Assembly: GCF_016124105.1 (NCBI RefSeq) | Contig: NZ_JADGMQ010000006.1 | Location: forward strand, 62,001-126,000 | Length of the DNA stretch: 64,000 nucleotides | Source: Aquamicrobium zhengzhouense | GTDB lineage: Bacteria; Pseudomonadota; Alphaproteobacteria; Rhizobiales; Rhizobiaceae | Direction of reading: 5' to 3' | In this document: in pieces, positions 1 through 64,000 of the stretch | Position numbering within the stretch: the first letter of the stretch is position 1 | Layout: each line of letters starts with the position of its first letter | The notes under the pieces: model-generated | Database searches by the model: none | Seen by the model: the letters and a program-made list of their open reading frames with translations, nothing else | Told to the model about the DNA's origin: nothing | Translations under genes and position numbers: made by a program

Positions 1-177
1 TGAGTAAAGGCGAGTGTTGCCTTCGCGCTTCGGCGATATAAGCCCCTTATCTTCGTAGAAACGAAGAGTACGAAGCGTTACGCCGAACAGGTTGGCCATA
101 TCTCCGATGCGGATGTAATTGTCGGATACCTCGGAAGCACTGGCTAAGCTTTCGCTGGCCGGCATCATGTTCATCAT
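1..177 (-). CDS. MerR-family transcriptional regulator (N-terminal part only)
   Basis: Only the first 59 codons are in the window; the gene runs off its left edge. Residues about 22-47 form a MerR-type winged HTH, with the family hallmark TLRTLRFYEDKGLI. MerR proteins bind between -35 and -10 elements as dimers, with effector specificity set by the missing C-terminal half, so the ligand cannot be named. The ATG at 177 is preceded on the minus strand by a GGGGA ribosome site. The gene is divergent from podJ. In relatives a MerR gene of this type often sits beside acyl-CoA dehydrogenase genes, but that is knowledge of the family and is not visible here. Confidence 0.85.
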   Translation of the reverse strand, partial: MMNMMPASESLASASEVSDNYIRIGDMANLFGVTLRTLRFYEDKGLISPKREGNTRLYS

Positions 178-617
178 TTTACATTTCCCCATACTCGCGC
201 CCGCGGATGCGGAACGCAAATTTGGATACCCTTGGGGCGAAAGGCATCCGGCTAAATGCTCGTCCGACCGTGAGGTCAGCGATTGGTCGGGGGTATAAAT
301 GGGCGGGATTTTTGCTGCAAGTGCGAAAAGACGCCGCTAGGTCACATTTTCTTTAACAGGTGAAAAAAGTCGCAGCGGCACGATCTGTTGTCCGAAGCTT
401 AAGAAGCATGGTTAACGTGTTGTTTACCATGCCGGGTAGAAGGTGCGCGGTAGTCGGTGTGCCGTGAGATCATGTCTACTGTCGATCACGGTTTTTCATC
501 GGGGGATACGCCGAAGGACGGACAGGGCCAAAGTGGCCCCGATCTGGATGGCGCTTCGGGCTTAGGTTGAAAAACGTGCCGGAATTTCCGGCCGATATGG
601 CGGTAGCGGACGTTTCG
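178..617. other. Divergent non-coding region between merR-type gene and podJ
   Basis: About 440 bases with no convincing gene. It must hold the promoters of both divergent genes. The part from about 345 to 435 is AT-richer and contains the inverted repeat and CtrA-like site listed separately. The podJ frame is open back to a TTG at 567, so the real podJ leader may be shorter by up to 51 bases. Confidence 0.6.
407..431. promoter_or_regulatory. Inverted repeat with CtrA-like box upstream of podJ
   Basis: CATGGTTAAC and GTTTACCATG form a 10-base inverted repeat (one mismatch) around five bases. Inside it, TTAA-N7-TTTA at 412-426 differs by one base from the CtrA consensus TTAA-N7-TTAA. It lies about 190 bases before the podJ start. 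In Caulobacter podJ transcription is cell-cycle controlled; direct CtrA binding here is an inference. Confidence 0.35.
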
Positions 618-3600
618 ATGAACAACAGGCGCTCTTATCTTGATTCGGTAAACGCGGGACGGCGTCGCCGTTCCAGCACGTCTCTAGAGCAGCTGAATGA
701 GACGTTGGCCGAACTCGAGAACCGAATCCGTCGGCCTATCGCGCCGAGTGATGGTGAGTCTCTTTTCGGACGCAGCCGCCACTTTGATGGCGCAAGGCAG
801 CATCAGGATGACACGCGAAAGTGGGATGAGCTGGCACGCCGCGCCGCGCCGCGGTCGGATCATCCCATGGTGGATGAGCTTCGTTCGCTTCGTGAAGAGG
901 TGCGAACGCAGATGACCACGGGGCTTCGGCGCGAATTTGCCGAGCTTCGCCAGGAGATTGATCAGGCGCTGCAGGGAAGTGGAGCAGTTGCGGACGCTGG
1001 CGAGCTCAAGGCCGAATTCGAGCGGCTGTCCGGGATGATCCATCGCCTCGCCGAGCAAAGTGATGATCGCCAGATCAACCTTTTGCGGCAGGAAATGGAA
1101 GGCGTGAAGAGCTCGCTCGGCAAGCTGGCGCGCGAAGAGACCGTGCAATCCTTCGACCGCCGCTGGGACGAGCTTGATCGCCGCTGGAATGACATCGCGG
1201 CCAAGGTATCTGCTCCCCAGGCCGGTCCGCATGATGGCGCAGTCCTCGATGCACTTTCTCACCGTCTTGAAACTATTTCGGCGGCCGTGGAGAAGCTTCC
1301 GAGCTCCGTCACGATGCGCTCGCTCGAAGAGAAGATGAAGATCCTTGCGTCGGCAGTCGATCAGTTCGCCCACCAGCAGGATCGAGTCAGCGCAGCTACC
1401 TTGGAAGCGATTGAAGAGCGACTTGACGAGATTTCCCGCGCGGTCGCGGCTTCCTCCGCCGTAGCATTTTCGCCTTCTTTCGATCCTGAGCCGTTCGAGC
1501 GGATCGAGGCGCGAATTTCCTCGCTTGCGCGCCAGCTGGTTTCAATTGTCGAAGAGAATCCGGCCAACGCTTTGGCGGGCCAGCTTGCCGACCTTGGGGT
1601 TCGCGTGGAGGAGATCGCGCGTCGGGTCGATATGCCTGACGACATGGTCAGCCGGTTGGCGAGCCAGATCGACGTCATCTCGCGCAAGCTTGATGAGACG
1701 CAGGCAGGACCTGACGTCGAGACGCTGCTTGAAGGGATGGAACGTCGTTTTGTGAATGTCGCCTCAATGCTGGAGCAGCGACAGGACGATGCGGTCGAGC
1801 AGGGCCGAGCGCTGTTCCGCGACCTTGAGCGTCGCCTCGATGATGTGACGGTACATTTGGGTGAGCGCGAGCCTTACGGCGATGCACTGGCGAGCGACCA
1901 CATTCTCCAGGCAATGGATGAGCGTTTTGCCGAGCTTGCAGGCCGTCTTGAACGACAGCCAATCGTCGAAGCGGGCGCGGCCAGCGTCGACACGGAGTTG
2001 CTGCGCAGTCTTGAGGCCCAGATTGCGGGGCTGACCGCGCAAATTTCGAGCCCAGACTTCGCGCAGATCCATCCGCGCCTGGACCGGATCGAGGATACGA
2101 TTGAGGATAACCGCCGGCTGGTCGTCGAGGCTGCTCGCCTTGCGGCAGAGGAAGCCGTGCGTAACATTACGCCCGGAACTGCTGATGACGCGGTCATCGC
2201 GACGCTGACAGACGATCTGAAGACGCTTGAGGCGCTGGCGCGTCGCTCCGATGAACGCAACACGAAGACGTTCGAGGCGATCCACGACACGCTACTGAAG
2301 ATCGTCGATCGGCTCAGCATGCTCGAGAGCGCTCAGGAAGAACAGCATGAGCGCCGCGAGAAGGTTCGCAATACCTTGCCCGAGACGCCATCCTTCGCTC
2401 CGGCTGAAGATGCGTTGTCGCTTGCGCCTGATGCCCATGAGATGAGCGCGGCTGAAGCAGCGCTTGAGGGGGCTATCGAGACGGTTCGCGCCGCAGATAA
2501 GGTCGTCGATACCGAGCCGAAGCGTTCGATGCTGTCAGGCCTTGCCAAGGCGTTGTCGGGACGGAAGGCGAAGCAGACCGCTGAAAGCGAGCCCGTTGCT
2601 GCGACGCCTTCAATGCCAGCAGCTGAGGTTCCGGAGTTCTCTGCGCCTTTGTTGGAAGCAGAGACTGCGCTTGATCCGCAGATTGCCAACGAGCCGCTGG
2701 TACCCGGATCGGGCGCGCCGGACCTGAACGCGATCATGAAGCGCGTCCGCAGCGCCAAGACTGCTGCTCCACAGGCAGGCGACGCGGAAATCGCCAAGGC
2801 CGATTTTATCGCTGCCGCGCGGCGGGCTGCTCAGGCTGCAGCTGCAGAAACGGATCCGTCGAAGGCGGGCGAAAATGGCAAGGGTGAGAAGAAGGGGACG
2901 CGAAGTCTTTTCGGCAAGAGCCGGGCGCCGCTCCTCGCGGGTGTCGCTGTCGTCGCTCTGACCATCCTTGGTCTGCAAATTGGGCGTACCATCGTCGCAG
3001 ATGACAGCCAGGCGCTGCAGCTGAACTCCGGAAACGCCGAGGAGGGTGCCGTCGCACTTCAGGGCGAGACAGGTACCGAGGAGAATCTCGTTTCCGAGCA
3101 GTCGGCGGTGCTCGAAGAACCTGCGCGGCCGCAGCCCGATCCTGCCGGCGACATGGCGTGGCTTGACCCGACCATTTCCAACGCGCTGCCCGAGGTCGAG
3201 GAACCCCCAGCGCCGGTTGAACAGGTCGCCTTGCCAGCCGAGCCGAGCGCTGAGGAAGTCGCAGCAATTCCGGTCAACGCTGGCCCCATAGCACTTCGCG
3301 AGGCCGCGGCGTCCGGAGATCCGAAGGCCCTGTTCGAGATTGCCAGCCGCTATGCGGAAGGTCGCGGCGTTGAAGCCGATATGGCTGAGGCGGCCAAATG
3401 GTACGAACAAGCTGCCGATCAGGGGCTCGCCCCCGCCCAGTACCGCATTGGCAACCTCTACGAAAAGGGGATCGGCGTCGAGCGCGATGTGGCCAAGGCA
3501 AAGACCTGGTACCAGCTCGCTGCGACGCAGGGCAATGCGAGCGCGATGCACAATCTCGCAGTTCTCCACGCCATGGGCGCTGACAAGGTTACAGACCACG

Positions 3601-4118
3601 ATTCGGCCGCCAGATGGTTCCTGGAAGCCGCAGAGCGGGGCGTCCGCGACAGCCAGTTCAACCTTGGAATTCTGGCGGCGAAAGGCGTCGGGATGAAGCA
3701 GAACCTTGAGGAAGCCTACAAATGGTTCGACCTCGTCGCTCGCGCCGGTGACAAGGATGCTGCCGAAAAGCGCGATGAAGTAGCAAAGGCGCTCAGCGCT
3801 GAATCATTGCAACGCGCGCGTAACGCAGCTGAACTCTGGGAGGTGCGTGAGGCCGATCCTGAAGCGAACGCGGTCGAAATCCCTGACAGCTGGAGCGAAG
3901 GCAGCGAGACCACTGCGAGCATCGATATGCGGCAGGCAGTGCGCAACATCCAACGCATCCTCAACGCGCAGGGCTTTGATGCCGGAGCCGAAGATGGCGT
4001 GATGGGCGAGCGCACCCGGGAAGCCATCACCGCTTTTCAGAAGGCAAACGGAATTCCTGCGACTGGCGAGGTTGATGAGGTGCTGGTGCGCAGTCTTCTT
4101 GACCGCCGTGGCGCTTGA
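618..4118 (+). CDS. podJ: PodJ-like polar localization protein with Sel1 repeats and peptidoglycan-binding domain
   Basis: A 1166-residue membrane protein with the PodJ architecture. The long cytoplasmic N-terminal part (to about residue 760) is charged and rich in coiled-coil heptads. One membrane segment follows at about 770-792 (LLAGVAVVALTILGLQIG). The periplasmic part has three to four Sel1/TPR-like repeats at about 897-1050 (AAKWYEQAADQG, KTWYQLAATQG) and a C-terminal peptidoglycan-binding domain at about 1100-1165 (GVMGERTREAITAFQKANG). PodJ organises one cell pole and recruits signalling kinases. I chose the ATG at 618 (MNNRRSYLD) because homologs start this way; the frame is open to an ATG at 597 and a TTG at 567. 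It is monocistronic, divergent from the MerR gene. Confidence 0.88.
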   Translation: MNNRRSYLDSVNAGRRRRSSTSLEQLNETLAELENRIRRPIAPSDGESLFGRSRHFDGARQHQDDTRKWDELARRAAPRSDHPMVDELRSLREEVRTQMTTGLRREFAELRQEIDQALQGSGAVADAGELKAEFERLSGMIHRLAEQSDDRQINLLRQEMEGVKSSLGKLAREETVQSFDRRWDELDRRWNDIAAKVSAPQAGPHDGAVLDALSHRLETISAAVEKLPSSVTMRSLEEKMKILASAVDQFAHQQDRVSAATLEAIEERLDEISRAVAASSAVAFSPSFDPEPFERIEARISSLARQLVSIVEENPANALAGQLADLGVRVEEIARRVDMPDDMVSRLASQIDVISRKLDETQAGPDVETLLEGMERRFVNVASMLEQRQDDAVEQGRALFRDLERRLDDVTVHLGEREPYGDALASDHILQAMDERFAELAGRLERQPIVEAGAASVDTELLRSLEAQIAGLTAQISSPDFAQIHPRLDRIEDTIEDNRRLVVEAARLAAEEAVRNITPGTADDAVIATLTDDLKTLEALARRSDERNTKTFEAIHDTLLKIVDRLSMLESAQEEQHERREKVRNTLPETPSFAPAEDALSLAPDAHEMSAAEAALEGAIETVRAADKVVDTEPKRSMLSGLAKALSGRKAKQTAESEPVAATPSMPAAEVPEFSAPLLEAETALDPQIANEPLVPGSGAPDLNAIMKRVRSAKTAAPQAGDAEIAKADFIAAARRAAQAAAAETDPSKAGENGKGEKKGTRSLFGKSRAPLLAGVAVVALTILGLQIGRTIVADDSQALQLNSGNAEEGAVALQGETGTEENLVSEQSAVLEEPARPQPDPAGDMAWLDPTISNALPEVEEPPAPVEQVALPAEPSAEEVAAIPVNAGPIALREAAASGDPKALFEIASRYAEGRGVEADMAEAAKWYEQAADQGLAPAQYRIGNLYEKGIGVERDVAKAKTWYQLAATQGNASAMHNLAVLHAMGADKVTDHDSAARWFLEAAERGVRDSQFNLGILAAKGVGMKQNLEEAYKWFDLVARAGDKDAAEKRDEVAKALSAESLQRARNAAELWEVREADPEANAVEIPDSWSEGSETTASIDMRQAVRNIQRILNAQGFDAGAEDGVMGERTREAITAFQKANGIPATGEVDEVLVRSLLDRRGA

Positions 4119-4223
4119 TAAGCAGCATGTGGTAATGGCCGCGGTCACTTTGCTAATCTGGTGATCTTCGGTCGCCCCCGGCCGCCGATGTTTCGGTAAC
4201 GCCCATTCTCCAGGAGGGAGATG

Positions 4224-4646
4224 ATGATAAAGGAATTTCAGGAGTTTATCGCCAAGGGTAACGTCATGGACCTTGCGGTTGGCGTGATCATTGGCGGCGC
4301 GTTTGGTCTGATCGTCTCCTCGCTTGTCGATGACATCATCATGCCAATCGTCGGGGCCCTTTTCGGCGGCTTCGATTTTTCCAACTATTTCCTGCCGCTG
4401 TCGTCAGAAGTCACTGCCAACACGCTCGCCGCAGCGCGTGAGCAGGGCGCAGTCTTTGCCTATGGCAATTTCCTCACCGTGATCATCAATTTCATGATCC
4501 TCGCCTGGATCATCTTCCTGATGGTCAAAGGTGTGAACTCGATGCGCCGCCGCCTCGAAAAGGAAAAGGCTGCAGAGCCGGCAGCACCGCCTGCGGAAGA
4601 CGTCAAGCTGCTGACCGAGATCCGCGACATTCTCGCGACGAAGTAA
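4224..4646 (+). CDS. mscL: Large-conductance mechanosensitive channel MscL
   Basis: A 140-residue inner-membrane protein of the usual MscL length. It opens under membrane tension and releases solutes during hypo-osmotic shock. The N-terminal amphipathic helix ([12 protein letters not shown]) is followed by the glycine-rich first membrane helix ([17 protein letters not shown]), a periplasmic loop, a second helix at about 73-100, and a charged cytoplasmic helix ending in EIRDILA. The ribosome site AGGAGG at 4212-4217 fits the second of two adjacent ATGs (4224) better than the first (4221). A strong terminator follows. Its proximity to the NAGGN osmoprotectant operon may reflect a shared osmotic-stress theme, but hemA lies between them. 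Confidence 0.96.
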
Positions 4647-4662
4647 GTCTAGCGTCTTTAAC

Positions 4663-4697
4663 AAAAAGCCCCGGTTGCGACGCAGCCGGGGCTTTTT
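4663..4697. terminator. Bidirectional rho-independent terminator between mscL and hemA
   Basis: A GC-rich stem (AAAAAGCCCCGG paired with CCGGGGCTTTTT, slightly extended by further pairs) has A5 on its left and T5 on its right flank, so it can end transcription of both convergent genes. Confidence 0.9.
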
Positions 4698-4723
4698 CGA
4701 TGTTTATACTAGGAGCGGGCGTC

Positions 4724-6004
4724 TCAGCCGCCAGCTTGCGAGACCACCAGCGGTACGATGCGGTCCGAGCGAGCAGGTTCTCGCGGAGCCGCGACGTCGC
4801 GGAACGGGATGCCGAGGGCAGTCCAGGTCTCGACCAGCGCATCTTTCAAAACGTCGATCAGCGCATCGTCGTGGCACGGCGTTGGCGTGATACGCAGTCG
4901 CTCCGTCCCGCGCGGCACCGTCGGGTAATTGATCGGTTGGATGTAGATGTTGTGCTTCGCCAGAAGACGGTCGCTCGCCATCTTGCACAGCTCCGGATCG
5001 CCAACCAGCAGCGGAACAATATGCGTTTCCGACGGCATGACCGGCAGGTCGGCGGCGGCAAGAACGTCCTTGGTTCGCTGGGCCTGACGTTGCTGGCCCT
5101 CACGCTCCACGCTGGAAGCCTTGAGGTGGCGGATTGACGCCGTAGCAGCGGCAGCAATCGACGGCGGCAAGGCAGTGGTGAAGATGAAGCCCGGCGCGTA
5201 GGAGCGCACGGCATCGATGACTTCGCGCGTGCCGGTGATGTAGCCGCCAAGCGCACCGAACGCCTTGGCGAGCGTGCCCTCGATGACGTCGATGCGGTGA
5301 GCCAGGCCGTCGCGCTCGGTGATACCGCCTCCGCGTGCGCCATACATGCCGACTGCGTGGACCTCATCAATGTAGGTCATCGCATTGTACTTTTCAGCGA
5401 GCTCAACGATCTTCTCGATCGGCGCAATGTCGCCGTCCATTGAGTAGACGCTCTCGAACACGATCAGCTTGGCGCGTTCCTTGCCGGCTTGCTGCAGCAG
5501 GCTTTCCAGATGCGTAACGTCATTATGGCGGAAAATCTTCTTTTCCGCGCCGGAGCGCCGCACGCCCTCGATCATCGAGGCATGGTTCAACTCGTCCGAC
5601 AGGATCAGGCAGTTGGGCAGCAGGCGACCGATTGTCGAGATCGCGGCTTCATTGGAAACGAAACCCGACGTGAAGACGAGACCAGCTTCCTTGCTGTGAA
5701 GATCGGCCAGCTCTTCCTCAAGTTCCACCAGCGGGTGGTTGGTCCCTGAAATGTTGCGCGTACCGCCGGCTCCGGTCCCCATGCTTCCAGCAGCGTTCTG
5801 GGATGCAGAGATCACATCGGGATGCTGACCCATGCCGAGGTAATCGTTCGAGCACCAGACTGTAATCTCGCGCGCCTCACCCTCGGAACGCCAGATCGCC
5901 TGCGGGAAACGACCCACAATACGTTCAAGATTGGCAAATACACGATAGCGGCGCTCGTCATGGAGCTGTGCGATCGCTTCCTCAAAAAATCGCTGGTAAT
6001 TCAT
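4724..6004 (-). CDS. hemA: 5-aminolevulinate synthase
   Basis: A 426-residue PLP enzyme that condenses glycine with succinyl-CoA to 5-aminolevulinate, the first step of haem and tetrapyrrole synthesis in alphaproteobacteria (Shemin pathway). Visible are the fold-type I landmarks: the glycine-rich [11 protein letters not shown], the PLP-binding [10 protein letters not shown] (Asp about 213) and the Schiff-base lysine in [15 protein letters not shown] (about 245). The frame is open 37 codons further upstream, but the start at 6004 ([10 protein letters not shown]) has a good ribosome site (TAGGCGAG) and matches the family N-terminus. It converges on mscL and is divergent from the NAGGN operon. 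Confidence 0.96.
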
Positions 6005-6157
6005 CTCGCCTACCAAAGAATGCGGCCGGAAAATAGTACCGCCAAGGCGCTGCGTCCACGTACTGTTTACGGTCAAATTGCCACGCCGGATTGAGCCCAG
6101 ATTAGCTCTCTGCACCGCCTATCCATTTGATCTGACGCAACTGGAGACAATTTTTCC

Positions 6158-6182
6158 GGAACAATCCCATCGGACTGGCGTT
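6158..6182 (+). promoter_or_regulatory. EcfG-type general stress promoter for the NAGGN operon
   Basis: GGAAC at 6158-6162 and CGTT at 6179-6182 are separated by exactly 16 bases, matching the consensus GGAAC-N16/17-CGTT of EcfG (RpoE2-like) general-stress sigma factors. A start site near 6190 would give a leader of about 70 bases before asnO. Sequence match only. Confidence 0.6.
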
Positions 6183-6260
6183 CGCAAACTGGGGTCCGTC
6201 GGGCCCTACTGTTGTGTCAGCACATCAGCAACGATCAAAAACAGGAGATCTCCCGGAACC

Positions 6261-8036
6261 GTGTGTGGGATTTGTGGTGAAGTACGTTTCGATGGCGCGC
6301 AGCCTTCTGCGATAGCTCAAACGAGAATGATGGACGCTCTCGCGCCCCGCGGGCCGGATGGTTCCGGTCTTGCCATTCATGGCAATGTAGCGCTCGGACA
6401 CCGTCGGCTCAGGATCATTGATCTGTCCGAGAAGGCCCGACAGCCAATGGTAGACGCTGAGCTTGGGCTCGCGATCGCCTTTAACGGCTGCATCTACAAT
6501 TATCCAGAATTGCGCGAAGAACTTGAAGGCAAGGGATACCGGTTCTTCTCGAAGGGTGACACGGAAGTCATCCTCAAGGCCTGGCATGCGTGGGGCAAGG
6601 AATGCGTGAAGCGCTTCCACGGCATGTTTGCCTTTGTCTTGCATGAGCGCGACAGCGGGCGGGTCGTGATGGCCCGAGACCGGTTCGGCATCAAGCCGCT
6701 TTATCTTGCTGAGACACCACACTCGATCCGGTTTGCGTCATCTCTGCCTGCGCTTTTGCGCGCGGGTGACGTCGATACCTCTATCGATCGCGTCGCGCTC
6801 CACCACTACATGACGTTCCACGCGGTGGTGCCGCCGCCTCGCACGATCATAAAAGGTGTTCGCAAGCTTCCGCCGGCAACTATCCGCGTGATCGAGCCAG
6901 ATGGCAGTCGCGAAGATTCAGTCTACTGGGCGCCGCCCTATCAGCGCGATCCGCAATACGCATCGCTGAAATCCGACGACTGGCGGGACATGGTGCTCGA
7001 CGGTCTTCGCCGCGCCGTACGCCGCCGTATGGTCGCTGACGTGCCGGTCGGAGTTCTGTTGTCCGGTGGCGTCGATTCCAGTCTCATCGTCGGTATTCTG
7101 GCAGAGGAAGGCCAGCACGGGCTTGCGACCTTCTCCGTGGGCTTCGAGGAAGCCAATGGCGAAAAGGGCGATGAGTTTCAGTATTCCGACCTGATCGCGA
7201 ACCGCTACGACACCGACCATCACAAGATTTTCGTCGGGTCGGACCGGCTGCTTGAGGCGCTGCCAGGTGTAATCGGGGCGATGTCGGAGCCCATGGTGTC
7301 CTATGACAATGCCGGGTTCTACCTGCTCTCGCAGGAGGTCTCGAAGCATGTGAAGGTGGTCCAGTCGGGGCAGGGCGCGGACGAAGTTTTCGGCGGTTAC
7401 CATTGGTATCCGCCCCTTGCGAATTCAAACGATGTCGTTGGCGATTATGCCCGCGTGTTCTTCGATCGCTCGCACGAAGTTCTTAAGAGCCAGGTCAATG
7501 CCGACTGGTTGCCGAGCGACGATGTGAGCCGTCAATTCGTCGCGGATCATCTTAACGCGCCCGGTGCCGACACCCCGGTTGACGCGGCGCTACGCCTCGA
7601 CAGCCATGTGATGCTGGTAGACGATCCGGTCAAGCGCGTCGACAACATGACGATGGCTTGGGGACTGGAAGCGCGCGTACCGTTTCTGGATCATGAGCTT
7701 GTTGAGCTGGCTGCGAACATCCCGCCTGAAGAAAAGCTCCGCAGCGGCGGCAAAGGCGTGCTGAAAGACGCAGCGCGGCTCGTTGTTCCGCACGAGGTGA
7801 TCGATCGCCCCAAAGGTTACTTCCCCGTCCCGCAACTGAAATATGTCGACGGCCCATATCTTGAGATGGTGCAGGACGCACTCAACTCCCGCGTGGCACG
7901 CGAGCGAGCAATCTTCCGCGACGATTATCTGAACGATCTTTTTGCCAACCCCTCCGATCACATTACGCCGCTGCGAGGATCGGAACTTTGGCAGGTTGGC
8001 CTTCTCGAAATGTGGATGCAGAGCCATGGGATATAG
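6261..8036 (+). CDS. asnO: N-acetylglutaminylglutamine amidotransferase (asparagine synthase family)
   Basis: A 591-residue asparagine-synthase-like amidotransferase that converts N-acetylglutaminylglutamine to its amide (NAGGN), a dipeptide osmoprotectant. The class II glutaminase domain starts with the catalytic Cys at position 2 (MCGICGEV) and includes LAPRGPDGSG. The synthetase domain carries the ATP pyrophosphatase loop SGGVDSS at about 268-274. The start is a GTG at 6261, required so that the nucleophile Cys follows the initiator; the frame is open 61 codons further upstream without meaning. Assignment to NAGGN rather than asparagine synthesis rests on the following ngg and M42 genes, a known three-gene set. 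Confidence 0.93.
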   Translation: MCGICGEVRFDGAQPSAIAQTRMMDALAPRGPDGSGLAIHGNVALGHRRLRIIDLSEKARQPMVDAELGLAIAFNGCIYNYPELREELEGKGYRFFSKGDTEVILKAWHAWGKECVKRFHGMFAFVLHERDSGRVVMARDRFGIKPLYLAETPHSIRFASSLPALLRAGDVDTSIDRVALHHYMTFHAVVPPPRTIIKGVRKLPPATIRVIEPDGSREDSVYWAPPYQRDPQYASLKSDDWRDMVLDGLRRAVRRRMVADVPVGVLLSGGVDSSLIVGILAEEGQHGLATFSVGFEEANGEKGDEFQYSDLIANRYDTDHHKIFVGSDRLLEALPGVIGAMSEPMVSYDNAGFYLLSQEVSKHVKVVQSGQGADEVFGGYHWYPPLANSNDVVGDYARVFFDRSHEVLKSQVNADWLPSDDVSRQFVADHLNAPGADTPVDAALRLDSHVMLVDDPVKRVDNMTMAWGLEARVPFLDHELVELAANIPPEEKLRSGGKGVLKDAARLVVPHEVIDRPKGYFPVPQLKYVDGPYLEMVQDALNSRVARERAIFRDDYLNDLFANPSDHITPLRGSELWQVGLLEMWMQSHGI

Positions 8037-8040
8037 TCGA

Positions 8041-9798
8041 ATGGCGCGTAATGAGCGGCCGCAGGCGCATAGACTCCAGCGCTTCCACGCGCAGGCGCGC
8101 GGTCAGGCAGGAATGGAGCCTCCACAATCCGAAGCCTGCATCGATTGCGGCTGGGGCCGGTTGATCTTCTCTCATACATTTGACGATCCCCAGCAGATCG
8201 TCGATGCCCTGCGTGAAGAGGGGCCTGAGCGCAGGGACATTGCGTTCTACGTTCGTGATCCGCACGTGCTGCTGGCTGCGGCTCCGCAAGAAATTTTCCT
8301 AGATCCGTCCCACACCTACCGACTGGACATCTCGACCTACCGTGCCAGCCGCCGCCAGCCTCGCGGATTTTTCATCCGCAGGCTCTCGACCGAGGCGGAT
8401 GCGCGCGCGGTAAACCGCATCTATGGCTCGCGAGGCATGGTTCAGGTTCGGCCTGACTTCTTCTGGAGCAACCGGGACAGCCGGGCGCTGATCTATCTGG
8501 TGGCCGAGGATGAGACGACCGGGGAGATCATCGGGACCGTGACCGGGGTCGATCATCCACGCGCCTTCTCCGATCCGGAGCAGGGATCATCGCTCTGGTG
8601 TCTGGCAGTCGACGGGCAGGCCAAGCATCCAGGCATCGGCGAAATGCTGGTGCGTCGCCTGGCGGAGCATTTTTCCGCCCGCGGCCGGGCCTATATGGAC
8701 CTTTCGGTGCTTCACGATAATGCAAACGCGATCAAGCTCTACGAGAAGCTAGGCTTCCGCCGCGTTCCGGTCTTTGCGGTAAAACGCAAGAACCCGATCA
8801 ACGAGAAGTTGTTCTCACGCCCGCTTGAGGATTATGACGGACTCAACCCATACGCACGCCTGATCGTTGACGAGGCGCATCGGCGTGGCGTGCATGTCGA
8901 GATCACGGATGCGGAAGGCGGGTTCTTTCGACTGTCGCATGGCGGTCGGTCCGTCCACTGCCGCGAAAGTTTGTCAGAGCTCACCTCCGCTGTTGCAATG
9001 TCGATCTGCGACGACAAGGCGGTAACCCGTCGTGTGGTCGAGAGTGCTGGTCTGTCAGTTCCGGAGCAGATAGTTGCGAGCGATGATGATGAAGTGCTGG
9101 AAGCTTTCCTCAAGAAACATGAGCGCGTGGTCGTAAAGCCCGCTCGGGGCGAACAGGGGCGCGGAATTGCTGTCGGGATCGACGCAGTTGAAGATACCAA
9201 GGCCGCAATCGCGAATGCGCGCACGGTATGCGACCGTGTCCTGATCGAAGCGTGTTTTAGCGGCGAAGACCTTCGGCTGGTGGTGATCGATTTCAAGCTG
9301 GTTGCGGCAGCCGTACGTCGACCTCCGCATGTAATCGGTGATGGACGCAAAAAAATCCGCAGTCTGATTGTTGCCCAATCGCGCCGCCGCGCATCTGCAA
9401 CCGGCGGCGAGAGCACAATTCCGATCGATGCCGAGACCGAGCGTTGCCTCGCAATCGCTGGCTACACCCTCGATAGTGTTCCCGAAAACGGCGTCGAGAT
9501 TATGGTTCGCAAGACCGCCAATCTCCATACAGGCGGGTCAATCCATGACGTGACGGACATCGTTCATCCTCGCCTGGTCGAGGCCGCGATCGCCGCTGCC
9601 AAAGCGATTGACATCCCTGTCGTCGGTATCGATTTCATGGTCAAAAGCCCGGACAGGCCCGACTACGTCTTCATCGAGGCAAATGAGCGGCCGGGACTTG
9701 CAAATCACGAGCCGCAACCAACGGCGGAGCGGTTCCTTGATTTGCTGTTTCCTCTGTCGGGCGCGCGGGCGGCAGCTATGGCGCTGGGCCGGGCCTGA
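8041..9798 (+). CDS. ngg: N-acetylglutaminylglutamine synthetase (GNAT plus ATP-grasp fusion)
   Basis: A 585-residue fusion. The N-terminal half (about 110-250) is a GNAT acetyltransferase with the acetyl-CoA loop HPGIGEMLVRRL and the C-terminal hallmark AIKLYEKLGFRR. The second half (about 320-560) is an ATP-grasp ligase related to cyanophycin synthetase and RimK (SICDDKAVTRRVVE, VVKPARGEQGRGI, GIDFMV, FIEANERPGL). Together they would acetylate glutamine and ligate a second glutamine, giving the substrate of AsnO. It starts four bases after asnO; an in-frame ATG at 8026, overlapping asnO, is an alternative start. The next gene overlaps its stop by one base, so the three genes form one operon. 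Confidence 0.92.
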   Translation: MARNERPQAHRLQRFHAQARGQAGMEPPQSEACIDCGWGRLIFSHTFDDPQQIVDALREEGPERRDIAFYVRDPHVLLAAAPQEIFLDPSHTYRLDISTYRASRRQPRGFFIRRLSTEADARAVNRIYGSRGMVQVRPDFFWSNRDSRALIYLVAEDETTGEIIGTVTGVDHPRAFSDPEQGSSLWCLAVDGQAKHPGIGEMLVRRLAEHFSARGRAYMDLSVLHDNANAIKLYEKLGFRRVPVFAVKRKNPINEKLFSRPLEDYDGLNPYARLIVDEAHRRGVHVEITDAEGGFFRLSHGGRSVHCRESLSELTSAVAMSICDDKAVTRRVVESAGLSVPEQIVASDDDEVLEAFLKKHERVVVKPARGEQGRGIAVGIDAVEDTKAAIANARTVCDRVLIEACFSGEDLRLVVIDFKLVAAAVRRPPHVIGDGRKKIRSLIVAQSRRRASATGGESTIPIDAETERCLAIAGYTLDSVPENGVEIMVRKTANLHTGGSIHDVTDIVHPRLVEAAIAAAKAIDIPVVGIDFMVKSPDRPDYVFIEANERPGLANHEPQPTAERFLDLLFPLSGARAAAMALGRA

Positions 9799-10961
9799 TG
9801 CCTATCGATCAGGGATATCTGCTTGCGCAACTTAAAGCGCTGCTCGCGATCGACAGTCCCACCGGTTACACCGATCAGGTGGTGCGTCATTGCTACCGCG
9901 AGATCGAACGGCTCGGGTTGACGCCGGAACTGACGCGGCGCGGCGCGATACGCGCCGTCCGTCAGGGGGCTCGCCGCAAGGGAGCAAGGGCCGTTATCGC
10001 CCATCTCGATACGCTTGGCGCCCAGGTCAAGCTGGTCAAGGACAATGGGCGGCTGGAACTTGTGCCAATCGGCCATTGGTCGGCCCGGTTTGCCGAGGGC
10101 GGGCGCGTCACGATCTACACGGAGCGCGGCAGTTTTCGGGGATCGGTGCTGCCGCTGAAGGCGTCAGGCCATACGTTCAACGACGAGGTTGATACCGCGC
10201 CGGTCGGCTGGCAACATGTCGAGTTGCGGATCGACGCATTAACGCATTCGCGCGAAGACACGCTGGCGCTGGGGATCGATGTGGGCGACTTCGTCGCCTT
10301 CGACACCAACGCGGAATTTCTCGAAAATGGCTTCATCTCTTCCCGTCACCTTGACGACAAGGCGGGCGTTGCGATCGCACTTGCTTCGCTGGAGGCGCTC
10401 CAGCGCGAACAGGCCGAGACGCCCGTCGATGTCCACTTCCTCTTCACAATCGCAGAGGAGGTCGGGGTCGGTGCCGCCGCTGTCATTACTCAGGAGGTCG
10501 CGGCGATGGTGACGATCGACAATGGCACGACGGCGCCCGGCCAGAACTCTTCAGAGTTCGGCGCGACGATCGCTATGGCGGATCAGTCGGGACCATTTGA
10601 TTATCACCTGACCAAAAAGCTGGTCGATCTCTGCCGTGCCAACGACATAGCGTTCCAAAAGGATGTGTTCCGCTATTACCGCTCAGATTCGGCCTCCGCG
10701 ATCGAGGCGGGGCACGATGTCCGCACGGCGCTCGTTACGTTCGGCATCGATGCTTCGCACGGATACGAACGCATCCATGCGCATGCGCTGGTGTCGGTTG
10801 CTCGTCTGGTGACGGCTTATGCGAGAAGCCCGCTGGAGATCGCGCGGGATCTCAAGGAAGTCTCCAACATCAAGGGATTTCCTCGACAGCCGCTGGCCGA
10901 AGCAGATCAACCGACAGTGAACATCGATACCGGCACACAAACCGCCGATCCTGGAAATTAG
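9798..10961 (+). CDS. M42-family metallopeptidase of the NAGGN osmoprotectant operon
   Basis: A 387-residue M42 (glutamyl aminopeptidase-like) zinc peptidase homolog. Metal and catalytic residues are in place: IAHLDTLG (about 68), HLDDKAG (about 184), IAEEVG (about 219), TIDNGT and HGYERIH near the C-terminus. This subfamily is found next to asnO and ngg and is annotated as the NAGGN-system peptidase. Its substrate is not established; recycling or degrading NAGGN after stress is a reasonable guess. The ATG at 9798 shares a base with the ngg stop codon (TGATG), which indicates translational coupling. Confidence 0.9.
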   Translation: MPIDQGYLLAQLKALLAIDSPTGYTDQVVRHCYREIERLGLTPELTRRGAIRAVRQGARRKGARAVIAHLDTLGAQVKLVKDNGRLELVPIGHWSARFAEGGRVTIYTERGSFRGSVLPLKASGHTFNDEVDTAPVGWQHVELRIDALTHSREDTLALGIDVGDFVAFDTNAEFLENGFISSRHLDDKAGVAIALASLEALQREQAETPVDVHFLFTIAEEVGVGAAAVITQEVAAMVTIDNGTTAPGQNSSEFGATIAMADQSGPFDYHLTKKLVDLCRANDIAFQKDVFRYYRSDSASAIEAGHDVRTALVTFGIDASHGYERIHAHALVSVARLVTAYARSPLEIARDLKEVSNIKGFPRQPLAEADQPTVNIDTGTQTADPGN

Positions 10962-11005
10962 CGTGCCGACCGGGGTACCTTCCTAACTCATAGAGACGCA
11001 GCTGG

Positions 11006-11070
11006 ATCCCCTTAACCTTGCTGCCAACGCTTCTGGCTGGGGGCTGCGGTCAGTTGTGGTTAAGGGGGAT
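11006..11070. repeat. Long imperfect inverted repeat after the NAGGN operon
   Basis: ATCCCCTTAACC (11006-11017) pairs with GGTTAAGGGGGAT (11058-11070) apart from one extra G, enclosing about 40 bases. It sits between the NAGGN operon and the decayed Crp/Fnr gene. It could be an operon terminator hairpin, a regulatory palindrome, or a small mobile repeat; there is no proper T-run. Confidence 0.45.
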
Positions 11071-11125
11071 TTAAGTTTACGCGCATATTCATGCGGCATC
11101 GTATGACGGCGAGGGTTTTCGAACG

Positions 11126-11877
11126 ATGATAAAGCCGACCGCGCTGCCGGCATTGGGCAACAAGCTACTGGCATCCGTTCAGCGCTCACGCGCGAGAATT
11201 TTTCGAGCAATGCGCGGAACTGCGTGAGATGAAACCAGGGCAGGTCATCCTGGAAGACGGGGATCCGGTTACGCACGCTGTGTTTCCTCACGATGGGGTA
11301 ATCTCCGTCATTTCTCAGATGGAAAGCGGTCACACCGTGGAGAAGGCCTCGATCGGTCGCGAAGGCTTTGTCGGATTTTCTCTGGTTATGGGCGGGGGCG
11401 AAGCGTTCGGTCGCTCAGTTGTGCAGGTGGGCGGATCAGCGTCCTGGGTTTCCATTGACGACCTCGATGTCGCGCTGGCGCGGTTCATCTGCGTGCGCCA
11501 GTTCATGTTGCGTTACGCCAAGGCGCATATCGTTCAGTTGATGGAAACGGTTGCCTGCAACAGCCTCCATTCAGCCGAGCAGCGCGTGGTCCGCTGGCTT
11601 CTCCATGCCCACGACCGGATCAAGGGAGATGCGTTCTACATCACGCAGGAGACGCTCTTCCCTTCTCGCCTTGCGCCGCGCGACTGTGAACGCGATCTGT
11701 CTTGATCTGGCTGCATCGGGCGCGATTTCTTACCATCGCGGTTTGGTGACGATTACGGCACGTGATGTTCTGGAAGCAAGGTCGTGCGAATGCTACGGCC
11801 GTATCAAGCAGGCCGCCGAACGGCCGCTTGGCGGATCATGTACCCAATTTGAGCCCCATGGGCTCGGTACGTTCTAA
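11126..11877 (+). pseudogene. Crp/Fnr-family regulator, broken by two frameshifts
   Basis: Three reading frames together encode a Crp/Fnr-type protein. The first (from ATG 11126) gives MIKPTALPALGNKLLAS. After a shift near 11177-11181 the frame reads FSAHAREFFEQC and the cyclic-nucleotide-binding-like domain (MKPGQVILEDGDPV onwards). After a second shift near 11658-11664 the recognition helix appears as LALRRATVNAICLDL, followed by a wing and tail with CECYGRIKQA. No single frame holds a complete effector domain plus DNA-binding domain. Neighbouring genes are intact, so decay is more likely than general sequence error. The family role would be transcription control; no target is evident. Confidence 0.75.
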
Positions 11878-12324
11878 GCTGCTTTTGCGAGTTTTGCCCA
11901 GAATTTGACCCACCGGCGGGGCGAAAGCATCGTGCCCCCCCGGCTAACGCTTCCGCCACCAAGCCGGTGGCACGGGATCGAAGGCAGCAAATGCTCAGAT
12001 CCCGAAATCGTCCCATACGGTTTCCACCGTTGGCGAATTTTCCAGAGGGGAAGCTGCACGTCGAACTGCGGTCGACCACAGCTTCAAGACTGACAGTTGC
12101 TGCGCGCAGTCCAAAGTACCACGCCAACCGCTGTTATGTGCTCCAGCCCCCGCTTGGAGTATGAACGATAACGTCTGTACGCTACCGTGCATTGATAGGG
12201 TTAACCTTAGGTTAAGTCTGCGCGGAACGCCAGCCTTTTCACGCAGAATTTCTGCAGCTTTCTTTTTGCTTCACGCCAAAAGCCGGGCGCGTGTACCGTG
12301 CGGAAAATCCACCGCTTCCGGGGC
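11878..12324. other. Gene-poor region between Crp/Fnr pseudogene and TRAP operon
   Basis: About 450 bases with only short, unconvincing open frames on both strands; none resembles a protein I recognise. It contains a C-run at about 11934-11940 and a perfect CtrA-type palindrome (12201-12215). It may be a degraded insertion or the remains of a deleted gene; I see no clear transposase motif or terminal repeats. Confidence 0.5.
12201..12215. promoter_or_regulatory. Perfect CtrA-type box TTAA-N7-TTAA
   Basis: TTAACCT-T-AGGTTAA is both a perfect match to the CtrA consensus TTAA-N7-TTAA and a palindrome with a single central base. No recognisable gene starts close by on either strand, so either it is a relic of a lost promoter or it controls an unannotated transcript. 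Confidence 0.5.
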
Positions 12325-12355
12325 AATAAGAAGGCCGGGGCTGTGCCCGGCCTCC
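12325..12355 (-). terminator. Terminator of the TRAP operon
   Basis: AGGCCGGG (12332-12339) and CCCGGCCT (12346-12353) form an 8-base perfect stem with a 6-base loop. On the minus strand it is followed by TTCTTATT. It lies 20-50 bases after the dctP-like stop codon. Confidence 0.7.
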
Positions 12356-12375
12356 TTGCAATCATTGCTGAACAA

Positions 12376-13443
12376 TCAGCCGTAGCGATAGGGCGCGCCG
12401 GCTGCGCGCATCGTCTCCGCGTACTTCTTGAGGATGTCGACGACGCGTTTGTTGCGATCACTGGTTGCAGCGATTTCGTCCCAGAACTTCATCGCTTCAT
12501 CTTCGATCTGCTTCCATTCGCTTTCCGGAATGGTTGTCAGCTCCAGCTTGCCGCCTGTCGTACGGTAGTGGGCTTCGCCCCACCAATACCAATGCTGACG
12601 GTAGTAGTGCGAGGAATCGATCGTGAGCTTGTAGAGCTGCTGCAGGTGCTCTGGCAGTTCTTCCCAGCGCTCTGTGTTGACGATGTAGGAACCGGCCCAC
12701 GCGCCGCTGATGTTGTTGGTGAGGTAGTACTTGTTGATGTCGGCCCAGCCAACTGTGTACACCTCGGTCGCACCACACCAGGCGATGCCGTCGAGCTCGC
12801 CGGTCTGGACGGCAACTTCAATGTCTTCCCATGGCAGCGTCACCGGAACGACGCCAAAGCGCTCGAGGAAGCGACCGCCGGTCGGGAAGGTGAAGACGCG
12901 CAGCCCCTTGAGGTCCTCGACGCTGCGGATCGGCTTGGTCGTGACGAAGTTGCAAGGGTCCCATGCGCCCGCAGAAAGCCAGGTCACGCCGGGGATTTCC
13001 GCGTACGCCTCTTCCCAGATTTCGCGCAGCCCATACCACTCCCACAGGACAGGAACGTCCAGGCTGTAGCGCGATGCGGATGGGAAATATGCGCCGAAAA
13101 CCGACACGTCGATGGGCGCTGCCATCGAATCGTCATCGGACTGCGCAGCATCGATGGTGCCCTGCTGAACCGCACGGAACAGTTCACCTTGCGGGACGAG
13201 CTGATCTGCAGTGTAGAGGTCGATGACCATCTCGCCGTTTGCCGCCTTGTTGAAAGCGTCGATCGACGGCTTGATGACATGCTCGGCCAGTGCTGCGCCG
13301 GCGTAGGTCTGCAAACGCCAGCGGATAGGAGCCTGCGCCTTCACATAGGGAGCGGCTAGTGTGGTCGCACCAACTGCGCCCGCAGTCGTAACGCCTGCTG
13401 TCCGCAGAAAGTCGCGCTTGGTAATGATGCGCTTTTTACTCAT
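12376..13443 (-). CDS. dctP: TRAP transporter periplasmic substrate-binding protein (DctP family)
   Basis: A 355-residue solute-binding protein of a TRAP transporter. The N-terminus (KKRIITKRDFLRTAG) resembles a twin-arginine signal with a KR variant, then a hydrophobic stretch ending near PYVKA-QAP. The mature part has TRAP features such as VPQGELFRAVQQGTIDAAQ and the region around LKGLRVFTFPTGGRFLERFG with the ligand-carboxylate Arg typical of the family. It resembles the 2-oxo-acid and amino-acid-derivative binding group (TakP-like), but the ligand cannot be read from sequence. It is the last gene of a minus-strand operon with the amidohydrolase and both permeases; a 75-base gap separates it from dctM. 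Confidence 0.92.
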   Translation of the reverse strand: MSKKRIITKRDFLRTAGVTTAGAVGATTLAAPYVKAQAPIRWRLQTYAGAALAEHVIKPSIDAFNKAANGEMVIDLYTADQLVPQGELFRAVQQGTIDAAQSDDDSMAAPIDVSVFGAYFPSASRYSLDVPVLWEWYGLREIWEEAYAEIPGVTWLSAGAWDPCNFVTTKPIRSVEDLKGLRVFTFPTGGRFLERFGVVPVTLPWEDIEVAVQTGELDGIAWCGATEVYTVGWADINKYYLTNNISGAWAGSYIVNTERWEELPEHLQQLYKLTIDSSHYYRQHWYWWGEAHYRTTGGKLELTTIPESEWKQIEDEAMKFWDEIAATSDRNKRVVDILKKYAETMRAAGAPYRYG

Positions 13444-13518
13444 ATCGTTTCTCCCATTGCTTGTTTGGTTGAGTTGCCCTCGGTTGCCCGTTCCCTTTTG
13501 TTGTTATTGGCCCCCTGA

Positions 13519-14844
13519 TCACCGGCCATAATAGAGGTTGGGGATCAGGAGAGCGATCTGCGGGAAGATCATGATGAGAACCATCGTAAAGATCATCATG
13601 AAGAAGAATGGCCAGATCGACCGATATATATCGACCAGCGTGATTTGCGGCGGAGCCATCGCCCGCATCATGAACAGATTGTAGCCGAATGGCGGTGTAA
13701 TGTACGCGATCTGGCAGGTGATCGTGTAAAGGACGCCGAACCAGATCAGGTCGAAGCCAAGAGACTTGACCAGAGGAATGTATAGCGGCGCGACGATGAC
13801 AAGCATTGCCGTGTCATCAAGAAAGATCCCGAGGATGATGAATGAGATCATCATCGCAATCAGGATTTCCCACGCTGTCAGTTCCCAGGTGTGGAGCAGC
13901 AGATTTTCAATCGCGCGGACTGCGCCAAGCCCGTCATAGACGGCGGAAAAGCACAGCGCGCCAAGGATGATCCAGAGGAACATGCAGGACACGGTCAGCG
14001 TGTTGCGCGTGCTCTCCTCGAGGACCCTTCGGTTGAGGCGGCCGGTGACTGCAGCAGCCAGCACCGCGAGCAAGGCACCAACGACCGAGCTTTCGACGAG
14101 GCTCGTGACGCCGGTCATGAAAAGCCCCATGATCGCGGCGAAAATACCGAGCGGCAGGATGCCAGCTGAGAGCAGCTTGAGCTTTTCGCTGCGCGGGATC
14201 GCGTCGATCTCTTCCTTGGGAAGGGCCGGGCCAAGCTTGGGGTTCATCCGGCAACGCACGAAAACATAGATGCTGAAGATCGTTGCCATGAGAAGCGCGG
14301 GCAGGATGCCGGCAAGCCAGAGCTGCAACACCGGCTGGCGCGCGATCATTGCGTAGAGGACGAGAACGACTGAGGGGGGCATGAGAATGCCGAGGGCCGA
14401 GCCACCCTGGATGACGCCCGTGACCATCACCTTGTCGTAGCCGCGTCGCAGCAATTCAGGCAGCGCAACCGTCGCGCCAATCGCCATGCCCGCGACTGAG
14501 AGGCCGTTCATGCAGGAGATGAGGATCATCAACCCCATCGTGCCGAGCGCAAGGCCACCGCGCACCCCGCCGAACCATACGTGAAACATCCGGTAGAGGT
14601 TTCCGGCAATGCCGGATTCCGAGAGGACGTAGCCCATGAATACAAAGAAGGGGACCGTGATGAGCGGGAACCAGTTCATCACCTGGATGGCGGCATTGAA
14701 AGGCAGCTCTGCCGAGCCTTTGCCCCACAGCCAGAGCGCCGCGACCGCACCTACGAAGCCGATGAGCCCGAAGACGCGCTGCCCGGTGGCCATGAGCAGC
14801 AGCATCGATGCGAACATAAAAACGGTAATCAGTTCAGAAGTCAT
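13519..14844 (-). CDS. dctM: TRAP transporter large permease (DctM family)
   Basis: A 441-residue inner-membrane protein with about 12 hydrophobic segments, the sodium-coupled permease of the TRAP system. Family-typical stretches are present (GVIQGGSALGILMPPSVVLV, the IISFIILGIFLDDTAMLVIV-like segment and ITPPFGYNLFMM near the end). The start at 14844 (MTSELITVFMF) lies on an ATGA overlap with the stop of the small permease gene; the open frame extends 35 codons upstream inside that gene and is disregarded. Confidence 0.94.
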   Translation of the reverse strand: MTSELITVFMFASMLLLMATGQRVFGLIGFVGAVAALWLWGKGSAELPFNAAIQVMNWFPLITVPFFVFMGYVLSESGIAGNLYRMFHVWFGGVRGGLALGTMGLMILISCMNGLSVAGMAIGATVALPELLRRGYDKVMVTGVIQGGSALGILMPPSVVLVLYAMIARQPVLQLWLAGILPALLMATIFSIYVFVRCRMNPKLGPALPKEEIDAIPRSEKLKLLSAGILPLGIFAAIMGLFMTGVTSLVESSVVGALLAVLAAAVTGRLNRRVLEESTRNTLTVSCMFLWIILGALCFSAVYDGLGAVRAIENLLLHTWELTAWEILIAMMISFIILGIFLDDTAMLVIVAPLYIPLVKSLGFDLIWFGVLYTITCQIAYITPPFGYNLFMMRAMAPPQITLVDIYRSIWPFFFMMIFTMVLIMIFPQIALLIPNLYYGR

Positions 14845-15353
14845 GCGATGGGCTTCCCGCGCGCGAGTGCGAGGTCTTTGAAGAAGGATGAAATTGCCTG
14901 GAGCAGCATCAGGAAGACGCCGAAGGTCATGATGGCCTTGATTGGCCACATCAGCGGTGCCCAGGACGTGTAGTTCTTCTGATTGAAGGTGATTGCGTAT
15001 TCCGTCGACGACACGCCGCCCCAGAACAGGACGCCGAGATAGAAGATCACGAACAGGATGGTGAAGGCGTCGGTTACAGCTCGTTTGTGTGGCGAAAGGC
15101 GCCCGTAAAACAGGTCCATGCGCACATGCGCGTTAAGCTGCATCGAATAGGGGCCGCCAAGGAGGAAATATGCTGCAAGCATGAACTGGGACATCTCCAT
15201 GATCCAGTTCACCGGCTTGCCGAGAAAGAGCCGCGAGCCGACGGCGTAAAGCATCATCGCGCCCATGACGAAGATTAACTGCATTGCGAAGCGGCCGACC
15301 CAGCGGTTGAAAGTGTCCACCCAGCGGACGTAGGTCTCGATCGCGCGCCTCAC
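14841..15353 (-). CDS. dctQ: TRAP transporter small permease (DctQ family)
   Basis: A 170-residue protein with four membrane segments, the small subunit that pairs with DctM. The segment LFLGKPVNWIMEMSQFMLA with the conserved W-x-x-E is typical of DctQ. I chose a GTG start at 15353 because it overlaps the TGA of the upstream amidohydrolase gene in a GTGA arrangement and has AAGGA eight bases before it; the frame is open 23 codons further upstream inside that gene. Its own stop overlaps the dctM start (ATGA), so three genes are chained by start-stop overlaps. Confidence 0.9.
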   Translation of the reverse strand: MRRAIETYVRWVDTFNRWVGRFAMQLIFVMGAMMLYAVGSRLFLGKPVNWIMEMSQFMLAAYFLLGGPYSMQLNAHVRMDLFYGRLSPHKRAVTDAFTILFVIFYLGVLFWGGVSSTEYAITFNQKNYTSWAPLMWPIKAIMTFGVFLMLLQAISSFFKDLALARGKPIA

Positions 15354-16135
15354 GATCCGGATCCTTGAGTTTCCTCGAGGCCGAGGCTGAGGCTTTGCTG
15401 GGCACTGTTGAGCCACCCGCACAAGGTGTTCGCCATAGCGATCTGGGCTCCTTCATCTGCTATAAGGTCATTGCGAATTTCGATCATGACATTCGGGATT
15501 TGGCGCGGAAGCGCGTGCTCCCTCAGGGTGTGGGTCACCCCGTCCGCCGGCCCGTAAGGCTCATTCAGCTGCACGTCGAACCGGGTGCCCTCCGCGCGAG
15601 CCGCCTTGATCATCCCATCGGCGATGCGGTCATCTGAGTCGTGAAGAAGCCCGATTTCAACAGCCCGTTGCTTCCCGTGATAGATGGGCGTGAAGGAGTG
15701 GACGGTTACCAGCGTTGGGTGATCGTGGCGCGCGTCGAGTTGAGCAGTGACAGCGTCACGAAATGGCTTGTAAAACTCGGCGGTACGGCGCTGCCGGTCG
15801 GCATCAGAAAGATTGGCGTTGCCGGGAATCTCGAAGATCTCGCTGACGGCGGGCATGGCCGAAGGCTCATGTGGAGGCCGGTTGCAGTCATAGATCAGCC
15901 GAGACGCATTCTGGACGACCAGGGGCGCATCGAGACGCCGCGACATCTCAAGCGCAACGGCCAGTGCACCAGGGTCCCAGGCAATATGACTGGTTAAAGT
16001 TTCAGCTGGCAGGCCAAGTCTTGCGAATTCAGCAGGTATTGCGTTGGATGCATGCTCACAGATGAGCAGATATGCGCCGGTACCATGCGGATTTCTTACT
16101 TCGACGTATCGACCGGCAGCATGTGTATCGCTCAT
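15350..16135 (-). CDS. N-formylglutamate amidohydrolase family protein
   Basis: A 261-residue protein of the N-formylglutamate amidohydrolase family (COG3931 type), which hydrolyses N-formyl-L-glutamate to formate and glutamate in histidine degradation. Family landmarks are LLICEHASNAIP near the N-terminus, WDPGALAVA, SRLIYDCNRPP, TVHSFTPIY and VMIEIRNDLI. No other histidine-degradation gene is nearby; instead it is the first gene of a TRAP operon, coupled by GTGA overlap. This suggests it processes the imported compound, possibly an N-formyl or related N-acyl amino acid. The ATG at 16135 is preceded by an AGGCG-type site. Confidence 0.85.
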   Translation of the reverse strand: MSDTHAAGRYVEVRNPHGTGAYLLICEHASNAIPAEFARLGLPAETLTSHIAWDPGALAVALEMSRRLDAPLVVQNASRLIYDCNRPPHEPSAMPAVSEIFEIPGNANLSDADRQRRTAEFYKPFRDAVTAQLDARHDHPTLVTVHSFTPIYHGKQRAVEIGLLHDSDDRIADGMIKAARAEGTRFDVQLNEPYGPADGVTHTLREHALPRQIPNVMIEIRNDLIADEGAQIAMANTLCGWLNSAQQSLSLGLEETQGSGS

Positions 16136-16166
16136 TCCAACGCCTTTGATGCTATACCGAAACTCG

Positions 16167-16236
16167 TTTTCAGACGATTGACGTTAGGGCATCATTCCAG
16201 ACGGTTAGTCATAGTCAAGGTGATTCTGAAAATTTC
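16167..16236. promoter_or_regulatory. Putative operator region between TRAP operon and RpiR regulator
   Basis: In the 177-base divergent region, TTTTCAGA (16167-16174) and TCTGAAAA (16225-16232) form an 8-base inverted repeat. The second arm continues into GAAAATTTC (16228-16236), a GAAA-N-TTTC palindrome of the sort bound by several RpiR-family proteins. Binding by the adjacent regulator is inferred from position. Confidence 0.35.
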
Positions 16237-16312
16237 TCTTCCAAAGGCGCTCTCATGATGCATTCTATTCAGGGAGACCAAGGTCTGTTCGCTGACAACC
16301 TTCGGAGTTTGG

Positions 16313-17185
16313 ATGACGAAACCACAGGATCAGACCGTTGCGGAACGGATGCGGGCGAGTTTCGACCGCCTGACACGCGCTGAGCGACAGCTGGCGAATG
16401 CAATGCTCGCCAACTATCCCGTTCTCGGGCTCGATTCGATTACAGCGGTTGCGCAGGGCTCTGGCGTATCGACACCGACCGTCGTGCGTATGGCGAAAAA
16501 GCTTGGCTTTGCGGGTTTCCCGGAGATGCAGGCTGCTCTGCGAAGTGAGCTTGAAGCGACTATCTCGAATCCGATAGCGCGTCGCGGCCGCTGGGCCCAT
16601 GCGCCTGACGGCCACATGCTAAATCGCTTCGCGGCTCAGGTTATGGAAAACCTCGGGCAGACATTGCGACAATTGCCGACGGACACTTTCGACGCCGTCG
16701 TGTCCTTGCTGGGCGACGAGAAGCGCCGCGTACACATTGTTGGCGGACGAATCACGCGCTCGCTGGCGGATTACCTCTTCACCCACCTGCAGGTCATTCG
16801 CAGCGGGGCAACCTTGATCGCGCCAAATGCGAACACCTGGCCGCACTATGTTCTCGACATGAAAGAGGGTGATGTTCTCGTCGCCTTCGATGTGAGGCGC
16901 TATGAGCAGGAGCTGTTGCGGCTTGCCGAGATGGCGCGGGCGAGAGGCGTTGTCGTCGTGCTCTTTACCGATCAATGGGGGTCGCCACTGGCGAAGCAAG
17001 CAACCCATTCGTTCCATTCACGCATCGAAGCGCCGTCTGCCTGGGACTCGTCCGCGGTGACGTTGTTTATCGTCGAGGCGGTGATTGCCGCAGTTCAGGA
17101 CGCCGGCTGGGAGGAAACCAGCACTCGGGTAAAGATGCTGGAAGAACTGATCGATCAGACGAAGATGTTCCGCAAGTTCGTCTGA
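16313..17185 (+). CDS. MurR/RpiR-family transcriptional regulator
   Basis: A 290-residue regulator. An N-terminal RpiR HTH (about 10-80, with LTRAERQLANAML and GVSTPTVVRMAKKLGFAGFP) is followed by a SIS domain (about 120-260, VHIVGGRITRSLADYL and VLVAFDVRRYEQELL) that usually senses phosphosugars or, in some subgroups, other metabolites. It is divergent from the amidohydrolase-TRAP operon and is probably its regulator. The start at 16313 has GGAG five to six bases upstream. It ends nine bases before the convergent membrane-protein gene. Confidence 0.92.
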   Translation: MTKPQDQTVAERMRASFDRLTRAERQLANAMLANYPVLGLDSITAVAQGSGVSTPTVVRMAKKLGFAGFPEMQAALRSELEATISNPIARRGRWAHAPDGHMLNRFAAQVMENLGQTLRQLPTDTFDAVVSLLGDEKRRVHIVGGRITRSLADYLFTHLQVIRSGATLIAPNANTWPHYVLDMKEGDVLVAFDVRRYEQELLRLAEMARARGVVVVLFTDQWGSPLAKQATHSFHSRIEAPSAWDSSAVTLFIVEAVIAAVQDAGWEETSTRVKMLEELIDQTKMFRKFV

Positions 17186-17194
17186 TCTCGAGAT

Positions 17195-18091
17195 TCAGTT
17201 TGAGACCGGCAGCATCTTGAGCGCCGAGGTGCCAATCGTTGACGGAAACGCCATTGCTCCGTCTTCGGTCAGCGTGGACGGCAGCACATCGCCTGGCTCT
17301 TCACTTGAAGCAAGTTCAGGCTCGGCTCGAAGCTGGCTGGTGTGCTCGGCAACGATGCGCCCGAGCTCGGCCAACTGGATAGCGGCCTCAATGTTGCGGT
17401 CTGTCGCGATCCGGACGCCACCCATCGTGTACTGGGCAAGTTGAATTGCCTCAATCGGGTGCTTCTCGGCACCTTTTTCGATCGTGTTGAGGTCGGATGT
17501 CACACGTTCCGCAAGCTTTTCTGCACGCCGCTGAAGATGTTGCGCTGCTTCCGAAATCTTGTTCGCCGTCTCGTCGATCTGGTTGCAGATCCGCGCATTG
17601 CCTTCCCGCTGATTTGCAGCTCCTTCGAGCCTTGCAGCAACGGAGTTGAAGTAGCTCGGAAACGCCCGATAAGGCTCAGGCAATTCGACGGTGATGCGAG
17701 AGGAATAGTTGCCGTCGGCAAGATGGCGAACTCCCGCTTCCATCAGCCGGGCGATGGCCGCGTGAGCGCGGGCAGCGCGCTGGCGCTCCTCGAGTTCGGC
17801 TTCGAAGCACTGGACGTTTGTTTCGAGGCGCTCGACCTCGTTGCCTCGAGGCTCAAGCTCCTTCCAGGCGAAATAGGCAGAAAGAGCTCCCATTGCGACC
17901 GTCGAAGCAAGGAAGACAGGGCCGATTATCAGCGCTGACCACAAGGTGCTCAAGCCCGACAGCGCCCACCACAAGGACAAGTTTACAATGAGCGTAACGC
18001 CAGTCGCAGCGAGTATGATCAGTGCAAAGCGAACCACCGGCGAAAGCTGGCGGGTCAAAAGGATGATTATGCGCTTCCCCATTTCGGACAA
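17195..18091 (-). CDS. Membrane protein with HAMP-like region, chemoreceptor-like but lacking the signalling tip
   Basis: A 298-residue protein. Two membrane segments (about 18-42 and 50-75) are followed by coiled coil and a HAMP-like unit (about 115-160, LMEAGVRHLADGNYSSRI ... YFNSVAARLEG) of the kind found next to methylation helices in chemoreceptors. The next helix (NQIDETANKISEAAQHLQ) looks like a methylation-helix segment, but the conserved kinase-control hairpin is absent and the C-terminus is low-complexity. The assigned start is TTG 18091, with AGGAG ten bases upstream; an ATG at 18082 is the alternative. Function unknown; it may be a reduced chemoreceptor or a structural signalling protein. 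Confidence 0.7.
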   Translation of the reverse strand: MSEMGKRIIILLTRQLSPVVRFALIILAATGVTLIVNLSLWWALSGLSTLWSALIIGPVFLASTVAMGALSAYFAWKELEPRGNEVERLETNVQCFEAELEERQRAARAHAAIARLMEAGVRHLADGNYSSRITVELPEPYRAFPSYFNSVAARLEGAANQREGNARICNQIDETANKISEAAQHLQRRAEKLAERVTSDLNTIEKGAEKHPIEAIQLAQYTMGGVRIATDRNIEAAIQLAELGRIVAEHTSQLRAEPELASSEEPGDVLPSTLTEDGAMAFPSTIGTSALKMLPVSN

Positions 18092-18245
18092 AGTCTTCTT
18101 GCTCCTGTTTGCTTCCGGAGCCTAGCAGCGCAAGCTTGCTCGAACTTTGCGGCGGGCAGGGATGTCGGCAGCTGCGGTTGACAATCGCCCACGCTTGTCT
18201 ATCTCGCGGTGAAGATTTCATTCCTGCTAAAAGACTGGATCTCGC

Positions 18246-19565
18246 ATGACCAATGTCGCCCTGACCGGGCTTGCCCGTGATCTCGCACAACGGGCTGCTG
18301 AGGGTCGCCCCATTCGCATCGGCGTTGTCGGATGCGGTGAGATGGGTACTGACATTGTTACGCAAGTGGCCCTCATGCAGGGCCTTGAAGTGGCTGCGAT
18401 TGTGGACCGCCGTGGCGGGCGCGCGCAGGAGGCCATCGCCATTGCAGGGCGCGAGGCTGACAGTGCCGGCGAGGCTCAGAGTGAAGCACGGATGGCCGAG
18501 CTGATTGAGCGCGGCAAGACCGCGATCATCCCGGACGCTGACCTTCTAATGAACAGCCCGCATATCGACGTTGTCGTCGATGCCACCGGCAAGCCGGTCG
18601 CAGGAGCGGAGATCGGCCTCAAGACCATCGAGCACGGCAAGCACCTCGTCATGATGAATGTCGAGGCGGATGTCACGGTTGGCGCTTATCTCAAGCAGGC
18701 AGCTGACAAGGCAGGCGTCGTCTATACGGTCGGTGCCGGTGATGAGCCGTCCTCCTGCATGGAGCTGATCGAATTCGTTACGGCGATGGGCCACAAGGTC
18801 GTCGCGGCGGGCAAGGGCAAGAACAACCCGCTTAACCATGACGCGACACCGGACGAATATCGCGAAGAAGCCGAGCGCCGGAACATGAACCCGCGCATGC
18901 TGGTCGAGTTCGTCGACGGTTCGAAGACGATGGTCGAGATGACCGCGATCGCTAATGCGACCGGGCTTGTGCCGGATCTTCCGGGCATGCATGGCCCGGC
19001 AGCCTCGCTTGAGGACTTGCCGCGCGTTCTATGCCCGGTCGAGGATGGCGGTATCCTCTCCCGCAAGGGGGTTGTCGATTATTCGATCGGCAAGGGTGTT
19101 GCGCCAGGCGTCTTCGTCATCGCCGAGATGGCGCATCCGCGCCTTCGCGAGCGCATGAACGACCTCAAGCTGGGCGAGGGGCCATACTTCACCTTCTACC
19201 GCCCCTATCACCTGACCAGTCTCGAAGTGCCGCTCTCCTGCGCAAGGGCGGTACTTTACAACAAAGCCGACATGGTGCCGCTGATCAAGCCGGTGGCCGA
19301 GGTCTGCGCCGTTGCCAAACGCGACCTGAAGCCGGGCGATCATCTCGATGCGATCGGCGAGTACACATATCGGTCGTGGGCGATGTCGGTCGAGGATGCG
19401 CGGGCGGCCAGTGCCATTCCGTGCGGTCTTCTGGAAGGCGGAACGGTGATCGCGCCGATCGCAAAGGGCGAACTCATCACCTACGCGAACGCTGCACCGC
19501 AGCCGGATTCTCCGCTCGTTGCCCTGCGCCGCAAGCAGGACGAAATGGTCGCGGCGCTGGGCTGA
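18246..19565 (+). CDS. NAD(P)-binding oxidoreductase with C-terminal SAF domain
   Basis: A 439-residue protein with a homoserine-dehydrogenase-like Rossmann domain at the N-terminus (IRIGVVGCGEMGTD, about 22-36, and DVVVDATGKP) and a SAF-type domain in the last 90 residues (AVAKRDLKPGDHLDAIG). The middle has conserved-looking motifs such as GAGDEPSSCMELIEF and GKGKNNPLNHDATP. This architecture occurs in proteobacterial sugar and hydroxy-acid catabolic clusters, but I cannot name substrate or pathway. It stands alone: divergent from the HAMP protein and convergent on proC with only seven bases between stops. Confidence 0.8.
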   Translation: MTNVALTGLARDLAQRAAEGRPIRIGVVGCGEMGTDIVTQVALMQGLEVAAIVDRRGGRAQEAIAIAGREADSAGEAQSEARMAELIERGKTAIIPDADLLMNSPHIDVVVDATGKPVAGAEIGLKTIEHGKHLVMMNVEADVTVGAYLKQAADKAGVVYTVGAGDEPSSCMELIEFVTAMGHKVVAAGKGKNNPLNHDATPDEYREEAERRNMNPRMLVEFVDGSKTMVEMTAIANATGLVPDLPGMHGPAASLEDLPRVLCPVEDGGILSRKGVVDYSIGKGVAPGVFVIAEMAHPRLRERMNDLKLGEGPYFTFYRPYHLTSLEVPLSCARAVLYNKADMVPLIKPVAEVCAVAKRDLKPGDHLDAIGEYTYRSWAMSVEDARAASAIPCGLLEGGTVIAPIAKGELITYANAAPQPDSPLVALRRKQDEMVAALG

Positions 19566-19572
19566 CTATTGG

Positions 19573-20385
19573 TCACTTGCCGAGTTCGATCGAACGCAGC
19601 CGGGCTGCGTCGACGGCCTCGGCAACCAGCTTCTTGAGGCGATCATCTCCCATCAGGACATCCAGCGCGGCAGCGGTAGTGCCGTTCGGGCTCGTCACCT
19701 GACGGCGCAGTTCGCCGGGCTCGGTGCCGCTTGTCGCGGCAAGCGATGCAGCACCGAACACAGTCTGCATCGCAAGAAGCTTTGCGGTTTCGCTCGCAAG
19801 ACCTGCAGCCTCGCCAGCGGCGGTCAAACATTCGATGAAGTGAAACACGTAGGCAGGCCCGGACCCCGAAACGGCGGTGACGGCGTCCATCAGTGCCTCA
19901 TCGTCCACCGAAGCCACCTCGCCATTGGTCGCCAGAAGTTCGCGGACAAATGCTGCTGCGTCCTGCGACACGTTGCCATTGGCAACGGTGACCATCATGC
20001 CCTTGCCGATCGCGGCAGGTGTGTTGGGCATGCAACGAATGACTGGTGCGTCATCGCCCAGAAGCTTTTCGAAGGCCGCAATCGGCGTGCCAGCTGCAAC
20101 GCTCAGATAGGTGGCAGAGCTGGTGAAGCGGGCGTATTCAGGAACGATATCCAAAATGACCTGCGGCTTGACGGCAAAAATGATCAGCTGGGGCGCAGCG
20201 CCGGCCGCGATATCGCCGCTGTTTGCCAGCGCGTTGACGCCAAGTTGCGCGGCACGTTCCCGTAGCGTCTCGGCCGGTTCAACGACGATGGTCTCGGCGG
20301 CACGGATCAGCCCTGATTTGAGCCAGCCTTCCAGCATGGCGTAGCCCATATTGCCACATCCAACGAGAACCAGTTTCGCTGACAT
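19573..20385 (-). CDS. proC: Pyrroline-5-carboxylate reductase
   Basis: A 270-residue cytoplasmic enzyme reducing 1-pyrroline-5-carboxylate to proline with NAD(P)H, the last step of proline synthesis. The Rossmann motif LVGCGNMGYAML opens the protein; MPNTPAAIGKG, VSGSGPAYVFHF and TSPNGTTAAAL are ProC signatures. A GGAGAG ribosome site lies directly before ATGATTATG; its spacing favours the second ATG (20385) over the first (20391). It may support osmoprotection as well as protein synthesis, but no shared regulation with the NAGGN genes is visible. Confidence 0.95.
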   Translation of the reverse strand: MSAKLVLVGCGNMGYAMLEGWLKSGLIRAAETIVVEPAETLRERAAQLGVNALANSGDIAAGAAPQLIIFAVKPQVILDIVPEYARFTSSATYLSVAAGTPIAAFEKLLGDDAPVIRCMPNTPAAIGKGMMVTVANGNVSQDAAAFVRELLATNGEVASVDDEALMDAVTAVSGSGPAYVFHFIECLTAAGEAAGLASETAKLLAMQTVFGAASLAATSGTEPGELRRQVTSPNGTTAAALDVLMGDDRLKKLVAEAVDAARLRSIELGK

Positions 20386-20470
20386 AATCATCTCTCCGTG
20401 AGTCGCGTGGAGGTGAGAACATCATTCCGTGCAAGCGGCGTCCAGTACCGCGCAGAGGATCGGCGGGCGA

Positions 20471-20485
20471 TTAACCTTTTGTTAC
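20471..20485. promoter_or_regulatory. CtrA-like box upstream of the Wzz-like gene
   Basis: TTAA-N7-TTAC, one base away from the CtrA consensus, about 75 bases before the chosen start of the Wzz-like gene and about 90 bases upstream of proC on the other strand. Confidence 0.3.
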
Positions 20486-20557
20486 CCATCCTTCTTTAGC
20501 TTGGTTTAACGATTGCGGACATCCGTCCGTGACCATCCCGCAGACTTGCAGGCTTCG

Positions 20558-22651
20558 ATGGGCGGTTTTGAACGACACGATAGGCAGGCTCGCTCACCCT
20601 CGCTTCTGACGATGGCATCGCGCTATGCCGAGCGCCCTTCACCGGAGCCGGTAGCGCCAATCGCGCTTGATGAGCAGCAGCATTCCCGGCCGCAAGCTTT
20701 AGAAACTCCAGAACCTTCAACAAGCGACTTTCAGGTTGAAGCTCTATCTGCGGACCCCGCTCAGCCTTTTGTGGTCGGTGCGGAAGAGCCCTCACTGCGC
20801 AGCAGGCTGGCGAGCCCGCTCGTGCTTGCCATGGCCGGTGCGCTTGCAGGAGCGGCGATCTCGCTGGCGTGGCCACAAAACTACACGGCCACCAGCGAGT
20901 TGCTGATCGACCAGGGTGAGGTGGAAAACCATCTGCATCTGCTGCGGTCCGGATCGTTGCTCTCAGCGGTCGCAGACAAGCTTAATCTTGTGGCTGATCC
21001 TGAATTCAATGGCGCGTCGACCGGTCCTCTGGCGCTTTTTTCCGCCGATGTAGCCTCGCAGGATCAGCGCCGCCGAAGCGCAATCAGGGCGCTGGGTAGC
21101 TCTCTGAGGATCGAGCAAAGTGGTGCATCTTCCGTCATCACTGTGTCGGCCTCAAGCGCCGAACCGCAAAAGGCGGCCCAAATCGCAAACACGATTGCAG
21201 CGGTCTTCGTCGAGAAGAACGGCGGCAGTGTTGTTGATGAAGCTCGCATTTCCGAGTTGCAAAGCGCGGTGGCGCAGGCCGAACATGCGATCGAGTCGTT
21301 CAAGGCGCGTCATGAACTTGTTGATGCGCAAGGCAGGCTCATCACAGACGATGAAATCCAGCGTCTGAGCGAAGAATTGTCTGCGGCGCGGGCACGAACG
21401 GTAGAGCTGAACGCGCGAGCATCCTCGACGCGTGACGCGAATGTGGATTCAATCGTGACGGGCTCGCTGCCAGAGCAGGTCGCGTCGCCGACGCTTGCGG
21501 AACTGCGCGCACGGTTTGCTGCGGCCCGTCAGCAGCTGGACCGGATTTCAGTCAAGCTAGGGCCGCGCCACCCAGAGCGCCTTGCCGCAGAAGCAGAGGT
21601 CGAAGCTGCGCGACAAGAAATCGCAGGCGAACTACGGCGTGTCGCCGGGGCGCTTCAGACTGACCTCAAGCGGGCGGTTGAACAGGAGCAGCAACTGGCA
21701 AGCCAGCTGGCTCAAATGAAGGTCCGTCAGGGTTCGATTGGCGGCGAACTCGTTGAATTGCGGGAGCTCGAGCGTCAGGCAGCAGCCAAACGCTCTGCCT
21801 ATGAGCAGGCACTTCACGCAGCGCAGCCGGGAGCCATTCCGACAGGAACTCCAAGCATTATCTCGATGGCTGAGCCGCCGAGCCAGACAACTGCCCCCTC
21901 GCTTTGGCACCTCGCCGGTGCTGGCGGATTTGCGGGGTTGCTGCTCGGATTTGCACGCACAGCCCGCACCCGCAGGCGGGAGGACGACGACAATGCCGAC
22001 ATGAGCGCGGCGATCCCGGATGGAGTCGGCGTCACGCCAGAACCGAACGCAGTAACAGAGCCACCAGTGCAACACACAGGCGAAGGAACCGACGCCATGT
22101 ATGCCTATCCGACATATCCGCATCCTTATCTTGCAGAGCCGCAGCCGTCGATGCAGCCACAGGGCATTCAGCATGCACATGCTGGCGTCGCGCCAACGAC
22201 CGTGCCAGTCATGGCTCCGCAGGCCGCCGTTCCACCCATGTGGCCGCAGATGCACCCCGCGCACTATCCATATACCCCGATGGCGCCAATGCCTGCACCA
22301 TACGACCCATGGGCCCATATGCGCGGCTGGCCGCAGATGATGCCGCCAGCGATGCCTCAGGCCCAGCCGGCCCCTCAAGTTTTCATCGTTCAATTGCCGC
22401 AGCAGCCGGTCAACGCAGCGCCTGCTGCAGCGTTTCAGCAGGCGCCTATGCCTACCCCCGCTGCTTCCGCTCCCCGGCAACAACAGGCGAGCGAGAACGC
22501 ATGGACGGATCAATCTGCCTTCATCGACGAGCGCACCGACGCCGCGATTGAAGAGATCCGCCGCAGTCTGAGGGAGTTCCGCGAGGTGATCGAGGGTTTT
22601 GCGGAAGAACGATCTGTATACAATTTGCCGCAGCGCCGTCACGGCACTTGA
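20558..22651 (+). CDS. Wzz/GumC-like chain-length protein with Pro/Met/His/Tyr-rich cytoplasmic tail
   Basis: A 697-residue inner-membrane protein of the polysaccharide co-polymerase type. A first membrane segment lies at about 92-112 (LAMAGALAGAAISLAWP), followed by a Wzz-like stretch (NYTATSELLIDQGEVE), a long periplasmic coiled coil (about 200-430), and a second membrane segment at about 447-466 (LAGAGGFAGLLLGFA). It lacks the tyrosine-kinase domain of ExoP/Wzc proteins. In its place is a tail of about 230 residues with a Pro/Met/Gln/His/Tyr-rich stretch at about 515-610 and an acidic amphipathic C-terminal helix. No polysaccharide genes adjoin it. Possible starts are TTG 20513, ATG 20558 (AGG upstream, chosen) and ATG 20612. 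Confidence 0.75.
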   Translation: MGGFERHDRQARSPSLLTMASRYAERPSPEPVAPIALDEQQHSRPQALETPEPSTSDFQVEALSADPAQPFVVGAEEPSLRSRLASPLVLAMAGALAGAAISLAWPQNYTATSELLIDQGEVENHLHLLRSGSLLSAVADKLNLVADPEFNGASTGPLALFSADVASQDQRRRSAIRALGSSLRIEQSGASSVITVSASSAEPQKAAQIANTIAAVFVEKNGGSVVDEARISELQSAVAQAEHAIESFKARHELVDAQGRLITDDEIQRLSEELSAARARTVELNARASSTRDANVDSIVTGSLPEQVASPTLAELRARFAAARQQLDRISVKLGPRHPERLAAEAEVEAARQEIAGELRRVAGALQTDLKRAVEQEQQLASQLAQMKVRQGSIGGELVELRELERQAAAKRSAYEQALHAAQPGAIPTGTPSIISMAEPPSQTTAPSLWHLAGAGGFAGLLLGFARTARTRRREDDDNADMSAAIPDGVGVTPEPNAVTEPPVQHTGEGTDAMYAYPTYPHPYLAEPQPSMQPQGIQHAHAGVAPTTVPVMAPQAAVPPMWPQMHPAHYPYTPMAPMPAPYDPWAHMRGWPQMMPPAMPQAQPAPQVFIVQLPQQPVNAAPAAAFQQAPMPTPAASAPRQQQASENAWTDQSAFIDERTDAAIEEIRRSLREFREVIEGFAEERSVYNLPQRRHGT

Positions 22652-22731
22652 GCTTATCGAGCCGTCCAGTAGTCTGAATCCCGTAACAGTGGGACATGGG
22701 TACACGGTCAGGGAGTGATACCTTGTACCGC

Positions 22732-22748
22732 CTTCGCACCCTGCGAAG
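22732..22748. promoter_or_regulatory. Perfect short palindrome upstream of folD
   Basis: CTTCGCA-CCC-TGCGAAG, a 7-base perfect inverted repeat with a 3-base loop, 27 bases before the folD start. It could be an operator or a leader hairpin; no known motif is recognised. Confidence 0.3.
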
Positions 22749-22775
22749 TTGGATCCGAACTAATCGGGAAGAGAA

Positions 22776-23672
22776 ATGGCCGAAATTATTGATGGTAAGA
22801 AGGTCGCCGAAGACGTTCTGGCGACGGTGAAGAATGCATCGGAGGCACTGACCGCGAAGGGCGTGACCCCTGGTCTGGCTGTGATCATCGTTGGCGAGGA
22901 CCCTGCGAGCCAGGTTTATGTCGCCTCGAAGTCGAAAAAAGCGAACGAGTGCGGCTTTAAGTCCGTCCAACATACCCTGCCGGCTGAGACCAGCCAGGCC
23001 GATCTCGTCAAGCTGATTGATGAACTGAACGCGGACAGCACGATCCACGGGATCCTGGTGCAGCTTCCGCTGCCGGATCACATCGATTCAGGCGCGATCA
23101 TCCAGGCTATCGCTCCCGAAAAGGACGTTGACGGTTTCACCTTCGCCAATGTCGGCAAGCTCGGCACCGGCGAAGTCAACACGGCGTTCGTCCCCTGCAC
23201 GCCCGCTGGCTCGATGCTGCTGATCGAGCGCGTGCGTGGCTCCGACCTGTCGGGTCTCAACGCTGTTGTCGTTGGCCGTTCGAACATCGTTGGCAAGCCA
23301 ATGGCAAACCTGCTGCTCGCAGCAAACTGCACCGTCACCGTCGCGCATTCGCGCACCAAGGACCTGCCGGCACTGTGCCGTAGCGCCGACATCGTCGTCG
23401 CGGCTGTTGGCCGTCCGGAAATGGTCAAGGGCGACTGGATCAAGGAAGGCGCGACCGTCATCGACGTCGGCATCAACCGTATTCCGGCTCCCGAAAAGGG
23501 CGAAGGCAAGTCACGCCTCGTCGGCGACGTCGATTTTGAAGGTGCGTCGAAGAACGCCGGCGCGATCACCCCGGTCCCAGGTGGCGTTGGCCCGATGACC
23601 ATTGCGATGCTGATGGCCAATACTCTGGTGTCGGCAAGCCGGGTTGCAGGCGTCGAAGCGCCGAAGTTCTGA
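22776..23672 (+). CDS. folD: Methylene-tetrahydrofolate dehydrogenase / methenyl-tetrahydrofolate cyclohydrolase
   Basis: A 298-residue bifunctional cytoplasmic enzyme that interconverts 5,10-methylene-, 5,10-methenyl- and 10-formyl-tetrahydrofolate, supplying one-carbon units. The catalytic [13 protein letters not shown] (Tyr-x3-Lys), the substrate-site [17 protein letters not shown], and the NAD(P)-binding [17 protein letters not shown] are all present, as is the C-terminal [15 protein letters not shown]. Full family length. A short spacer with GGGAAGAG precedes the ATG. Monocistronic with its own terminator. Confidence 0.97.
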
Positions 23673-23691
23673 TTACTTCATCATTTTCCAG

Positions 23692-23716
23692 AAGGGGTCG
23701 GTTTTCCGGCCCCTTT
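23692..23716 (+). terminator. folD terminator
   Basis: AAGGGGTCGG and CCGGCCCCTT form a 10-base stem with one G-T type pair around TTTT, followed by TTGCTTT, 20 bases after the folD stop. Confidence 0.85.
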
Positions 23717-23785
23717 TGCTTTGCAAGTAGGGGGTTGCGAGCCTCAGTACGTCGTCTAGCTTCTCGCCGAAGGGCGGAAAAATAA

Positions 23786-24040
23786 ACATCAGGAGGCAAC
23801 ACCCCCCGGGAGGACTACCCCGGAGCCTGCTGCGTCGTGCCGAACGAGGCGCTCTCGGAAGATTCGGTAGACATCCTGCGCGGCCCGACTTGGGAAATTT
23901 ACAACGCCCGCCCCGATGGCGGCGCCGGCGAGCGCGTGAGAACCGAATATAACGCCTGGAAGGGCAATCTCGACCCCGGCAACTATTTTGTGACGGTGAC
24001 GGTGAAGGCTGGCGAGCGTACGGAAGTCACTGTGCCTTGA
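23786..24040 (+). pseudogene. Remnant of a repetitive-domain (VWA/Ig-like) protein, C-terminal piece
   Basis: An open frame after a stop at 23783 encodes about 84 residues with no good start codon or ribosome site (a GTG occurs at 23837). The peptide reads like the last repeat of a large beta-rich surface or VWA-type protein: GPTWEIYNARPDGG, RVRTEYNAWKGNLDPGNYFVTVTV and a final EVTVP. The W-x-I-Y ... LDPG-Y-x-V pattern is that of small beta-sandwich repeats. The main body of such a gene is missing, so I interpret this as the tail of a gene lost by deletion. It could instead be a very short real gene. Confidence 0.45.
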
Positions 24041-24070
24041 TGGGTGAGGCCGCCGCCCCCTCCGTCGCGT

Positions 24071-24171
24071 CGCGACACCCCCCCCCATGAATGGGGGAGT
24101 ATCCCCGGAGATCCCGCGCCTCTGATCTTCCCCCGTTTACGAGGGAAGTGGCCCGGAGGGCCGATGGGGGC
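24071..24171. repeat. GC-rich intergenic palindromic element
   Basis: Several hairpins in tandem: CCCCCAT-GA-ATGGGGG (24082-24097), TTCCC...GGGAA (24128-24146) and GGCCC-GGA-GGGCC (24150-24162). Composite GC-rich palindromes with runs of five G or C are typical of dispersed intergenic repeats in Hyphomicrobiales. Only this copy was noticed in the window. Confidence 0.5.
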
Positions 24172-24215
24172 TTGCTGGTGTAATCCCGTACCTGCCTAAA
24201 CCCTTATTCTCGCAA

Positions 24216-26042
24216 TCACGTCATTTCTCCAAATGCCGACGCTCCCGCATCTGCCCTCAGTGCCAGCGCGCGCATGCCGGCGAAGAGTTCGCGGCCCATG
24301 CCGTGGTGGCTGGCGGTGAGGTCTTGGGTGACAAGAGGGCGGCTGGCGAACTCGGCTTCGTTGATCAGAACTTCGAGCGTGCCGGCATCGGCGTCGAGCC
24401 GAATGATATCGCCGGTCTGGATGCGGGCGATCGGGCCGCCGTCGAGGGCTTCGGGCGTGACGTGGATCGCCGCTGGCACCTTTCCGGAAGCACCTGACAT
24501 GCGACCATCCGTGACGAGGGCAACTTTTAGCCCTCGATCCTGCAGCACGCCGAGCACCGTCGTCAGGCGATGAAGTTCCGGCATGCCGACGGCCTTCGGG
24601 CCCTGGAAGCGGACGACGGCGACGAAGTCGCTGGTGAGCTCGCCGGCCTTGAAGGCTGCGTTGAGTTCTTCCTGATCGTGGAACACGCGGGCAGGGGCCT
24701 CGATGAGGCGGCGCTCCGGCTTGACCGCGGACGTCTTGATGATCGCAGCGCCGAGATTGCCGTGCAGAACTTTCAGACCGCCGGTCAGCTGGAAAGGCGC
24801 GCTTGCTGGCGCGAGCACCTTGGCATCGCCGCTGACGGCAGCTGCCGGAATGCGCGTGACGGTGCCTTCGTCGCCAAGATGCGGTTCGATCGTGTAGCTG
24901 CGCAGGCCTTCACCCCAGACGGTCCTGACGTCCTCGTGCAGATAGCCCGCGTCGAGCAATTCGCGGATGAGGAAGCCCATGCCTCCTGCGGCGTGGAAAT
25001 GGTTCACGTCGGCTAGGCCGTTTGGATAGACGCGGGCGAGAAGCGGCACGACGTCCGAAAGGTCGGAAATGTCCTGCCAGGTCAGCTTGATGCCGGCTGC
25101 TGCCGCCATTGCGATCAGGTGGATCGTATGATTGGTCGAGCCGCCCGTTGCGTGCAGGCCAATGACGCCGTTGACGATCGAGCGCTCGTCGATCATGCGG
25201 CCGACCGGCGTGAACTGGTTGCCGAGTGCGGTGATTTCCAGAGCCCGCTTGGTCGCTTCGCGCGTCAGCGCATCACGCAGAGGTGTGTTCGGGTTGATGA
25301 AGGACGCACCCGGCGTGTGGAGGCCCATGATCTCCATCAGCATCTGATTGGAGTTCGCCGTGCCGTAGAAGGTGCAGGTGCCGGGGCCGTGGTAGGACTT
25401 CGACTCAGCTTCCAGAAGCTCGGCGCGACCGACCTTGCCTTCGGCATAAAGCTGGCGCACGCGCGCCTTTTCATCGTTTGGCAGGCCGGTCGTCATTGGG
25501 CCTGCGGGGATAAAGACAGCCGGGAGATGGCCGAAGGTGAGCGCTGCGATGGTCAGCCCCGGCACGATTTTGTCGCAGACGCCAAGGAAAACGGCCGCAT
25601 CGAACATGTTGTGCGACAGGCCGATCGCTGCCGACATCGCGATCACGTCGCGCGAAAACAGCGACAGTTCCATGCCCGGCATGCCTTGGGTGACGCCGTC
25701 ACACATGGCCGGAACGCCGCCCGCGACCTGCGCCACGCCGCCGGCCTCTGCCGCGGCCTGTTTGATCAGGGCCGGATAGGTCTCGAACGGCTGATGCGCC
25801 GAGAGCATGTCATTGTAAGAGGTGATGATGCCAAGGTTTGGCACCCGGTCAGCCGCCAGAAGCGCCTTGTCGACGGGACCGCAGGCGGCAAAGCCGTGGG
25901 CGAGGTTTCCGCATGACAGCGTTGTACGGTGCGGACCCCTGTCGATCGCTGCGTCGATCCTTGCCAGATATTCTTCGCGCGTCGATCTGGAGCGCTCGAC
26001 GATGCGGGCCGTGATTGCTGCAATTTCATGTCTGACGGTCAT
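24216..26042 (-). CDS. edd: 6-phosphogluconate dehydratase
   Basis: A 608-residue iron-sulfur enzyme converting 6-phosphogluconate to 2-keto-3-deoxy-6-phosphogluconate, the first committed Entner-Doudoroff step. It belongs to the IlvD/Edd family; cluster-ligand Cys regions are visible in [19 protein letters not shown] and [10 protein letters not shown], with [19 protein letters not shown] near the C-terminus. It is the last gene of zwf-pgl-edd, 15 bases after pgl. The aldolase gene (eda) is not in the window. Confidence 0.97.
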
Positions 26043-26057
26043 GGTCTCACCCGTCTG

Positions 26058-26750
26058 TTAGGCAGCCCAATAGACGGGCACCGGCTCGCGTGCGTTAACC
26101 AGGACTGCGCGGATCGGATGGATCGAATCCAGCAATGTCGCCTCTTCAAGCACGCGACGCTTTTCACTTCCTTCAATATGCAAGGCGACGAAACCAGCTT
26201 CGATCAGCCTCAGCAACGGCAAGGTCAAGCGCGGCTCGCCTCCGGCCACCGTGTCGACTCCCTCGACGATTGCATCATGCGCCGGGTCGATGAGGGTCGA
26301 AAGGTTGGCGGCGTCCGGGAAGAAGGACGCGGTGTGTCCATCCGTGCCCATGCCGAGGATTGCCACATCAAGAGGCCACTTTTGCGCGGAGAGTTCGGCG
26401 CTGGCCTGGCCGGCGGCGGCTGTTGCATCTGCTGCCTCGTGGTAGAGGCCAATGAAGCGGGCGCTTGCCGCCTCATTTTGCAGAAGATTGGCGCGAACCA
26501 GCGCGGCGTTTGAGCGGTCAGATGCTTCGTGAACGAACCGCTCATCAACGAGCGTGACTGTTACCTTCGACCAATCGAGCTTGCGCTGCGACAGTGCTGC
26601 GAAGAATTTCTTCGGCGTCGTCCCGCCTGAGACAGCCATGAAGGCTTCGCCGCGATTTGAAACGGCGTCACGGAGCTTGTCAGCCACCGTGTCGGCAAGA
26701 CCCTCTGCGACCGCCTGTGAATCGGGATAGGTTTGCCAGTTCAAATTCAT
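26058..26750 (-). CDS. pgl: 6-phosphogluconolactonase
   Basis: A 230-residue cytoplasmic hydrolase of the SOL/DevB family that opens 6-phosphogluconolactone made by Zwf. Motifs include AVSGGTTPKKFF, VTLVDERFV and ILGMGTDGHTASFFP. The start at 26750 (MNLNWQTYPD) lies one base after the zwf stop; the frame is open to an ATG at 26765 and slightly beyond inside zwf. Tight spacing on both sides shows an operon with zwf and edd. Confidence 0.95.
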   Translation of the reverse strand: MNLNWQTYPDSQAVAEGLADTVADKLRDAVSNRGEAFMAVSGGTTPKKFFAALSQRKLDWSKVTVTLVDERFVHEASDRSNAALVRANLLQNEAASARFIGLYHEAADATAAAGQASAELSAQKWPLDVAILGMGTDGHTASFFPDAANLSTLIDPAHDAIVEGVDTVAGGEPRLTLPLLRLIEAGFVALHIEGSEKRRVLEEATLLDSIHPIRAVLVNAREPVPVYWAA

Positions 26751-26751
26751 A

Positions 26752-28221
26752 TCAGACACTTTCATGCCAAGTTCGGCCATCGCGCTCTATGAGGGCGATG
26801 GAGGAGGAGGGGCCCCAGGTGCCAGCGGTGTAGCCCTGGGCGCTCTGTTGGTTGTTTGCCCATGCTGCATGGATCGGGTCGATCCATTCCCATGCCGCCT
26901 CGATCTCGTCGCGCCGCATGAAGAGGGTCTGGTTACCGCGCACGACATCCATGATCAGCCTCTCGTAAGCGTCTGGATTTCGCACTTCGAAGGCGTCGGC
27001 GAAGGTCATGTCGAGGGGAATATGACGCAGGCGCATGCCGCCGGGGCCGGGGTCCTTGATCATGATCCACTGCTTCACGCCTTCATCCGGTTGTAGGCGA
27101 ATGACGAGCTGGTTTGCGGTCATGGGACCGGCGCTTTCGTCGAACACCACATGCGGCACCGGCTTGAACTGGATGCAGATCTCGGAGACCCGCTCGGCGA
27201 GGCGCTTGCCGGTGCGCAGGTAGAACGGAACTCCCGCCCAGCGCCAGTTCGCAACTTCCGCCTTGATGGCCACAAACGTCTCGGTGTCGCTGCGGTCGCC
27301 AAGCTCCTCGGCATAGCCGCGGACCGCGCCGCTTGGTGAAGCACCTGCACGGTATTGGCCTCTGACGGTCAGCTTGCTGGCGTCGCTGTCGGTGATCCGG
27401 CGAAGCGAGCGCAGGATCTTCAGCTTCTCGTCACGAACGGCATCCGCTTCCATCGATGACGGAGGCTCCATTGCGGTGAGGCAAAGAAGCTGCAGCATGT
27501 GGTTTTGAACCATGTCGCGCAGGGCGCCCGCCTTGTCGTAATAGCTTACGCGGTCCTCGAGGCCGACGGTTTCAGCGACCGTGATCTGTACGTGATCGAT
27601 GTGGGCGGAATTCCAGAGCGGCTCGTAGAGCGCGTTGGCAAAGCGCAATGCCATCACGTTCTGTACGGTTTCCTTGCCGAGATAATGGTCGATGCGGAAG
27701 ATCTGCGTTTCGTCGAACACTTCCCCGATCGCGTCGTTCAGCTGCCGTGCGGACGCCTGATCGCGGCCGATCGGCTTCTCGACGACGATGCGCACATCTC
27801 CCTTGTTGAGGTCGTGCGCTGCAAGGTTCTTCGCGATGTCGCCGAAAAGATTGGGAGCAACGGCAAGGTAGAAGACCCGAACTGCCTTGCTCTCGCTCAG
27901 CGCTTCCTTGAGCCCCTCAAAGCCTTCGCCGCTCATCGCGTTGACTTGCCGGTACGAAAGGCGGGCCAGAAAGAGCTCGAGCTGGTCGTTGTCGATCTCT
28001 TCCTTCTTCACGAAGGACGTGATCGCGGCACGGGCGAAATCGCGATAGGCTTGGTCGCTCAGGGGTGAGCGCGAGGCTCCGATGATCCGGGTGAGCTCCT
28101 GGAACTGTCCTGCCATCTGGCGCTGATACAAGGCCGGGAGCAGCTTGCGCTCGGCAAGGTCACCGGTTCCGCCGAAAATGACGAAATCGAATGGATCGAC
28201 GGGGATGATCTGGCTGCTCAT
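26752..28221 (-). CDS. zwf: Glucose-6-phosphate 1-dehydrogenase
   Basis: A 489-residue NAD(P)-dependent enzyme oxidising glucose-6-phosphate to the lactone, feeding the Entner-Doudoroff and pentose phosphate pathways. The coenzyme loop FGGTGDLAERKLLPAL, EKPIGRD and the active-site RIDHYLGKE are intact. The start at 28221 (MSSQIIPVDPFDFV) fits homologs; 23 further codons upstream are open but lack support. First gene of the zwf-pgl-edd operon. Confidence 0.97.
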   Translation of the reverse strand: MSSQIIPVDPFDFVIFGGTGDLAERKLLPALYQRQMAGQFQELTRIIGASRSPLSDQAYRDFARAAITSFVKKEEIDNDQLELFLARLSYRQVNAMSGEGFEGLKEALSESKAVRVFYLAVAPNLFGDIAKNLAAHDLNKGDVRIVVEKPIGRDQASARQLNDAIGEVFDETQIFRIDHYLGKETVQNVMALRFANALYEPLWNSAHIDHVQITVAETVGLEDRVSYYDKAGALRDMVQNHMLQLLCLTAMEPPSSMEADAVRDEKLKILRSLRRITDSDASKLTVRGQYRAGASPSGAVRGYAEELGDRSDTETFVAIKAEVANWRWAGVPFYLRTGKRLAERVSEICIQFKPVPHVVFDESAGPMTANQLVIRLQPDEGVKQWIMIKDPGPGGMRLRHIPLDMTFADAFEVRNPDAYERLIMDVVRGNQTLFMRRDEIEAAWEWIDPIHAAWANNQQSAQGYTAGTWGPSSSIALIERDGRTWHESV

Positions 28222-28281
28222 GAGGGTAGGAAGTCCTGCTTGGCGTTGCTTCGCGGTATAATCTAATCGATTTAACAAGGC

Positions 28282-28330
28282 CAGAGTCAAATGATCGCAG
28301 CGCTTGTCGCGCTTGTATTACTTGACTCTG
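28282..28330. promoter_or_regulatory. Inverted TTGACT pair between zwf and the aldehyde dehydrogenase gene
   Basis: CAGAGTCAA (28282-28290) and TTGACTCTG (28322-28330) form a perfect 9-base inverted repeat separated by 31 bases in the divergent region. Each arm reads TTGACT, a good -35 hexamer, facing away towards its gene; the matching -10 elements are weak. It may be a pair of promoters or a regulator site. Confidence 0.35.
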
Positions 28331-28420
28331 AAATCTCTGCTGGTTTTGTCACGAGTAGGAACTGGTCCATCGTCGGCAGCCTTTCAAGCCGTTATGGGCC
28401 GGTGAATGGGAGGAATTGCA

Positions 28421-29896
28421 ATGGGTACAATCCTGTCACGGACGGTCGCTGAGGGCGTCGCGTTCATGAACCTAATCGACGGCGTTGCAGTTGACGCGCT
28501 TTCAGGGGAACGCATCGACGTCATCTGTCCCTCCGACGGCAAGGTCTTCTCTTCCATTCCGGCTTCCGCCACTGCTGATGTGGATCGGGCGGTTCGTGCT
28601 GCGCATAAAGCCTTTTATGAAGGCCCGTGGAGCAAAATGCCAGCGGTGGAGCGGGGCCGCTGCCTGACACAGCTCTTCCATCTTGTCGAAAAGCATGGCG
28701 ATGAACTGGCAGCCCTTGAATCGCGCGACACCGGCAAGCCTGTGCGTCAGGGCAAGGGCGATGTCACTGCCACGATGCGGTACTACGAGTTTTATGGCGG
28801 CGCGGGCGACAAGATTCACGGTGACACGATCCCGTTTCTTGATGGTTATACGGCCCTCACGCTGCGAGAGCCTCATGGCGTGGTGGCAGGCATCATTCCG
28901 TGGAACTACCCGATGCAGATCCTTGCACGAGTTGCGGGGGCGGCTCTTGCCATGGGCAACACGCTGGTGGTCAAGCCGGCAGAGGACGCCTCGCTGACAG
29001 CAATCCGCATCGCTCAGCTGGCTCTTGAGGCCGGCATCCCTGAAGGCGTCTTCAACGTCGTTTGCGGATATGGGCGAGATGCGGGTGCAGCGCTGTCGTC
29101 TCATCCCCTGGTCGACTATGTGACCTTTACCGGTTCGACCCTTACCGGGACCGCGATCCAGCAGGCTGCTGCGATCAACAATCGCGGGGTGACGATGGAG
29201 CTGGGCGGCAAGTCCGCGCAGATCGTCTTCTCTGATGCAGATATCGAGACAGCGCTGCCGGTGCTGGTCAACGCGATCACGCAAAATGCCGGGCAGACCT
29301 GCTCCGCAGGTAGTCGCATCCTGATCGAGCGATCAGTTTACGAGCAAGTTGCCTCAGCTCTTGCAGACAGGTTCTCGAAACTGGTGGCCGGTCCTCACGA
29401 GGCAGATCTCGACCTCGGGCCGCTCATCAATGCCAGGCAGCGCGACCGCGTTGCCGGGATGGTGGCGGCGGCACGCGAGGCGGGGATTGAGGTGCTCGCC
29501 GAAGGTACGGTCCACCCGGACGCGCCTGCGGGCGGGTTTTATCATCCTGCCGTGTTGTTCGGTTCCGTCGATCCGGACGCGACGATCGCGCAGGAGGAAG
29601 TTTTCGGCCCGGTACTCTCGCTCTTTGCGTTTGAGGGAGAGGAGGAGGCCATACGTCTCGCCAACGGCACGGATTACGGCCTCGTTGCCGGGGTCTGGAC
29701 GAAGGATGGCGCACGCCAGCATCGGGTGGCGAAAAGGGTTCGAGCCGGACAGGTTTTCGTCAACGGCTATGGCGCTGGCGGCGGCATCGAACTGCCGTTT
29801 GGCGGCTTCAAGAAATCGGGCTTCGGACGCGAAAAAGGGTTCGAAGCACTTTACGATATGAGCGCGACCAAGACGGTCGTCTTCAACCACGGATAG
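28421..29896 (+). CDS. NAD(P)-dependent aldehyde dehydrogenase
   Basis: A 491-residue member of the aldehyde dehydrogenase superfamily, oxidising an aldehyde to the acid. Catalytic Cys is in NAGQTCSAGSR, the general-base Glu in MELGGKSAQ, and the coenzyme region in IIPWNYPMQI and FTGSTLTG. Start 28421 has GGAGG seven bases upstream; an ATG 15 bases earlier is in frame. It is nine bases before an SDR gene on the same strand. Close relatives act on betaine, gamma-aminobutyraldehyde or gamma-glutamyl-aminobutyraldehyde. With puuA and puuB-like genes nearby a PuuC-like role is possible but not proven. Confidence 0.92.
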   Translation: MGTILSRTVAEGVAFMNLIDGVAVDALSGERIDVICPSDGKVFSSIPASATADVDRAVRAAHKAFYEGPWSKMPAVERGRCLTQLFHLVEKHGDELAALESRDTGKPVRQGKGDVTATMRYYEFYGGAGDKIHGDTIPFLDGYTALTLREPHGVVAGIIPWNYPMQILARVAGAALAMGNTLVVKPAEDASLTAIRIAQLALEAGIPEGVFNVVCGYGRDAGAALSSHPLVDYVTFTGSTLTGTAIQQAAAINNRGVTMELGGKSAQIVFSDADIETALPVLVNAITQNAGQTCSAGSRILIERSVYEQVASALADRFSKLVAGPHEADLDLGPLINARQRDRVAGMVAAAREAGIEVLAEGTVHPDAPAGGFYHPAVLFGSVDPDATIAQEEVFGPVLSLFAFEGEEEAIRLANGTDYGLVAGVWTKDGARQHRVAKRVRAGQVFVNGYGAGGGIELPFGGFKKSGFGREKGFEALYDMSATKTVVFNHG

Positions 29897-29905
29897 AGGT
29901 TTTAC

Positions 29906-30655
29906 ATGGCACGTCTGAAAGACAAGGTTGCGATCGTCACGGGCGCAGCGTCCGGATTCGGCGAAGGCATCGCACGACGCTACGCGGAAGAAGGCGCCAA
30001 AATTGTCGTCGCGGACCTCAACGCGAAGGGCGCAGAGCGCGTGGCGCGCGAGATCGGTGACAGCGCCGTCTGGATCCAGACGGATGTGTCGATGAAATCC
30101 GAGATCGACCAGATGGTCGAAAAGGCACTCCAGTCCTTCGGGCGCATCGACATCATGGTCAACAATGCGGGCTACACCCACCGCAATGGCGATCTGCTAG
30201 GTGTCAGCGAGGACACGTTCGACCTCATCGCCGCCGTCAATATGAAGGCGATTTACTATTCGACTCTGGCGGTGGTGCCGATCATGGAAAAGCAGGGTGG
30301 GGGATCGATCATTACCACGGCTTCGACCGCCGGTCTTCGCCCGCGCCCGGGCCTGACCTGGTACAATGCGTCAAAGGGCTGGGCGATCACGGCGACGAAA
30401 TCGATGGCCGTCGAGCTTGCGCCAAAGAACGTTCGCGTCAATTGCCTGTGCCCCGTCGCGGGCGAGACGGGTATGCTGGCTCAGTTCATGGGCGAGGACA
30501 CGCCGGAGCTGCGCGAGAAGTTCAAGGCGTCTATCCCGCTCGGTCGCCTTTCGACCCCGCTCGACATTGCCAATGCAGCCCTATGGCTGGCTTCCGATGA
30601 AGCCGCGTTCATTACGGGCGTAGCGCTCGAGGTGGATGGCGGTCGCTGCATCTGA
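29906..30655 (+). CDS. Short-chain dehydrogenase/reductase (SDR)
   Basis: A 249-residue classical SDR. It has the coenzyme motif TGAASGFGEG, the Asp in VVADLN that favours NAD, NNAGYTHRNG, the catalytic Ser in TTASTAG and YNASK (Tyr-x3-Lys), and a C-terminal GVALEVDGGRCI. Substrate unknown; many relatives are annotated as glucose or 3-oxoacyl dehydrogenases without proof. It is probably cotranscribed with the preceding aldehyde dehydrogenase (nine-base gap with an AGAGG ribosome site), suggesting an alcohol-to-aldehyde-to-acid pair. Confidence 0.92.
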   Translation: MARLKDKVAIVTGAASGFGEGIARRYAEEGAKIVVADLNAKGAERVAREIGDSAVWIQTDVSMKSEIDQMVEKALQSFGRIDIMVNNAGYTHRNGDLLGVSEDTFDLIAAVNMKAIYYSTLAVVPIMEKQGGGSIITTASTAGLRPRPGLTWYNASKGWAITATKSMAVELAPKNVRVNCLCPVAGETGMLAQFMGEDTPELREKFKASIPLGRLSTPLDIANAALWLASDEAAFITGVALEVDGGRCI

Positions 30656-30671
30656 GTTTGCGATATGGCGG

Positions 30672-30704
30672 GATGGGCCGTGCTTTGCGCGGCCCATCTT
30701 GCGT
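30672..30704. terminator. Hairpin between convergent SDR and puuB-like genes
   Basis: GATGGGCCG (30672-30680) and CGGCCCATC (30690-30698) form a perfect 9-base stem with a 9-base loop, followed by TTGCGTCTT. A weak T-run makes it a probable, not certain, terminator. Confidence 0.6.
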
Positions 30705-30710
30705 CTTGCC

Positions 30711-32018
30711 TCAGAAGCGGTCGCGCATGGCGTACCAGTTCAGGGCAAGGAACAGGAGTGGTGTACGCAGCTTCGTTCCGCCGGGGAATGGCGGGATCTT
30801 GAGCTCTTCAAATAGTCTCAGCCGCTCCCGGTTGCCGAGAACTGTCTCGGCGAAAAGCTTTCCGACGAAATTCGACAGCATCACCCCGTGGCCTGAATAG
30901 CCGCCAGCCGAGATGACATTCGGCATGACCTCGCGCACGAACGGGGTTCGCGGCATTGTGATGCCGACATAGCCGCCCCAGCTGTGGGTCAGCTCGACAT
31001 CCTTCAGTTGCGGATAGACCTCAACAATTTGCCGCCTGATCGGGCCGTGCAAATCCTTGGGATCGCCCGGCGCGTAGATCTCGCGTCCCCCGAACAGCAG
31101 CCGCCCGTCCCTGGAGCGGCGGAAATAGCGGACGACAAAACGGGAATCGTCGACCGACTCGTAGCCAGGCAGAACCGGGCAATCGTCTCCGAGCGGGACA
31201 GTAGCGCCGATGAAAGATCCGATTGGCATGACGTGCGATGACGTGATCGGTTCGAGCTTGTCGTTGTAGGCGTTGACGGCGATCAGAGCTTTGGAAGCGG
31301 TGATCGTGCCTTTGGCTGTGGTCACTCGCACCTTGCCGCCTTGTGACGAGATCCCGGTCGCTCGTGTCCCTTCATGGAGCGTAGCACCTGCCTGGGCGGC
31401 TACGCGGGCGGTGCCGACGACCAGCTTGAGCGGGTGAATGTGCCCGGTCCCCGTGTCCCGTATTCCGCCATGATAGTGCGTCGAACCAAGCCTCTGCTCC
31501 GTCTCCTTCCGGTCCATGAAGGTGATGTGCGGATAATCATAGCGCGAGGCCATGATCTCCACGTGCTCCTGATAGTGTCGGACATAACGGGGCTTGTGCG
31601 CGACCGAAAGCTGACCCGGCATGAAGTCGATCTCGATGCCATTGGTCTTGGCGAAGGAGAGAAGGTGCGCCTTTGCCTCTTCTGCCAGATCGAAGAGGGC
31701 CTTGGCCCTCGTAAAGCCAAGCGAGGCTTCCGTCTCTTCTACCCACTCGCGTTGGCCGGTCCCCATCTGACCACCATTGCGGCCCGAGGCGCCGTCGCCA
31801 AAACGGTGCGCTTCTATGAGGACGACGCTGGTTCCGGCAGCTGCCAGATGTGCGGCAGCAGAAAGTCCGGTGAAGCCACCGCCGATGATCACGACATCAG
31901 CCGAGACATCGCCATCAAGCGGTGGATATTCAGGACGCTCGCCGACCGTGTCTTCGTACCAGGAGAGGCCAGGAGAAATCGGCGAAAGGTAGGTTGATGC
32001 TACTGAAGAATGAGACAT
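30711..32018 (-). CDS. puuB: FAD-dependent amine oxidoreductase, PuuB-like (gamma-glutamylputrescine oxidase)
   Basis: A 435-residue DAO-family flavoprotein. The FAD-binding motif VVIIGGGFTGLSAAAHL is at about 41-58, followed by GDGASGRNGGQMG, typical of gamma-glutamylputrescine oxidases; the C-terminal domain has GGYSGHGVMLSNFVGK. The expected reaction is oxidation of gamma-glutamylputrescine to the aldehyde with release of ammonia and peroxide. It follows a PuuA-type ligase gene by 52 bases on the same strand, which supports this call over a general D-amino-acid dehydrogenase. Confidence 0.85.
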   Translation of the reverse strand: MSHSSVASTYLSPISPGLSWYEDTVGERPEYPPLDGDVSADVVIIGGGFTGLSAAAHLAAAGTSVVLIEAHRFGDGASGRNGGQMGTGQREWVEETEASLGFTRAKALFDLAEEAKAHLLSFAKTNGIEIDFMPGQLSVAHKPRYVRHYQEHVEIMASRYDYPHITFMDRKETEQRLGSTHYHGGIRDTGTGHIHPLKLVVGTARVAAQAGATLHEGTRATGISSQGGKVRVTTAKGTITASKALIAVNAYNDKLEPITSSHVMPIGSFIGATVPLGDDCPVLPGYESVDDSRFVVRYFRRSRDGRLLFGGREIYAPGDPKDLHGPIRRQIVEVYPQLKDVELTHSWGGYVGITMPRTPFVREVMPNVISAGGYSGHGVMLSNFVGKLFAETVLGNRERLRLFEELKIPPFPGGTKLRTPLLFLALNWYAMRDRF

Positions 32019-32070
32019 GGAAGGTACCGGAGAACGGTTGTGTGTGAACCTTTGTGCGAGACGGCAAGCC

Positions 32071-33504
32071 TCACACGTTCAACAGCAGATATTCTCGTTC
32101 CCAGGGACTGATGACCTCCATGAACGTTTCGAATTCCGCCTTCTTGACCGCCGCATAGGTGGTGACGAAAGCCTCACCGAGAATTTCCCGTAGCGCGTCG
32201 TCCTGCTCGAACAGTTCAACCGCCTCAAGAAGCCCACGGGGAAGATCGATCGCATCTTCGTTTGCGGCGGTGTGGACCGGCTGTTCGCACTCCTCCTTTT
32301 GCACCATTCCGATCAGGCCGCAGGCCAGAGAGGCAGCCAGAGCAAGGTACGGGTTGGCATCGGAGGACGGGATACGGTTTTCGACACGGCGAGCTGCCGG
32401 ATCCGAGCGCGGCACCCGGAACGCAACTGTGCGGTTGTCATAGCCCCACTTGGTGTTCACTGGTGCCGAAGCAGCCTGCGTCAGGCGACGGTATGAGTTA
32501 ACATAAGGTGCAAGCATGATGAGGGCGCCCGGAACATGGCGCTGCATGCCGCCCAGGAAGTGGCGGAACGCCTCGGTCTCTTCACCATCTTCCCCGGTGA
32601 AGATGTTCTGGCCGGTCTTGATGTCGACGATCGACTGGTGGATGTGCATTGCCGATCCCGGCTGTCCCTGGATCGGCTTTGCCATAAAGGTGGCGTAGGT
32701 TCCGTGCTTCAGCGCGGCCTCGCGGATCGTGCGCTTGAACATGAATACTTGATCGGCGAGCTCGATCGGATCGCCGTGGCGCAAATTGATTTCGAGCTGA
32801 CCGGCGCCTTCCTCATGGATCAGGGTGTCAATCTCGAGACCCTGACCTTCGGAGAAGTGGTAAATGTCGTCGATCAACTCGTCGAATTCGTTGACGCCGG
32901 CGATCGAATAGCCCTGTCCGCCGCCGATCGCCCGGCCGCTGCGACCCACTGGCGGCTCCAACGGATAGTCCGGGTCAGGGTTCTTGCGAACCAGATAAAA
33001 CTCGATTTCGGGTGCCACGACAGGCTTGAGCCCGCGCTGGGCATAAGCTTCCACAACGCGGCGCAGGACGTTGCGCGGCGTGAACTCGACGAAGCGGCCA
33101 TCCTGGTTGACGAGATCGCAGATTACCTGTGCGGTCGGGTCTGTTTCCCAAGGCACGACGGATAGCGTGGTCAGGTCGGGCATCAACTTCAGATCGCCAT
33201 CGTCTTCAGGATAGACGAAGCCGTTGCCATCCTCTGGATAGCGTCCCGAAATGGTCGTCATGAAAACGGCTGACGGGAGAGCAAGAGATGTGTTCGAGGT
33301 GAATTTCTTCGACGGCATCATCTTGCCGCGAGCGACCCCTGCCTGATCGGGCGTGATGCACTCTATGTCTTCAATGCCTCGCCATTCGAGCCAGGCGGAG
33401 GCTTCCTGCCAGTTCTTAACGCCTCGCTGATTTTCGACGAAGGCGGGAATTCGATTGCGAGCGCCGCGGTTAGAGGAGCGGAGTTCCTTTTTCTGGACCG
33501 ACAT
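32071..33504 (-). CDS. puuA: Glutamine synthetase family protein, PuuA-like (gamma-glutamylputrescine synthetase)
   Basis: A 477-residue type I glutamine-synthetase fold enzyme. The metal and ATP-site segments are seen in EIEFYLV, GAGQLEINL, GSAMHIHQSI and NRTVAFRVPRS. Upstream of puuB, it most likely ligates glutamate to putrescine with ATP. The ATG at 33504 (MSVQKKELRS) is preceded by GGTGA; a TTG just before it is not needed. A second PuuA-type paralog lies at 38.7 kb. Its gene starts 75 bases after the stop of the ScfR-type regulator on the same strand, so some readthrough is possible. Confidence 0.86.
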   Translation of the reverse strand: MSVQKKELRSSNRGARNRIPAFVENQRGVKNWQEASAWLEWRGIEDIECITPDQAGVARGKMMPSKKFTSNTSLALPSAVFMTTISGRYPEDGNGFVYPEDDGDLKLMPDLTTLSVVPWETDPTAQVICDLVNQDGRFVEFTPRNVLRRVVEAYAQRGLKPVVAPEIEFYLVRKNPDPDYPLEPPVGRSGRAIGGGQGYSIAGVNEFDELIDDIYHFSEGQGLEIDTLIHEEGAGQLEINLRHGDPIELADQVFMFKRTIREAALKHGTYATFMAKPIQGQPGSAMHIHQSIVDIKTGQNIFTGEDGEETEAFRHFLGGMQRHVPGALIMLAPYVNSYRRLTQAASAPVNTKWGYDNRTVAFRVPRSDPAARRVENRIPSSDANPYLALAASLACGLIGMVQKEECEQPVHTAANEDAIDLPRGLLEAVELFEQDDALREILGEAFVTTYAAVKKAEFETFMEVISPWEREYLLLNV

Positions 33505-33579
33505 CAATCACCAATAGAGTTGGAATGTAGCGACTATAGCCATGACGTATTGGGAAAGGGAAGGGGTGGCTAATCTTTG

Positions 33580-34998
33580 CTATTGAAAGTCGAATGCGCT
33601 GAGACCAGTAACCATTTCATCGAGGCCCAAGGGTCGTGTCACAGGTGGTTCGGCGCGTGCGAGGCAACCGACGCGTTCGCACAGGCGGCAGGCAGGCCCG
33701 ACGGGCGTCGCTGCTGAAAGGGCTGGCAAGGCGGAGGAATAAACGATCTCGGTCTTGTGCTCGAGATCGCAGCCAAGCAGCAGTGCAGTGCGCCTCGGTC
33801 TTTCATTATACGCGCCCTGCGGCCCTTCCAGCGTGCGCGCAAAGGTGAGGAATGCCGCGCCATCGGGCATCTCCACCGCCTCGACAAGGATTTGTCCAGG
33901 TTGTGCGAAAGCCGCATGGACGGGCAGCTTTGGACAACCGCCGCCGAACCGTCCATGAGGAAATCCATGCGCTCCCGCGCGGCGAAAGCGATTGCCGGCA
34001 TTGTCCACTTCAAGCATAAAGAACGGGATGCCGGAGGCGCCGCGTCGCTGAAGGGTGGTCAGACGGTTGGCGGCCTGCTCGAAGGACACGCCAAACCGCG
34101 ATCGCAATACGTCAATATCGTATCGAGCGCGCTGGGCGGCGGTGAGGAATGCCTGGTAGGGCATCATCAAGGCGTGAGCCGCGTAGCGGGCCAACTCAAA
34201 CCGCGCGAGGCGGCGTGCTTCATCGCTTCCGAGGTCCAGTGCCTTCAGCTCGGCGGCGATCGCCACCTGCATGCGGATGAGACAGGCCTCCATCGCGACC
34301 TCCCGCAACTGGTCGAATGGTGACAGGCGCTCGGAGATGAACAGGCGCTGCGAGTGGCGGTCATAACGCCGTCGCCAGTTCGGCATGGTGGAGACCGGCA
34401 AGGTTCGAACTACGATCCCGTGCTCCCTGCGCAGCCAGCCTTTCAGCGCCCCGCTCAGATCGTCTCCGGGCTGGAGCAATTGAATGAACGCGTCCGCTTC
34501 ATCCTCAATGAATTGAAAATAGTTTGGCCGGCGCTCTAACGTTTCTCTGACTTCATCCATTGGGAGCCGGGCGGATATAAGCGAGGTCGCCCGACCTTCA
34601 CGCGCGAGCATTTCCGACAGGTCCGTAAGGCGCTCTGCCTGCTCCTTGTATGCGCGGAAGAGTTTGATCATCGCCGCAGATGCGTTGGGCGCGGTTTCGA
34701 TGAGGTCGATGAGCTCCTGATCGCCCGGTAGTTCGCTGACCAAAAGCGGGTCGGCGAAGACTTCGCGCATCGCGGAAACGGTACCGCCAGCCTCGGCCTG
34801 CAATTCGTCGGGCTCAACGTCGTAGACCGAGGATAGCTTAAGAAGAAGCTGAACGGTCAAGGGGCGCTGATTGCGCTCAATCAGGTTCAGGTACGAAGCC
34901 GAGATGCCAAGGCCCTGCGCCATGGCGGTCTGGGTGAGGCCGAGCGCGTTCCGCACGCGGCGGATGCGTGGGCCAGCGAAGATCTTTTGCTCAGCCAT
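33580..34998 (-). CDS. XRE-family short-chain fatty acyl-CoA regulator (RamB/PrpR-like)
   Basis: A 472-residue regulator. An XRE HTH occupies about 10-65 (LGLTQTAMAQGLGISASYLNLIE), followed by an ImmA/IrrE-like middle region (FDQLREVAMEACLI) and a C-terminal DUF2083-type domain ending with CRLCERVGCLAR. That CxxC...C motif is found in family members that sense acyl-CoA and, in PrpR of Mycobacterium, bind an iron-sulfur cluster. It is divergent from aceA, and RamB-like proteins control isocitrate lyase and propionate genes, so aceA is the likely target. Confidence 0.88.
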   Translation of the reverse strand: MAEQKIFAGPRIRRVRNALGLTQTAMAQGLGISASYLNLIERNQRPLTVQLLLKLSSVYDVEPDELQAEAGGTVSAMREVFADPLLVSELPGDQELIDLIETAPNASAAMIKLFRAYKEQAERLTDLSEMLAREGRATSLISARLPMDEVRETLERRPNYFQFIEDEADAFIQLLQPGDDLSGALKGWLRREHGIVVRTLPVSTMPNWRRRYDRHSQRLFISERLSPFDQLREVAMEACLIRMQVAIAAELKALDLGSDEARRLARFELARYAAHALMMPYQAFLTAAQRARYDIDVLRSRFGVSFEQAANRLTTLQRRGASGIPFFMLEVDNAGNRFRRAGAHGFPHGRFGGGCPKLPVHAAFAQPGQILVEAVEMPDGAAFLTFARTLEGPQGAYNERPRRTALLLGCDLEHKTEIVYSSALPALSAATPVGPACRLCERVGCLARAEPPVTRPLGLDEMVTGLSAFDFQ

Positions 34999-35019
34999 GA
35001 CGCCCCGTTTGTATGAGCA

Positions 35020-35149
35020 TTTACAGATGTTCCCCCTTTACATTCTTTACAACTTTACACCCGTTTCTTGTTAACGCCAGTACAAATTCACCCGATTTTG
35101 GTGGCGATTATCCGCATAGTTCTCGGCTCTCTTCGCAGTGCAATGTAAA
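35020..35149. promoter_or_regulatory. TTTACA repeat array in the regulator/aceA intergenic region
   Basis: The hexamer TTTACA occurs four times on the plus strand (35020-35025, 35037-35042, 35046-35051, 35054-35059) and once inverted as TGTAAA (35144-35149). The three closest copies start 9 and 8 bases apart just upstream of the regulator gene. They are good candidates for half-sites of the divergently encoded RamB/PrpR-like protein. Confidence 0.5.
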
Positions 35150-35217
35150 TCAAGTCACGAGAGACGGCGCCTAGCGCAGGTACTGGAAACACATGCCACC
35201 GACGGAGTAATTTCATC

Positions 35218-36507
35218 ATGACTGATTTTTACAACTTGATCCCGAGCGCTCCAGCCGGTCGTTTTGACGGCATCGAGAGGCCCTATTCGGTCGCTGATGT
35301 TGAGCGGCTGCGTGGATCGGTCCAGATCAAGTACACATTGGCCGAAAACGGTGCGAACCGTTTGTGGAAGCTCATCCACGAAGAGGACTTCGTCAACGCG
35401 CTGGGCGCACTTTCAGGTAACCAGGCGATGCAGATGGTACGCGCTGGTCTGAAGGCAATCTACCTGTCCGGCTGGCAGGTTGCAGCCGATGCCAACACGG
35501 CCTCCGCCATGTATCCGGATCAGTCGCTTTATCCGGCAAATGCCGCCCCGGAACTTGCCAAGCGCATTAACCGCACACTGCAGCGCGCAGATCAGATCGA
35601 GACATCGGAAGGCAATGGCCTGTCGGTCGAGACCTGGTTCGCCCCGATCGTTGCCGATGCCGAAGCCGGCTTCGGCGGTCCTTTGAACTCGTTTGAAATC
35701 ATGAAAGCTTTCATCGAGGCGGGGGTTGCCGGTGTTCACTTTGAGGACCAGCTGGCTTCCGAAAAGAAGTGCGGCCACCTCGGCGGCAAGGTTCTGATCC
35801 CGACCGCGGCGCATATCCGCAACCTCAATGCGGCCCGGCTGGCAGCTGACATAATGGGTACCTCGACACTGATCGTTGCCCGTACGGATGCGGAAGCCGC
35901 AAAGCTTCTGACTTCGGACATTGATGAGCGCGACCAGCCGTTTGTTGACTATGATGCCGGACGCACGGTTGAAGGCTTCTATCAGGTGAAGAATGGCATT
36001 GAGCCATGCATCGCCCGCGCCATCGCCTATGCGCCTTATTGCGACCTCATCTGGATGGAAACCGGCAAGCCGGATCTGGAGCAGGCGCGCAAGTTCGCAG
36101 AGGCGGTTCACAAGGTGCATCCGGGCAAGAAGCTCGCCTACAATTGCTCGCCTTCCTTCAACTGGAAGAAGAACCTCGACGACGCCACCATAGCCAAGTT
36201 CCAGCGCGAACTCGGAGCCATGGGTTACAAGTTCCAGTTCATCACGCTCGCCGGCTTCCACCAGCTCAATTACGGCATGTTCGAATTGGCACGCGGTTAC
36301 AAGGACCGCCAGATGGCGGCCTATTCCGAACTGCAGGAAGCCGAGTTTGCGGCGGAAGCCAACGGCTACACCGCGACCAAGCATCAGCGCGAAGTTGGCA
36401 CCGGCTATTTCGATGCCGTGTCGCTTGCAATCACGGGCGGCCAGTCTTCGACGACTGCCATGAAGGAATCCACTGAAACGGAGCAGTTCCGCCCGGCAGC
36501 GGAATAG
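35218..36507 (+). CDS. aceA: Isocitrate lyase
   Basis: A 429-residue glyoxylate-shunt enzyme splitting isocitrate into succinate and glyoxylate, needed for growth on acetate, fatty acids and stored polyhydroxybutyrate. The catalytic signature KKCGHLGGK is intact (about 183-191), as are [19 protein letters not shown] and YNCSPSFNW. The ATG at 35218 starts MTDFYNLIP. The gene is divergent from the XRE regulator and followed 30 bases later by a small conserved gene. Malate synthase is not in the window. Confidence 0.97.
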
Positions 36508-36537
36508 CAAGCAAGTCCCCAAAGCGAGGAGAGAACC

Positions 36538-36783
36538 ATGACCCCCAAAACACGCGTCAAGGAAAGGGCAGAAGAACAAGCCTCTGCCATGAACGACGAT
36601 CAGCAGGCCACGATCAGGATGCTCGCGAACGATTTGCATCGCTTGAACCAGTCTGTGATGCGGGCTGTCGAGGCGGGGGTTTCCGTCGAACTGGTTCGCT
36701 CGGCGCGGCATCATGGCGGAGATGGCAATTGGGGTGACCTGATGATCCCTGTCATTGTTACCCAGTCGCGTGATGCTGCCTGA
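36538..36783 (+). CDS. Small conserved protein in the aceA transcription unit
   Basis: An 81-residue soluble protein of unknown function: basic and acidic N-terminal part (KTRVKERAEEQASAMN), a helix with LANDLHRLNQSVMRAVEAGVSVELVRSARHH and a hydrophobic end (WGDLMIPVIV). A strong ribosome site (GGAGAG) precedes ATG 36538, and the gene is 30 bases after aceA with a terminator behind it. Small proteins like this follow aceA in other rhizobial genomes as far as I recall. A role tied to the glyoxylate shunt is inferred from position only. Confidence 0.85.
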   Translation: MTPKTRVKERAEEQASAMNDDQQATIRMLANDLHRLNQSVMRAVEAGVSVELVRSARHHGGDGNWGDLMIPVIVTQSRDAA

Positions 36784-36800
36784 GGGTAGAAGTAAACAAG

Positions 36801-36839
36801 AGGAAGACGGCCTTGAAATAGGTCGTCTTCTTCTTTTTT
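36801..36839 (+). terminator. Terminator of the aceA unit
   Basis: GAAGACGGCCT and AGGTCGTCTTC form an 11-base stem (one G-T pair) with a 6-base loop, followed by TTCTTTTTT. Confidence 0.88.
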
Positions 36840-36960
36840 AGATGCAGTATCCGGACAGGTAGTCCGGCTCGACTATTGACTCTCATCTTGGATTGCAAGA
36901 GACACAGCAAGTTCGTGCGAGGTGGCAACTCGCGGGGGGCTTCCGGGGGAGAGATCTGCA

Positions 36961-37398
36961 ATGCTGAATGGCAAGCCTGCCAGCTCCGACCGGCTGGAGC
37001 CGCAATTTCTGACGCCAGATACGAAGCTGGTGATGGTTGTCGGTCCCTCACGCATCAATCAGATCGTCATTTCAAAGATTGCCGAGCGGGCGGGACTGAA
37101 AGCGCTGGCAGAAGCACCGGGTACCGACGTTGATATTCTGAAGGCCAAAGAGCCGGCCATGATCATTGTCGATCACAGTCCGGATGATGCGGAGTGGGCG
37201 CGTCTGATCGAGCCGTTGGCCGAGCGCCGCAATGCCCGGGCAGAAAGGTTGCCCTTCGTCATCCTGCTATCGCACGCAAGTGGCAAGCTTTCCATCCCCG
37301 GTGCAGACAGTATCATCGACATCGTGCTTCAAAAGCCGATCATGCCGGATCGTCTCCAGCCAATCCTCCAGAAGCTGGCAGAGCAGATCGAAGTCTAG
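36961..37398 (+). CDS. Atypical receiver-like protein (single-domain)
   Basis: A 145-residue protein resembling a lone response-regulator receiver domain. The core alternation is visible: LVMVVGPSRINQIVISKIAERAG, AMIIVDHSPDD, PFVILLSHASG and DIVLQKPIMPDRLQPIL. The phosphoacceptor-like Asp (IIVD), the Ser at the switch position and the C-terminal Lys-Pro are kept, but the acidic pair normally at the end of the first strand is replaced by Gly-Pro-Ser, so magnesium-dependent phosphorylation is doubtful. The start at 36961 has GGAGAG eight bases upstream. No kinase gene adjoins it. Confidence 0.65.
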   Translation: MLNGKPASSDRLEPQFLTPDTKLVMVVGPSRINQIVISKIAERAGLKALAEAPGTDVDILKAKEPAMIIVDHSPDDAEWARLIEPLAERRNARAERLPFVILLSHASGKLSIPGADSIIDIVLQKPIMPDRLQPILQKLAEQIEV

Positions 37399-37526
37399 GC
37401 CGGGACGTCCCGGCGGGCCGATTGAAGTGGGTCAAAGGTGAGCTAATCAGCGGCTCAAACTGGACCACGCGGCGAGCGCGGAAACTGGATAGCGATCTTC
37501 TTGAGCAGAGCTTTCGGGAGATCGTG

Positions 37527-38468
37527 GTGGCCAGTGCAGTCAGCGTGAGTTCCCCTGCCGCCGCACCTGATGAGCGGCTTGGATTTGTTCTGGTCTTCGC
37601 CGCGGCTGTTTGCTGGAGCCTGGGTGGAATGTTCGCGCGTTTCATCGAGATAGATGACCCTTGGGCGGTCATCTTCTGGCGGTCGGTCTGGGCGGCGGCT
37701 ATCCTCGTCATCTTCATGCTTGTCCGTGATGGCCTTCGAGGCACACTCGCCATGTTCCGCAGCATGGGCATTGCCGGGATCGTGGTGGCTGCGTGCCTTA
37801 CGGTGTGCACCTCTGCCTTTGTCGTTGCGCTTGGTTACACGACCGTTGCGAATATCCTGCTGATACAGGCCGGCACACCGTTGGTCGCGGCGCTTCTCTC
37901 CTTCGTGCTGCTCGCGGAGCGGATTCCCCGTTTCACCTGGATCGCGATTTTCGCCGTCATCTTCGGGGTTGGCGTCATGGTCTCGGACTCGCTGGGTTCC
38001 AGTAGCTCACTCATCGGCAATTTGCTGGCGGTGCTGATCGTCATCATGTTCTCGATCGTCACGGTTACGACCCGGCGTTTTTCCCATGTCCGGATGACAC
38101 CGGCCATGTGCCTTGGGACCCTGATGGCGGCGGGGTTCGCTGCAACGCAGGCTTCTTCTGTCCAGGTCTCTGTGACCGATATGGGCTTTCTGTTTGCTTT
38201 TGGAGCTGTCAATCTCGGGCTGGGGCTGGCGTTCTTCGCCACCGGCGCGCGGATGATCGCGGCTTCTTATGCCGCGCTGTTGGCAACCTTCGAGACGTTG
38301 CTGGGGCCCGTCTGGGTCTGGCTCGTCCATGCTGAGGTGCCGTCCACCAGCACGCTCATCGGCGGCGCGATCGTGTTCGCCGCGTTGCTGTCGCATATCG
38401 GCATGCAGCTTTCTCGTCTGTCACGCCCTCAGCGGCCGGGCACCTCCGGCATTGGCGCACTTCGCTAG
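37527..38468 (+). CDS. EamA/DMT-family transporter
   Basis: A 313-residue inner-membrane protein with ten predicted membrane segments in two EamA repeats (LVFAAAVCWSLGGMFARF in the first, GAVNLGLGLAFFATG and ETLLGPVWVWLVHAEVP in the second). DMT exporters move metabolites or amino-acid-like compounds; the substrate is unknown. The start is a GTG at 37527 (or 37524) with GGGAG just upstream; the frame is open much further into the previous gene. It lies between the receiver-like gene and the second PuuA-type gene on the same strand. Confidence 0.88.
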   Translation: MASAVSVSSPAAAPDERLGFVLVFAAAVCWSLGGMFARFIEIDDPWAVIFWRSVWAAAILVIFMLVRDGLRGTLAMFRSMGIAGIVVAACLTVCTSAFVVALGYTTVANILLIQAGTPLVAALLSFVLLAERIPRFTWIAIFAVIFGVGVMVSDSLGSSSSLIGNLLAVLIVIMFSIVTVTTRRFSHVRMTPAMCLGTLMAAGFAATQASSVQVSVTDMGFLFAFGAVNLGLGLAFFATGARMIAASYAALLATFETLLGPVWVWLVHAEVPSTSTLIGGAIVFAALLSHIGMQLSRLSRPQRPGTSGIGALR

Positions 38469-38675
38469 GAGATTGGGTGAAGTCGCCCCCGTTGACAGTC
38501 CTACGGGCGCCGGGCACCTTGTAATAATCAGTAACAACAAAACAGGTCTACCTTGCGAGAAACACTATCGGGCGTTCTGGAGACCGGAAGCCTGCAAATA
38601 GCTGAAGTAGAGAGTGGAACTTTAGGTTTAGATCCAACTAATAATGGGGCCGAGTCGGGTGGAAGCGGTAACGCA

Positions 38676-40019
38676 GTGTCCGAGCATGACCACGAGTACC
38701 GCGCGTTTATGGAGGAGCATCCCGACCTTGAGGCGGTCGAATTTCTGCTCGTCGATCCAAACGGCGTCATGCGGGGGAAATGGGCCCCGGCTGATGCGCT
38801 GAAAAAAGCGTTCCGGGAAGGGGTCAATTTTCCGCTGTCGCTGCACGGCCTCGATGTCTGGGGCCGCGAGGTTTCCGAAACTGGTCTCCACATCGAATCC
38901 GGCGACAAGGACGGCTACTGCCGAGCCACTCGCGGGACACTCGCAATCGTTCCCTGGGCGAAACGAAAGACGGCTCAGGTTCTGCTTCAAACCTTCACGC
39001 CGGAAGGTGAGCCGTTTTTGGCCGATCCCCGGCAGGTCCTGAAGAAGAAGGTCGCCGAAATCCAGGCGAAGGGCTTCTTCCCGGTCGTTGCGTTTGAACT
39101 TGAATTCTACCTGCTCGACCCCGAGACCGACTGGGACGATGGCATGCCAGCGCCGGTGGGCGCCATGGCAGGGCCGGACCGCCTGCGGATGTATGGTCTC
39201 GATGATCTTGCAGAGCACGCCGACCTTTTCGACATGATCCGGGATGCGGCACATGCGCAAAAGCTGCCGATCGACACGATCATCAAAGAGGCTGCGCCGG
39301 GCCAGTTCGAGGTCAATCTCAAGCATCGCGCTGACCCGCTCAAGGCAGCCGACGATGTCATCCTGCTGCGCCGCATCGTGATGGGCTGCGCTCGCGCGCA
39401 CGGTATGACGGCGACGTTCATGGCAAAGCCGTTTCTCGAATATGCCGGCAATGGCATGCACGTGCATGCTTCGGTGCTCGACGCAGATGGCCGCAATATA
39501 TTCGGAGGCAGCGAAGGTCGTCCGGTTCTGGAGTCGGCGGTTGCTGGGTTGCTTCGCACCATGCCTGAATCTCTGCTTCTCTTCATCAATACCTGGAACG
39601 GGTTCCGCCGCATCACGCCGGGATCATATGCCCCGACCCGTGCCGTATGGGCGGAGAACAATCGATCGGTCGCGCTGCGCATCCCCGTGTCGAACGACGC
39701 GAACCGACGGGTTGAGCACCGTATTGCAGGAGCTGACGCCAATCCGTACCTCGTCATGAGCGCGATCATTCAGGGGATGATCGAGGGCATCGAGAACAAG
39801 GACGTGCCGCCTCCGCCCATTGAAGGTAATGCTTACGCTGATGAAGGGCTTTATCTGCCGGATGACATGGACGAGGCGCTCCAGCTCATGGAAAAGGGAC
39901 GCTTTGCTGACCGCGCTCTCGGGCCGCTTCTGTCAAAGGTCTACAAGGACCTGAAGCGCGCGGAAATCATGGCATTTTGGGCTGAAATCACGCCGCTTGA
40001 AAGAACCACCTACCTTTAG
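38676..40019 (+). CDS. Second PuuA-like glutamine synthetase family protein
   Basis: A 447-residue (from GTG 38676) glutamine-synthetase-fold ligase. Metal- and substrate-site motifs are ELEFYLLDPE, APGQFEVNLKH, GNGMHVHASVL, NRSVALRIPVSN and RVEHRIAGADANPYL. It is followed by a putrescine-type ABC system, so a gamma-glutamyl-polyamine ligase is likely. The start is uncertain: a TTG at 38553 gives 41 more residues of low-complexity sequence and an ATG at 38709 is shorter; GTG 38676 has GGAAG nine bases upstream. It is distinct from the paralog at 32.1-33.5 kb. Confidence 0.82.
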   Translation: MSEHDHEYRAFMEEHPDLEAVEFLLVDPNGVMRGKWAPADALKKAFREGVNFPLSLHGLDVWGREVSETGLHIESGDKDGYCRATRGTLAIVPWAKRKTAQVLLQTFTPEGEPFLADPRQVLKKKVAEIQAKGFFPVVAFELEFYLLDPETDWDDGMPAPVGAMAGPDRLRMYGLDDLAEHADLFDMIRDAAHAQKLPIDTIIKEAAPGQFEVNLKHRADPLKAADDVILLRRIVMGCARAHGMTATFMAKPFLEYAGNGMHVHASVLDADGRNIFGGSEGRPVLESAVAGLLRTMPESLLLFINTWNGFRRITPGSYAPTRAVWAENNRSVALRIPVSNDANRRVEHRIAGADANPYLVMSAIIQGMIEGIENKDVPPPPIEGNAYADEGLYLPDDMDEALQLMEKGRFADRALGPLLSKVYKDLKRAEIMAFWAEITPLERTTYL

Positions 40020-40138
40020 GCTTGATTGGTGCTTTTACTGCTTGTCGCAGTTCAAAAACGTCAATAGGCTTTCAACAAAATGCAGCGGGAGGGCGCGGTG
40101 TCTGACCGGGGCAAAAACGGGTTTCAGAGGAGAACACA

Positions 40139-41236
40139 ATGATCCGCAAGGCAATTTTGCTTTCGTCGGTCGGACTTGCCGCTGCTGCCTTCGCAGTCGG
40201 CGCTCAGGCACAGGATCGCGTCGTCAACGTCTACAACTGGTCAGACTATATCGACGAGTCCATCATCAGTGACTTCACCAAGGAAACCGGAATCCGCGTC
40301 ATTTATGACGTGTTCGATTCCAACGAGCTTCTCGAAACGAAGCTATTGTCGGGCGGCTCAGGCTATGACGTTGTCGCACCGACAGGTTCGTTCCTTGCAC
40401 GCCAGATCGAAGCTGGCGTGTTCCAGAAGCTGCAGAAGGACAAGCTGCCCAACATAAAGAATATGTGGGATGCCATCACGCAACGTACCGACATGTACGA
40501 TCCGGGTGGCGAGTATTCCATCAACTACATGTGGGGCACGGTCGGTCTGGGCTACAATGTCCAGAAAATGGTGGAGATCATGGGCACCGAGAAGATCGAC
40601 TCCTGGGATATCCTGTTCAAGCCTGAAAACGCTGCCAAATTTGCCGATTGTGGCATTCACGTCCTCGATTCTCCGAGCGACATGGTGCCGATCGCCCTGC
40701 AGTATCTGGGCCTTGATCCCAACAGCCATGAGGCTGAGGATTTCGCCAAGGTTGAGGAAATGTTCCTGGCGATCCGTCCTTACGTCCGCAAGTTCCACTC
40801 CTCGGAGTACATCAACGCGCTGGCAAACGGCGATATTTGTCTGTCAGTGGGCTGGTCGGGCGACGTTCTGCAGTCGCGAGATCGCGCAGCCGAAGCTGAT
40901 CAGGGTGTGACCGTGGCCTATGTTGCGCCAAAGGAAGGCACCCAGATGTGGTTTGACCAGCTGGCGATCCCGGCTGACGCGCCGCATGTCGAGGAAGCAC
41001 ACGCATTCCTCAACTATCTGATGGAGCCTGAAGTGATCGCTCGCTCCACCAACTATGTCTACTACGCGAACGGCAACCTTGCGTCGCAGGAATTTGTGGA
41101 TGAGGAAATCACCAGCGATCCTGCGATCTATCCGAATGAGGAAGCGCTGAGCCAGATGTTCACGCACCTTCCATACGACACCCGCACTCAGCGCGTTGTC
41201 ACCCGCATGTGGACCAAGGTCGTCACCGGGCAGTAA
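40139..41236 (+). CDS. potF: Polyamine (putrescine-type) ABC transporter substrate-binding protein
   Basis: A 365-residue periplasmic protein with a signal peptide (IRKAILLSSVGLAAAAF, cleavage near AQA-QDR). The mature start VVNVYNWSDYIDESI is the PotF/PotD signature, with WGTVGLGYN and LDSPSDMVPIALQYLGLDPNS further on. It binds putrescine or a related polyamine and delivers it to the permease encoded downstream. A strong ribosome site (AGAGGAGA) precedes ATG 40139. A hairpin lies between this gene and the ATPase gene. Confidence 0.94.
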   Translation: MIRKAILLSSVGLAAAAFAVGAQAQDRVVNVYNWSDYIDESIISDFTKETGIRVIYDVFDSNELLETKLLSGGSGYDVVAPTGSFLARQIEAGVFQKLQKDKLPNIKNMWDAITQRTDMYDPGGEYSINYMWGTVGLGYNVQKMVEIMGTEKIDSWDILFKPENAAKFADCGIHVLDSPSDMVPIALQYLGLDPNSHEAEDFAKVEEMFLAIRPYVRKFHSSEYINALANGDICLSVGWSGDVLQSRDRAAEADQGVTVAYVAPKEGTQMWFDQLAIPADAPHVEEAHAFLNYLMEPEVIARSTNYVYYANGNLASQEFVDEEITSDPAIYPNEEALSQMFTHLPYDTRTQRVVTRMWTKVVTGQ

Positions 41237-41248
41237 TGACATCAATTG

Positions 41249-41274
41249 CGACGCCGGGAACCATCCCGGCGTCG
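41249..41274 (+). other. Intercistronic hairpin between potF and potG
   Basis: CGACGCCGGGA and TCCCGGCGTCG form a perfect 11-base stem with the loop ACCA, 12 bases after the potF stop. There is no T-run. Such hairpins after binding-protein genes commonly stabilise the upstream mRNA or attenuate the downstream genes. Confidence 0.7.
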
Positions 41275-41315
41275 TGTCCCTGCTAGTTTAGTGATCGGGA
41301 CGGGGATTCTTGGTA

Positions 41316-42458
41316 ATGAAATCGCTCGGCAGCATTCGCAGAAGCTTTGCCCCCTGGAACGACCCGCAGGCACGGCCCTACATTTCCTTCCAGAACGTGA
41401 CCAAGCGTTTCGCTGACTTCACGGCCGTCAACAACCTGTCCCTTGACATATACGAGCGCGAGTTCTTTGCGCTGCTGGGTGCATCGGGCTGTGGCAAGTC
41501 CACACTTTTGCGCATGCTGGCCGGCTTTGAGACGCCAACGTCGGGCCGCATCCTGCTCGACGGTCAGGACCTGTCGGGGATCCCGCCCTACAAGCGGCCC
41601 GTCAACATGATGTTCCAGTCCTATGCGTTGTTCCCGCATATGACGGTCGAGGCCAATATCGCATTTGGGCTCAAGCAGGACGGCATGCCGAAGGCTGCGA
41701 TCGCGGAGCGCGTGGCGGAGATGCTCAAGCTCGCGCGGCTCGAACAATTCGCCAAGCGCAAGCCGCATCAGCTTTCCGGCGGACAGCGTCAGCGCGTGGC
41801 GCTCGCGCGGTCTGTTGCCAAGCGCCCAAAAGTTCTTCTGCTTGATGAGCCCCTGGGAGCTCTCGACAAGAAACTGCGCGAGGCGACCCAGTTCGAACTG
41901 ATGGATCTGCAACAGGATCTCGGGCTGACCTTCGTGGTGGTGACCCACGACCAGGAGGAGGCCATGACGATGGCGGACCGGATCGCCATCATGGACAAGG
42001 GGCAGGTAATGCAGGTTGCAACGCCTGCAGAGATCTACGAAGCGCCGGCTTCCCGTTTCGTTGCCGACTTCGTCGGCAGTGTGAATCTGCTTGAAGGAAA
42101 GGTTGCCAGCCGCACCGGCAACAGCGTTGTCATCAGCGGTGGCAGCGGCGCGCAAATCTCCGTTGAAAATGCTGGCGAGGCTGCTCCAGGTGCTGAGGTC
42201 GCGTTTGCGATCCGTCCGGAAAAGATCCGGGTCTCGTCCAAGCCGCCTGCGGAAGGGCACCTCAATGCGATGCAGGGCGAGGTCTGGGACCTTGCATATC
42301 TCGGCGACATGACGGTCTATCACATCAAGCTGGATGACGGCCAAGTTGTCAAAGCCAGTGCCCTGAACAGCGCGCGGATCAGCGATGATCCACTTACATG
42401 GTCGGATCGTGCGTGGATTTCGTTTGCGCCGGATGCCGGCGTCGTCCTGACGCGCTAG
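41316..42458 (+). CDS. potG: Polyamine ABC transporter ATP-binding protein
   Basis: A 380-residue ABC ATPase that energises polyamine uptake. Walker A GASGCGKST, signature LSGGQRQRVALARS, Walker B VLLLDEPLGALD and the switch His in VVTHDQEEA are all intact; a TOBE-type regulatory domain follows (about 290-370). The ATG at 41316 (MKSLGSIRR) is chosen over a TTG six bases earlier. Second gene of the potFGHI-type set. Confidence 0.94.
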   Translation: MKSLGSIRRSFAPWNDPQARPYISFQNVTKRFADFTAVNNLSLDIYEREFFALLGASGCGKSTLLRMLAGFETPTSGRILLDGQDLSGIPPYKRPVNMMFQSYALFPHMTVEANIAFGLKQDGMPKAAIAERVAEMLKLARLEQFAKRKPHQLSGGQRQRVALARSVAKRPKVLLLDEPLGALDKKLREATQFELMDLQQDLGLTFVVVTHDQEEAMTMADRIAIMDKGQVMQVATPAEIYEAPASRFVADFVGSVNLLEGKVASRTGNSVVISGGSGAQISVENAGEAAPGAEVAFAIRPEKIRVSSKPPAEGHLNAMQGEVWDLAYLGDMTVYHIKLDDGQVVKASALNSARISDDPLTWSDRAWISFAPDAGVVLTR

Positions 42459-42473
42459 CTGGAGAGGCTGATT

Positions 42474-43445
42474 ATGTCCCAAGCGAGCGCTGCGACACGG
42501 GGCGGGAACGTTTCTGCCGGCCAGAAGACCAATGGCGGCACGATCTTGTCGGCCATTCTGAGCCGGCTAGTCATTATCGTGCCGTATCTGTGGCTGCTGG
42601 TATTATTCCTCGCGCCCTTCGCGATCGTCTTCAAGATCTCGATGTCGGAGACGACGATCGCGATGCCGCCATATCGTCCGGTTTTCGACTGGGCGGATGG
42701 CTTGGCGGCGTTTTGGGGAAACCTGAAGCAGCTCTCGCTTGAGAACTATCTGTGGCTGGTGGACGATCCGCTCTACTTCAACGCCTATATCTCCAGCGTC
42801 ACGATTGCCGGGATTTCCACATTCTTCGCGCTGCTTGTCGGTTATCCGATGGCCTATGCGATGTCGCGCGCTCCAAGCTCGATGCGCATGGGCTTGCTCA
42901 TGCTGGTGATCCTTCCGTTCTGGACCAGCTTCCTGATCCGCGTTTACGCGTGGATCGGTATCCTGAAGCCGGAAGGGCTTTTGAACCAGTTCCTGCTTTG
43001 GGTTGGCATTATAGACACGCCGCTGCAGATCATGAACACCAACACGGCAATCTATATCGGCATCGTCTATTCCTATCTGCCTTTCATGGTCCTGCCGCTT
43101 TATGCGACGCTGGAAAAGCTGGATTATTCCCTCATAGAGGCAGCGCAGGATCTTGGATCGCCGCCCATTGCAGCATTCTGGAAAATAACCTTCCCGCTGT
43201 CGCTGCCGGGTGTGGTTGCCGGCTGCCTTCTTGTCTTCATTCCGGCGGTTGGCGAATTTGTCATTCCAGATCTCCTCGGCGGTTCGACCACACTGATGAT
43301 CGGCAAGACGCTCTGGACAGAGTTCTTCGGCAACCGGGACTGGCCGGTCGCCTCGGCGGTGGCGGTTATATTGCTTTTGATCCTGGTGGTGCCGATGATG
43401 TTCTTCCAGCGCGCACAGGCGCGGGCTCAGGAACAGGAGCGCTGA
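42474..43445 (+). CDS. potH: Polyamine ABC transporter permease (PotB/PotH type)
   Basis: A 323-residue inner-membrane permease with six membrane segments. The EAA loop that contacts the ATPase is LIEAAQDLGSPPIAAFWKI. GVVAGCLLVFIPAVGEFVIP is typical of PotH. It starts 15 bases after potG with a GGAGAGG ribosome site and ends just before potI. Confidence 0.94.
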   Translation: MSQASAATRGGNVSAGQKTNGGTILSAILSRLVIIVPYLWLLVLFLAPFAIVFKISMSETTIAMPPYRPVFDWADGLAAFWGNLKQLSLENYLWLVDDPLYFNAYISSVTIAGISTFFALLVGYPMAYAMSRAPSSMRMGLLMLVILPFWTSFLIRVYAWIGILKPEGLLNQFLLWVGIIDTPLQIMNTNTAIYIGIVYSYLPFMVLPLYATLEKLDYSLIEAAQDLGSPPIAAFWKITFPLSLPGVVAGCLLVFIPAVGEFVIPDLLGGSTTLMIGKTLWTEFFGNRDWPVASAVAVILLLILVVPMMFFQRAQARAQEQER

Positions 43446-43446
43446 G

Positions 43447-44265
43447 ATGCAGGGCCAACTCAGCCGCTTCAATATCGTCGCGCTCGTTCTGGGCTTCTCG
43501 TTTCTGTACCTGCCGATTGTCCTGCTGGTCATCTACTCGTTCAACGAGTCGCGCCTGGTCACGGTGTGGGGTGGGTTTTCGACGCGATGGTATTCATCGC
43601 TGTTCTCAAACCGCCTTTTGCTTGACGCGGCATGGGTGACCGCGCGCGTCGCATTCGTGTCGGCGACAGTCGCGACGGTGCTTGGAACGTTGGCAGCCTT
43701 GGCTCTGACGCGCTATACGCGCTTTCGGGGGCGGTTCCTTTTCTCCGGCATGGTGTTTGCGCCCTTGGTGATGCCCGAGGTGATTACCGGCCTTTCTCTA
43801 CTTCTGCTTTTCGTGGCGATAGGGCTCGATCGTGGCTTTCTCACAATTGTGCTTGCCCACATCACCTTTTCGATGTGCTTCGTTGCCGTTGTCGTCCAAT
43901 CACGCCTGATCAGCTTTGACAGGTCGCTGGAAGAAGCTGCGATGGACCTTGGGGCGACACCGTTCAGGACCTTCATCCACGTAACGCTCCCGGTCATCAT
44001 GCCGGCTGTGGTATCCGGGTGGATGCTGGCGTTCACCCTGTCGCTGGATGACCTTGTGATAGCGAGCTTCGCCTCGGGGCCGGGGGCAACCACTTTGCCG
44101 ATGCGCATTTACAGCCAGGTGCGACTTGGTGTGACGCCGGAGATCAACGCGGTTTGCACGCTTTTGATCGCTGTTGTCACCGTCGGGGTGTTAGCCGCTG
44201 CGATCGTCAACAAACGACGCGACATCCAGCGCCAGCGCGATGAGCAAGTTGCTCAGCGCGGATAG
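43447..44265 (+). CDS. potI: Polyamine ABC transporter permease (PotC/PotI type)
   Basis: A 272-residue second permease subunit with six membrane segments and the EAA loop SLEEAAMDLGATPFRTFI. The start follows the potH stop after one base, with the ribosome site (CAGGAG) inside potH. Its 3' end overlaps the convergent asmA-like gene by 13 bases, so no intergenic terminator exists here. Confidence 0.94.
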   Translation: MQGQLSRFNIVALVLGFSFLYLPIVLLVIYSFNESRLVTVWGGFSTRWYSSLFSNRLLLDAAWVTARVAFVSATVATVLGTLAALALTRYTRFRGRFLFSGMVFAPLVMPEVITGLSLLLLFVAIGLDRGFLTIVLAHITFSMCFVAVVVQSRLISFDRSLEEAAMDLGATPFRTFIHVTLPVIMPAVVSGWMLAFTLSLDDLVIASFASGPGATTLPMRIYSQVRLGVTPEINAVCTLLIAVVTVGVLAAAIVNKRRDIQRQRDEQVAQRG

Positions 44266-46097
44266 GTAATCTGGTTTTCGAAAGAGGGGACAACAGGTGC
44301 CACATATGGCGTATCCCAAGCCCCGCCGATGAAGAAAGGATATTCTGCAAGCCCGCGGGTGCCGCCCGGCAGGACGGGGACGAGGTGGCCTGACACCGCG
44401 AGCGCGCGGCCGAAATAGGGTATGATGCCGGAAAAGGAAAAGATGCGCTGATCTTCCAGAAGGAGGTCAGCCTTTTCGATACGCGCGACGCCGCCCGTCA
44501 CCTTGGCGTTAAACGTACCGCCGCTGAGCGCGATGGGGCCTCCTGCAACTTCGGACAGCGCAAAAAAGCCGCCACCGCCCCAGCGTTCGCGAAACTTCGC
44601 CAAATCGAGACCGCCCAGCGATCCTGGACCGATTGTGGCTGCGACAGACCCTTCTGCAGACCCGAGAACGTCGTTCCAGTTGTTGCCCGAGCCCTTGAGC
44701 ATGACAGAAATGTTGGCGCGTCCCTGCGGAAGCAGGCGTTCCGCACCTGCCGCCTTTGCAAGCGCCAGCGCTTCGACCTCCGTCGCAATGAGACGGATCT
44801 CGACCGCCTTGCGATCATCGATGGTGTCGATGCGCAGACCTGCTTGCAGCTCGCCCCCAAAGCCATCCGCGTGCGACAGATCAAGGACCATGAGTGGTCC
44901 CTTCACCTGCGTTGAAGCTGCAATTTCGGAAAGCGTTACATGTCCGAGGGTGGCTGTCGTTGCCGAAAGGCGAAGGTCCAGCGAGATCTGGTTGGCAATG
45001 CCGGTGTCGAGTGGAGCATAGAGGCTGCCGGAGCCAGATGCGATTGAGGTGAAACCGGCCAGATAGGTGCGCAAGTCCAGCGTGTCGAACGCAAGGGTTC
45101 CGGAGATCGCGGGAAACTCATCGACGAAGGCGATGTCGATGCCGCCAGTGCCGTTGTTGCTTCCCAATTTAAGCGAGGCATTGTCGAGACGAAGACGTTT
45201 GCCGCTGCCCTGTATCCGGCTGGATACCGAGACCGGGCCAATGGTCGAGCCCGGCGTGACCGGAACGCGCAGCCATTCCAGCATGCGCCGGAGGGCCGGG
45301 GTTGCCATGTTCGCCTCGCCATCGAAGAACCGTTCGCCCGAAAAGTTGGCGGTGCCGTTGAATGAGGCCTCGGAAAGCGGGGATTTGAGCGAGCCCATGA
45401 CGGTTGCGTTTCCGCCGCCCATCAGGATGAGCGGATTTTCGGCGCTCGCTTCCAATTGTACCGCCTCGCCGCGCCAGACGCCGTTGGCGTTTATCCGCAA
45501 AGTACGGTTCAAAGCTGGCCACGTAATTTTGCCGGTCAGGTTGCTGAAGCCTTCAGTCTCGTCGCCTTCGACAATGACGATCTTGCCATCAACGAATTCG
45601 ACATTGCCGAAAGCGTCACTTGGAAGCGCCTTCAGATCCGGGGTTTTGGGATTTTCCTGGACGAGGCGCGTGGCGGTGTTGATCGCCTGCATCATGCGTC
45701 CGCCACCAGGCGAGGCTGGCAGATCGAGCCCCACATCGGTGCGGTTCAGGCGCAGCAACGGGCGGTACATCGAGATCGACGACATCTCGACGCGCCCGCG
45801 CAGCGCGGCCAGGGGCGATAGCGAGACATCAAGACGGTCGGCTTCGAGTACGGCGGGAGACTCCTTCGCCCATTCGTGGAACGAAACATCCCGCAATGCC
45901 GCGCTGAATGTCGGCCAAACGTTCAGTTCGGGCGCTTCCCCGAGCGACACCCGGTACCCGCTCCAGAGGCTCAGTTCATAAGCAATGCGATCGCGCACGA
46001 TCTTGGTGGATGCAATCCACGGCAAGACCGTCACGAAAAGCAGGGCGAGCAGAAGGAGCGCTGCCAGCGCAATGAGTCCCTTTCTGATCGTCAACAA
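44253..46097 (-). CDS. AsmA-family envelope protein
   Basis: A 614-residue AsmA-like protein. A single N-terminal membrane anchor (about 7-29, GLIALAALLLLALLFVTVLPWI) is followed by a large periplasmic beta-rich region with the AsmA N-terminal motifs (YRVSLGEAPELNVWPTFSAALRDV) and a C-terminal AsmA domain (SVMLKGSGNNWNDVLGSAEGS). Family members take part in outer-membrane assembly and inter-membrane lipid transport. No ATG or GTG lies in the right place; a stop shortly upstream leaves TTG 46097 (or the adjacent TTG 46094) as start, with GAGG and AGG motifs before it. Confidence 0.87.
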   Translation of the reverse strand: MLTIRKGLIALAALLLLALLFVTVLPWIASTKIVRDRIAYELSLWSGYRVSLGEAPELNVWPTFSAALRDVSFHEWAKESPAVLEADRLDVSLSPLAALRGRVEMSSISMYRPLLRLNRTDVGLDLPASPGGGRMMQAINTATRLVQENPKTPDLKALPSDAFGNVEFVDGKIVIVEGDETEGFSNLTGKITWPALNRTLRINANGVWRGEAVQLEASAENPLILMGGGNATVMGSLKSPLSEASFNGTANFSGERFFDGEANMATPALRRMLEWLRVPVTPGSTIGPVSVSSRIQGSGKRLRLDNASLKLGSNNGTGGIDIAFVDEFPAISGTLAFDTLDLRTYLAGFTSIASGSGSLYAPLDTGIANQISLDLRLSATTATLGHVTLSEIAASTQVKGPLMVLDLSHADGFGGELQAGLRIDTIDDRKAVEIRLIATEVEALALAKAAGAERLLPQGRANISVMLKGSGNNWNDVLGSAEGSVAATIGPGSLGGLDLAKFRERWGGGGFFALSEVAGGPIALSGGTFNAKVTGGVARIEKADLLLEDQRIFSFSGIIPYFGRALAVSGHLVPVLPGGTRGLAEYPFFIGGAWDTPYVAPVVPSFENQITYPR

Positions 46098-46284
46098 GCC
46101 TGATCAACCTCACATTGAAGGTGGCTGAGCGTAATACGACGTCTCAATCGCACCTATAGGGAATTTCAGCCGCCAGCGGCTTCGCGTGATCGAGACACTT
46201 ACGGCCAATTGCATTCCTAAAGCTTGCGAACATCGATGGCGGTGTGCTTACTCGCCGCGACATTGCATTTTGGAGGAGCCGTCT

Positions 46285-48243
46285 ATGTCGCCAGCATCAC
46301 CACTCTGGAAACCATCACCCGACTGGATCGCTGATGCTCCGATAACCGAATTCTCAGGGCTGGCACAAAACGTCGCCGGTAAAGAAATTGGTGACTACAA
46401 CACACTCCATGAATGGTCCGTGAACGATCGCGAAGCGTTCTGGACCCTGGTCTGGGATTTCTGCGGGATCGTTGGTGAAAGGGGCGAGCGGGTCCTTCTG
46501 GATGGAGACAAGATGCCAGGCGCGCGTTTCTTCCCGGATGCGCGGCTGAACTTTGCTGAGAATCTTCTGCAAAAAAGCGGCAGCGGCGAGGCAATCGTCT
46601 TTCGCGGGGAAGATAAGGTAGAGCGCGTCCTTTCCTGGGATGAGCTGCGCTCTTTAGTATCACGGATGCAGCAGCTCTTTCGCGCTCACGGCGTTCAGGC
46701 AGGAGACCGGATCGCAGCCATGATGCCGAACATGCCGGAGACCGTTGCCGGAATGCTGGCAGCTGCGTCGATCGGCGCCATATGGTCCTCCTGCTCTCCG
46801 GACTTTGGCGAGCAGGGCGTTCTGGATCGTTTCGGCCAGATAGAGCCCGTCTTGTTCATCGCGCCCGATGGCTACTGGTACGCTGGAAAGCGCATTGAGG
46901 TAGGGGCAAAGATCGCCGCTGTTCTCGATCAGATGCCTTCGGTCCGAGCAGCGTTGATCGTCGATTATCTGGGAGATGCGCAAGAAGTTTCGGCTGAGAT
47001 CGAGAAGGCAACGCCGCTCGCTGCAGCACTTGAGGGGTATCAGCCCGTGGAGCTGAACTTCACGCGCCTGCCTTTCGATCATCCGCTCTACATCCTGTTC
47101 TCATCTGGGACGACCGGCGTTCCAAAGTGCATCGTGCATTCGGCGGGCGGCGTGCTTCTGCAGCACGTCAAGGAACATCGCCTTCATGCCGGCATCAAGG
47201 ACGGTGACCGCTTCTTCTACTTCACCACTTGTGGCTGGATGATGTGGAATTGGCTCGTTACCGGTCTCGCGTCAGGCGCAACCCTGCTTCTTTATGACGG
47301 GTCGCCATTCCATCCGGATGGAAACGTCATCTTCGACTACGCCCGCGACTGGAAGATGAGCTATTTCGGAACGTCGGCGAAATTCATCGACAGCGTGCGC
47401 AAGGCCGGGCTGCGACCGATCGAGACTCATGACCTCAGCTCGGTGCGGGTCATATCGTCAACCGGTTCGCCGCTTGCGCCAGAGTGCTTCCGCTTCGTCT
47501 ACGAAGGCATCAAAGCAGATGTGCACCTCGCTTCCATTTCGGGAGGCACCGACATCGTGTCGTGCTTCGTGCTCGGAGTTCCGACGCTGCCGGTCTGGAT
47601 GGGTGAGATTCAGGGGGCGGGCCTGGGCATGGCGGTCGACGTCTGGGATGATGAAGGCCGCTCGATCCGCCAGGAAAAGGGCGAGCTGGTCTGCACCAAG
47701 GCCTTTCCGTCCATGCCGATCATGTTCTGGAAGGATGCTGACGGCGCCAAATACCGCTCGGCATATTTCGAGCGCTTCGACAATGTCTGGTGCCACGGGG
47801 ACTTCGCAGAATGGACCGAGCATGACGGCCTCATCATCCATGGCCGCTCGGACGCGACGCTGAACCCAGGTGGCGTGCGCATTGGCACCGCCGAAATTTA
47901 TAATCAGGTTGAGCAACTGGACGAAATTCTTGAGGCGATCTGCATCGGGCAGGAATGGGAAGGCGATGTTCGTGTCGTTCTGTTCGTGCGCGTCGCCGAA
48001 GGTGTAGCACTCAACCCTCAGCTGGAGCAGAAGATCAGGACCCGTATCCGCACTGGCGCCAGCCCCCGTCACGTGCCGGCCAAGATTGTTGCCGTCAGCG
48101 ACATACCCCGCACAAAATCGGGCAAGATCACCGAGCTCGTAGTGCGCGACGTGGTGCACGGGCGAGAGGTCAAGAACAAGGAAGCGCTGGCCAATCCCCA
48201 GGCGCTTGAACTGTATAGAGACATTCCTGAGCTGCAGTCCTGA
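46285..48243 (+). CDS. Acetoacetyl-CoA synthetase
   Basis: A 652-residue AMP-forming acyl-CoA synthetase of the acetoacetate type, activating acetoacetate released from polyhydroxybutyrate breakdown. The AMP-binding loop YILFSSGTTGVPKCIVHS, the A8 motif GRSDATLNPGGVRIG and the catalytic lysine region RTKSGKITELVVRD are intact, and the N-terminal LWKPSPDWI and ARLNFAENLL are typical of this subgroup. Start 46285 has GGAGGAG upstream; the frame is open 33 codons further. Together with the phasin at 54.7 kb and aceA it fits a polyhydroxybutyrate-using metabolism. Confidence 0.94.
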   Translation: MSPASPLWKPSPDWIADAPITEFSGLAQNVAGKEIGDYNTLHEWSVNDREAFWTLVWDFCGIVGERGERVLLDGDKMPGARFFPDARLNFAENLLQKSGSGEAIVFRGEDKVERVLSWDELRSLVSRMQQLFRAHGVQAGDRIAAMMPNMPETVAGMLAAASIGAIWSSCSPDFGEQGVLDRFGQIEPVLFIAPDGYWYAGKRIEVGAKIAAVLDQMPSVRAALIVDYLGDAQEVSAEIEKATPLAAALEGYQPVELNFTRLPFDHPLYILFSSGTTGVPKCIVHSAGGVLLQHVKEHRLHAGIKDGDRFFYFTTCGWMMWNWLVTGLASGATLLLYDGSPFHPDGNVIFDYARDWKMSYFGTSAKFIDSVRKAGLRPIETHDLSSVRVISSTGSPLAPECFRFVYEGIKADVHLASISGGTDIVSCFVLGVPTLPVWMGEIQGAGLGMAVDVWDDEGRSIRQEKGELVCTKAFPSMPIMFWKDADGAKYRSAYFERFDNVWCHGDFAEWTEHDGLIIHGRSDATLNPGGVRIGTAEIYNQVEQLDEILEAICIGQEWEGDVRVVLFVRVAEGVALNPQLEQKIRTRIRTGASPRHVPAKIVAVSDIPRTKSGKITELVVRDVVHGREVKNKEALANPQALELYRDIPELQS

Positions 48244-48439
48244 TGGTAAACAAGCCGTTGCTGCCAAATTTACCTAGATTTCAGGGAGGATATCGATTGG
48301 TAAATGTTGCGCTGCTCGGGCAAGGTTTTGTTAACGCCCACGGCGCGATAGTCGCACTCAACTTGAGGGACAGTTTTGTTCAGCCGCCTCGGCGTAGGGT
48401 CGCTCAAGCCCTTGTGTGACAGCCTTTTCTGACTTCTAT
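48244..48439. other. Spacer between acetoacetyl-CoA synthetase gene and its terminator
   Basis: About 200 bases with no plausible gene. The terminator lies unusually far from the stop codon, so a small RNA ending at it is possible; I see no known RNA family. A -35-like TTGAGG is present at about 48363, without a convincing -10. Confidence 0.3.
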
Positions 48440-48464
48440 ACGCCCCTTCTGGGGCGTTTTTTTT
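48440..48464 (+). terminator. Strong rho-independent terminator
   Basis: ACGCCCC-TTCT-GGGGCGT followed by a run of eight T, about 200 bases downstream of the acetoacetyl-CoA synthetase gene and 160 bases before the iron-binding protein gene. Confidence 0.93.
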
Positions 48465-48509
48465 ATCAGACGGATCTTCCGCGAGCTCGGGATCCTTGTG
48501 AATTAAACT

Positions 48510-48524
48510 TGAACCTGATGCTCA
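48510..48524. promoter_or_regulatory. Putative iron-responsive operator (RirA type)
   Basis: TGA-N9-TCA, the pattern of the rhizobial iron-responsive operator recognised by RirA, 100 bases upstream of a ferric-iron uptake gene. The pattern is short; the call depends on its position. Confidence 0.45.
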
Positions 48525-48624
48525 GCTAATGTTACGGTCCGCGTGGGCATCCGTCTGGGAGGAACGCTGTCCGACAGCGGATGCTCAATGGTTTTTATTC
48601 TTCCAACCTTGAACTGGAACGAAC

Positions 48625-49617
48625 ATGAGAGCGCTGAAACTTCTCGCGGGCTGCGTTGCCCTTGCACTCGCTTTTCCTGCTGCGTCGCAGGCCGAGGAAC
48701 TCACGATCTATTCGGGTCGTGGTGAGGCATTGATCGGTCCGATCATCAAGCAGTTCGAGGCTGACACCGGAATCAAGGCGAATGTCCGCTACGCTGGCAC
48801 GTCCGAGCTCGCGACGCTGCTCCAGGAAGAAGGTGATCAGTCGCCAGCGGACGTGTTCTGGGCTCAGGATGGCGGCGCGCTTGGCGCGATCTCGGAACTT
48901 TTCGCGGACCTTCCGGCCGAGATGAATGAAGGCATTGCCGAGGCGTTCCGCAATGTGAACAACAAGTGGGTGCCGACCAGCGGTCGCTCGCGTGTCCTCG
49001 TCTACTCGAAGGAGCGCGTAAAGGAAGACGATCTTCCGGCGTCCATCAATGACCTGACTGACGAGAAGTATCGCGGCAAGGTCGCTTGGGCGCCAACGAA
49101 CGGCTCGTTCCAAGCATTCGTGACCGCCTATCGCGTTGCTCATGGTGACGAGGCGACCAAAGCCTGGCTTGAAGGCATGATCGCCAACGACACCAAGGTC
49201 TACAAGAACAACGGTTCGCAGATCGAAGGTATTGCCAATGGCGAGATCGATTTCGGCCTCGTCAACAACTATTATCTCGGCCGTTATCTGGTGACAGATA
49301 AGGATTATCCGGTCGCAATGACGCACTTCGCTTCCGGAGATGTTGGCAATCTGCTGAACGTTGCGGGCGCAGGTATCGTCAGCGCAAGCGACAATCAGGA
49401 AACCGCTCGGAAATTCCTCGATTACCTTCTGTCGCCTGCCGCGCAGCAGTACATCACCCTTCAGGGCAACGAGTACCCGGTAATTCCGGGCCTAATCGTC
49501 AACACCACGCTGGAATCTTTCGCGACGATTCAGGACATCAGCCCGCGGATCGACATCGACCAGATCAGCGATCTTGAAGGAACGCTGGCTTTGTTGCGTG
49601 AAGTAGGCCTACTCTGA
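48625..49617 (+). CDS. fbpA: Ferric iron ABC transporter substrate-binding protein (FbpA family)
   Basis: A 330-residue periplasmic protein with a signal peptide (RALKLLAGCVALALAFPA, cleavage near SQA-EEL). The mature N-terminus LTIYSGRGEALIGPII and the iron-ligand tyrosine pair in NNYYLGRYL identify the FbpA/FutA iron-binding group. It would capture Fe(III) and pass it to the permease encoded directly downstream. An iron-type operator lies upstream. Confidence 0.92.
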   Translation: MRALKLLAGCVALALAFPAASQAEELTIYSGRGEALIGPIIKQFEADTGIKANVRYAGTSELATLLQEEGDQSPADVFWAQDGGALGAISELFADLPAEMNEGIAEAFRNVNNKWVPTSGRSRVLVYSKERVKEDDLPASINDLTDEKYRGKVAWAPTNGSFQAFVTAYRVAHGDEATKAWLEGMIANDTKVYKNNGSQIEGIANGEIDFGLVNNYYLGRYLVTDKDYPVAMTHFASGDVGNLLNVAGAGIVSASDNQETARKFLDYLLSPAAQQYITLQGNEYPVIPGLIVNTTLESFATIQDISPRIDIDQISDLEGTLALLREVGLL

Positions 49618-49670
49618 CAACCATAATTGCATCCTGGCGGGCGTCGCGACAGCGGCGCCCGCATCTTCTT

Positions 49671-51197
49671 TTGCTGCTTCCGGCCGCCATTGTGGCGGCT
49701 GGAATGCTGTTGCCGTTCGTGTACCTTCTGGCTCGTGCGCTGGAAGGGGATTCAGCGTCTCTTTCGGAGATCGTCTTTCGCGAACGCAACTTCCTGCTGT
49801 TGCGCAATACGCTGGCGCTGACGGCGGGCGTTCTCATCATGACGACCTTGATCGCGCTGCCGCTTGCCTGGCTGGTGGTTCGCAGCGATCTTCGCTTCAA
49901 GAAATTCCACAGCATCATGGGCGTCTTGCCTCTGGCTGTACCCGGATACGTGATGGCCTACGCCCTCATCGGGATGTCCGGCTATTACGGTTTCGCGACC
50001 CACTTCTTCGGTATCCGCCTGCCGCGTCCGGAAGGTTGGTCAGGCTCCGTCCTTGCCCTCTCGCTTTATACATTTCCTTACCTCTTCCTGAACCTGCGGG
50101 CCTCGCTGCTCGGTCTTGATCCAAGTCTGGAGGAATCGGCTCGCAGCCTTGGCAGGACGCCGTGGCAGACGTTCTTTGCGGTTGTGGTTCCCCATCTCGT
50201 TCCGGCTCTGCTTTCGGGATGGCTGGTCATCGGCCTCTATGTGCTGGGTGATTTCGGGGTCATCGCGCTGATGCGCTATGAGGTCTTCAGCTACGCGATT
50301 TACACTCAGTATTCCGGTGCGTTTGACCGGGTCTACGCTGCTTGGCTGTCGCTGATGCTGATGGCAGTTACACTCTCCTTCATCATGATCGAGGCGCGCC
50401 TGCGCGGGCGGCGCTATGTGCGCACGGGGAAGGGGACAGCGCGCCCGGCTGCACCGGTTTCGCTCGGGCGCGCACGGCCGCTGGTTTGGTTGTTCCTCAC
50501 CTGCGTGTACGTGGCGTCGATCGGCTTGCCATTGATGGTGCTGAGTTACTGGATCTGGCGTGCTGGCCCGCTCGTTGATCCGAGGGAAGTTCTGACCGCA
50601 TTCTATCGCACGACGCTGGTCGCAGTTCCGGCAGCTGTAGCGGCGATCGTCCTCGCCGTGCCGGTCGTTTACCTCACGGTCCGCTACCCGTCGCGCGCTT
50701 CGTCGGCGCTCGATCGGCTGGTTTATCTCGGCTACGCCGTGCCGCCTCTGGCCTTCGCACTTTCAATGGCGTTCTTTGCTCTGCGCGCTGCGCCATGGCT
50801 ATATCAGACCGCCACGTTGCTGATCTTTGCCTATGTAATGACGTTCCTCGCTCTTGCTGTAGGTCCTGTGCGGAGCAGGCTCCTGCAGATCGGGCCGCGC
50901 TATGAGGAGGTTTCGCGATCGCTTGGGCATGGCCATTTTGCATCGTTCATGTTGACGACGCTGCCATTGCTGCGGACCTCGATGCTGTCGGGGTCGCTGC
51001 TGGTGTTCATCATGATCGTCAAGGAATTGCCGATTACCTTCCTGCTCGCGCCTATCGGCTACAGCACGCTGGCAACGACCGTTTTCAGCCGCACGTCGGA
51101 AGGGATGATGGCGGAAGCAGCGCCGCACGCCTTGATGATTGTGTTGTTCTCAAGCTTGTTTGTCGGGCTGATCCTGCGCCACGAAGGCAACAAGTAG
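49671..51197 (+). CDS. fbpB: Ferric iron ABC transporter permease (fused two-domain, FbpB family)
   Basis: A permease of about 508 residues carrying two fused halves with some 12 membrane segments and two EAA loops (SLEESARSLGRTPWQTFF and EEVSRSLGHGHFASFM). The first canonical start is TTG 49671, but the frame is open back to 49602 and encodes a plausible Arg-rich N-terminus (SWRASRQRRPHLL) in front of the first membrane helix. A CTG at 49614 would overlap the fbpA stop as CTGA. No ATPase gene (fbpC) follows; it must be encoded elsewhere or the system borrows one. It ends six bases before the convergent kinase gene. Confidence 0.88.
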   Translation: MLLPAAIVAAGMLLPFVYLLARALEGDSASLSEIVFRERNFLLLRNTLALTAGVLIMTTLIALPLAWLVVRSDLRFKKFHSIMGVLPLAVPGYVMAYALIGMSGYYGFATHFFGIRLPRPEGWSGSVLALSLYTFPYLFLNLRASLLGLDPSLEESARSLGRTPWQTFFAVVVPHLVPALLSGWLVIGLYVLGDFGVIALMRYEVFSYAIYTQYSGAFDRVYAAWLSLMLMAVTLSFIMIEARLRGRRYVRTGKGTARPAAPVSLGRARPLVWLFLTCVYVASIGLPLMVLSYWIWRAGPLVDPREVLTAFYRTTLVAVPAAVAAIVLAVPVVYLTVRYPSRASSALDRLVYLGYAVPPLAFALSMAFFALRAAPWLYQTATLLIFAYVMTFLALAVGPVRSRLLQIGPRYEEVSRSLGHGHFASFMLTTLPLLRTSMLSGSLLVFIMIVKELPITFLLAPIGYSTLATTVFSRTSEGMMAEAAPHALMIVLFSSLFVGLILRHEGNK

Positions 51198-51202
51198 CGC
51201 AA

Positions 51203-54200
51203 CTATTCGGCAAGAACCCGCGTCGAGGGAAACACCACCTCCACCATCGTGCCTTCGGCCGGGGTGGAGGTAATGGTGAAGCGGGCACGGTTTGCCTCAA
51301 CCATTGCCTTCGTCAGTGGCAAACCAAGCCCCGTACCATCATGGCGTCCGCGCTTGAGGGCACTGATCTGCTTGAACGGTTTCAGAGCCTGATCGATCTC
51401 GGCGACGGACATTCCAATGCCGGTGTCCCGTACCCGCATCGCCACGTCGCCTGACGTTTCATATGAGGTGGAGACGATAACCTGCCCGCCAGCTTGCGTG
51501 TAGCGGATCGCATTGGACAACAGATTGAGAGCGATCTGGCGCACGCTGCGAAGGTCTGCGACCACTTCCGGCAGGTTCGAGGCGAGCGAGGAGCGGATGA
51601 TGACTCGTTCCCGGTTCGCCTGCGGCTGCATCATTGCAACGGTTTCAGCCAGCGAGTCATTGAGCGACACAGCCTCGTAATTCATCTCCTGCTCGCCTGC
51701 CTCGATCTTGGAGATGTCGAGCAGGTCATTGACGAGATCGAGGACGTGGTTGCCGGAGCGGTTGATGTCGCGCAGATAATCGCGGTAACGATCCGAGCCA
51801 ATCGGCCCGAACTTCTCGTCCATCATCAACTCGGAAAAGCCGATGATGGCATTGAGCGGGGTGCGGATCTCGTGGCTCACACGTGCCAGGAACTCGGTCT
51901 TTTGTGATGAAGCGCGCTCCGCCTGGGCACGGGCCTGAGTAAGCTGCTCCTCCGCACGCTTCCACTGTGTGATGTCCCGCAGCACAGCACAGAAGCCGCT
52001 GTCTTCGGGCAACTTGCCGATGGTCATGAACAGCGGGATGAAGCGTCCCTGCGCCTCACGCCCGATGACTTCACGTCCGTCATTCAAGATGCTCGCCACG
52101 CCATTGCCGGACAGGCCGGCAAGGTAATCCTGCGCGGATTTGCGGCTTTCGATCGCAAACAGCGTGTGGAAGGGCTTTCCTTCAACGGCCACGCTGTCGA
52201 AACCGAACAATGCTTCTGCGGGACGGCTGATGCTGCGAATGGTCGTGTCCGGGTTGATCAGAATGACGCCGTCGGTTGCCGTATCGAGAATGGTGCGCAT
52301 CATCTCGATCTGGCGATCGGTATCTTCTTGTGTACGCTCGGAAATGATCGGCTCTTGCGGCGCCGGTTGATGAGGCTTTTCCTGCTCCTTGCGCCGAAGC
52401 GACAGAAGCAACGCCGAATGACCTTCCCAGCGCACGGACTGGAGATGCGCTTCAACCGCAATTTCCTCGCCGCCAAGTGTCCGTACGACGACCCGACCAC
52501 TCTCGCGAGCCTCATCGTCGCAGTCGACGAACAGACGGTCGAGGCCACCTTCACGGCGGATCTGGTCGAGACTGGCATAGCCGGTCAGTTCCAGGAATTC
52601 CTGATTGGCAAAGTAGAGCTCATCGCCAGCGTGAACCAGAAGCGGAATCGGCAGGTGCGCAATAAGGTCTGGCTCGACGCTGGGCCGTCCGCCGGTCGCA
52701 AAGGCAGAGGGGAGATAATCCACGTCCCGCGGGGCGATGCCTGGCCCCTGCGCAGAGTGAACATCCGGTCGCTTAGTCTGGGGTGCGGACTGCTCCTCAT
52801 TGGTCTGCGTTTCTGCAACAGGCGCTGAAGCCTCTTCGGCAACCGCTTCCACCGGCTGGTCGATAGCCGCCTCATCTTGGTCGGCCGGTACGGCCTCGCC
52901 TTGATCCGTGCTGTCGAGGTTTACGGCATCAAGGTCGCTGTCGCGCGTCTCCTGCGCCTCTCTTGCTGCCTTTTCTTCCTGGGCAGCCAAGAAGTCTCGC
53001 TGCAGGCGCGCGCGTATCTCCTCGAAGGCGGAGCGATCCGAGGGCGACAGATGGCGCTCCTGCCGCTGCTGCGGTCGATGCTCCGCAAGCCTGATGACCT
53101 TGTCGTCCTTTGGCGTCTCAAGATCTGGCTCGATCTCACCTTTGATGTCGTCGCCTTCCAGAGCTTCCACATCGACCGTGGGAATTTCGGCGTCTGGTGC
53201 TTCAGGAAGCGGAGCAGGAGCGCGAAGGCGCAGGCCGCGTGCATCCGGGTCTATGACAGAATCACCAATCCGGATGACACCGAAGCCACGGAAGCCTTCG
53301 AAGACGCGATCGCGATTGTAGACCGGCAATGCCGCAAGATCGACCGGGGCCGACCGGTTGCTGCCGGCAATTGGCCACAGAACGGTGCGACCGGACCAAG
53401 TATCACGCCTTTCAAGCAGCGCCGCAATCTCGCCTGACGGATCAAGCTTGAGCGTTTCGGCTACATCCCTGAAGGATCGGCCGATCACGTCGGCGGCTTC
53501 AACACCAACGGCCTGAACAAATTCGTCAGAGATCGAGCTGAACGCGTCGCTCGCGTCGGTGCGCCAGACAAAGCGCACCGGATCCGGCTTGGAGTTGGTG
53601 TTGGCAACTTCCAGTACGTCCGCCGGCATCGTGGCGTCCGACGAGCGCTTGTCGTCAGAAAAATACCAATGATCAGCATCGCCCTCCTGGTGATTCTCAG
53701 AAGGCGGCTCGACCGGTTCGAGCGTTACCTCGCTGACGAGGTCAGGCAGGTCGGCGTCGGATGGGATTGGCAGGAGATCATCCGGCTCTGGTCCGGTTTC
53801 CGCTTCTGCCAGGACCTCAACCGGATCGTGGGCCGTGATCAGAAGATGAATGGCCGGATCGTCTGTGAGCCGAGCCAAGCCCGCAGGGATCTGTCCGGCA
53901 CGAGCAGGGATGAGACGCTTGATGAGCCGGTCGCTCTCGCTCGCAACGTCGGAGACCAGCGCACCCAGTGTTTCTGCAGAGATGCCGAGATTTTCGAAGC
54001 CGGGTGACGATGCGGCAACGTAGGCAGCCTCATCGAGCATGGCGGCAAAATAGCCAGCTTCGCTGAAGCCTTGAATGGCGCGTGCAGCTGCCTCGCTGAT
54101 GTCCGATGCCGTGCTCGCCTTTGCGGGCTCGGCCAGGAGAATTGCCTGAAGGCCGCCCACGAGCGTTAGTTCGCTGGCGATAAAGGGAACCATCCGGCTG

Positions 54201-54484
54201 CGGGTGCCGCTGGCCAGCCTGACGGCAACGGGACGATCGCGCCCGATCCGTGGGAAGCCGGGAGTGGCTTCGATCTGGCGGCGGGCAGCATGCGGCAGAT
54301 TTGGCGCGGCGCCCATCACCGTCTCGATGTCGGGATAGCCCAACAGGGCGGCTCCGGCACCGTTCGCCCAAATGACTTCGCTCAAATCGGTGCTGAGAAT
54401 CGCCAGCGCATCGCCCGCGGCGAACCGCGTCCGTACATCCTCCAGGACGGCGATGTCGATAAACGAGACTGCAGCTGACGCCAT
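51203..54484 (-). CDS. pdhS: PAS-domain sensor histidine kinase, PdhS-like (DivJ/PleC family)
   Basis: A 1093-residue soluble kinase. It has an N-terminal PAS-like region (about 14-60), a long acidic low-complexity middle, a PAS domain at about 605-700 (ELYFANQEFLELTGYASL) and another at about 728-850 (AEALFGFDSVAVEGKPF). The HisKA domain has the phosphoacceptor His in RVSHEIRTPLNAIIGFSEL (about 868), and the ATPase domain shows LLSNAIRYT, DTGIGM and GTGLGLPLTKAMVEAN. The C-terminal pattern is that of PdhS-type kinases, which act on DivK to control CtrA. No membrane segment and no receiver domain. A perfect CtrA box lies just upstream. Confidence 0.85.
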   Translation of the reverse strand: MASAAVSFIDIAVLEDVRTRFAAGDALAILSTDLSEVIWANGAGAALLGYPDIETVMGAAPNLPHAARRQIEATPGFPRIGRDRPVAVRLASGTRSRMVPFIASELTLVGGLQAILLAEPAKASTASDISEAAARAIQGFSEAGYFAAMLDEAAYVAASSPGFENLGISAETLGALVSDVASESDRLIKRLIPARAGQIPAGLARLTDDPAIHLLITAHDPVEVLAEAETGPEPDDLLPIPSDADLPDLVSEVTLEPVEPPSENHQEGDADHWYFSDDKRSSDATMPADVLEVANTNSKPDPVRFVWRTDASDAFSSISDEFVQAVGVEAADVIGRSFRDVAETLKLDPSGEIAALLERRDTWSGRTVLWPIAGSNRSAPVDLAALPVYNRDRVFEGFRGFGVIRIGDSVIDPDARGLRLRAPAPLPEAPDAEIPTVDVEALEGDDIKGEIEPDLETPKDDKVIRLAEHRPQQRQERHLSPSDRSAFEEIRARLQRDFLAAQEEKAAREAQETRDSDLDAVNLDSTDQGEAVPADQDEAAIDQPVEAVAEEASAPVAETQTNEEQSAPQTKRPDVHSAQGPGIAPRDVDYLPSAFATGGRPSVEPDLIAHLPIPLLVHAGDELYFANQEFLELTGYASLDQIRREGGLDRLFVDCDDEARESGRVVVRTLGGEEIAVEAHLQSVRWEGHSALLLSLRRKEQEKPHQPAPQEPIISERTQEDTDRQIEMMRTILDTATDGVILINPDTTIRSISRPAEALFGFDSVAVEGKPFHTLFAIESRKSAQDYLAGLSGNGVASILNDGREVIGREAQGRFIPLFMTIGKLPEDSGFCAVLRDITQWKRAEEQLTQARAQAERASSQKTEFLARVSHEIRTPLNAIIGFSELMMDEKFGPIGSDRYRDYLRDINRSGNHVLDLVNDLLDISKIEAGEQEMNYEAVSLNDSLAETVAMMQPQANRERVIIRSSLASNLPEVVADLRSVRQIALNLLSNAIRYTQAGGQVIVSTSYETSGDVAMRVRDTGIGMSVAEIDQALKPFKQISALKRGRHDGTGLGLPLTKAMVEANRARFTITSTPAEGTMVEVVFPSTRVLAE

Positions 54485-54520
54485 TACAAACCTGAACTGC
54501 GCGGGACACGGCCCAACGAT

Positions 54521-54535
54521 TTAACCGATTGTTAA
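54521..54535. promoter_or_regulatory. Perfect CtrA box upstream of the PdhS-like kinase gene
   Basis: TTAA-CCGATTG-TTAA matches the CtrA consensus exactly and lies 37-51 bases upstream of the kinase start codon at 54484, a suitable promoter position. Confidence 0.6.
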
Positions 54536-54620
54536 TAAAGCCACAGAGGCCTTGCGTCCATGTATTCACCCCTTCTGCCCCTTCAATTCTGGCAGCTTGG
54601 TTAACGTCACGAAATTGAGT

Positions 54621-54671
54621 TTGCTGCAATGCAACAATATTATTGCAACGCAGCAAAAACTTCCCTATATA
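54621..54671 (+). promoter_or_regulatory. Phasin promoter overlapped by PhaR-type palindrome
   Basis: A palindrome of 36 bases (54621-54656) has arms TTGCTGC...GCAACAAT and ATTGCAACGCAGCAA, with TGCAATGCA-like half-sites as reported for the PHB regulator PhaR. Its right arm contains TTGCAA (54643-54648), which with TATATA (54666-54671) at a 17-base spacing forms a good sigma-70 promoter. A repressor bound here would block the -35 region. Confidence 0.65.
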
Positions 54672-54733
54672 CGGTTCAACCAATCTGCGGCGCCTATCAT
54701 GCTGTTGATAGAGATCTCCAGAAGGACAGAGCT

Positions 54734-55189
54734 ATGAATCAAGCCAGTGCCCATACCGCCGAGACTATCGAATTCCCGACTTTCGACGCGGCCAAGACCA
54801 CCGATCAGTTCCGCGTTTTTGCTGAGCATAGCGCCGAGCAGTCCAAGCAGGCCTACGCCAAGTTCAAGTCCGGTGCAGAGACCGCGCAGAAGGCGATCGA
54901 ATCGACCTTCGAAACCGCGCGTGAGGCCAGCACCGAACTCTCGCTGAAGTCTCTCGCTGCGGCTCGTGCCAATGCCGAGGCGGGCTTCGCTCATCTTGAG
55001 GCGCTGTTTGGCGCGCGCACCTTTTCCGAAGTGATCGAGCTTCAGACTTCGTTCGTCCGCAAGGCTGCGGAGCAGGCTGCTGTGCAGGCGAAGGAATTCC
55101 AGTCGCTGACCTCGAAAGCTGCGACCGACGTCTCCAAGCCGATCAAGGATGCTTTTGAGAGCAGCTTGTCGGAACTAAAGTTGGCCTGA
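54734..55189 (+). CDS. Phasin
   Basis: A 151-residue helical protein of the phasin family, which coats polyhydroxyalkanoate granules. The core is amphipathic and Ala/Lys/Glu-rich with family-typical stretches (AEHSAEQSKQAYAKFKSGAE, FGARTFSEVIELQTSFVRK, SLTSKAATDVSKPI). Start 54734 (MNQASAHTAE) has AAGGA eight bases upstream; the open frame extends into the promoter. Monocistronic, with a terminator downstream. The upstream palindrome suggests PhaR control linking its level to granule formation. Confidence 0.93.
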   Translation: MNQASAHTAETIEFPTFDAAKTTDQFRVFAEHSAEQSKQAYAKFKSGAETAQKAIESTFETAREASTELSLKSLAAARANAEAGFAHLEALFGARTFSEVIELQTSFVRKAAEQAAVQAKEFQSLTSKAATDVSKPIKDAFESSLSELKLA

Positions 55190-55282
55190 CACGTTCATGC
55201 GTAGGTTCTCGTGCGAGGCGGATCCTCCTCCCTCCAAATCGCAGTAAAAGACCGACAATCCCTCCCGTCGGTCTGCCATAGG

Positions 55283-55317
55283 AAAAAGGCCGGGTCCTCC
55301 TCCCCCCGGCCTTTTTT
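55283..55317 (+). terminator. Phasin gene terminator
   Basis: AAAAAGGCCGGG and CCCCGGCCTTTTTT form a GC-rich stem with T6, about 95 bases after the phasin stop. Confidence 0.92.
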
Positions 55318-55403
55318 CATTTCTCAACAATCTTATCGCGGAACGGGCTTGATATCTGATCCGATAGACCGTATTAGCCCACCCAGCCATGAGGCTGCCT
55401 TGT

Positions 55404-55480
55404 GCGGTTGTAGCTCAGTTGGTTAGAGCGCCGGATTGTGGATCCGGAGGTCGCTGGTTCGAACCCAGCCAACCGTACCA
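55404..55480 (+). tRNA. tRNA-His (GTG anticodon)
   Basis: A 77-base cloverleaf: acceptor GCGGTTG/CAACCGT (first pair G-T), D arm GCTC...GAGC, anticodon loop with GTG at 55438-55440 in the stem CCGGA/TCCGG, T arm GCTGG-TTCGAAC-CCAGC and an encoded ACCA end. The discriminator is A73 and the base before G1 is T, so there is no encoded G-1:C73 pair; this is the deviant form known from alphaproteobacteria. Confidence 0.97.
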
Positions 55481-55602
55481 CCATTTACTTCCCCCAATTT
55501 AGTTCAGAACATACTGAGCCCCGGACAATGTCCGCGGACGTGCAGGCCCGCACTCATTGCATGCTTCGTGTCAGGTGATTCGGGGTGCCAGGTGAGCCGT
55601 GC

Positions 55603-57174
55603 TTAAAACAGGCTGCCCTGTCCGCCTGATTGCGGCTTTGTGGTCGGTTTTGCCTTCGGCTTGGGTGCCTGGCCGCCGCTGGCTATGACGGGCAATTTTC
55701 CATCGCTGAATTCGAGGGAAAGCTCCTGGCCGCGCGCGACGTTGTGGGCGCGGCGGATGATGTCGCCGTCCGTCGTTGTCACCAGAGCGAAGCCACGGTC
55801 GAGAATTGATTGATAAGAGACGCTCCTCAGCAATCGCGTCGCCTGTTCGAGCCGGCGTTGGCGTTCGCGCAGTTGTGTCTCGATCGGCTCGATCCGCAGA
55901 CGGAGCACAGCCCGGTGCAGGCGCTCCTGCGTGCGTTCAAGGCGCCGGTCGAGGCACGCATCTCCCTGGCGAAGCAGGGTTGCCAAAGCTTGCTCATGCT
56001 GGAGCACCCGGCGTGACAGGGCCTCCGGCGAAATACGTGCAGCGTCGCGTGCAAAGCGTCGGCGTGCCTCGCTGACGCGGCGTTCCAGCATTGCTGGCGA
56101 AAGGCGAAGGCCACGCAATTGCAGGCGTTTTGCCTCCGTGCTCGCAACAAGCGCACGTTCAAGGCGGCTGCCAGCTTCATCAAAGCGCCTGCGTGGCAGA
56201 GCGAGAAGCTGGTCGGGTGAGGGGAGAGCGCGCGCGGCGGCGCGGACCAGTTGCCGCTTGCGGTCGATACAACGCGATACCGCGCCCTTGAGCCGGGCTG
56301 AAAGGCTGGCGAGCGTTGCTTCCAGCTCGGCCTTGACTGGCACCGCAAGTTCAGCAGCGCCGGTTGGTGTTGGCGCACGCACATCGGCGGCATGGTCGAT
56401 CAACGTCCAGTCGGTCTCGTGTCCGACGGCGGAGATGACCGGGATGCTGGAGGCGGCGACGGCACGCACCACGGCCTCGTCATTGAAGCCCCACAGATCT
56501 TCGAGGCTACCGCCGCCGCGCGCAACGATTAGGACGTCCGGGCGCGGGATCTGACCGTGGGGATCGAAGGCATTGAACCCGGCAATTGCGTTGGAAACCT
56601 CCGCGCCGGTGGTGTCGCCCTGTACGCGCACCGGCCAGACGAGCACGTGCAGCGGGAATCGGTCGGAGATGCGGTGGATGATGTCGCGGATGACGGCACC
56701 CGTCGGCGAAGTCACGACCCCTACGACCATAGGCATGAATGGCAGCAGCTGCTTGCGGGCATCATCAAAGAGCCCCTCGGAGGCGAGCTTGCGCCGACGC
56801 TCCTCCAGAAGAGCCATCAACGCGCCTGCGCCTGCCGGCTCGAGATTGTCTATGACGATCTGGTATTTGGAAGAGCCCGGATAGGTGGTCAGCTTGCCGT
56901 GGGCAATGACTTCCATCCCTTCTTCGGGCTTGAACTTCAGCCGTGAGAAGCTGCCTTTCCAGATGACGGCTTCCAGCCGGGAGCGTTCGTCTTTCAGCGC
57001 GAAATAAGCATGGCCTGATGAGTGGGGACCGCGATAGCCGGAGATCTCGCCGCGCACGCGCACATTGCCGAAAGTATCCTCGACCGTGCGCTTGAGCGCG
57101 CCAGAAATCTCGGTGACGGTATATTCCGCCGCGTTGGTCGGCGACGAATCGGTGCCCGGAAAGAAATCGCTCAT
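55603..57174 (-). CDS. xseA: Exodeoxyribonuclease VII large subunit
   Basis: A 523-residue catalytic subunit of exonuclease VII, degrading single-stranded DNA in both directions. The N-terminal OB fold ([21 protein letters not shown]), the catalytic region ([44 protein letters not shown]) and a long arginine-rich coiled coil are present, followed by a short Lys/Pro tail. The small subunit gene xseB is not adjacent. Start [10 protein letters not shown] at 57174. Confidence 0.95.
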
Positions 57175-57210
57175 GCCGCGATTGGGCAGAGGGTGGCTGG
57201 CGAGGTCAAG

Positions 57211-58167
57211 TCACCATCCCGGCAATAGCTGGGCGGAACGCACACGTTTGGAGCGGCCATAGCCTGATCCGTGGAAGTCGATCTGGCCGGTCTCGTCCGC
57301 CTGCGGCAACGATATGTTGTCGAGGCTTTCGCTGATGTGCCGGGCAAGCGCATCGACGAGCTCCGGATGGCTGGAATGTCCGCGCATGATCCCGATGCGA
57401 ACGTCAGGGAGGAGGCCAAATCCGTCCGCTTCACCCAGGACCCGCATTCCCGGGCGCAGGGCGCATTCCGGCAGGATCGACACCGCCTGGCCAGAAAGTA
57501 CGGCGGCGATGATGACGGTTGCGGACCAGCTCGTGAAGAGGATGCGATAGTCACGCCCCATGGAATCGAGCATGTCGCAGGCTGCCCGCCGCCACATGCA
57601 GGTGGTACGCCCCACCGCGATCGGCAGCACCTCTTCCTTGTAGATGGAATGATTTGCGGACGTCACCCACAGAAGTGGTTCGCGCCGCACCACTTCAGAC
57701 GTGCCGCGATCGCTGTCATGCGTGACAATCGCGATATCCAGCTGTCCTCGTTTGATCTGCTCCTGAAGATTGATCGTCGGCTCGCAGGTGACGGAAAGTT
57801 CCACTCGGGGATTGGAACGCGCAAATCGTGCCATGATTTCAGGAAGGAAGCGATCTGCGTAATCGTCCGGGGTCCCGATCCGGATGCTGCCTTCAAGGCT
57901 TGCATCATCAAAGGCGGCAAGCACTTCCCGGTTAAGGCGGATCAAGCGACGTGCATAGGTCAGCAGCCGCTCACCATTTTCGGTAAGTCGGTTGGTGCGG
58001 CCTTCCTTGACGAATAGCTCCTTGCCAATCCGCTCCTCGAGACGGCGCATCTGCATGGAGACGGCAGATTGTGTTCGATGAACCTCGTCGGCTGCTTTCG
58101 TAAAGCTGCCTGAATCGGCAATCGCGATGAAGGTCTGCAACTGGTCGAGATCGAGCGGCGCGGGCAT
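57211..58167 (-). CDS. LysR-family transcriptional regulator
   Basis: A 318-residue LysR-type regulator: HTH at about 6-65 (LQTFIAIADSGSFTKAADEVHRTQSAVSMQM) and a periplasmic-binding-like effector domain (SIRIGTPDDYADRFLPEIM). It is divergent from the DUF1127 gene, a recurrent pairing in this order, and probably controls it and itself from the AT-rich intergenic stretch 58194-58226. Effector unknown. It ends 36 bases upstream of the xseA start on the same strand. Confidence 0.93.
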   Translation of the reverse strand: MPAPLDLDQLQTFIAIADSGSFTKAADEVHRTQSAVSMQMRRLEERIGKELFVKEGRTNRLTENGERLLTYARRLIRLNREVLAAFDDASLEGSIRIGTPDDYADRFLPEIMARFARSNPRVELSVTCEPTINLQEQIKRGQLDIAIVTHDSDRGTSEVVRREPLLWVTSANHSIYKEEVLPIAVGRTTCMWRRAACDMLDSMGRDYRILFTSWSATVIIAAVLSGQAVSILPECALRPGMRVLGEADGFGLLPDVRIGIMRGHSSHPELVDALARHISESLDNISLPQADETGQIDFHGSGYGRSKRVRSAQLLPGW

Positions 58168-58332
58168 CAGGGTGATCCATCATGAACGCTGATCCTAATT
58201 ATTAAAAACATTCGTTGGATTAATCAATGGCGGCGTGGGATGCCTACGTCGCACAACTTCAGGCATTGAGGGCTCTTGATGACTGCGTGAGGACGCAGCG
58301 GGCCAGCCTGGCCACTTTTAAGGAGAAAGACG

Positions 58333-58623
58333 ATGATTGCCCTGGAAACCGCCCCGAAGGTGGCCGTCGCCCCTGCGCGCTCGGTTACGACCGTGGAGCA
58401 GGTGATCAAAGGCCTGCGCGCCATGGTTCGCGCGCTGTTCAATCGTCGTCATCTGGCCGAGCTGAATGACATGACCGACCGTGAATTGCTCGACATTGGG
58501 TTGGTCAGGGGTGACCTGACCACGGTGATGCACATGCCGCTTCACGTCGACCCGACAACACAGCTGGGCAAGCTTGCGCAGGAGCGCAGCCAGATCATGT
58601 CGGCAGCAAGGCACGTCTGCTGA
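58333..58623 (+). CDS. DUF1127 small protein
   Basis: A 96-residue protein with a DUF1127 (YjiS-like) core: RALFNRRHLAELNDMTDRELLDIGLVRGDL. The arginine-rich helix and D-RELLDIG-R motif match small alphaproteobacterial DUF1127 proteins; several short relatives have been tied to RNA turnover and to phosphate and carbon metabolism, and this longer form is unstudied as far as I know. AAGGAG lies before ATG 58333. Divergent from the LysR gene, with a terminator downstream. Confidence 0.9.
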   Translation: MIALETAPKVAVAPARSVTTVEQVIKGLRAMVRALFNRRHLAELNDMTDRELLDIGLVRGDLTTVMHMPLHVDPTTQLGKLAQERSQIMSAARHVC

Positions 58624-58684
58624 CGAAGAACTAACGCAGGCATTGCTCCCAAGCCCGCCAATCCCCGTCGGTCGCCTGCGACCT

Positions 58685-58720
58685 GCCCGGCCGTCCAAAA
58701 AGGACTGCCGGGCTTTTTTG
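58685..58720. terminator. Terminator between DUF1127 and DUF937 genes
   Basis: GCCCGGCCGTCC and GGACTGCCGGGC form a 12-base stem (one mismatch) around A4-5, followed by T6. It serves the plus-strand DUF1127 gene and lies six bases from the end of the convergent gene. Confidence 0.9.
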
Positions 58721-58725
58721 CCGCC

Positions 58726-59631
58726 TTATCGGCGCTTCATTCCCTGAAGGAACTGGTCAAAGATCGATCCGACATTCTTTTCGTAATCGTCTCGATTCTT
58801 GCGACCGCTTTCGAACATGTCGCCGAAAAGATCGTCATAAGGCGAGCGGGCGCGACCGCTTGGGTTCGGCTCGCGTGTCTGGGTTCTCTGGGTGGCTTCG
58901 CCTGTTTGCTGGCCACCGCCTCCAAGCATCCCTTCAAAAATCTTGCCGAGCGGGTTTTCACCGAACGGATTCTGCCCGGATTGCGGCTGCTGGCGCGATT
59001 GCGGCTGGCTGGCCGCGCCGCCACCGCCAAACATCCCTTCCAGGATCTTGCCAAGCGGATTGTCGAACGGGGATTGCTGTTGAGCGCTTGAGTCTGACGC
59101 CCGACCTTGGGGCTGGGCCGCACCGCCGCCACCCGTCTGTCGCATCATCTGCTCGATGATTTCCTGCAACGGGTTCCCTTGGCCACCGAAACCGGCCGCA
59201 GCCTGGGTCTGCCCCGTGCTCTGCTTGAAGAGGCCACCCATGATCATCGACGCGACGGCCGGCAGCATCTGTTTCAGGATCTCCTGGCCGATGCCGGTAG
59301 CCTGTGAGGCTTGAGCCGCCACGGCGCGAGACAGGTCTTTGGAACCGAACAGGTGGCCAAGGATACCATTGCCCTCAGCCACGCCCTGAGGTGAGAACGC
59401 ATTCGCGGCGTCCTCAAAATATTTGGCATGCTGACCGGATGAAAGCGCCTGGAGGAAGGAGCCAAGCCCGCCCGGATCCGACGCGTTCCGCTTCAGTCCC
59501 TGACTAAAGGCGGGCAGCAATGCTTCCAGCGCATCCTGCGTCTGCTGTTGCGACAGGCCGAACTGACGTGCCATCTGTTCGATGGCCTTGCCGTTCTGCG
59601 CGCTGGTCAGCATGTCGAATAAAGACGACAT
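58726..59631 (-). CDS. DUF937 (YidB-like) protein with repeated Gly-rich C-terminal motifs
   Basis: A 301-residue protein. The N-terminal 160 residues are a DUF937 domain (QFGLSQQQTQDALEALLPAF, ILGHLFGSKD, MLPAVASMIMGGLF). The rest is Gln/Gly/Pro-rich and holds repeated units: NPLQEIIEQMMRQTGGGG, NPLGKILEGMFGGGG and NPLGKIFEGMLGGGG, each a short amphipathic helix plus a glycine run. The last 40 residues are charged. Function unknown; the repeats look like spaced short linear motifs. It follows gshA by 53 bases on the same strand. Confidence 0.85.
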   Translation of the reverse strand: MSSLFDMLTSAQNGKAIEQMARQFGLSQQQTQDALEALLPAFSQGLKRNASDPGGLGSFLQALSSGQHAKYFEDAANAFSPQGVAEGNGILGHLFGSKDLSRAVAAQASQATGIGQEILKQMLPAVASMIMGGLFKQSTGQTQAAAGFGGQGNPLQEIIEQMMRQTGGGGAAQPQGRASDSSAQQQSPFDNPLGKILEGMFGGGGAASQPQSRQQPQSGQNPFGENPLGKIFEGMLGGGGQQTGEATQRTQTREPNPSGRARSPYDDLFGDMFESGRKNRDDYEKNVGSIFDQFLQGMKRR

Positions 59632-59684
59632 GGCGTTCTCCCTCAGTTGTTGATGAAGGAGAAACTAGCGCATTCAGCAGTGCG

Positions 59685-61058
59685 TCAATAGGCATATTCC
59701 AGGAATGCAGGCTCGATAGATCCGCCCCAGCGTGTGTTGTAGGCGTTGATCATCTCCTCGGCGCTGGTGGTGCCGCGGGCGACGACCTCTTCGAGCGGAG
59801 CAAGAAAGCCGGTCTCGTCATAGCCTTCGCGGTTCTTGCGGCCTCGCGCGACAAGTCCCGCCCTCGAAATCTCCAGCACCTCGCGTGCCACTTCGCGCAG
59901 TGTTCCGTTGCGAAGCGTGGTGGAAAGTCCCTCAGTGGGTACCGCATCGCGCATCTGGATGATTTCTTCAAAGGTCCAGTCGCGGGTGAGCTCTTCCGCA
60001 GCATCCAGTGCTGCGTCGTCATAAAGGAGGCCGACCCAGAATGCGGGTAGCGCGCAGATGCGACGCCATGGTCCTCCATCTGCACCACGCATTTCGAGGA
60101 AGCGTTTGAGACGCACATCCGGGAACAGCGTCGACAGATGGTTTGCCCAATCGCCCATGGTCGGCAGCCCGTCCGGAATTTCGTCCTTGAGCGCGCCGTT
60201 CATGAACTGGCGGAACGTGACGTGCGTTGCGTCGAAATAGCGATCGTCGCGGATAAGAAAATACATCGGCACGTCGAGAGCCCACTCGACATAATCGGCG
60301 AAGCCGAAATCAGGCGACAGGAAAAACTGCTTGATGCCCGAACGTGCATTGTCGGTGTCGCGCCAGATGTCGCCGCGCCAGCTCTGAAGGCCGTTGGGCT
60401 TGCCCTCGGTGAAAGGCGAGCTGGCGAACAATGCGGTGGCGAGCGGCTGCAGCTTTAGCGATGTCTGCATTTTGCGGCGCATGTCCGTCTCAGACGAGAA
60501 GTCGAGATTCACCTGAATGGTGCAGGTGCGATACATCATGTCGAGACCCTGCGTGCCGACTTTCGGCATATAGGCTGTCATGATGTCATAACGCGATTTT
60601 GGCATGCGCGGCGTTTCGGCAAGTGTCCATTTCGGGCTGCCGCCAAGGCCAAGGAAGCGGATGCCGAGCGGATCCGCAATCTCGCGCAGCTGCGCCAGAT
60701 GCGCATTGCTCTCGCGGCAGGTCTGGTGCAGCGTCTCGACCGGCGCACCGGAAAGCTCGAACTGGCCACCCGGCTCAAGGCTGATCGCGCCCTGACCCGT
60801 CGGCTCTACCAGGCCAATGATGTGACCGGCGTCGATGATGGGCTCCCAGCCAAGGACGCGCTGCATTCCTTCAAGGAGTGCGCGAATGCCCTTGTCCCCG
60901 CCATAGGGAACCGGGCTGTTGCCGTCGACGTAGAAGGGAAACTTCTCGTGCTCGGTCCCGATGCGCCATTCGTCTTTCGGTTTGCAGCCGAGCGAAATGT
61001 AGGACACGAGTTCGTCCTTGCTTTCAATCGGCCGAAAGTCGGTCGTGTCACGCGCCAT
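59685..61058 (-). CDS. gshA: Glutamate-cysteine ligase (plant/alphaproteobacterial type)
   Basis: A 457-residue ATP-dependent ligase making gamma-glutamylcysteine, the first step of glutathione synthesis. It belongs to the GCS2-like group found in plants and alphaproteobacteria: WRIGTEHEKFPFY near the N-terminus, GGQFELSGAPVETLHQT, MYRTCTIQVNLDFSSE and NGLQSWRGDIW. The ATG at 61058 starts MARDTTDFRPI. It is downstream of rsmE (116-base gap), an order common in this group. Confidence 0.95.
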   Translation of the reverse strand: MARDTTDFRPIESKDELVSYISLGCKPKDEWRIGTEHEKFPFYVDGNSPVPYGGDKGIRALLEGMQRVLGWEPIIDAGHIIGLVEPTGQGAISLEPGGQFELSGAPVETLHQTCRESNAHLAQLREIADPLGIRFLGLGGSPKWTLAETPRMPKSRYDIMTAYMPKVGTQGLDMMYRTCTIQVNLDFSSETDMRRKMQTSLKLQPLATALFASSPFTEGKPNGLQSWRGDIWRDTDNARSGIKQFFLSPDFGFADYVEWALDVPMYFLIRDDRYFDATHVTFRQFMNGALKDEIPDGLPTMGDWANHLSTLFPDVRLKRFLEMRGADGGPWRRICALPAFWVGLLYDDAALDAAEELTRDWTFEEIIQMRDAVPTEGLSTTLRNGTLREVAREVLEISRAGLVARGRKNREGYDETGFLAPLEEVVARGTTSAEEMINAYNTRWGGSIEPAFLEYAY

Positions 61059-61174
61059 TCCGTTCCCTCAACTTCTTCCTGCCGACGTCTGTGGCAGCGG
61101 GGCGAGTGTTGATCGCAAGAGTGCCCCGCGATCAAGTGAAAAATCCTGACTGTTAGATGACAGGATGGTGAGCA

Positions 61175-61912
61175 TTAGCGCCAGTCTCCCAACGTTGCCT
61201 GAACGACAGCCATCGCGGCAACAGCGGCCGTATCGGCGCGAAGGATGCGAGGACCGAGCGGGATCGCAGTCACGAAGGGCAGCCCTGAGAGCATCCGGCG
61301 CTCTTCATCAGAAAAGCCGCCTTCCGGTCCTACGAGCAGTCCGAGCTTCGTTTCCGTAATCGTCTGCAGGATCGGGAGCGGGTTGTCGCCGGCGGCGCTT
61401 TCATCGCAGAAAATCAGCCGCCGCTCCTTGTCCCACTCCGAAAGGAGGCGTTCGAGTTTGACGGGTTGCCGGACTGAAGGCACGGCCAGGACGCCGCATT
61501 GTTCAGCCGCCTCGATCACGTTGGCCTGGTATTTTTCAACAGCTACCTTAGGCGCTTGCGTGTGCTGCGTGAGGGTTGGTTGCAAAATTCCGGCCCCCAT
61601 TTCGACAGCCTTTTGCACAAGGTAGTCGAGGCGTCCGACCTTTAGCGGCGCGAAGGCGTATACCATGTCTGGCGTCGCGGGTTGTTCGCGGGTCTGCTCC
61701 ACGATCTCAAGCTGGACGGCTTTTTTGCCAATGGATTTCACACTGGCGGTCCACTCGCCGTCGCGGCCGTTAAATACAAGCAGTTGCGCGCCTTCCGCCA
61801 TGCGCAGGACATGGGCGAGATAATGGCTCTGGCCCCTGTCCGTCTCGAACAGGGTACCGGCTGCCAGATCATGCGGTACGAAGAGCCGCTGTAGACGATA
61901 ATTTGCACGCAT
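61175..61912 (-). CDS. rsmE: 16S rRNA (uracil-1498-N3)-methyltransferase
   Basis: A 245-residue SPOUT-class methyltransferase modifying U1498 of 16S rRNA. The knot-region motifs [13 protein letters not shown] and [12 protein letters not shown] are intact. The start at 61912 ([13 protein letters not shown]) fits the family; 15 more codons are open upstream but would not match homologs. Upstream on the same strand lies the conserved 218-residue gene. Confidence 0.94.
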
Positions 61913-61966
61913 ATTTCGCGTGATGGGTGATCGCGAAGCGGCGGTCAAGTCGTCCAAAGGTGCCGC

Positions 61967-62623
61967 TCAGGCAATCCACCTTGGCAAGTAGCCCGAGCAA
62001 AGCGCGCCGATAGTGGCGATCGGTGTGATCAAGGACGCGGTTTCTGGCAAGGCAACTGGTGCGCCATAACCTGAAAAACTCCACGGTAAAGCACGACCGG
62101 AACGTAGCGCATAAGGTTGTCCGTCCGCGCAAATCATCGCCCCGTCAGGCAGCGCAGCTATGGAAGTGGCGTCCAGCTTCAAATGAGCTGCTTCGGGAAT
62201 CATGCGTTGACGGTGAAGCATCGCGTCCATCTGCGGAGCAGTGGCGACTTCGTCGAACTCGCTAGAGAACGCGCAGGCAAAAGCGATGGCGTCATCGCGG
62301 CGACAATAGAAGCAGGGACGGTGGCCGGCTGCGAGCGCGGTAATTTCATCAAGGAAGAACAACTCGGTCCAACCGGCGCGGGAGTTTTTGCCATTGCGGC
62401 CCATTGGTTCGCGTAAAAGACCGCGCGGATGTTGCAGGGAGCAAATGATCCAGGCTTTCGTAGTCCATCTGCGTTTCAATAAAGTCTTGCTGGTCGGGCT
62501 GTGGATCACACCGCGATTGCCGGTGAACAGACCACGTTCCGGGGTCGCGTGGATTTCCCCGAACGGATCGACGCGATTTTGCAGTGGCACAGGCCATCTC
62601 CCTTTCTGTCCCGCACGGGCCAT
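61967..62623 (-). CDS. Conserved hypothetical protein with CxxC motif
   Basis: A 218-residue soluble protein. Distinct stretches are QNRVDPFGEIHATPERGLF, GNRGVIHSP, RRWTTKAWIICS, WTELFFLDEITALAAGHRPC and FYCRRDDAIAF. The central GHRPCFYCRR offers a CxxC pair with nearby Arg and His that could bind metal. I recall similar hypothetical proteins in related bacteria but no function. The frame is open far upstream, across the divergent amidotransferase gene; ATG 62623 is the last start before that gene and leaves 45 bases between the divergent starts. Confidence 0.75.
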   Translation of the reverse strand: MARAGQKGRWPVPLQNRVDPFGEIHATPERGLFTGNRGVIHSPTSKTLLKRRWTTKAWIICSLQHPRGLLREPMGRNGKNSRAGWTELFFLDEITALAAGHRPCFYCRRDDAIAFACAFSSEFDEVATAPQMDAMLHRQRMIPEAAHLKLDATSIAALPDGAMICADGQPYALRSGRALPWSFSGYGAPVALPETASLITPIATIGALCSGYLPRWIA

Positions 62624-62668
62624 GCTATCGCTCAGCGCGCTTTTGGCCACCTTATGAACGAGGCTATG

Positions 62669-63385
62669 ATGCGTGTCCTTGTTATCCAGAACTTTGACGG
62701 AACCGAACTTGGTCTTCTCGGGACCGCCCTGGATGAAGCGAATGCCACTATTGAAACGGTGCGTCCGTATCTGGGCGAGGCACTCCCGAAAGGTGCGTCT
62801 TCGCACGATGCGCTGATCGTGCTTGGCGGGGGCCAGAATGCACTCGCTGATGACACGCATCCCTATTTTCCCGAGCTGATGGCGCTGATGCGCTCCTTCA
62901 CGGCTGCAGGGCGTTCGGTGTTGGGAATTTGCCTTGGCTGTCAGTTGCTGGCGCGTGCGCAGGGAGCAGAGAATATCATCGGCGGCGCGACCGAGTTCGG
63001 CTGGCAAAACGTTGAGTTGAACGATGACGGTGAGGCCGATCCGTTCTTCAAGGGCGTTGATCCATCGTTCCCGATCTTCCAGTGGCATGACGACACATTC
63101 ATCCTGCCGCGCGGTGCGGTGCGTCTGGCGGGCAGCATAAAGGTTCATAACCAGGCATTCCGTCTTGGTCGCGCCACATACGGCGTCCAGTTTCACTTCG
63201 AAGCGGACCGCAAGGTCGTGGAGCGGTGGAACACCGAGTTTGCCGACTGGATTGCGGAGCGGCAGCCGGATTGGACCACCCGCCATCCAAGGGAAGCGGA
63301 ACGTTACGGCGCCGTTGCCGACGCGATCGGGCTCAAGATCGCACGGAACTGGGTCTCCACCATTAGGCGGGCACAATCCCGGTAA
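62669..63385 (+). CDS. Class I glutamine amidotransferase
   Basis: A 238-residue stand-alone GATase1 domain of the GuaA-like type. The nucleophile Cys lies in LGICLGCQLLARA and the catalytic His in YGVQFHFEAD. Such free-standing proteins are often gamma-glutamyl hydrolases or peptidases rather than GMP synthetases; the substrate is unknown. The start ATG 62669 has AGG five bases upstream (GAGGCTATG-ATG); in-frame ATGs at 62666 and 62654 are less well placed. Confidence 0.88.
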   Translation: MRVLVIQNFDGTELGLLGTALDEANATIETVRPYLGEALPKGASSHDALIVLGGGQNALADDTHPYFPELMALMRSFTAAGRSVLGICLGCQLLARAQGAENIIGGATEFGWQNVELNDDGEADPFFKGVDPSFPIFQWHDDTFILPRGAVRLAGSIKVHNQAFRLGRATYGVQFHFEADRKVVERWNTEFADWIAERQPDWTTRHPREAERYGAVADAIGLKIARNWVSTIRRAQSR

Positions 63386-63404
63386 CCAAAAAGCCTCCGC
63401 GATA

Positions 63405-63470
63405 TTGACTCACATTCGACGGGTTACTATCTCTTGAGGCATGTTAGCACTCACCGAGGGAGAGTGCTAA
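63405..63470 (+). promoter_or_regulatory. groESL heat-shock promoter with CIRCE operator
   Basis: TTGACT (63405-63410) and TATCTC (63428-63433) at a 17-base spacing form a sigma-70 type promoter. Just downstream, TTAGCACTC-N9-GAGTGCTAA (63444-63470) is a perfect CIRCE element, the binding site of the HrcA repressor. Confidence 0.96.
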
Positions 63471-63532
63471 TAACCATCGGTCAACGCCGATGGCATGGAA
63501 CCCTTTCAATCCTATTTAGGGACACAAGAGAG

Positions 63533-63829
63533 ATGGCACAGCTTAATTTCCGCCCGCTCCACGACCGCGTGGTTGTTCGTCGGGTTGAGTCCGAGGAAAA
63601 GACTTCCGGCGGCATCATCATTCCGGACACTGCCAAGGAAAAGCCGCAGGAAGGCGAAGTCGTCGCTGTCGGTTCGGGCGCTCGTGACGAGAGCGGCAAG
63701 CTGGTTGCGCTGGATGTCAAGGCTGGCGATCGCGTCCTGTTCGGCAAGTGGTCGGGCACGGAAGTCAAGCTCAATGGTCAGGACCTTCTGATTATGAAGG
63801 AATCCGACATCATGGGCATCATCGGCTGA
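63533..63829 (+). CDS. groES: Co-chaperonin GroES
   Basis: A 98-residue co-chaperonin that caps GroEL. Family motifs are [19 protein letters not shown], the mobile loop [18 protein letters not shown] and [16 protein letters not shown]. The start at 63533 (MAQLNFRP) is the canonical one; 33 codons further upstream are open and cross the CIRCE. HrcA control through CIRCE is expected. Confidence 0.98.
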
Positions 63830-63907
63830 TTTCAGGCCGACCCGGAACTTTCAATTTCCACTTCCGGCAGTTCGACCTTTGAACGGCCGTGAAAACAGGA
63901 GCTGAAC

Positions 63908-64000
63908 ATGGCTGCTAAAGAAGTACGTTTCTCCCGTGATGCCCGCGAGCGTATGCTGCGTGGCGTCAACATCCTTGCAGACGCTGTCAAGGTAACGCTC
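63908..64000 (+). CDS. groEL: Chaperonin GroEL (first 31 codons; cut by window end)
   Basis: The N-terminus [19 protein letters not shown] continues off the right edge. It matches GroEL, which folds proteins inside a 14-subunit ring with GroES. It starts 78 bases after groES with the ribosome site CAGGAG, in the usual groES-groEL order. Confidence 0.96.

Follow-up and report, generated by a model that had tools for sequence, protein, structure and literature searches.

A conserved CxxC protein with an Ada-like zinc knuckle shares genomes with Cada2 and may take part in handling modified DNA

Introduction

The N-terminal metal-binding domain of Ada (PF02805, Ada_Zn_binding) contains the cysteine residues C38, C42, C69 and C72, which form the pairs C38-x3-C42 and C69-x2-C72. 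The number C38 is also used in a paper on alkylation in Brucella (PMC6813329). According to Kamat et al. (PMC10957082), the adaptive-response regulator Cada2 combines a B-box domain with RLHD as a motif and with a methyltransferase domain, does not contain the four-cysteine A-box domain and is seldom found together with E. coli-type Ada (about 7%).

Here, we describe a protein that resembles one half of the Ada zinc domain. Its gene lies in a window of 64,000 nucleotides, that is the whole stretch of Aquamicrobium zhengzhouense DNA that was analysed. The initial annotation had described it as an uncharacterised CxxC protein (here CX) encoded divergently from a lone glutamine amidotransferase (here GAT), and had proposed that the two may share a pathway.

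Results

The CX/GAT locus

Re-examination of the window confirmed both open reading frames, CX at 61967-62623 on the reverse and GAT at 62669-63385 on the forward strand, their ATG codons being 45 bases apart, as well as the motif GHRPCFYCRR in CX. That CX is a real protein is shown by its conservation across 150 distinct homologous sequences. Its start is probably GTG 62590 rather than ATG 62623, because most homologues begin with MPLQNR, a ribosome-binding-like GGGAG (62598..62602, reverse strand) is located 7 nt upstream of the GTG, and ATG 62623 falls within a conserved box described below. With the GTG start, the CX gene (61967..62590, reverse strand) would encode 207 aa and the CX-GAT gap would measure 78 bases; the in-frame upstream ATG would yield 218 aa. 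Directly downstream of CX and on the same strand follows what we take to be an rsmE-type 16S rRNA methyltransferase gene (61175..61912) and then gshA, presumably encoding glutamate-cysteine ligase (59685..61058), both named by their sequence. Beyond GAT, a perfect inverted repeat of the CIRCE type, TTAGCACTC-N9-GAGTGCTAA, is present at 63444-63470 upstream of groES (start near 63533); presumably, it is a heat-shock repressor site.

GAT (62669..63385, forward strand, 238 aa) passed the family score of PF00117 with 53.2 bits (cut-off 22.8) and has the Cys-His-Glu residues in the contexts GICLGCQ and QFHFE, of which C88, H176 and E178 are taken to be the catalytic triad. It resembles PDB entries 9xfs and 1o1y nearly end to end and the NCBIfam model PRK07053 over nearly its full length, but its score for the latter (150.8 bits) stays below the equivalog cut-off of 250 bits; similarity to gamma-glutamyl peptidase is weak (E 1.6e-4). 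Judged by these matches, GAT is an ordinary, stand-alone glutamine amidotransferase of class I that retains the catalytic triad. A tandem pair of GAT copies was observed in genome G047 (G047:C6:80917-82349), whose CX gene is on a different contig.

The divergent CX-GAT pair is confined to close relatives

The nearest named CX loci belong to Mesorhizobium, Aminobacter and Aquamicrobium. Of the 80 nearest loci, 64 contain GAT, which in all 64 is divergent from CX and separated from it by 73-184 bp; in the other 16, no GAT was detected. rsmE is located downstream of CX in 76/80 loci, at a median distance of 61 bp past the CX match, and rsmE and gshA are both on the CX strand in 74/80. Thus, rsmE-gshA is a steadier neighbour of CX than GAT, and rsmE is the most constant one.

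When 60 genomes were compared, namely the own genome and 59 relatives, CX was present in 31 (G012, with E 6e-4 and three stops, was dropped), GAT in 18 (E 1e-40 or better) and both in 13. In 12 of these 13 the genes are neighbours, 11 times immediately and once with a called gene in between. However, GAT is absent (E 1e-40) from 18 of the 31 CX-positive genomes, CX is absent from 5 of the 18 GAT-positive genomes, and in G047, the only more distant genome with both genes, these are on different contigs. Around more distantly related CX genes the neighbours differ, the divergent pair being restricted to the group of nearest loci; in a family further removed, about nine loci have CX near gene clusters 13 and 14, which we take to encode a release-factor-3-like GTPase and a DEAD-box helicase, respectively. 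We read this as vertical retention of CX in these lineages, GAT being its neighbour in just one group.

Lack of conservation in other genomes had been named beforehand as the outcome that would speak against the pair. Indeed, the pair is retained among close relatives and is not retained outside them, because CX and GAT often occur apart and the neighbours of distant CX genes differ. A common pathway of CX and GAT, e.g. a glutathione- or amide-related one, would agree with the divergent arrangement in most of the nearest loci, the conserved intergenic box, the proximity of gshA and the weak gamma-glutamyl peptidase likeness of GAT, but the separate occurrence of the two genes, including that in G047, and the changing neighbours make it highly improbable. 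That the divergent arrangement represents local gene order is a serious possibility.

The intergenic box GAGCGATAGCATG (62621..62633, reverse strand) contains ATG 62623; its commonest form is GAGCGATATCATG. Allowing up to 3 mismatches, this 13-bp sequence was detected in 62 of the 64 GAT-bearing loci as compared to 4/400 shuffles, and among the 16 loci without GAT in L062 only, where 149 bases of contig remain upstream of CX. The box looks like a promoter or operator of CX or GAT. In the own genome, it is the sole zero-mismatch match to GAGCGATANCATG, and tolerating one mismatch returned 15 further places versus 5 for a reversed-pattern control, on which grounds a role as regulon site was rejected. 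The sequence AAAGCGC, which we take to be the E. coli-type Ada box, occurs in the CX-GAT gap of the window, but in only 3/65 intergenic sequences, and was likewise discarded. Scanning for promoters and terminators near the gap yielded a single weak site resembling a promoter, on the strand of GAT, which is no more than shuffles would explain.

Given the position of rsmE, CX could alternatively be a zinc protein with a structural role in translation or rRNA metabolism, linked to RsmE. The downstream location of rsmE in 76/80 loci and a neighbour in L161/L185 that we take to be methionyl-tRNA-synthetase-like are in line with this idea. However, the neighbour of CX changes between lineages, and the idea leaves both the resemblance to Ada and the Ada/Cada2 pattern reported below unexplained; we therefore consider it improbable.

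CX belongs to the candidate-defence family PDC-S40

The initial annotation had assigned no known domain to CX. This is only partly right: Pfam and PHROGs contain no family for CX, and NCBIfam returned a sub-threshold Ada match alone (E 0.12), but the PADLOC candidate-defence model PDC-S40 covers nearly the whole protein (E 2.7e-63 to 7e-64; CX residues 12-216, model positions 7-204 of 211). The same model matches all 50 rows of our CX alignment A2, with a best E of 1.3e-82. A phmmer search detected no relative of solved structure at E 1. PDC families reportedly originate from a preprint. Background for the label is available in PMC11514479. Among the papers listed for adaptive responses and the Ada metal domain as well as for PDC-S40 and PADLOC candidates, none dealt with the CX family.

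The motifs GNRG and W..C are present in all 150 distinct CX sequences, GNRG..H in 147, G[HYF]RPC..C in 149 and GHRPC..C[RQ] in 148; since the lone exception to G[HYF]RPC..C reads GHKPC..C, both cysteines of the CxxC motif are found in 150/150. Hence three cysteines are invariant, C50, C93 and C96, and in 11/150 sequences the total number of cysteines is three. In the window and counted from the GTG start, the reverse strand encodes GHRPCFYCRR with C93-x2-C96 as residues 89-98 (62297..62326), C50 of the W-x-x-C motif at 62441..62443 and H30 of the GNRG..H motif at 62501..62503. The N-terminal half is basic, with a family mean net charge of +7.2 over 110 residues. Two of 25 rows were omitted from the first CX alignment, L108 with an internal stop and L102 with a shortened annotated gene; the open part of L108 is counted among the 150 sequences.

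The CxxC motif of CX aligns with the second cysteine pair of Ada

Comparison of 50 CX sequences with 8 Ada zinc domains using hhalign gave a probability of 72% (E 3.3e-5, 43% identity over 21 columns), whereas 12 column shuffles and one reversal reached at most 0.5%. When the CX profile was run against 398 genomes from the phylum, matches were returned in 48, of which 44 are accounted for by CX and 4 by Ada or a small Ada-zinc protein; the latter 4 fall exactly on the second cysteine pair (E 1e-4 to 9e-4). Three further cross-matches in the scan of the order (G045, G555 and G564) overlap PF02805 matches on the same contig. PF02805 was touched by 3 of 23 CX rows (best E 0.03) and thereby is the most-touched Pfam family, but none of the 23 rows reached its curated cut-off, and six unrelated Pfam families each touched one row, one of them at a better E of 0.016.

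By sequence, CX shares the GxRPCxxCR knuckle with the metal-binding domain of Ada, C93-x2-C96 aligning with C69-x2-C72, and has three invariant cysteines and a nearly invariant histidine. CX as a canonical Ada methyltransferase was ruled out: C38-x3-C42 has no counterpart, and CX consequently lacks the canonical methyl-acceptor cysteine. The AlphaFold2 model of CX has a pLDDT of 87.2 and a pTM of 0.85, its weakest part being the first 75 residues (block means 63-86), where H30 and C50 reside. The structure prediction proposed for the surroundings of GHRPCFYCRR brought no fold assignment, as Foldseek searches of the PDB and BFVD with this model yielded no match at E 0.001 or better.

Two other Ada-zinc-like open frames were observed, one of 96 aa in L141 (G228), adjoining an ada-type gene, and one of 459 aa in L199 (G045). 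Both have glycine in place of the Ada acceptor cysteine, in the motif RIYGRLDC followed by AGYRPCAVC or AGFRPCARC, and they appear to represent another variant of the Ada zinc module.

CX accompanies Cada2 and avoids Ada

The own genome gave no match in a PF02805 search. It encodes an AlkB-type protein and a single PF01035 protein, which is Cada2-like and contains RLHD (G000:C3:47684). The distribution of these genes was determined in 297 genomes of the order of the window (taken as Hyphomicrobiales), own genome included. PF02805 was detected in 115 of them and CX in 114, after removal of G045, G555 and G564, where the match concerns the Ada knuckle only; split or partial CX matches were kept as positive (G063, G130, G453, G463, G550 and G596). 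CX and Ada coincide in 18 genomes (Fisher odds ratio 0.17, p 5e-11) and, when counted by genus, in 11 of 123, with 42 and 57 genera carrying the one or the other (p 0.002). Stratification by family gave 18 genomes as compared to 32.1 expected (z -5.8, 272 genomes), a figure that is somewhat too strong because it omits the 25/297 genomes without a listed family, all of which are negatives for the tabulated families. On visual inspection, Ada lies more than 30 kb from CX in each of the 18 genomes that carry both, the smallest distance being 34 kb (G422).

Proteins of the Cada2 type, assigned solely as relatives at E 1e-20 of the regulatory part of the own protein, are encoded in 203/297 genomes. 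They occur in 107 of the 114 CX-positive but in 96 of the 183 CX-negative genomes (odds ratio 13.9, p 2e-15), and within families the association persists, with 101 genomes seen versus 92.3 expected (z 4.6; 11 informative families, 286 genomes, the 11/297 without a listed family, negatives as above, being omitted). Four of the 7 CX-positive genomes without Cada2 are only 58-78% complete. Ada and Cada2 also avoid each other (54 shared genomes, odds ratio 0.20). Still, among Cada2-positive genomes Ada is present in 16/107 with CX and in 38/96 without CX (p 1e-4). All these co-occurrence statistics ignore the species tree, and related genomes are not independent. A link of CX to AlkB, which served as a control in the within-family comparison, was dropped, as its odds ratio of 3.1 overall corresponds to a z of 1.4 within families; none of the AlkB places among the matches listed adjoins CX.

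Outside the order, all 16 CX-positive genomes of the 398-genome scan and 64 others were inspected for Cada2. It is present in 14/14 CX-positive genomes of the same class, which come from two families, and in 0/2 of other classes, as compared to 4/64 CX-negative genomes overall and 1/8 of those from the same class.

CX was also considered as a member of the Cada2 regulon. The pattern GCAA-N2..4-CGG is enriched upstream of cada2 (9/20 cases, shuffle rate 0.133) but not clearly so upstream of CX (19/149, shuffle rate 0.084), where the sites shown lie mostly near -154 on the GAT coding side. The spacer of the Cada2 box is given as exactly 3 in PMC10957082; with this spacer, the counts are 1/20 upstream of cada2 (shuffles 0.040) and 14/149 upstream of CX (shuffles 0.030). 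The 149 CX upstream sequences thus offered no convincing box site, and we did not adopt regulon membership.

Alkylation and defence genes near CX in other lineages

Neighbouring genes were predicted by a crude custom gene caller, which sometimes chose the wrong strand and missed CX in several loci as well as alkB of L167. Family scans covered 135 of 170 neighbour proteins from 21 of 24 loci and returned 110 families, several of which look like generic ATPase matches; they comprise CX loci alone. In L045, on a contig titled Sphingomonas sp. CBMAI 2297, CX is followed on the same strand by genes for Ada, a glycosylase (HhH-GPD), a 2OG-Fe(II) oxygenase of the AlkB type, an unknown protein, an Ogt-type methyltransferase and an Oxygenase-NA protein. 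In genome G024 (L096/L167), an AlkB-type match begins 41 bases past the CX match. These alkylation genes beside CX come from the loci of two genomes among the CX loci up to L192 and were noticed after the fact.

Other loci bear on the main rival to an Ada-type repair or reader account, namely the defence label: CX may be an Ada-like reader of phage DNA modifications that acts against phages as a single gene (PDC-S40), its alphaproteobacterial copies having been domesticated. Beyond the PDC-S40 match of all 50 A2 rows, this proposal draws on L149 and its near-duplicate L150, where CX follows genes for a type I methyltransferase and its specificity subunit as well as a gene matching HEC-05/SspE, and on L152, where it adjoins a type I methyltransferase gene. 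Likewise, CX is close to an SNF2 helicase with DpdE/ZorD matches on a Pseudomonas luteola plasmid (L106) and to a nucleotidyltransferase and a ThiF protein on a Tsukamurella plasmid (L103), CBASS cyclase and E1-E2 models being returned for the neighbour set that includes L103. However, these neighbour scans cover CX loci alone, close relatives hold CX at a fixed rsmE-gshA site (74/80), and the other family keeps it beside clusters 13 and 14. Moreover, 50,697 phage records contained no CX match, and IMG/VR contributed 4 relatives among 39 candidate stretches, L149, L150 and L152 included. On balance, we regard the anti-phage proposal as rather unlikely, albeit less so than the two alternatives discussed above. 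Among 72,556 plasmid records, 32 also carry CX, Shinella accounting for 13. In another class, a CX homologue (L191, 6403-7020) is followed by a same-strand HNH endonuclease gene that overlaps the CX frame.

Discussion

Taken together, our data tie CX to the Ada/Cada2 world and not to an amidotransferase pathway. As a tentative but preferred explanation, we propose that CX is a stand-alone Ada-type zinc protein for the handling of methylated or otherwise modified DNA. C50, C93 and C96 together with H30 would bind one zinc ion, while the basic N-terminal half may sit on the DNA backbone, allowing CX to read or repair backbone- or base-methylated DNA. Because CX lacks an equivalent of the first cysteine pair in Ada, C50 is the only candidate for a reactive acceptor thiol, and repair by the Ada mechanism would require C50 as substitute acceptor. 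In the genomes sampled, CX is kept mainly in genomes with a Cada2-type regulator and is usually missing where zinc-bearing Ada occurs, which makes it plausible that CX supplies the function of the zinc module separately. In some other genomes, CX among defence genes would act on foreign modified DNA.

A more far-reaching version, which we consider doubtful at present, is that Ada has been split in many alphaproteobacteria: Cada2 would operate without the A-box sensor, whereas a separate CX/PDC-S40 protein would remove or sense backbone methylation through zinc-bound C50 and would also have been recruited among defence genes against modified foreign DNA. The repair reading and the defence label are compatible if the shared job is the recognition of modified DNA.

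A nameless but widespread family gains a testable place. Should CX work with Cada2, this would suggest how bacteria with a zinc-less Ada handle DNA whose backbone is methylated, and should it work in defence, the Ada zinc module would be a reader of DNA modification. Either way, a place would be found for the candidate-defence gene PDC-S40, which several bacterial lineages keep at fixed sites beside ordinary genes.

How does CX compare with the described systems? With PDC-S40 (PADLOC-DB 2.0.0, PDLC05013), whose PADLOC entry carries no description, it shares nearly the whole model, but the copy in the window sits in a conserved rsmE-gshA locus away from defence genes. With the Ada zinc domain, it has in common the FF...A..AGxRPCxxCR knuckle, that is the second cysteine pair in its GxRPCxxC context, as well as proposed metal-site cysteines and a basic N-terminal half. 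In contrast, C38-x3-C42 of Ada lies outside the hhalign match, the invariant cysteines of CX being those of W..C and C..C; the HTH and MGMT domains of Ada are not matched, and CX has an extra C-terminal alpha/beta part of ~110 residues without a fold match. Cada2 (PMC10957082), finally, combines HTH, RLHD and MGMT without a zinc domain and hence is a protein distinct from CX, with which it nevertheless shares genomes, that of the window included.
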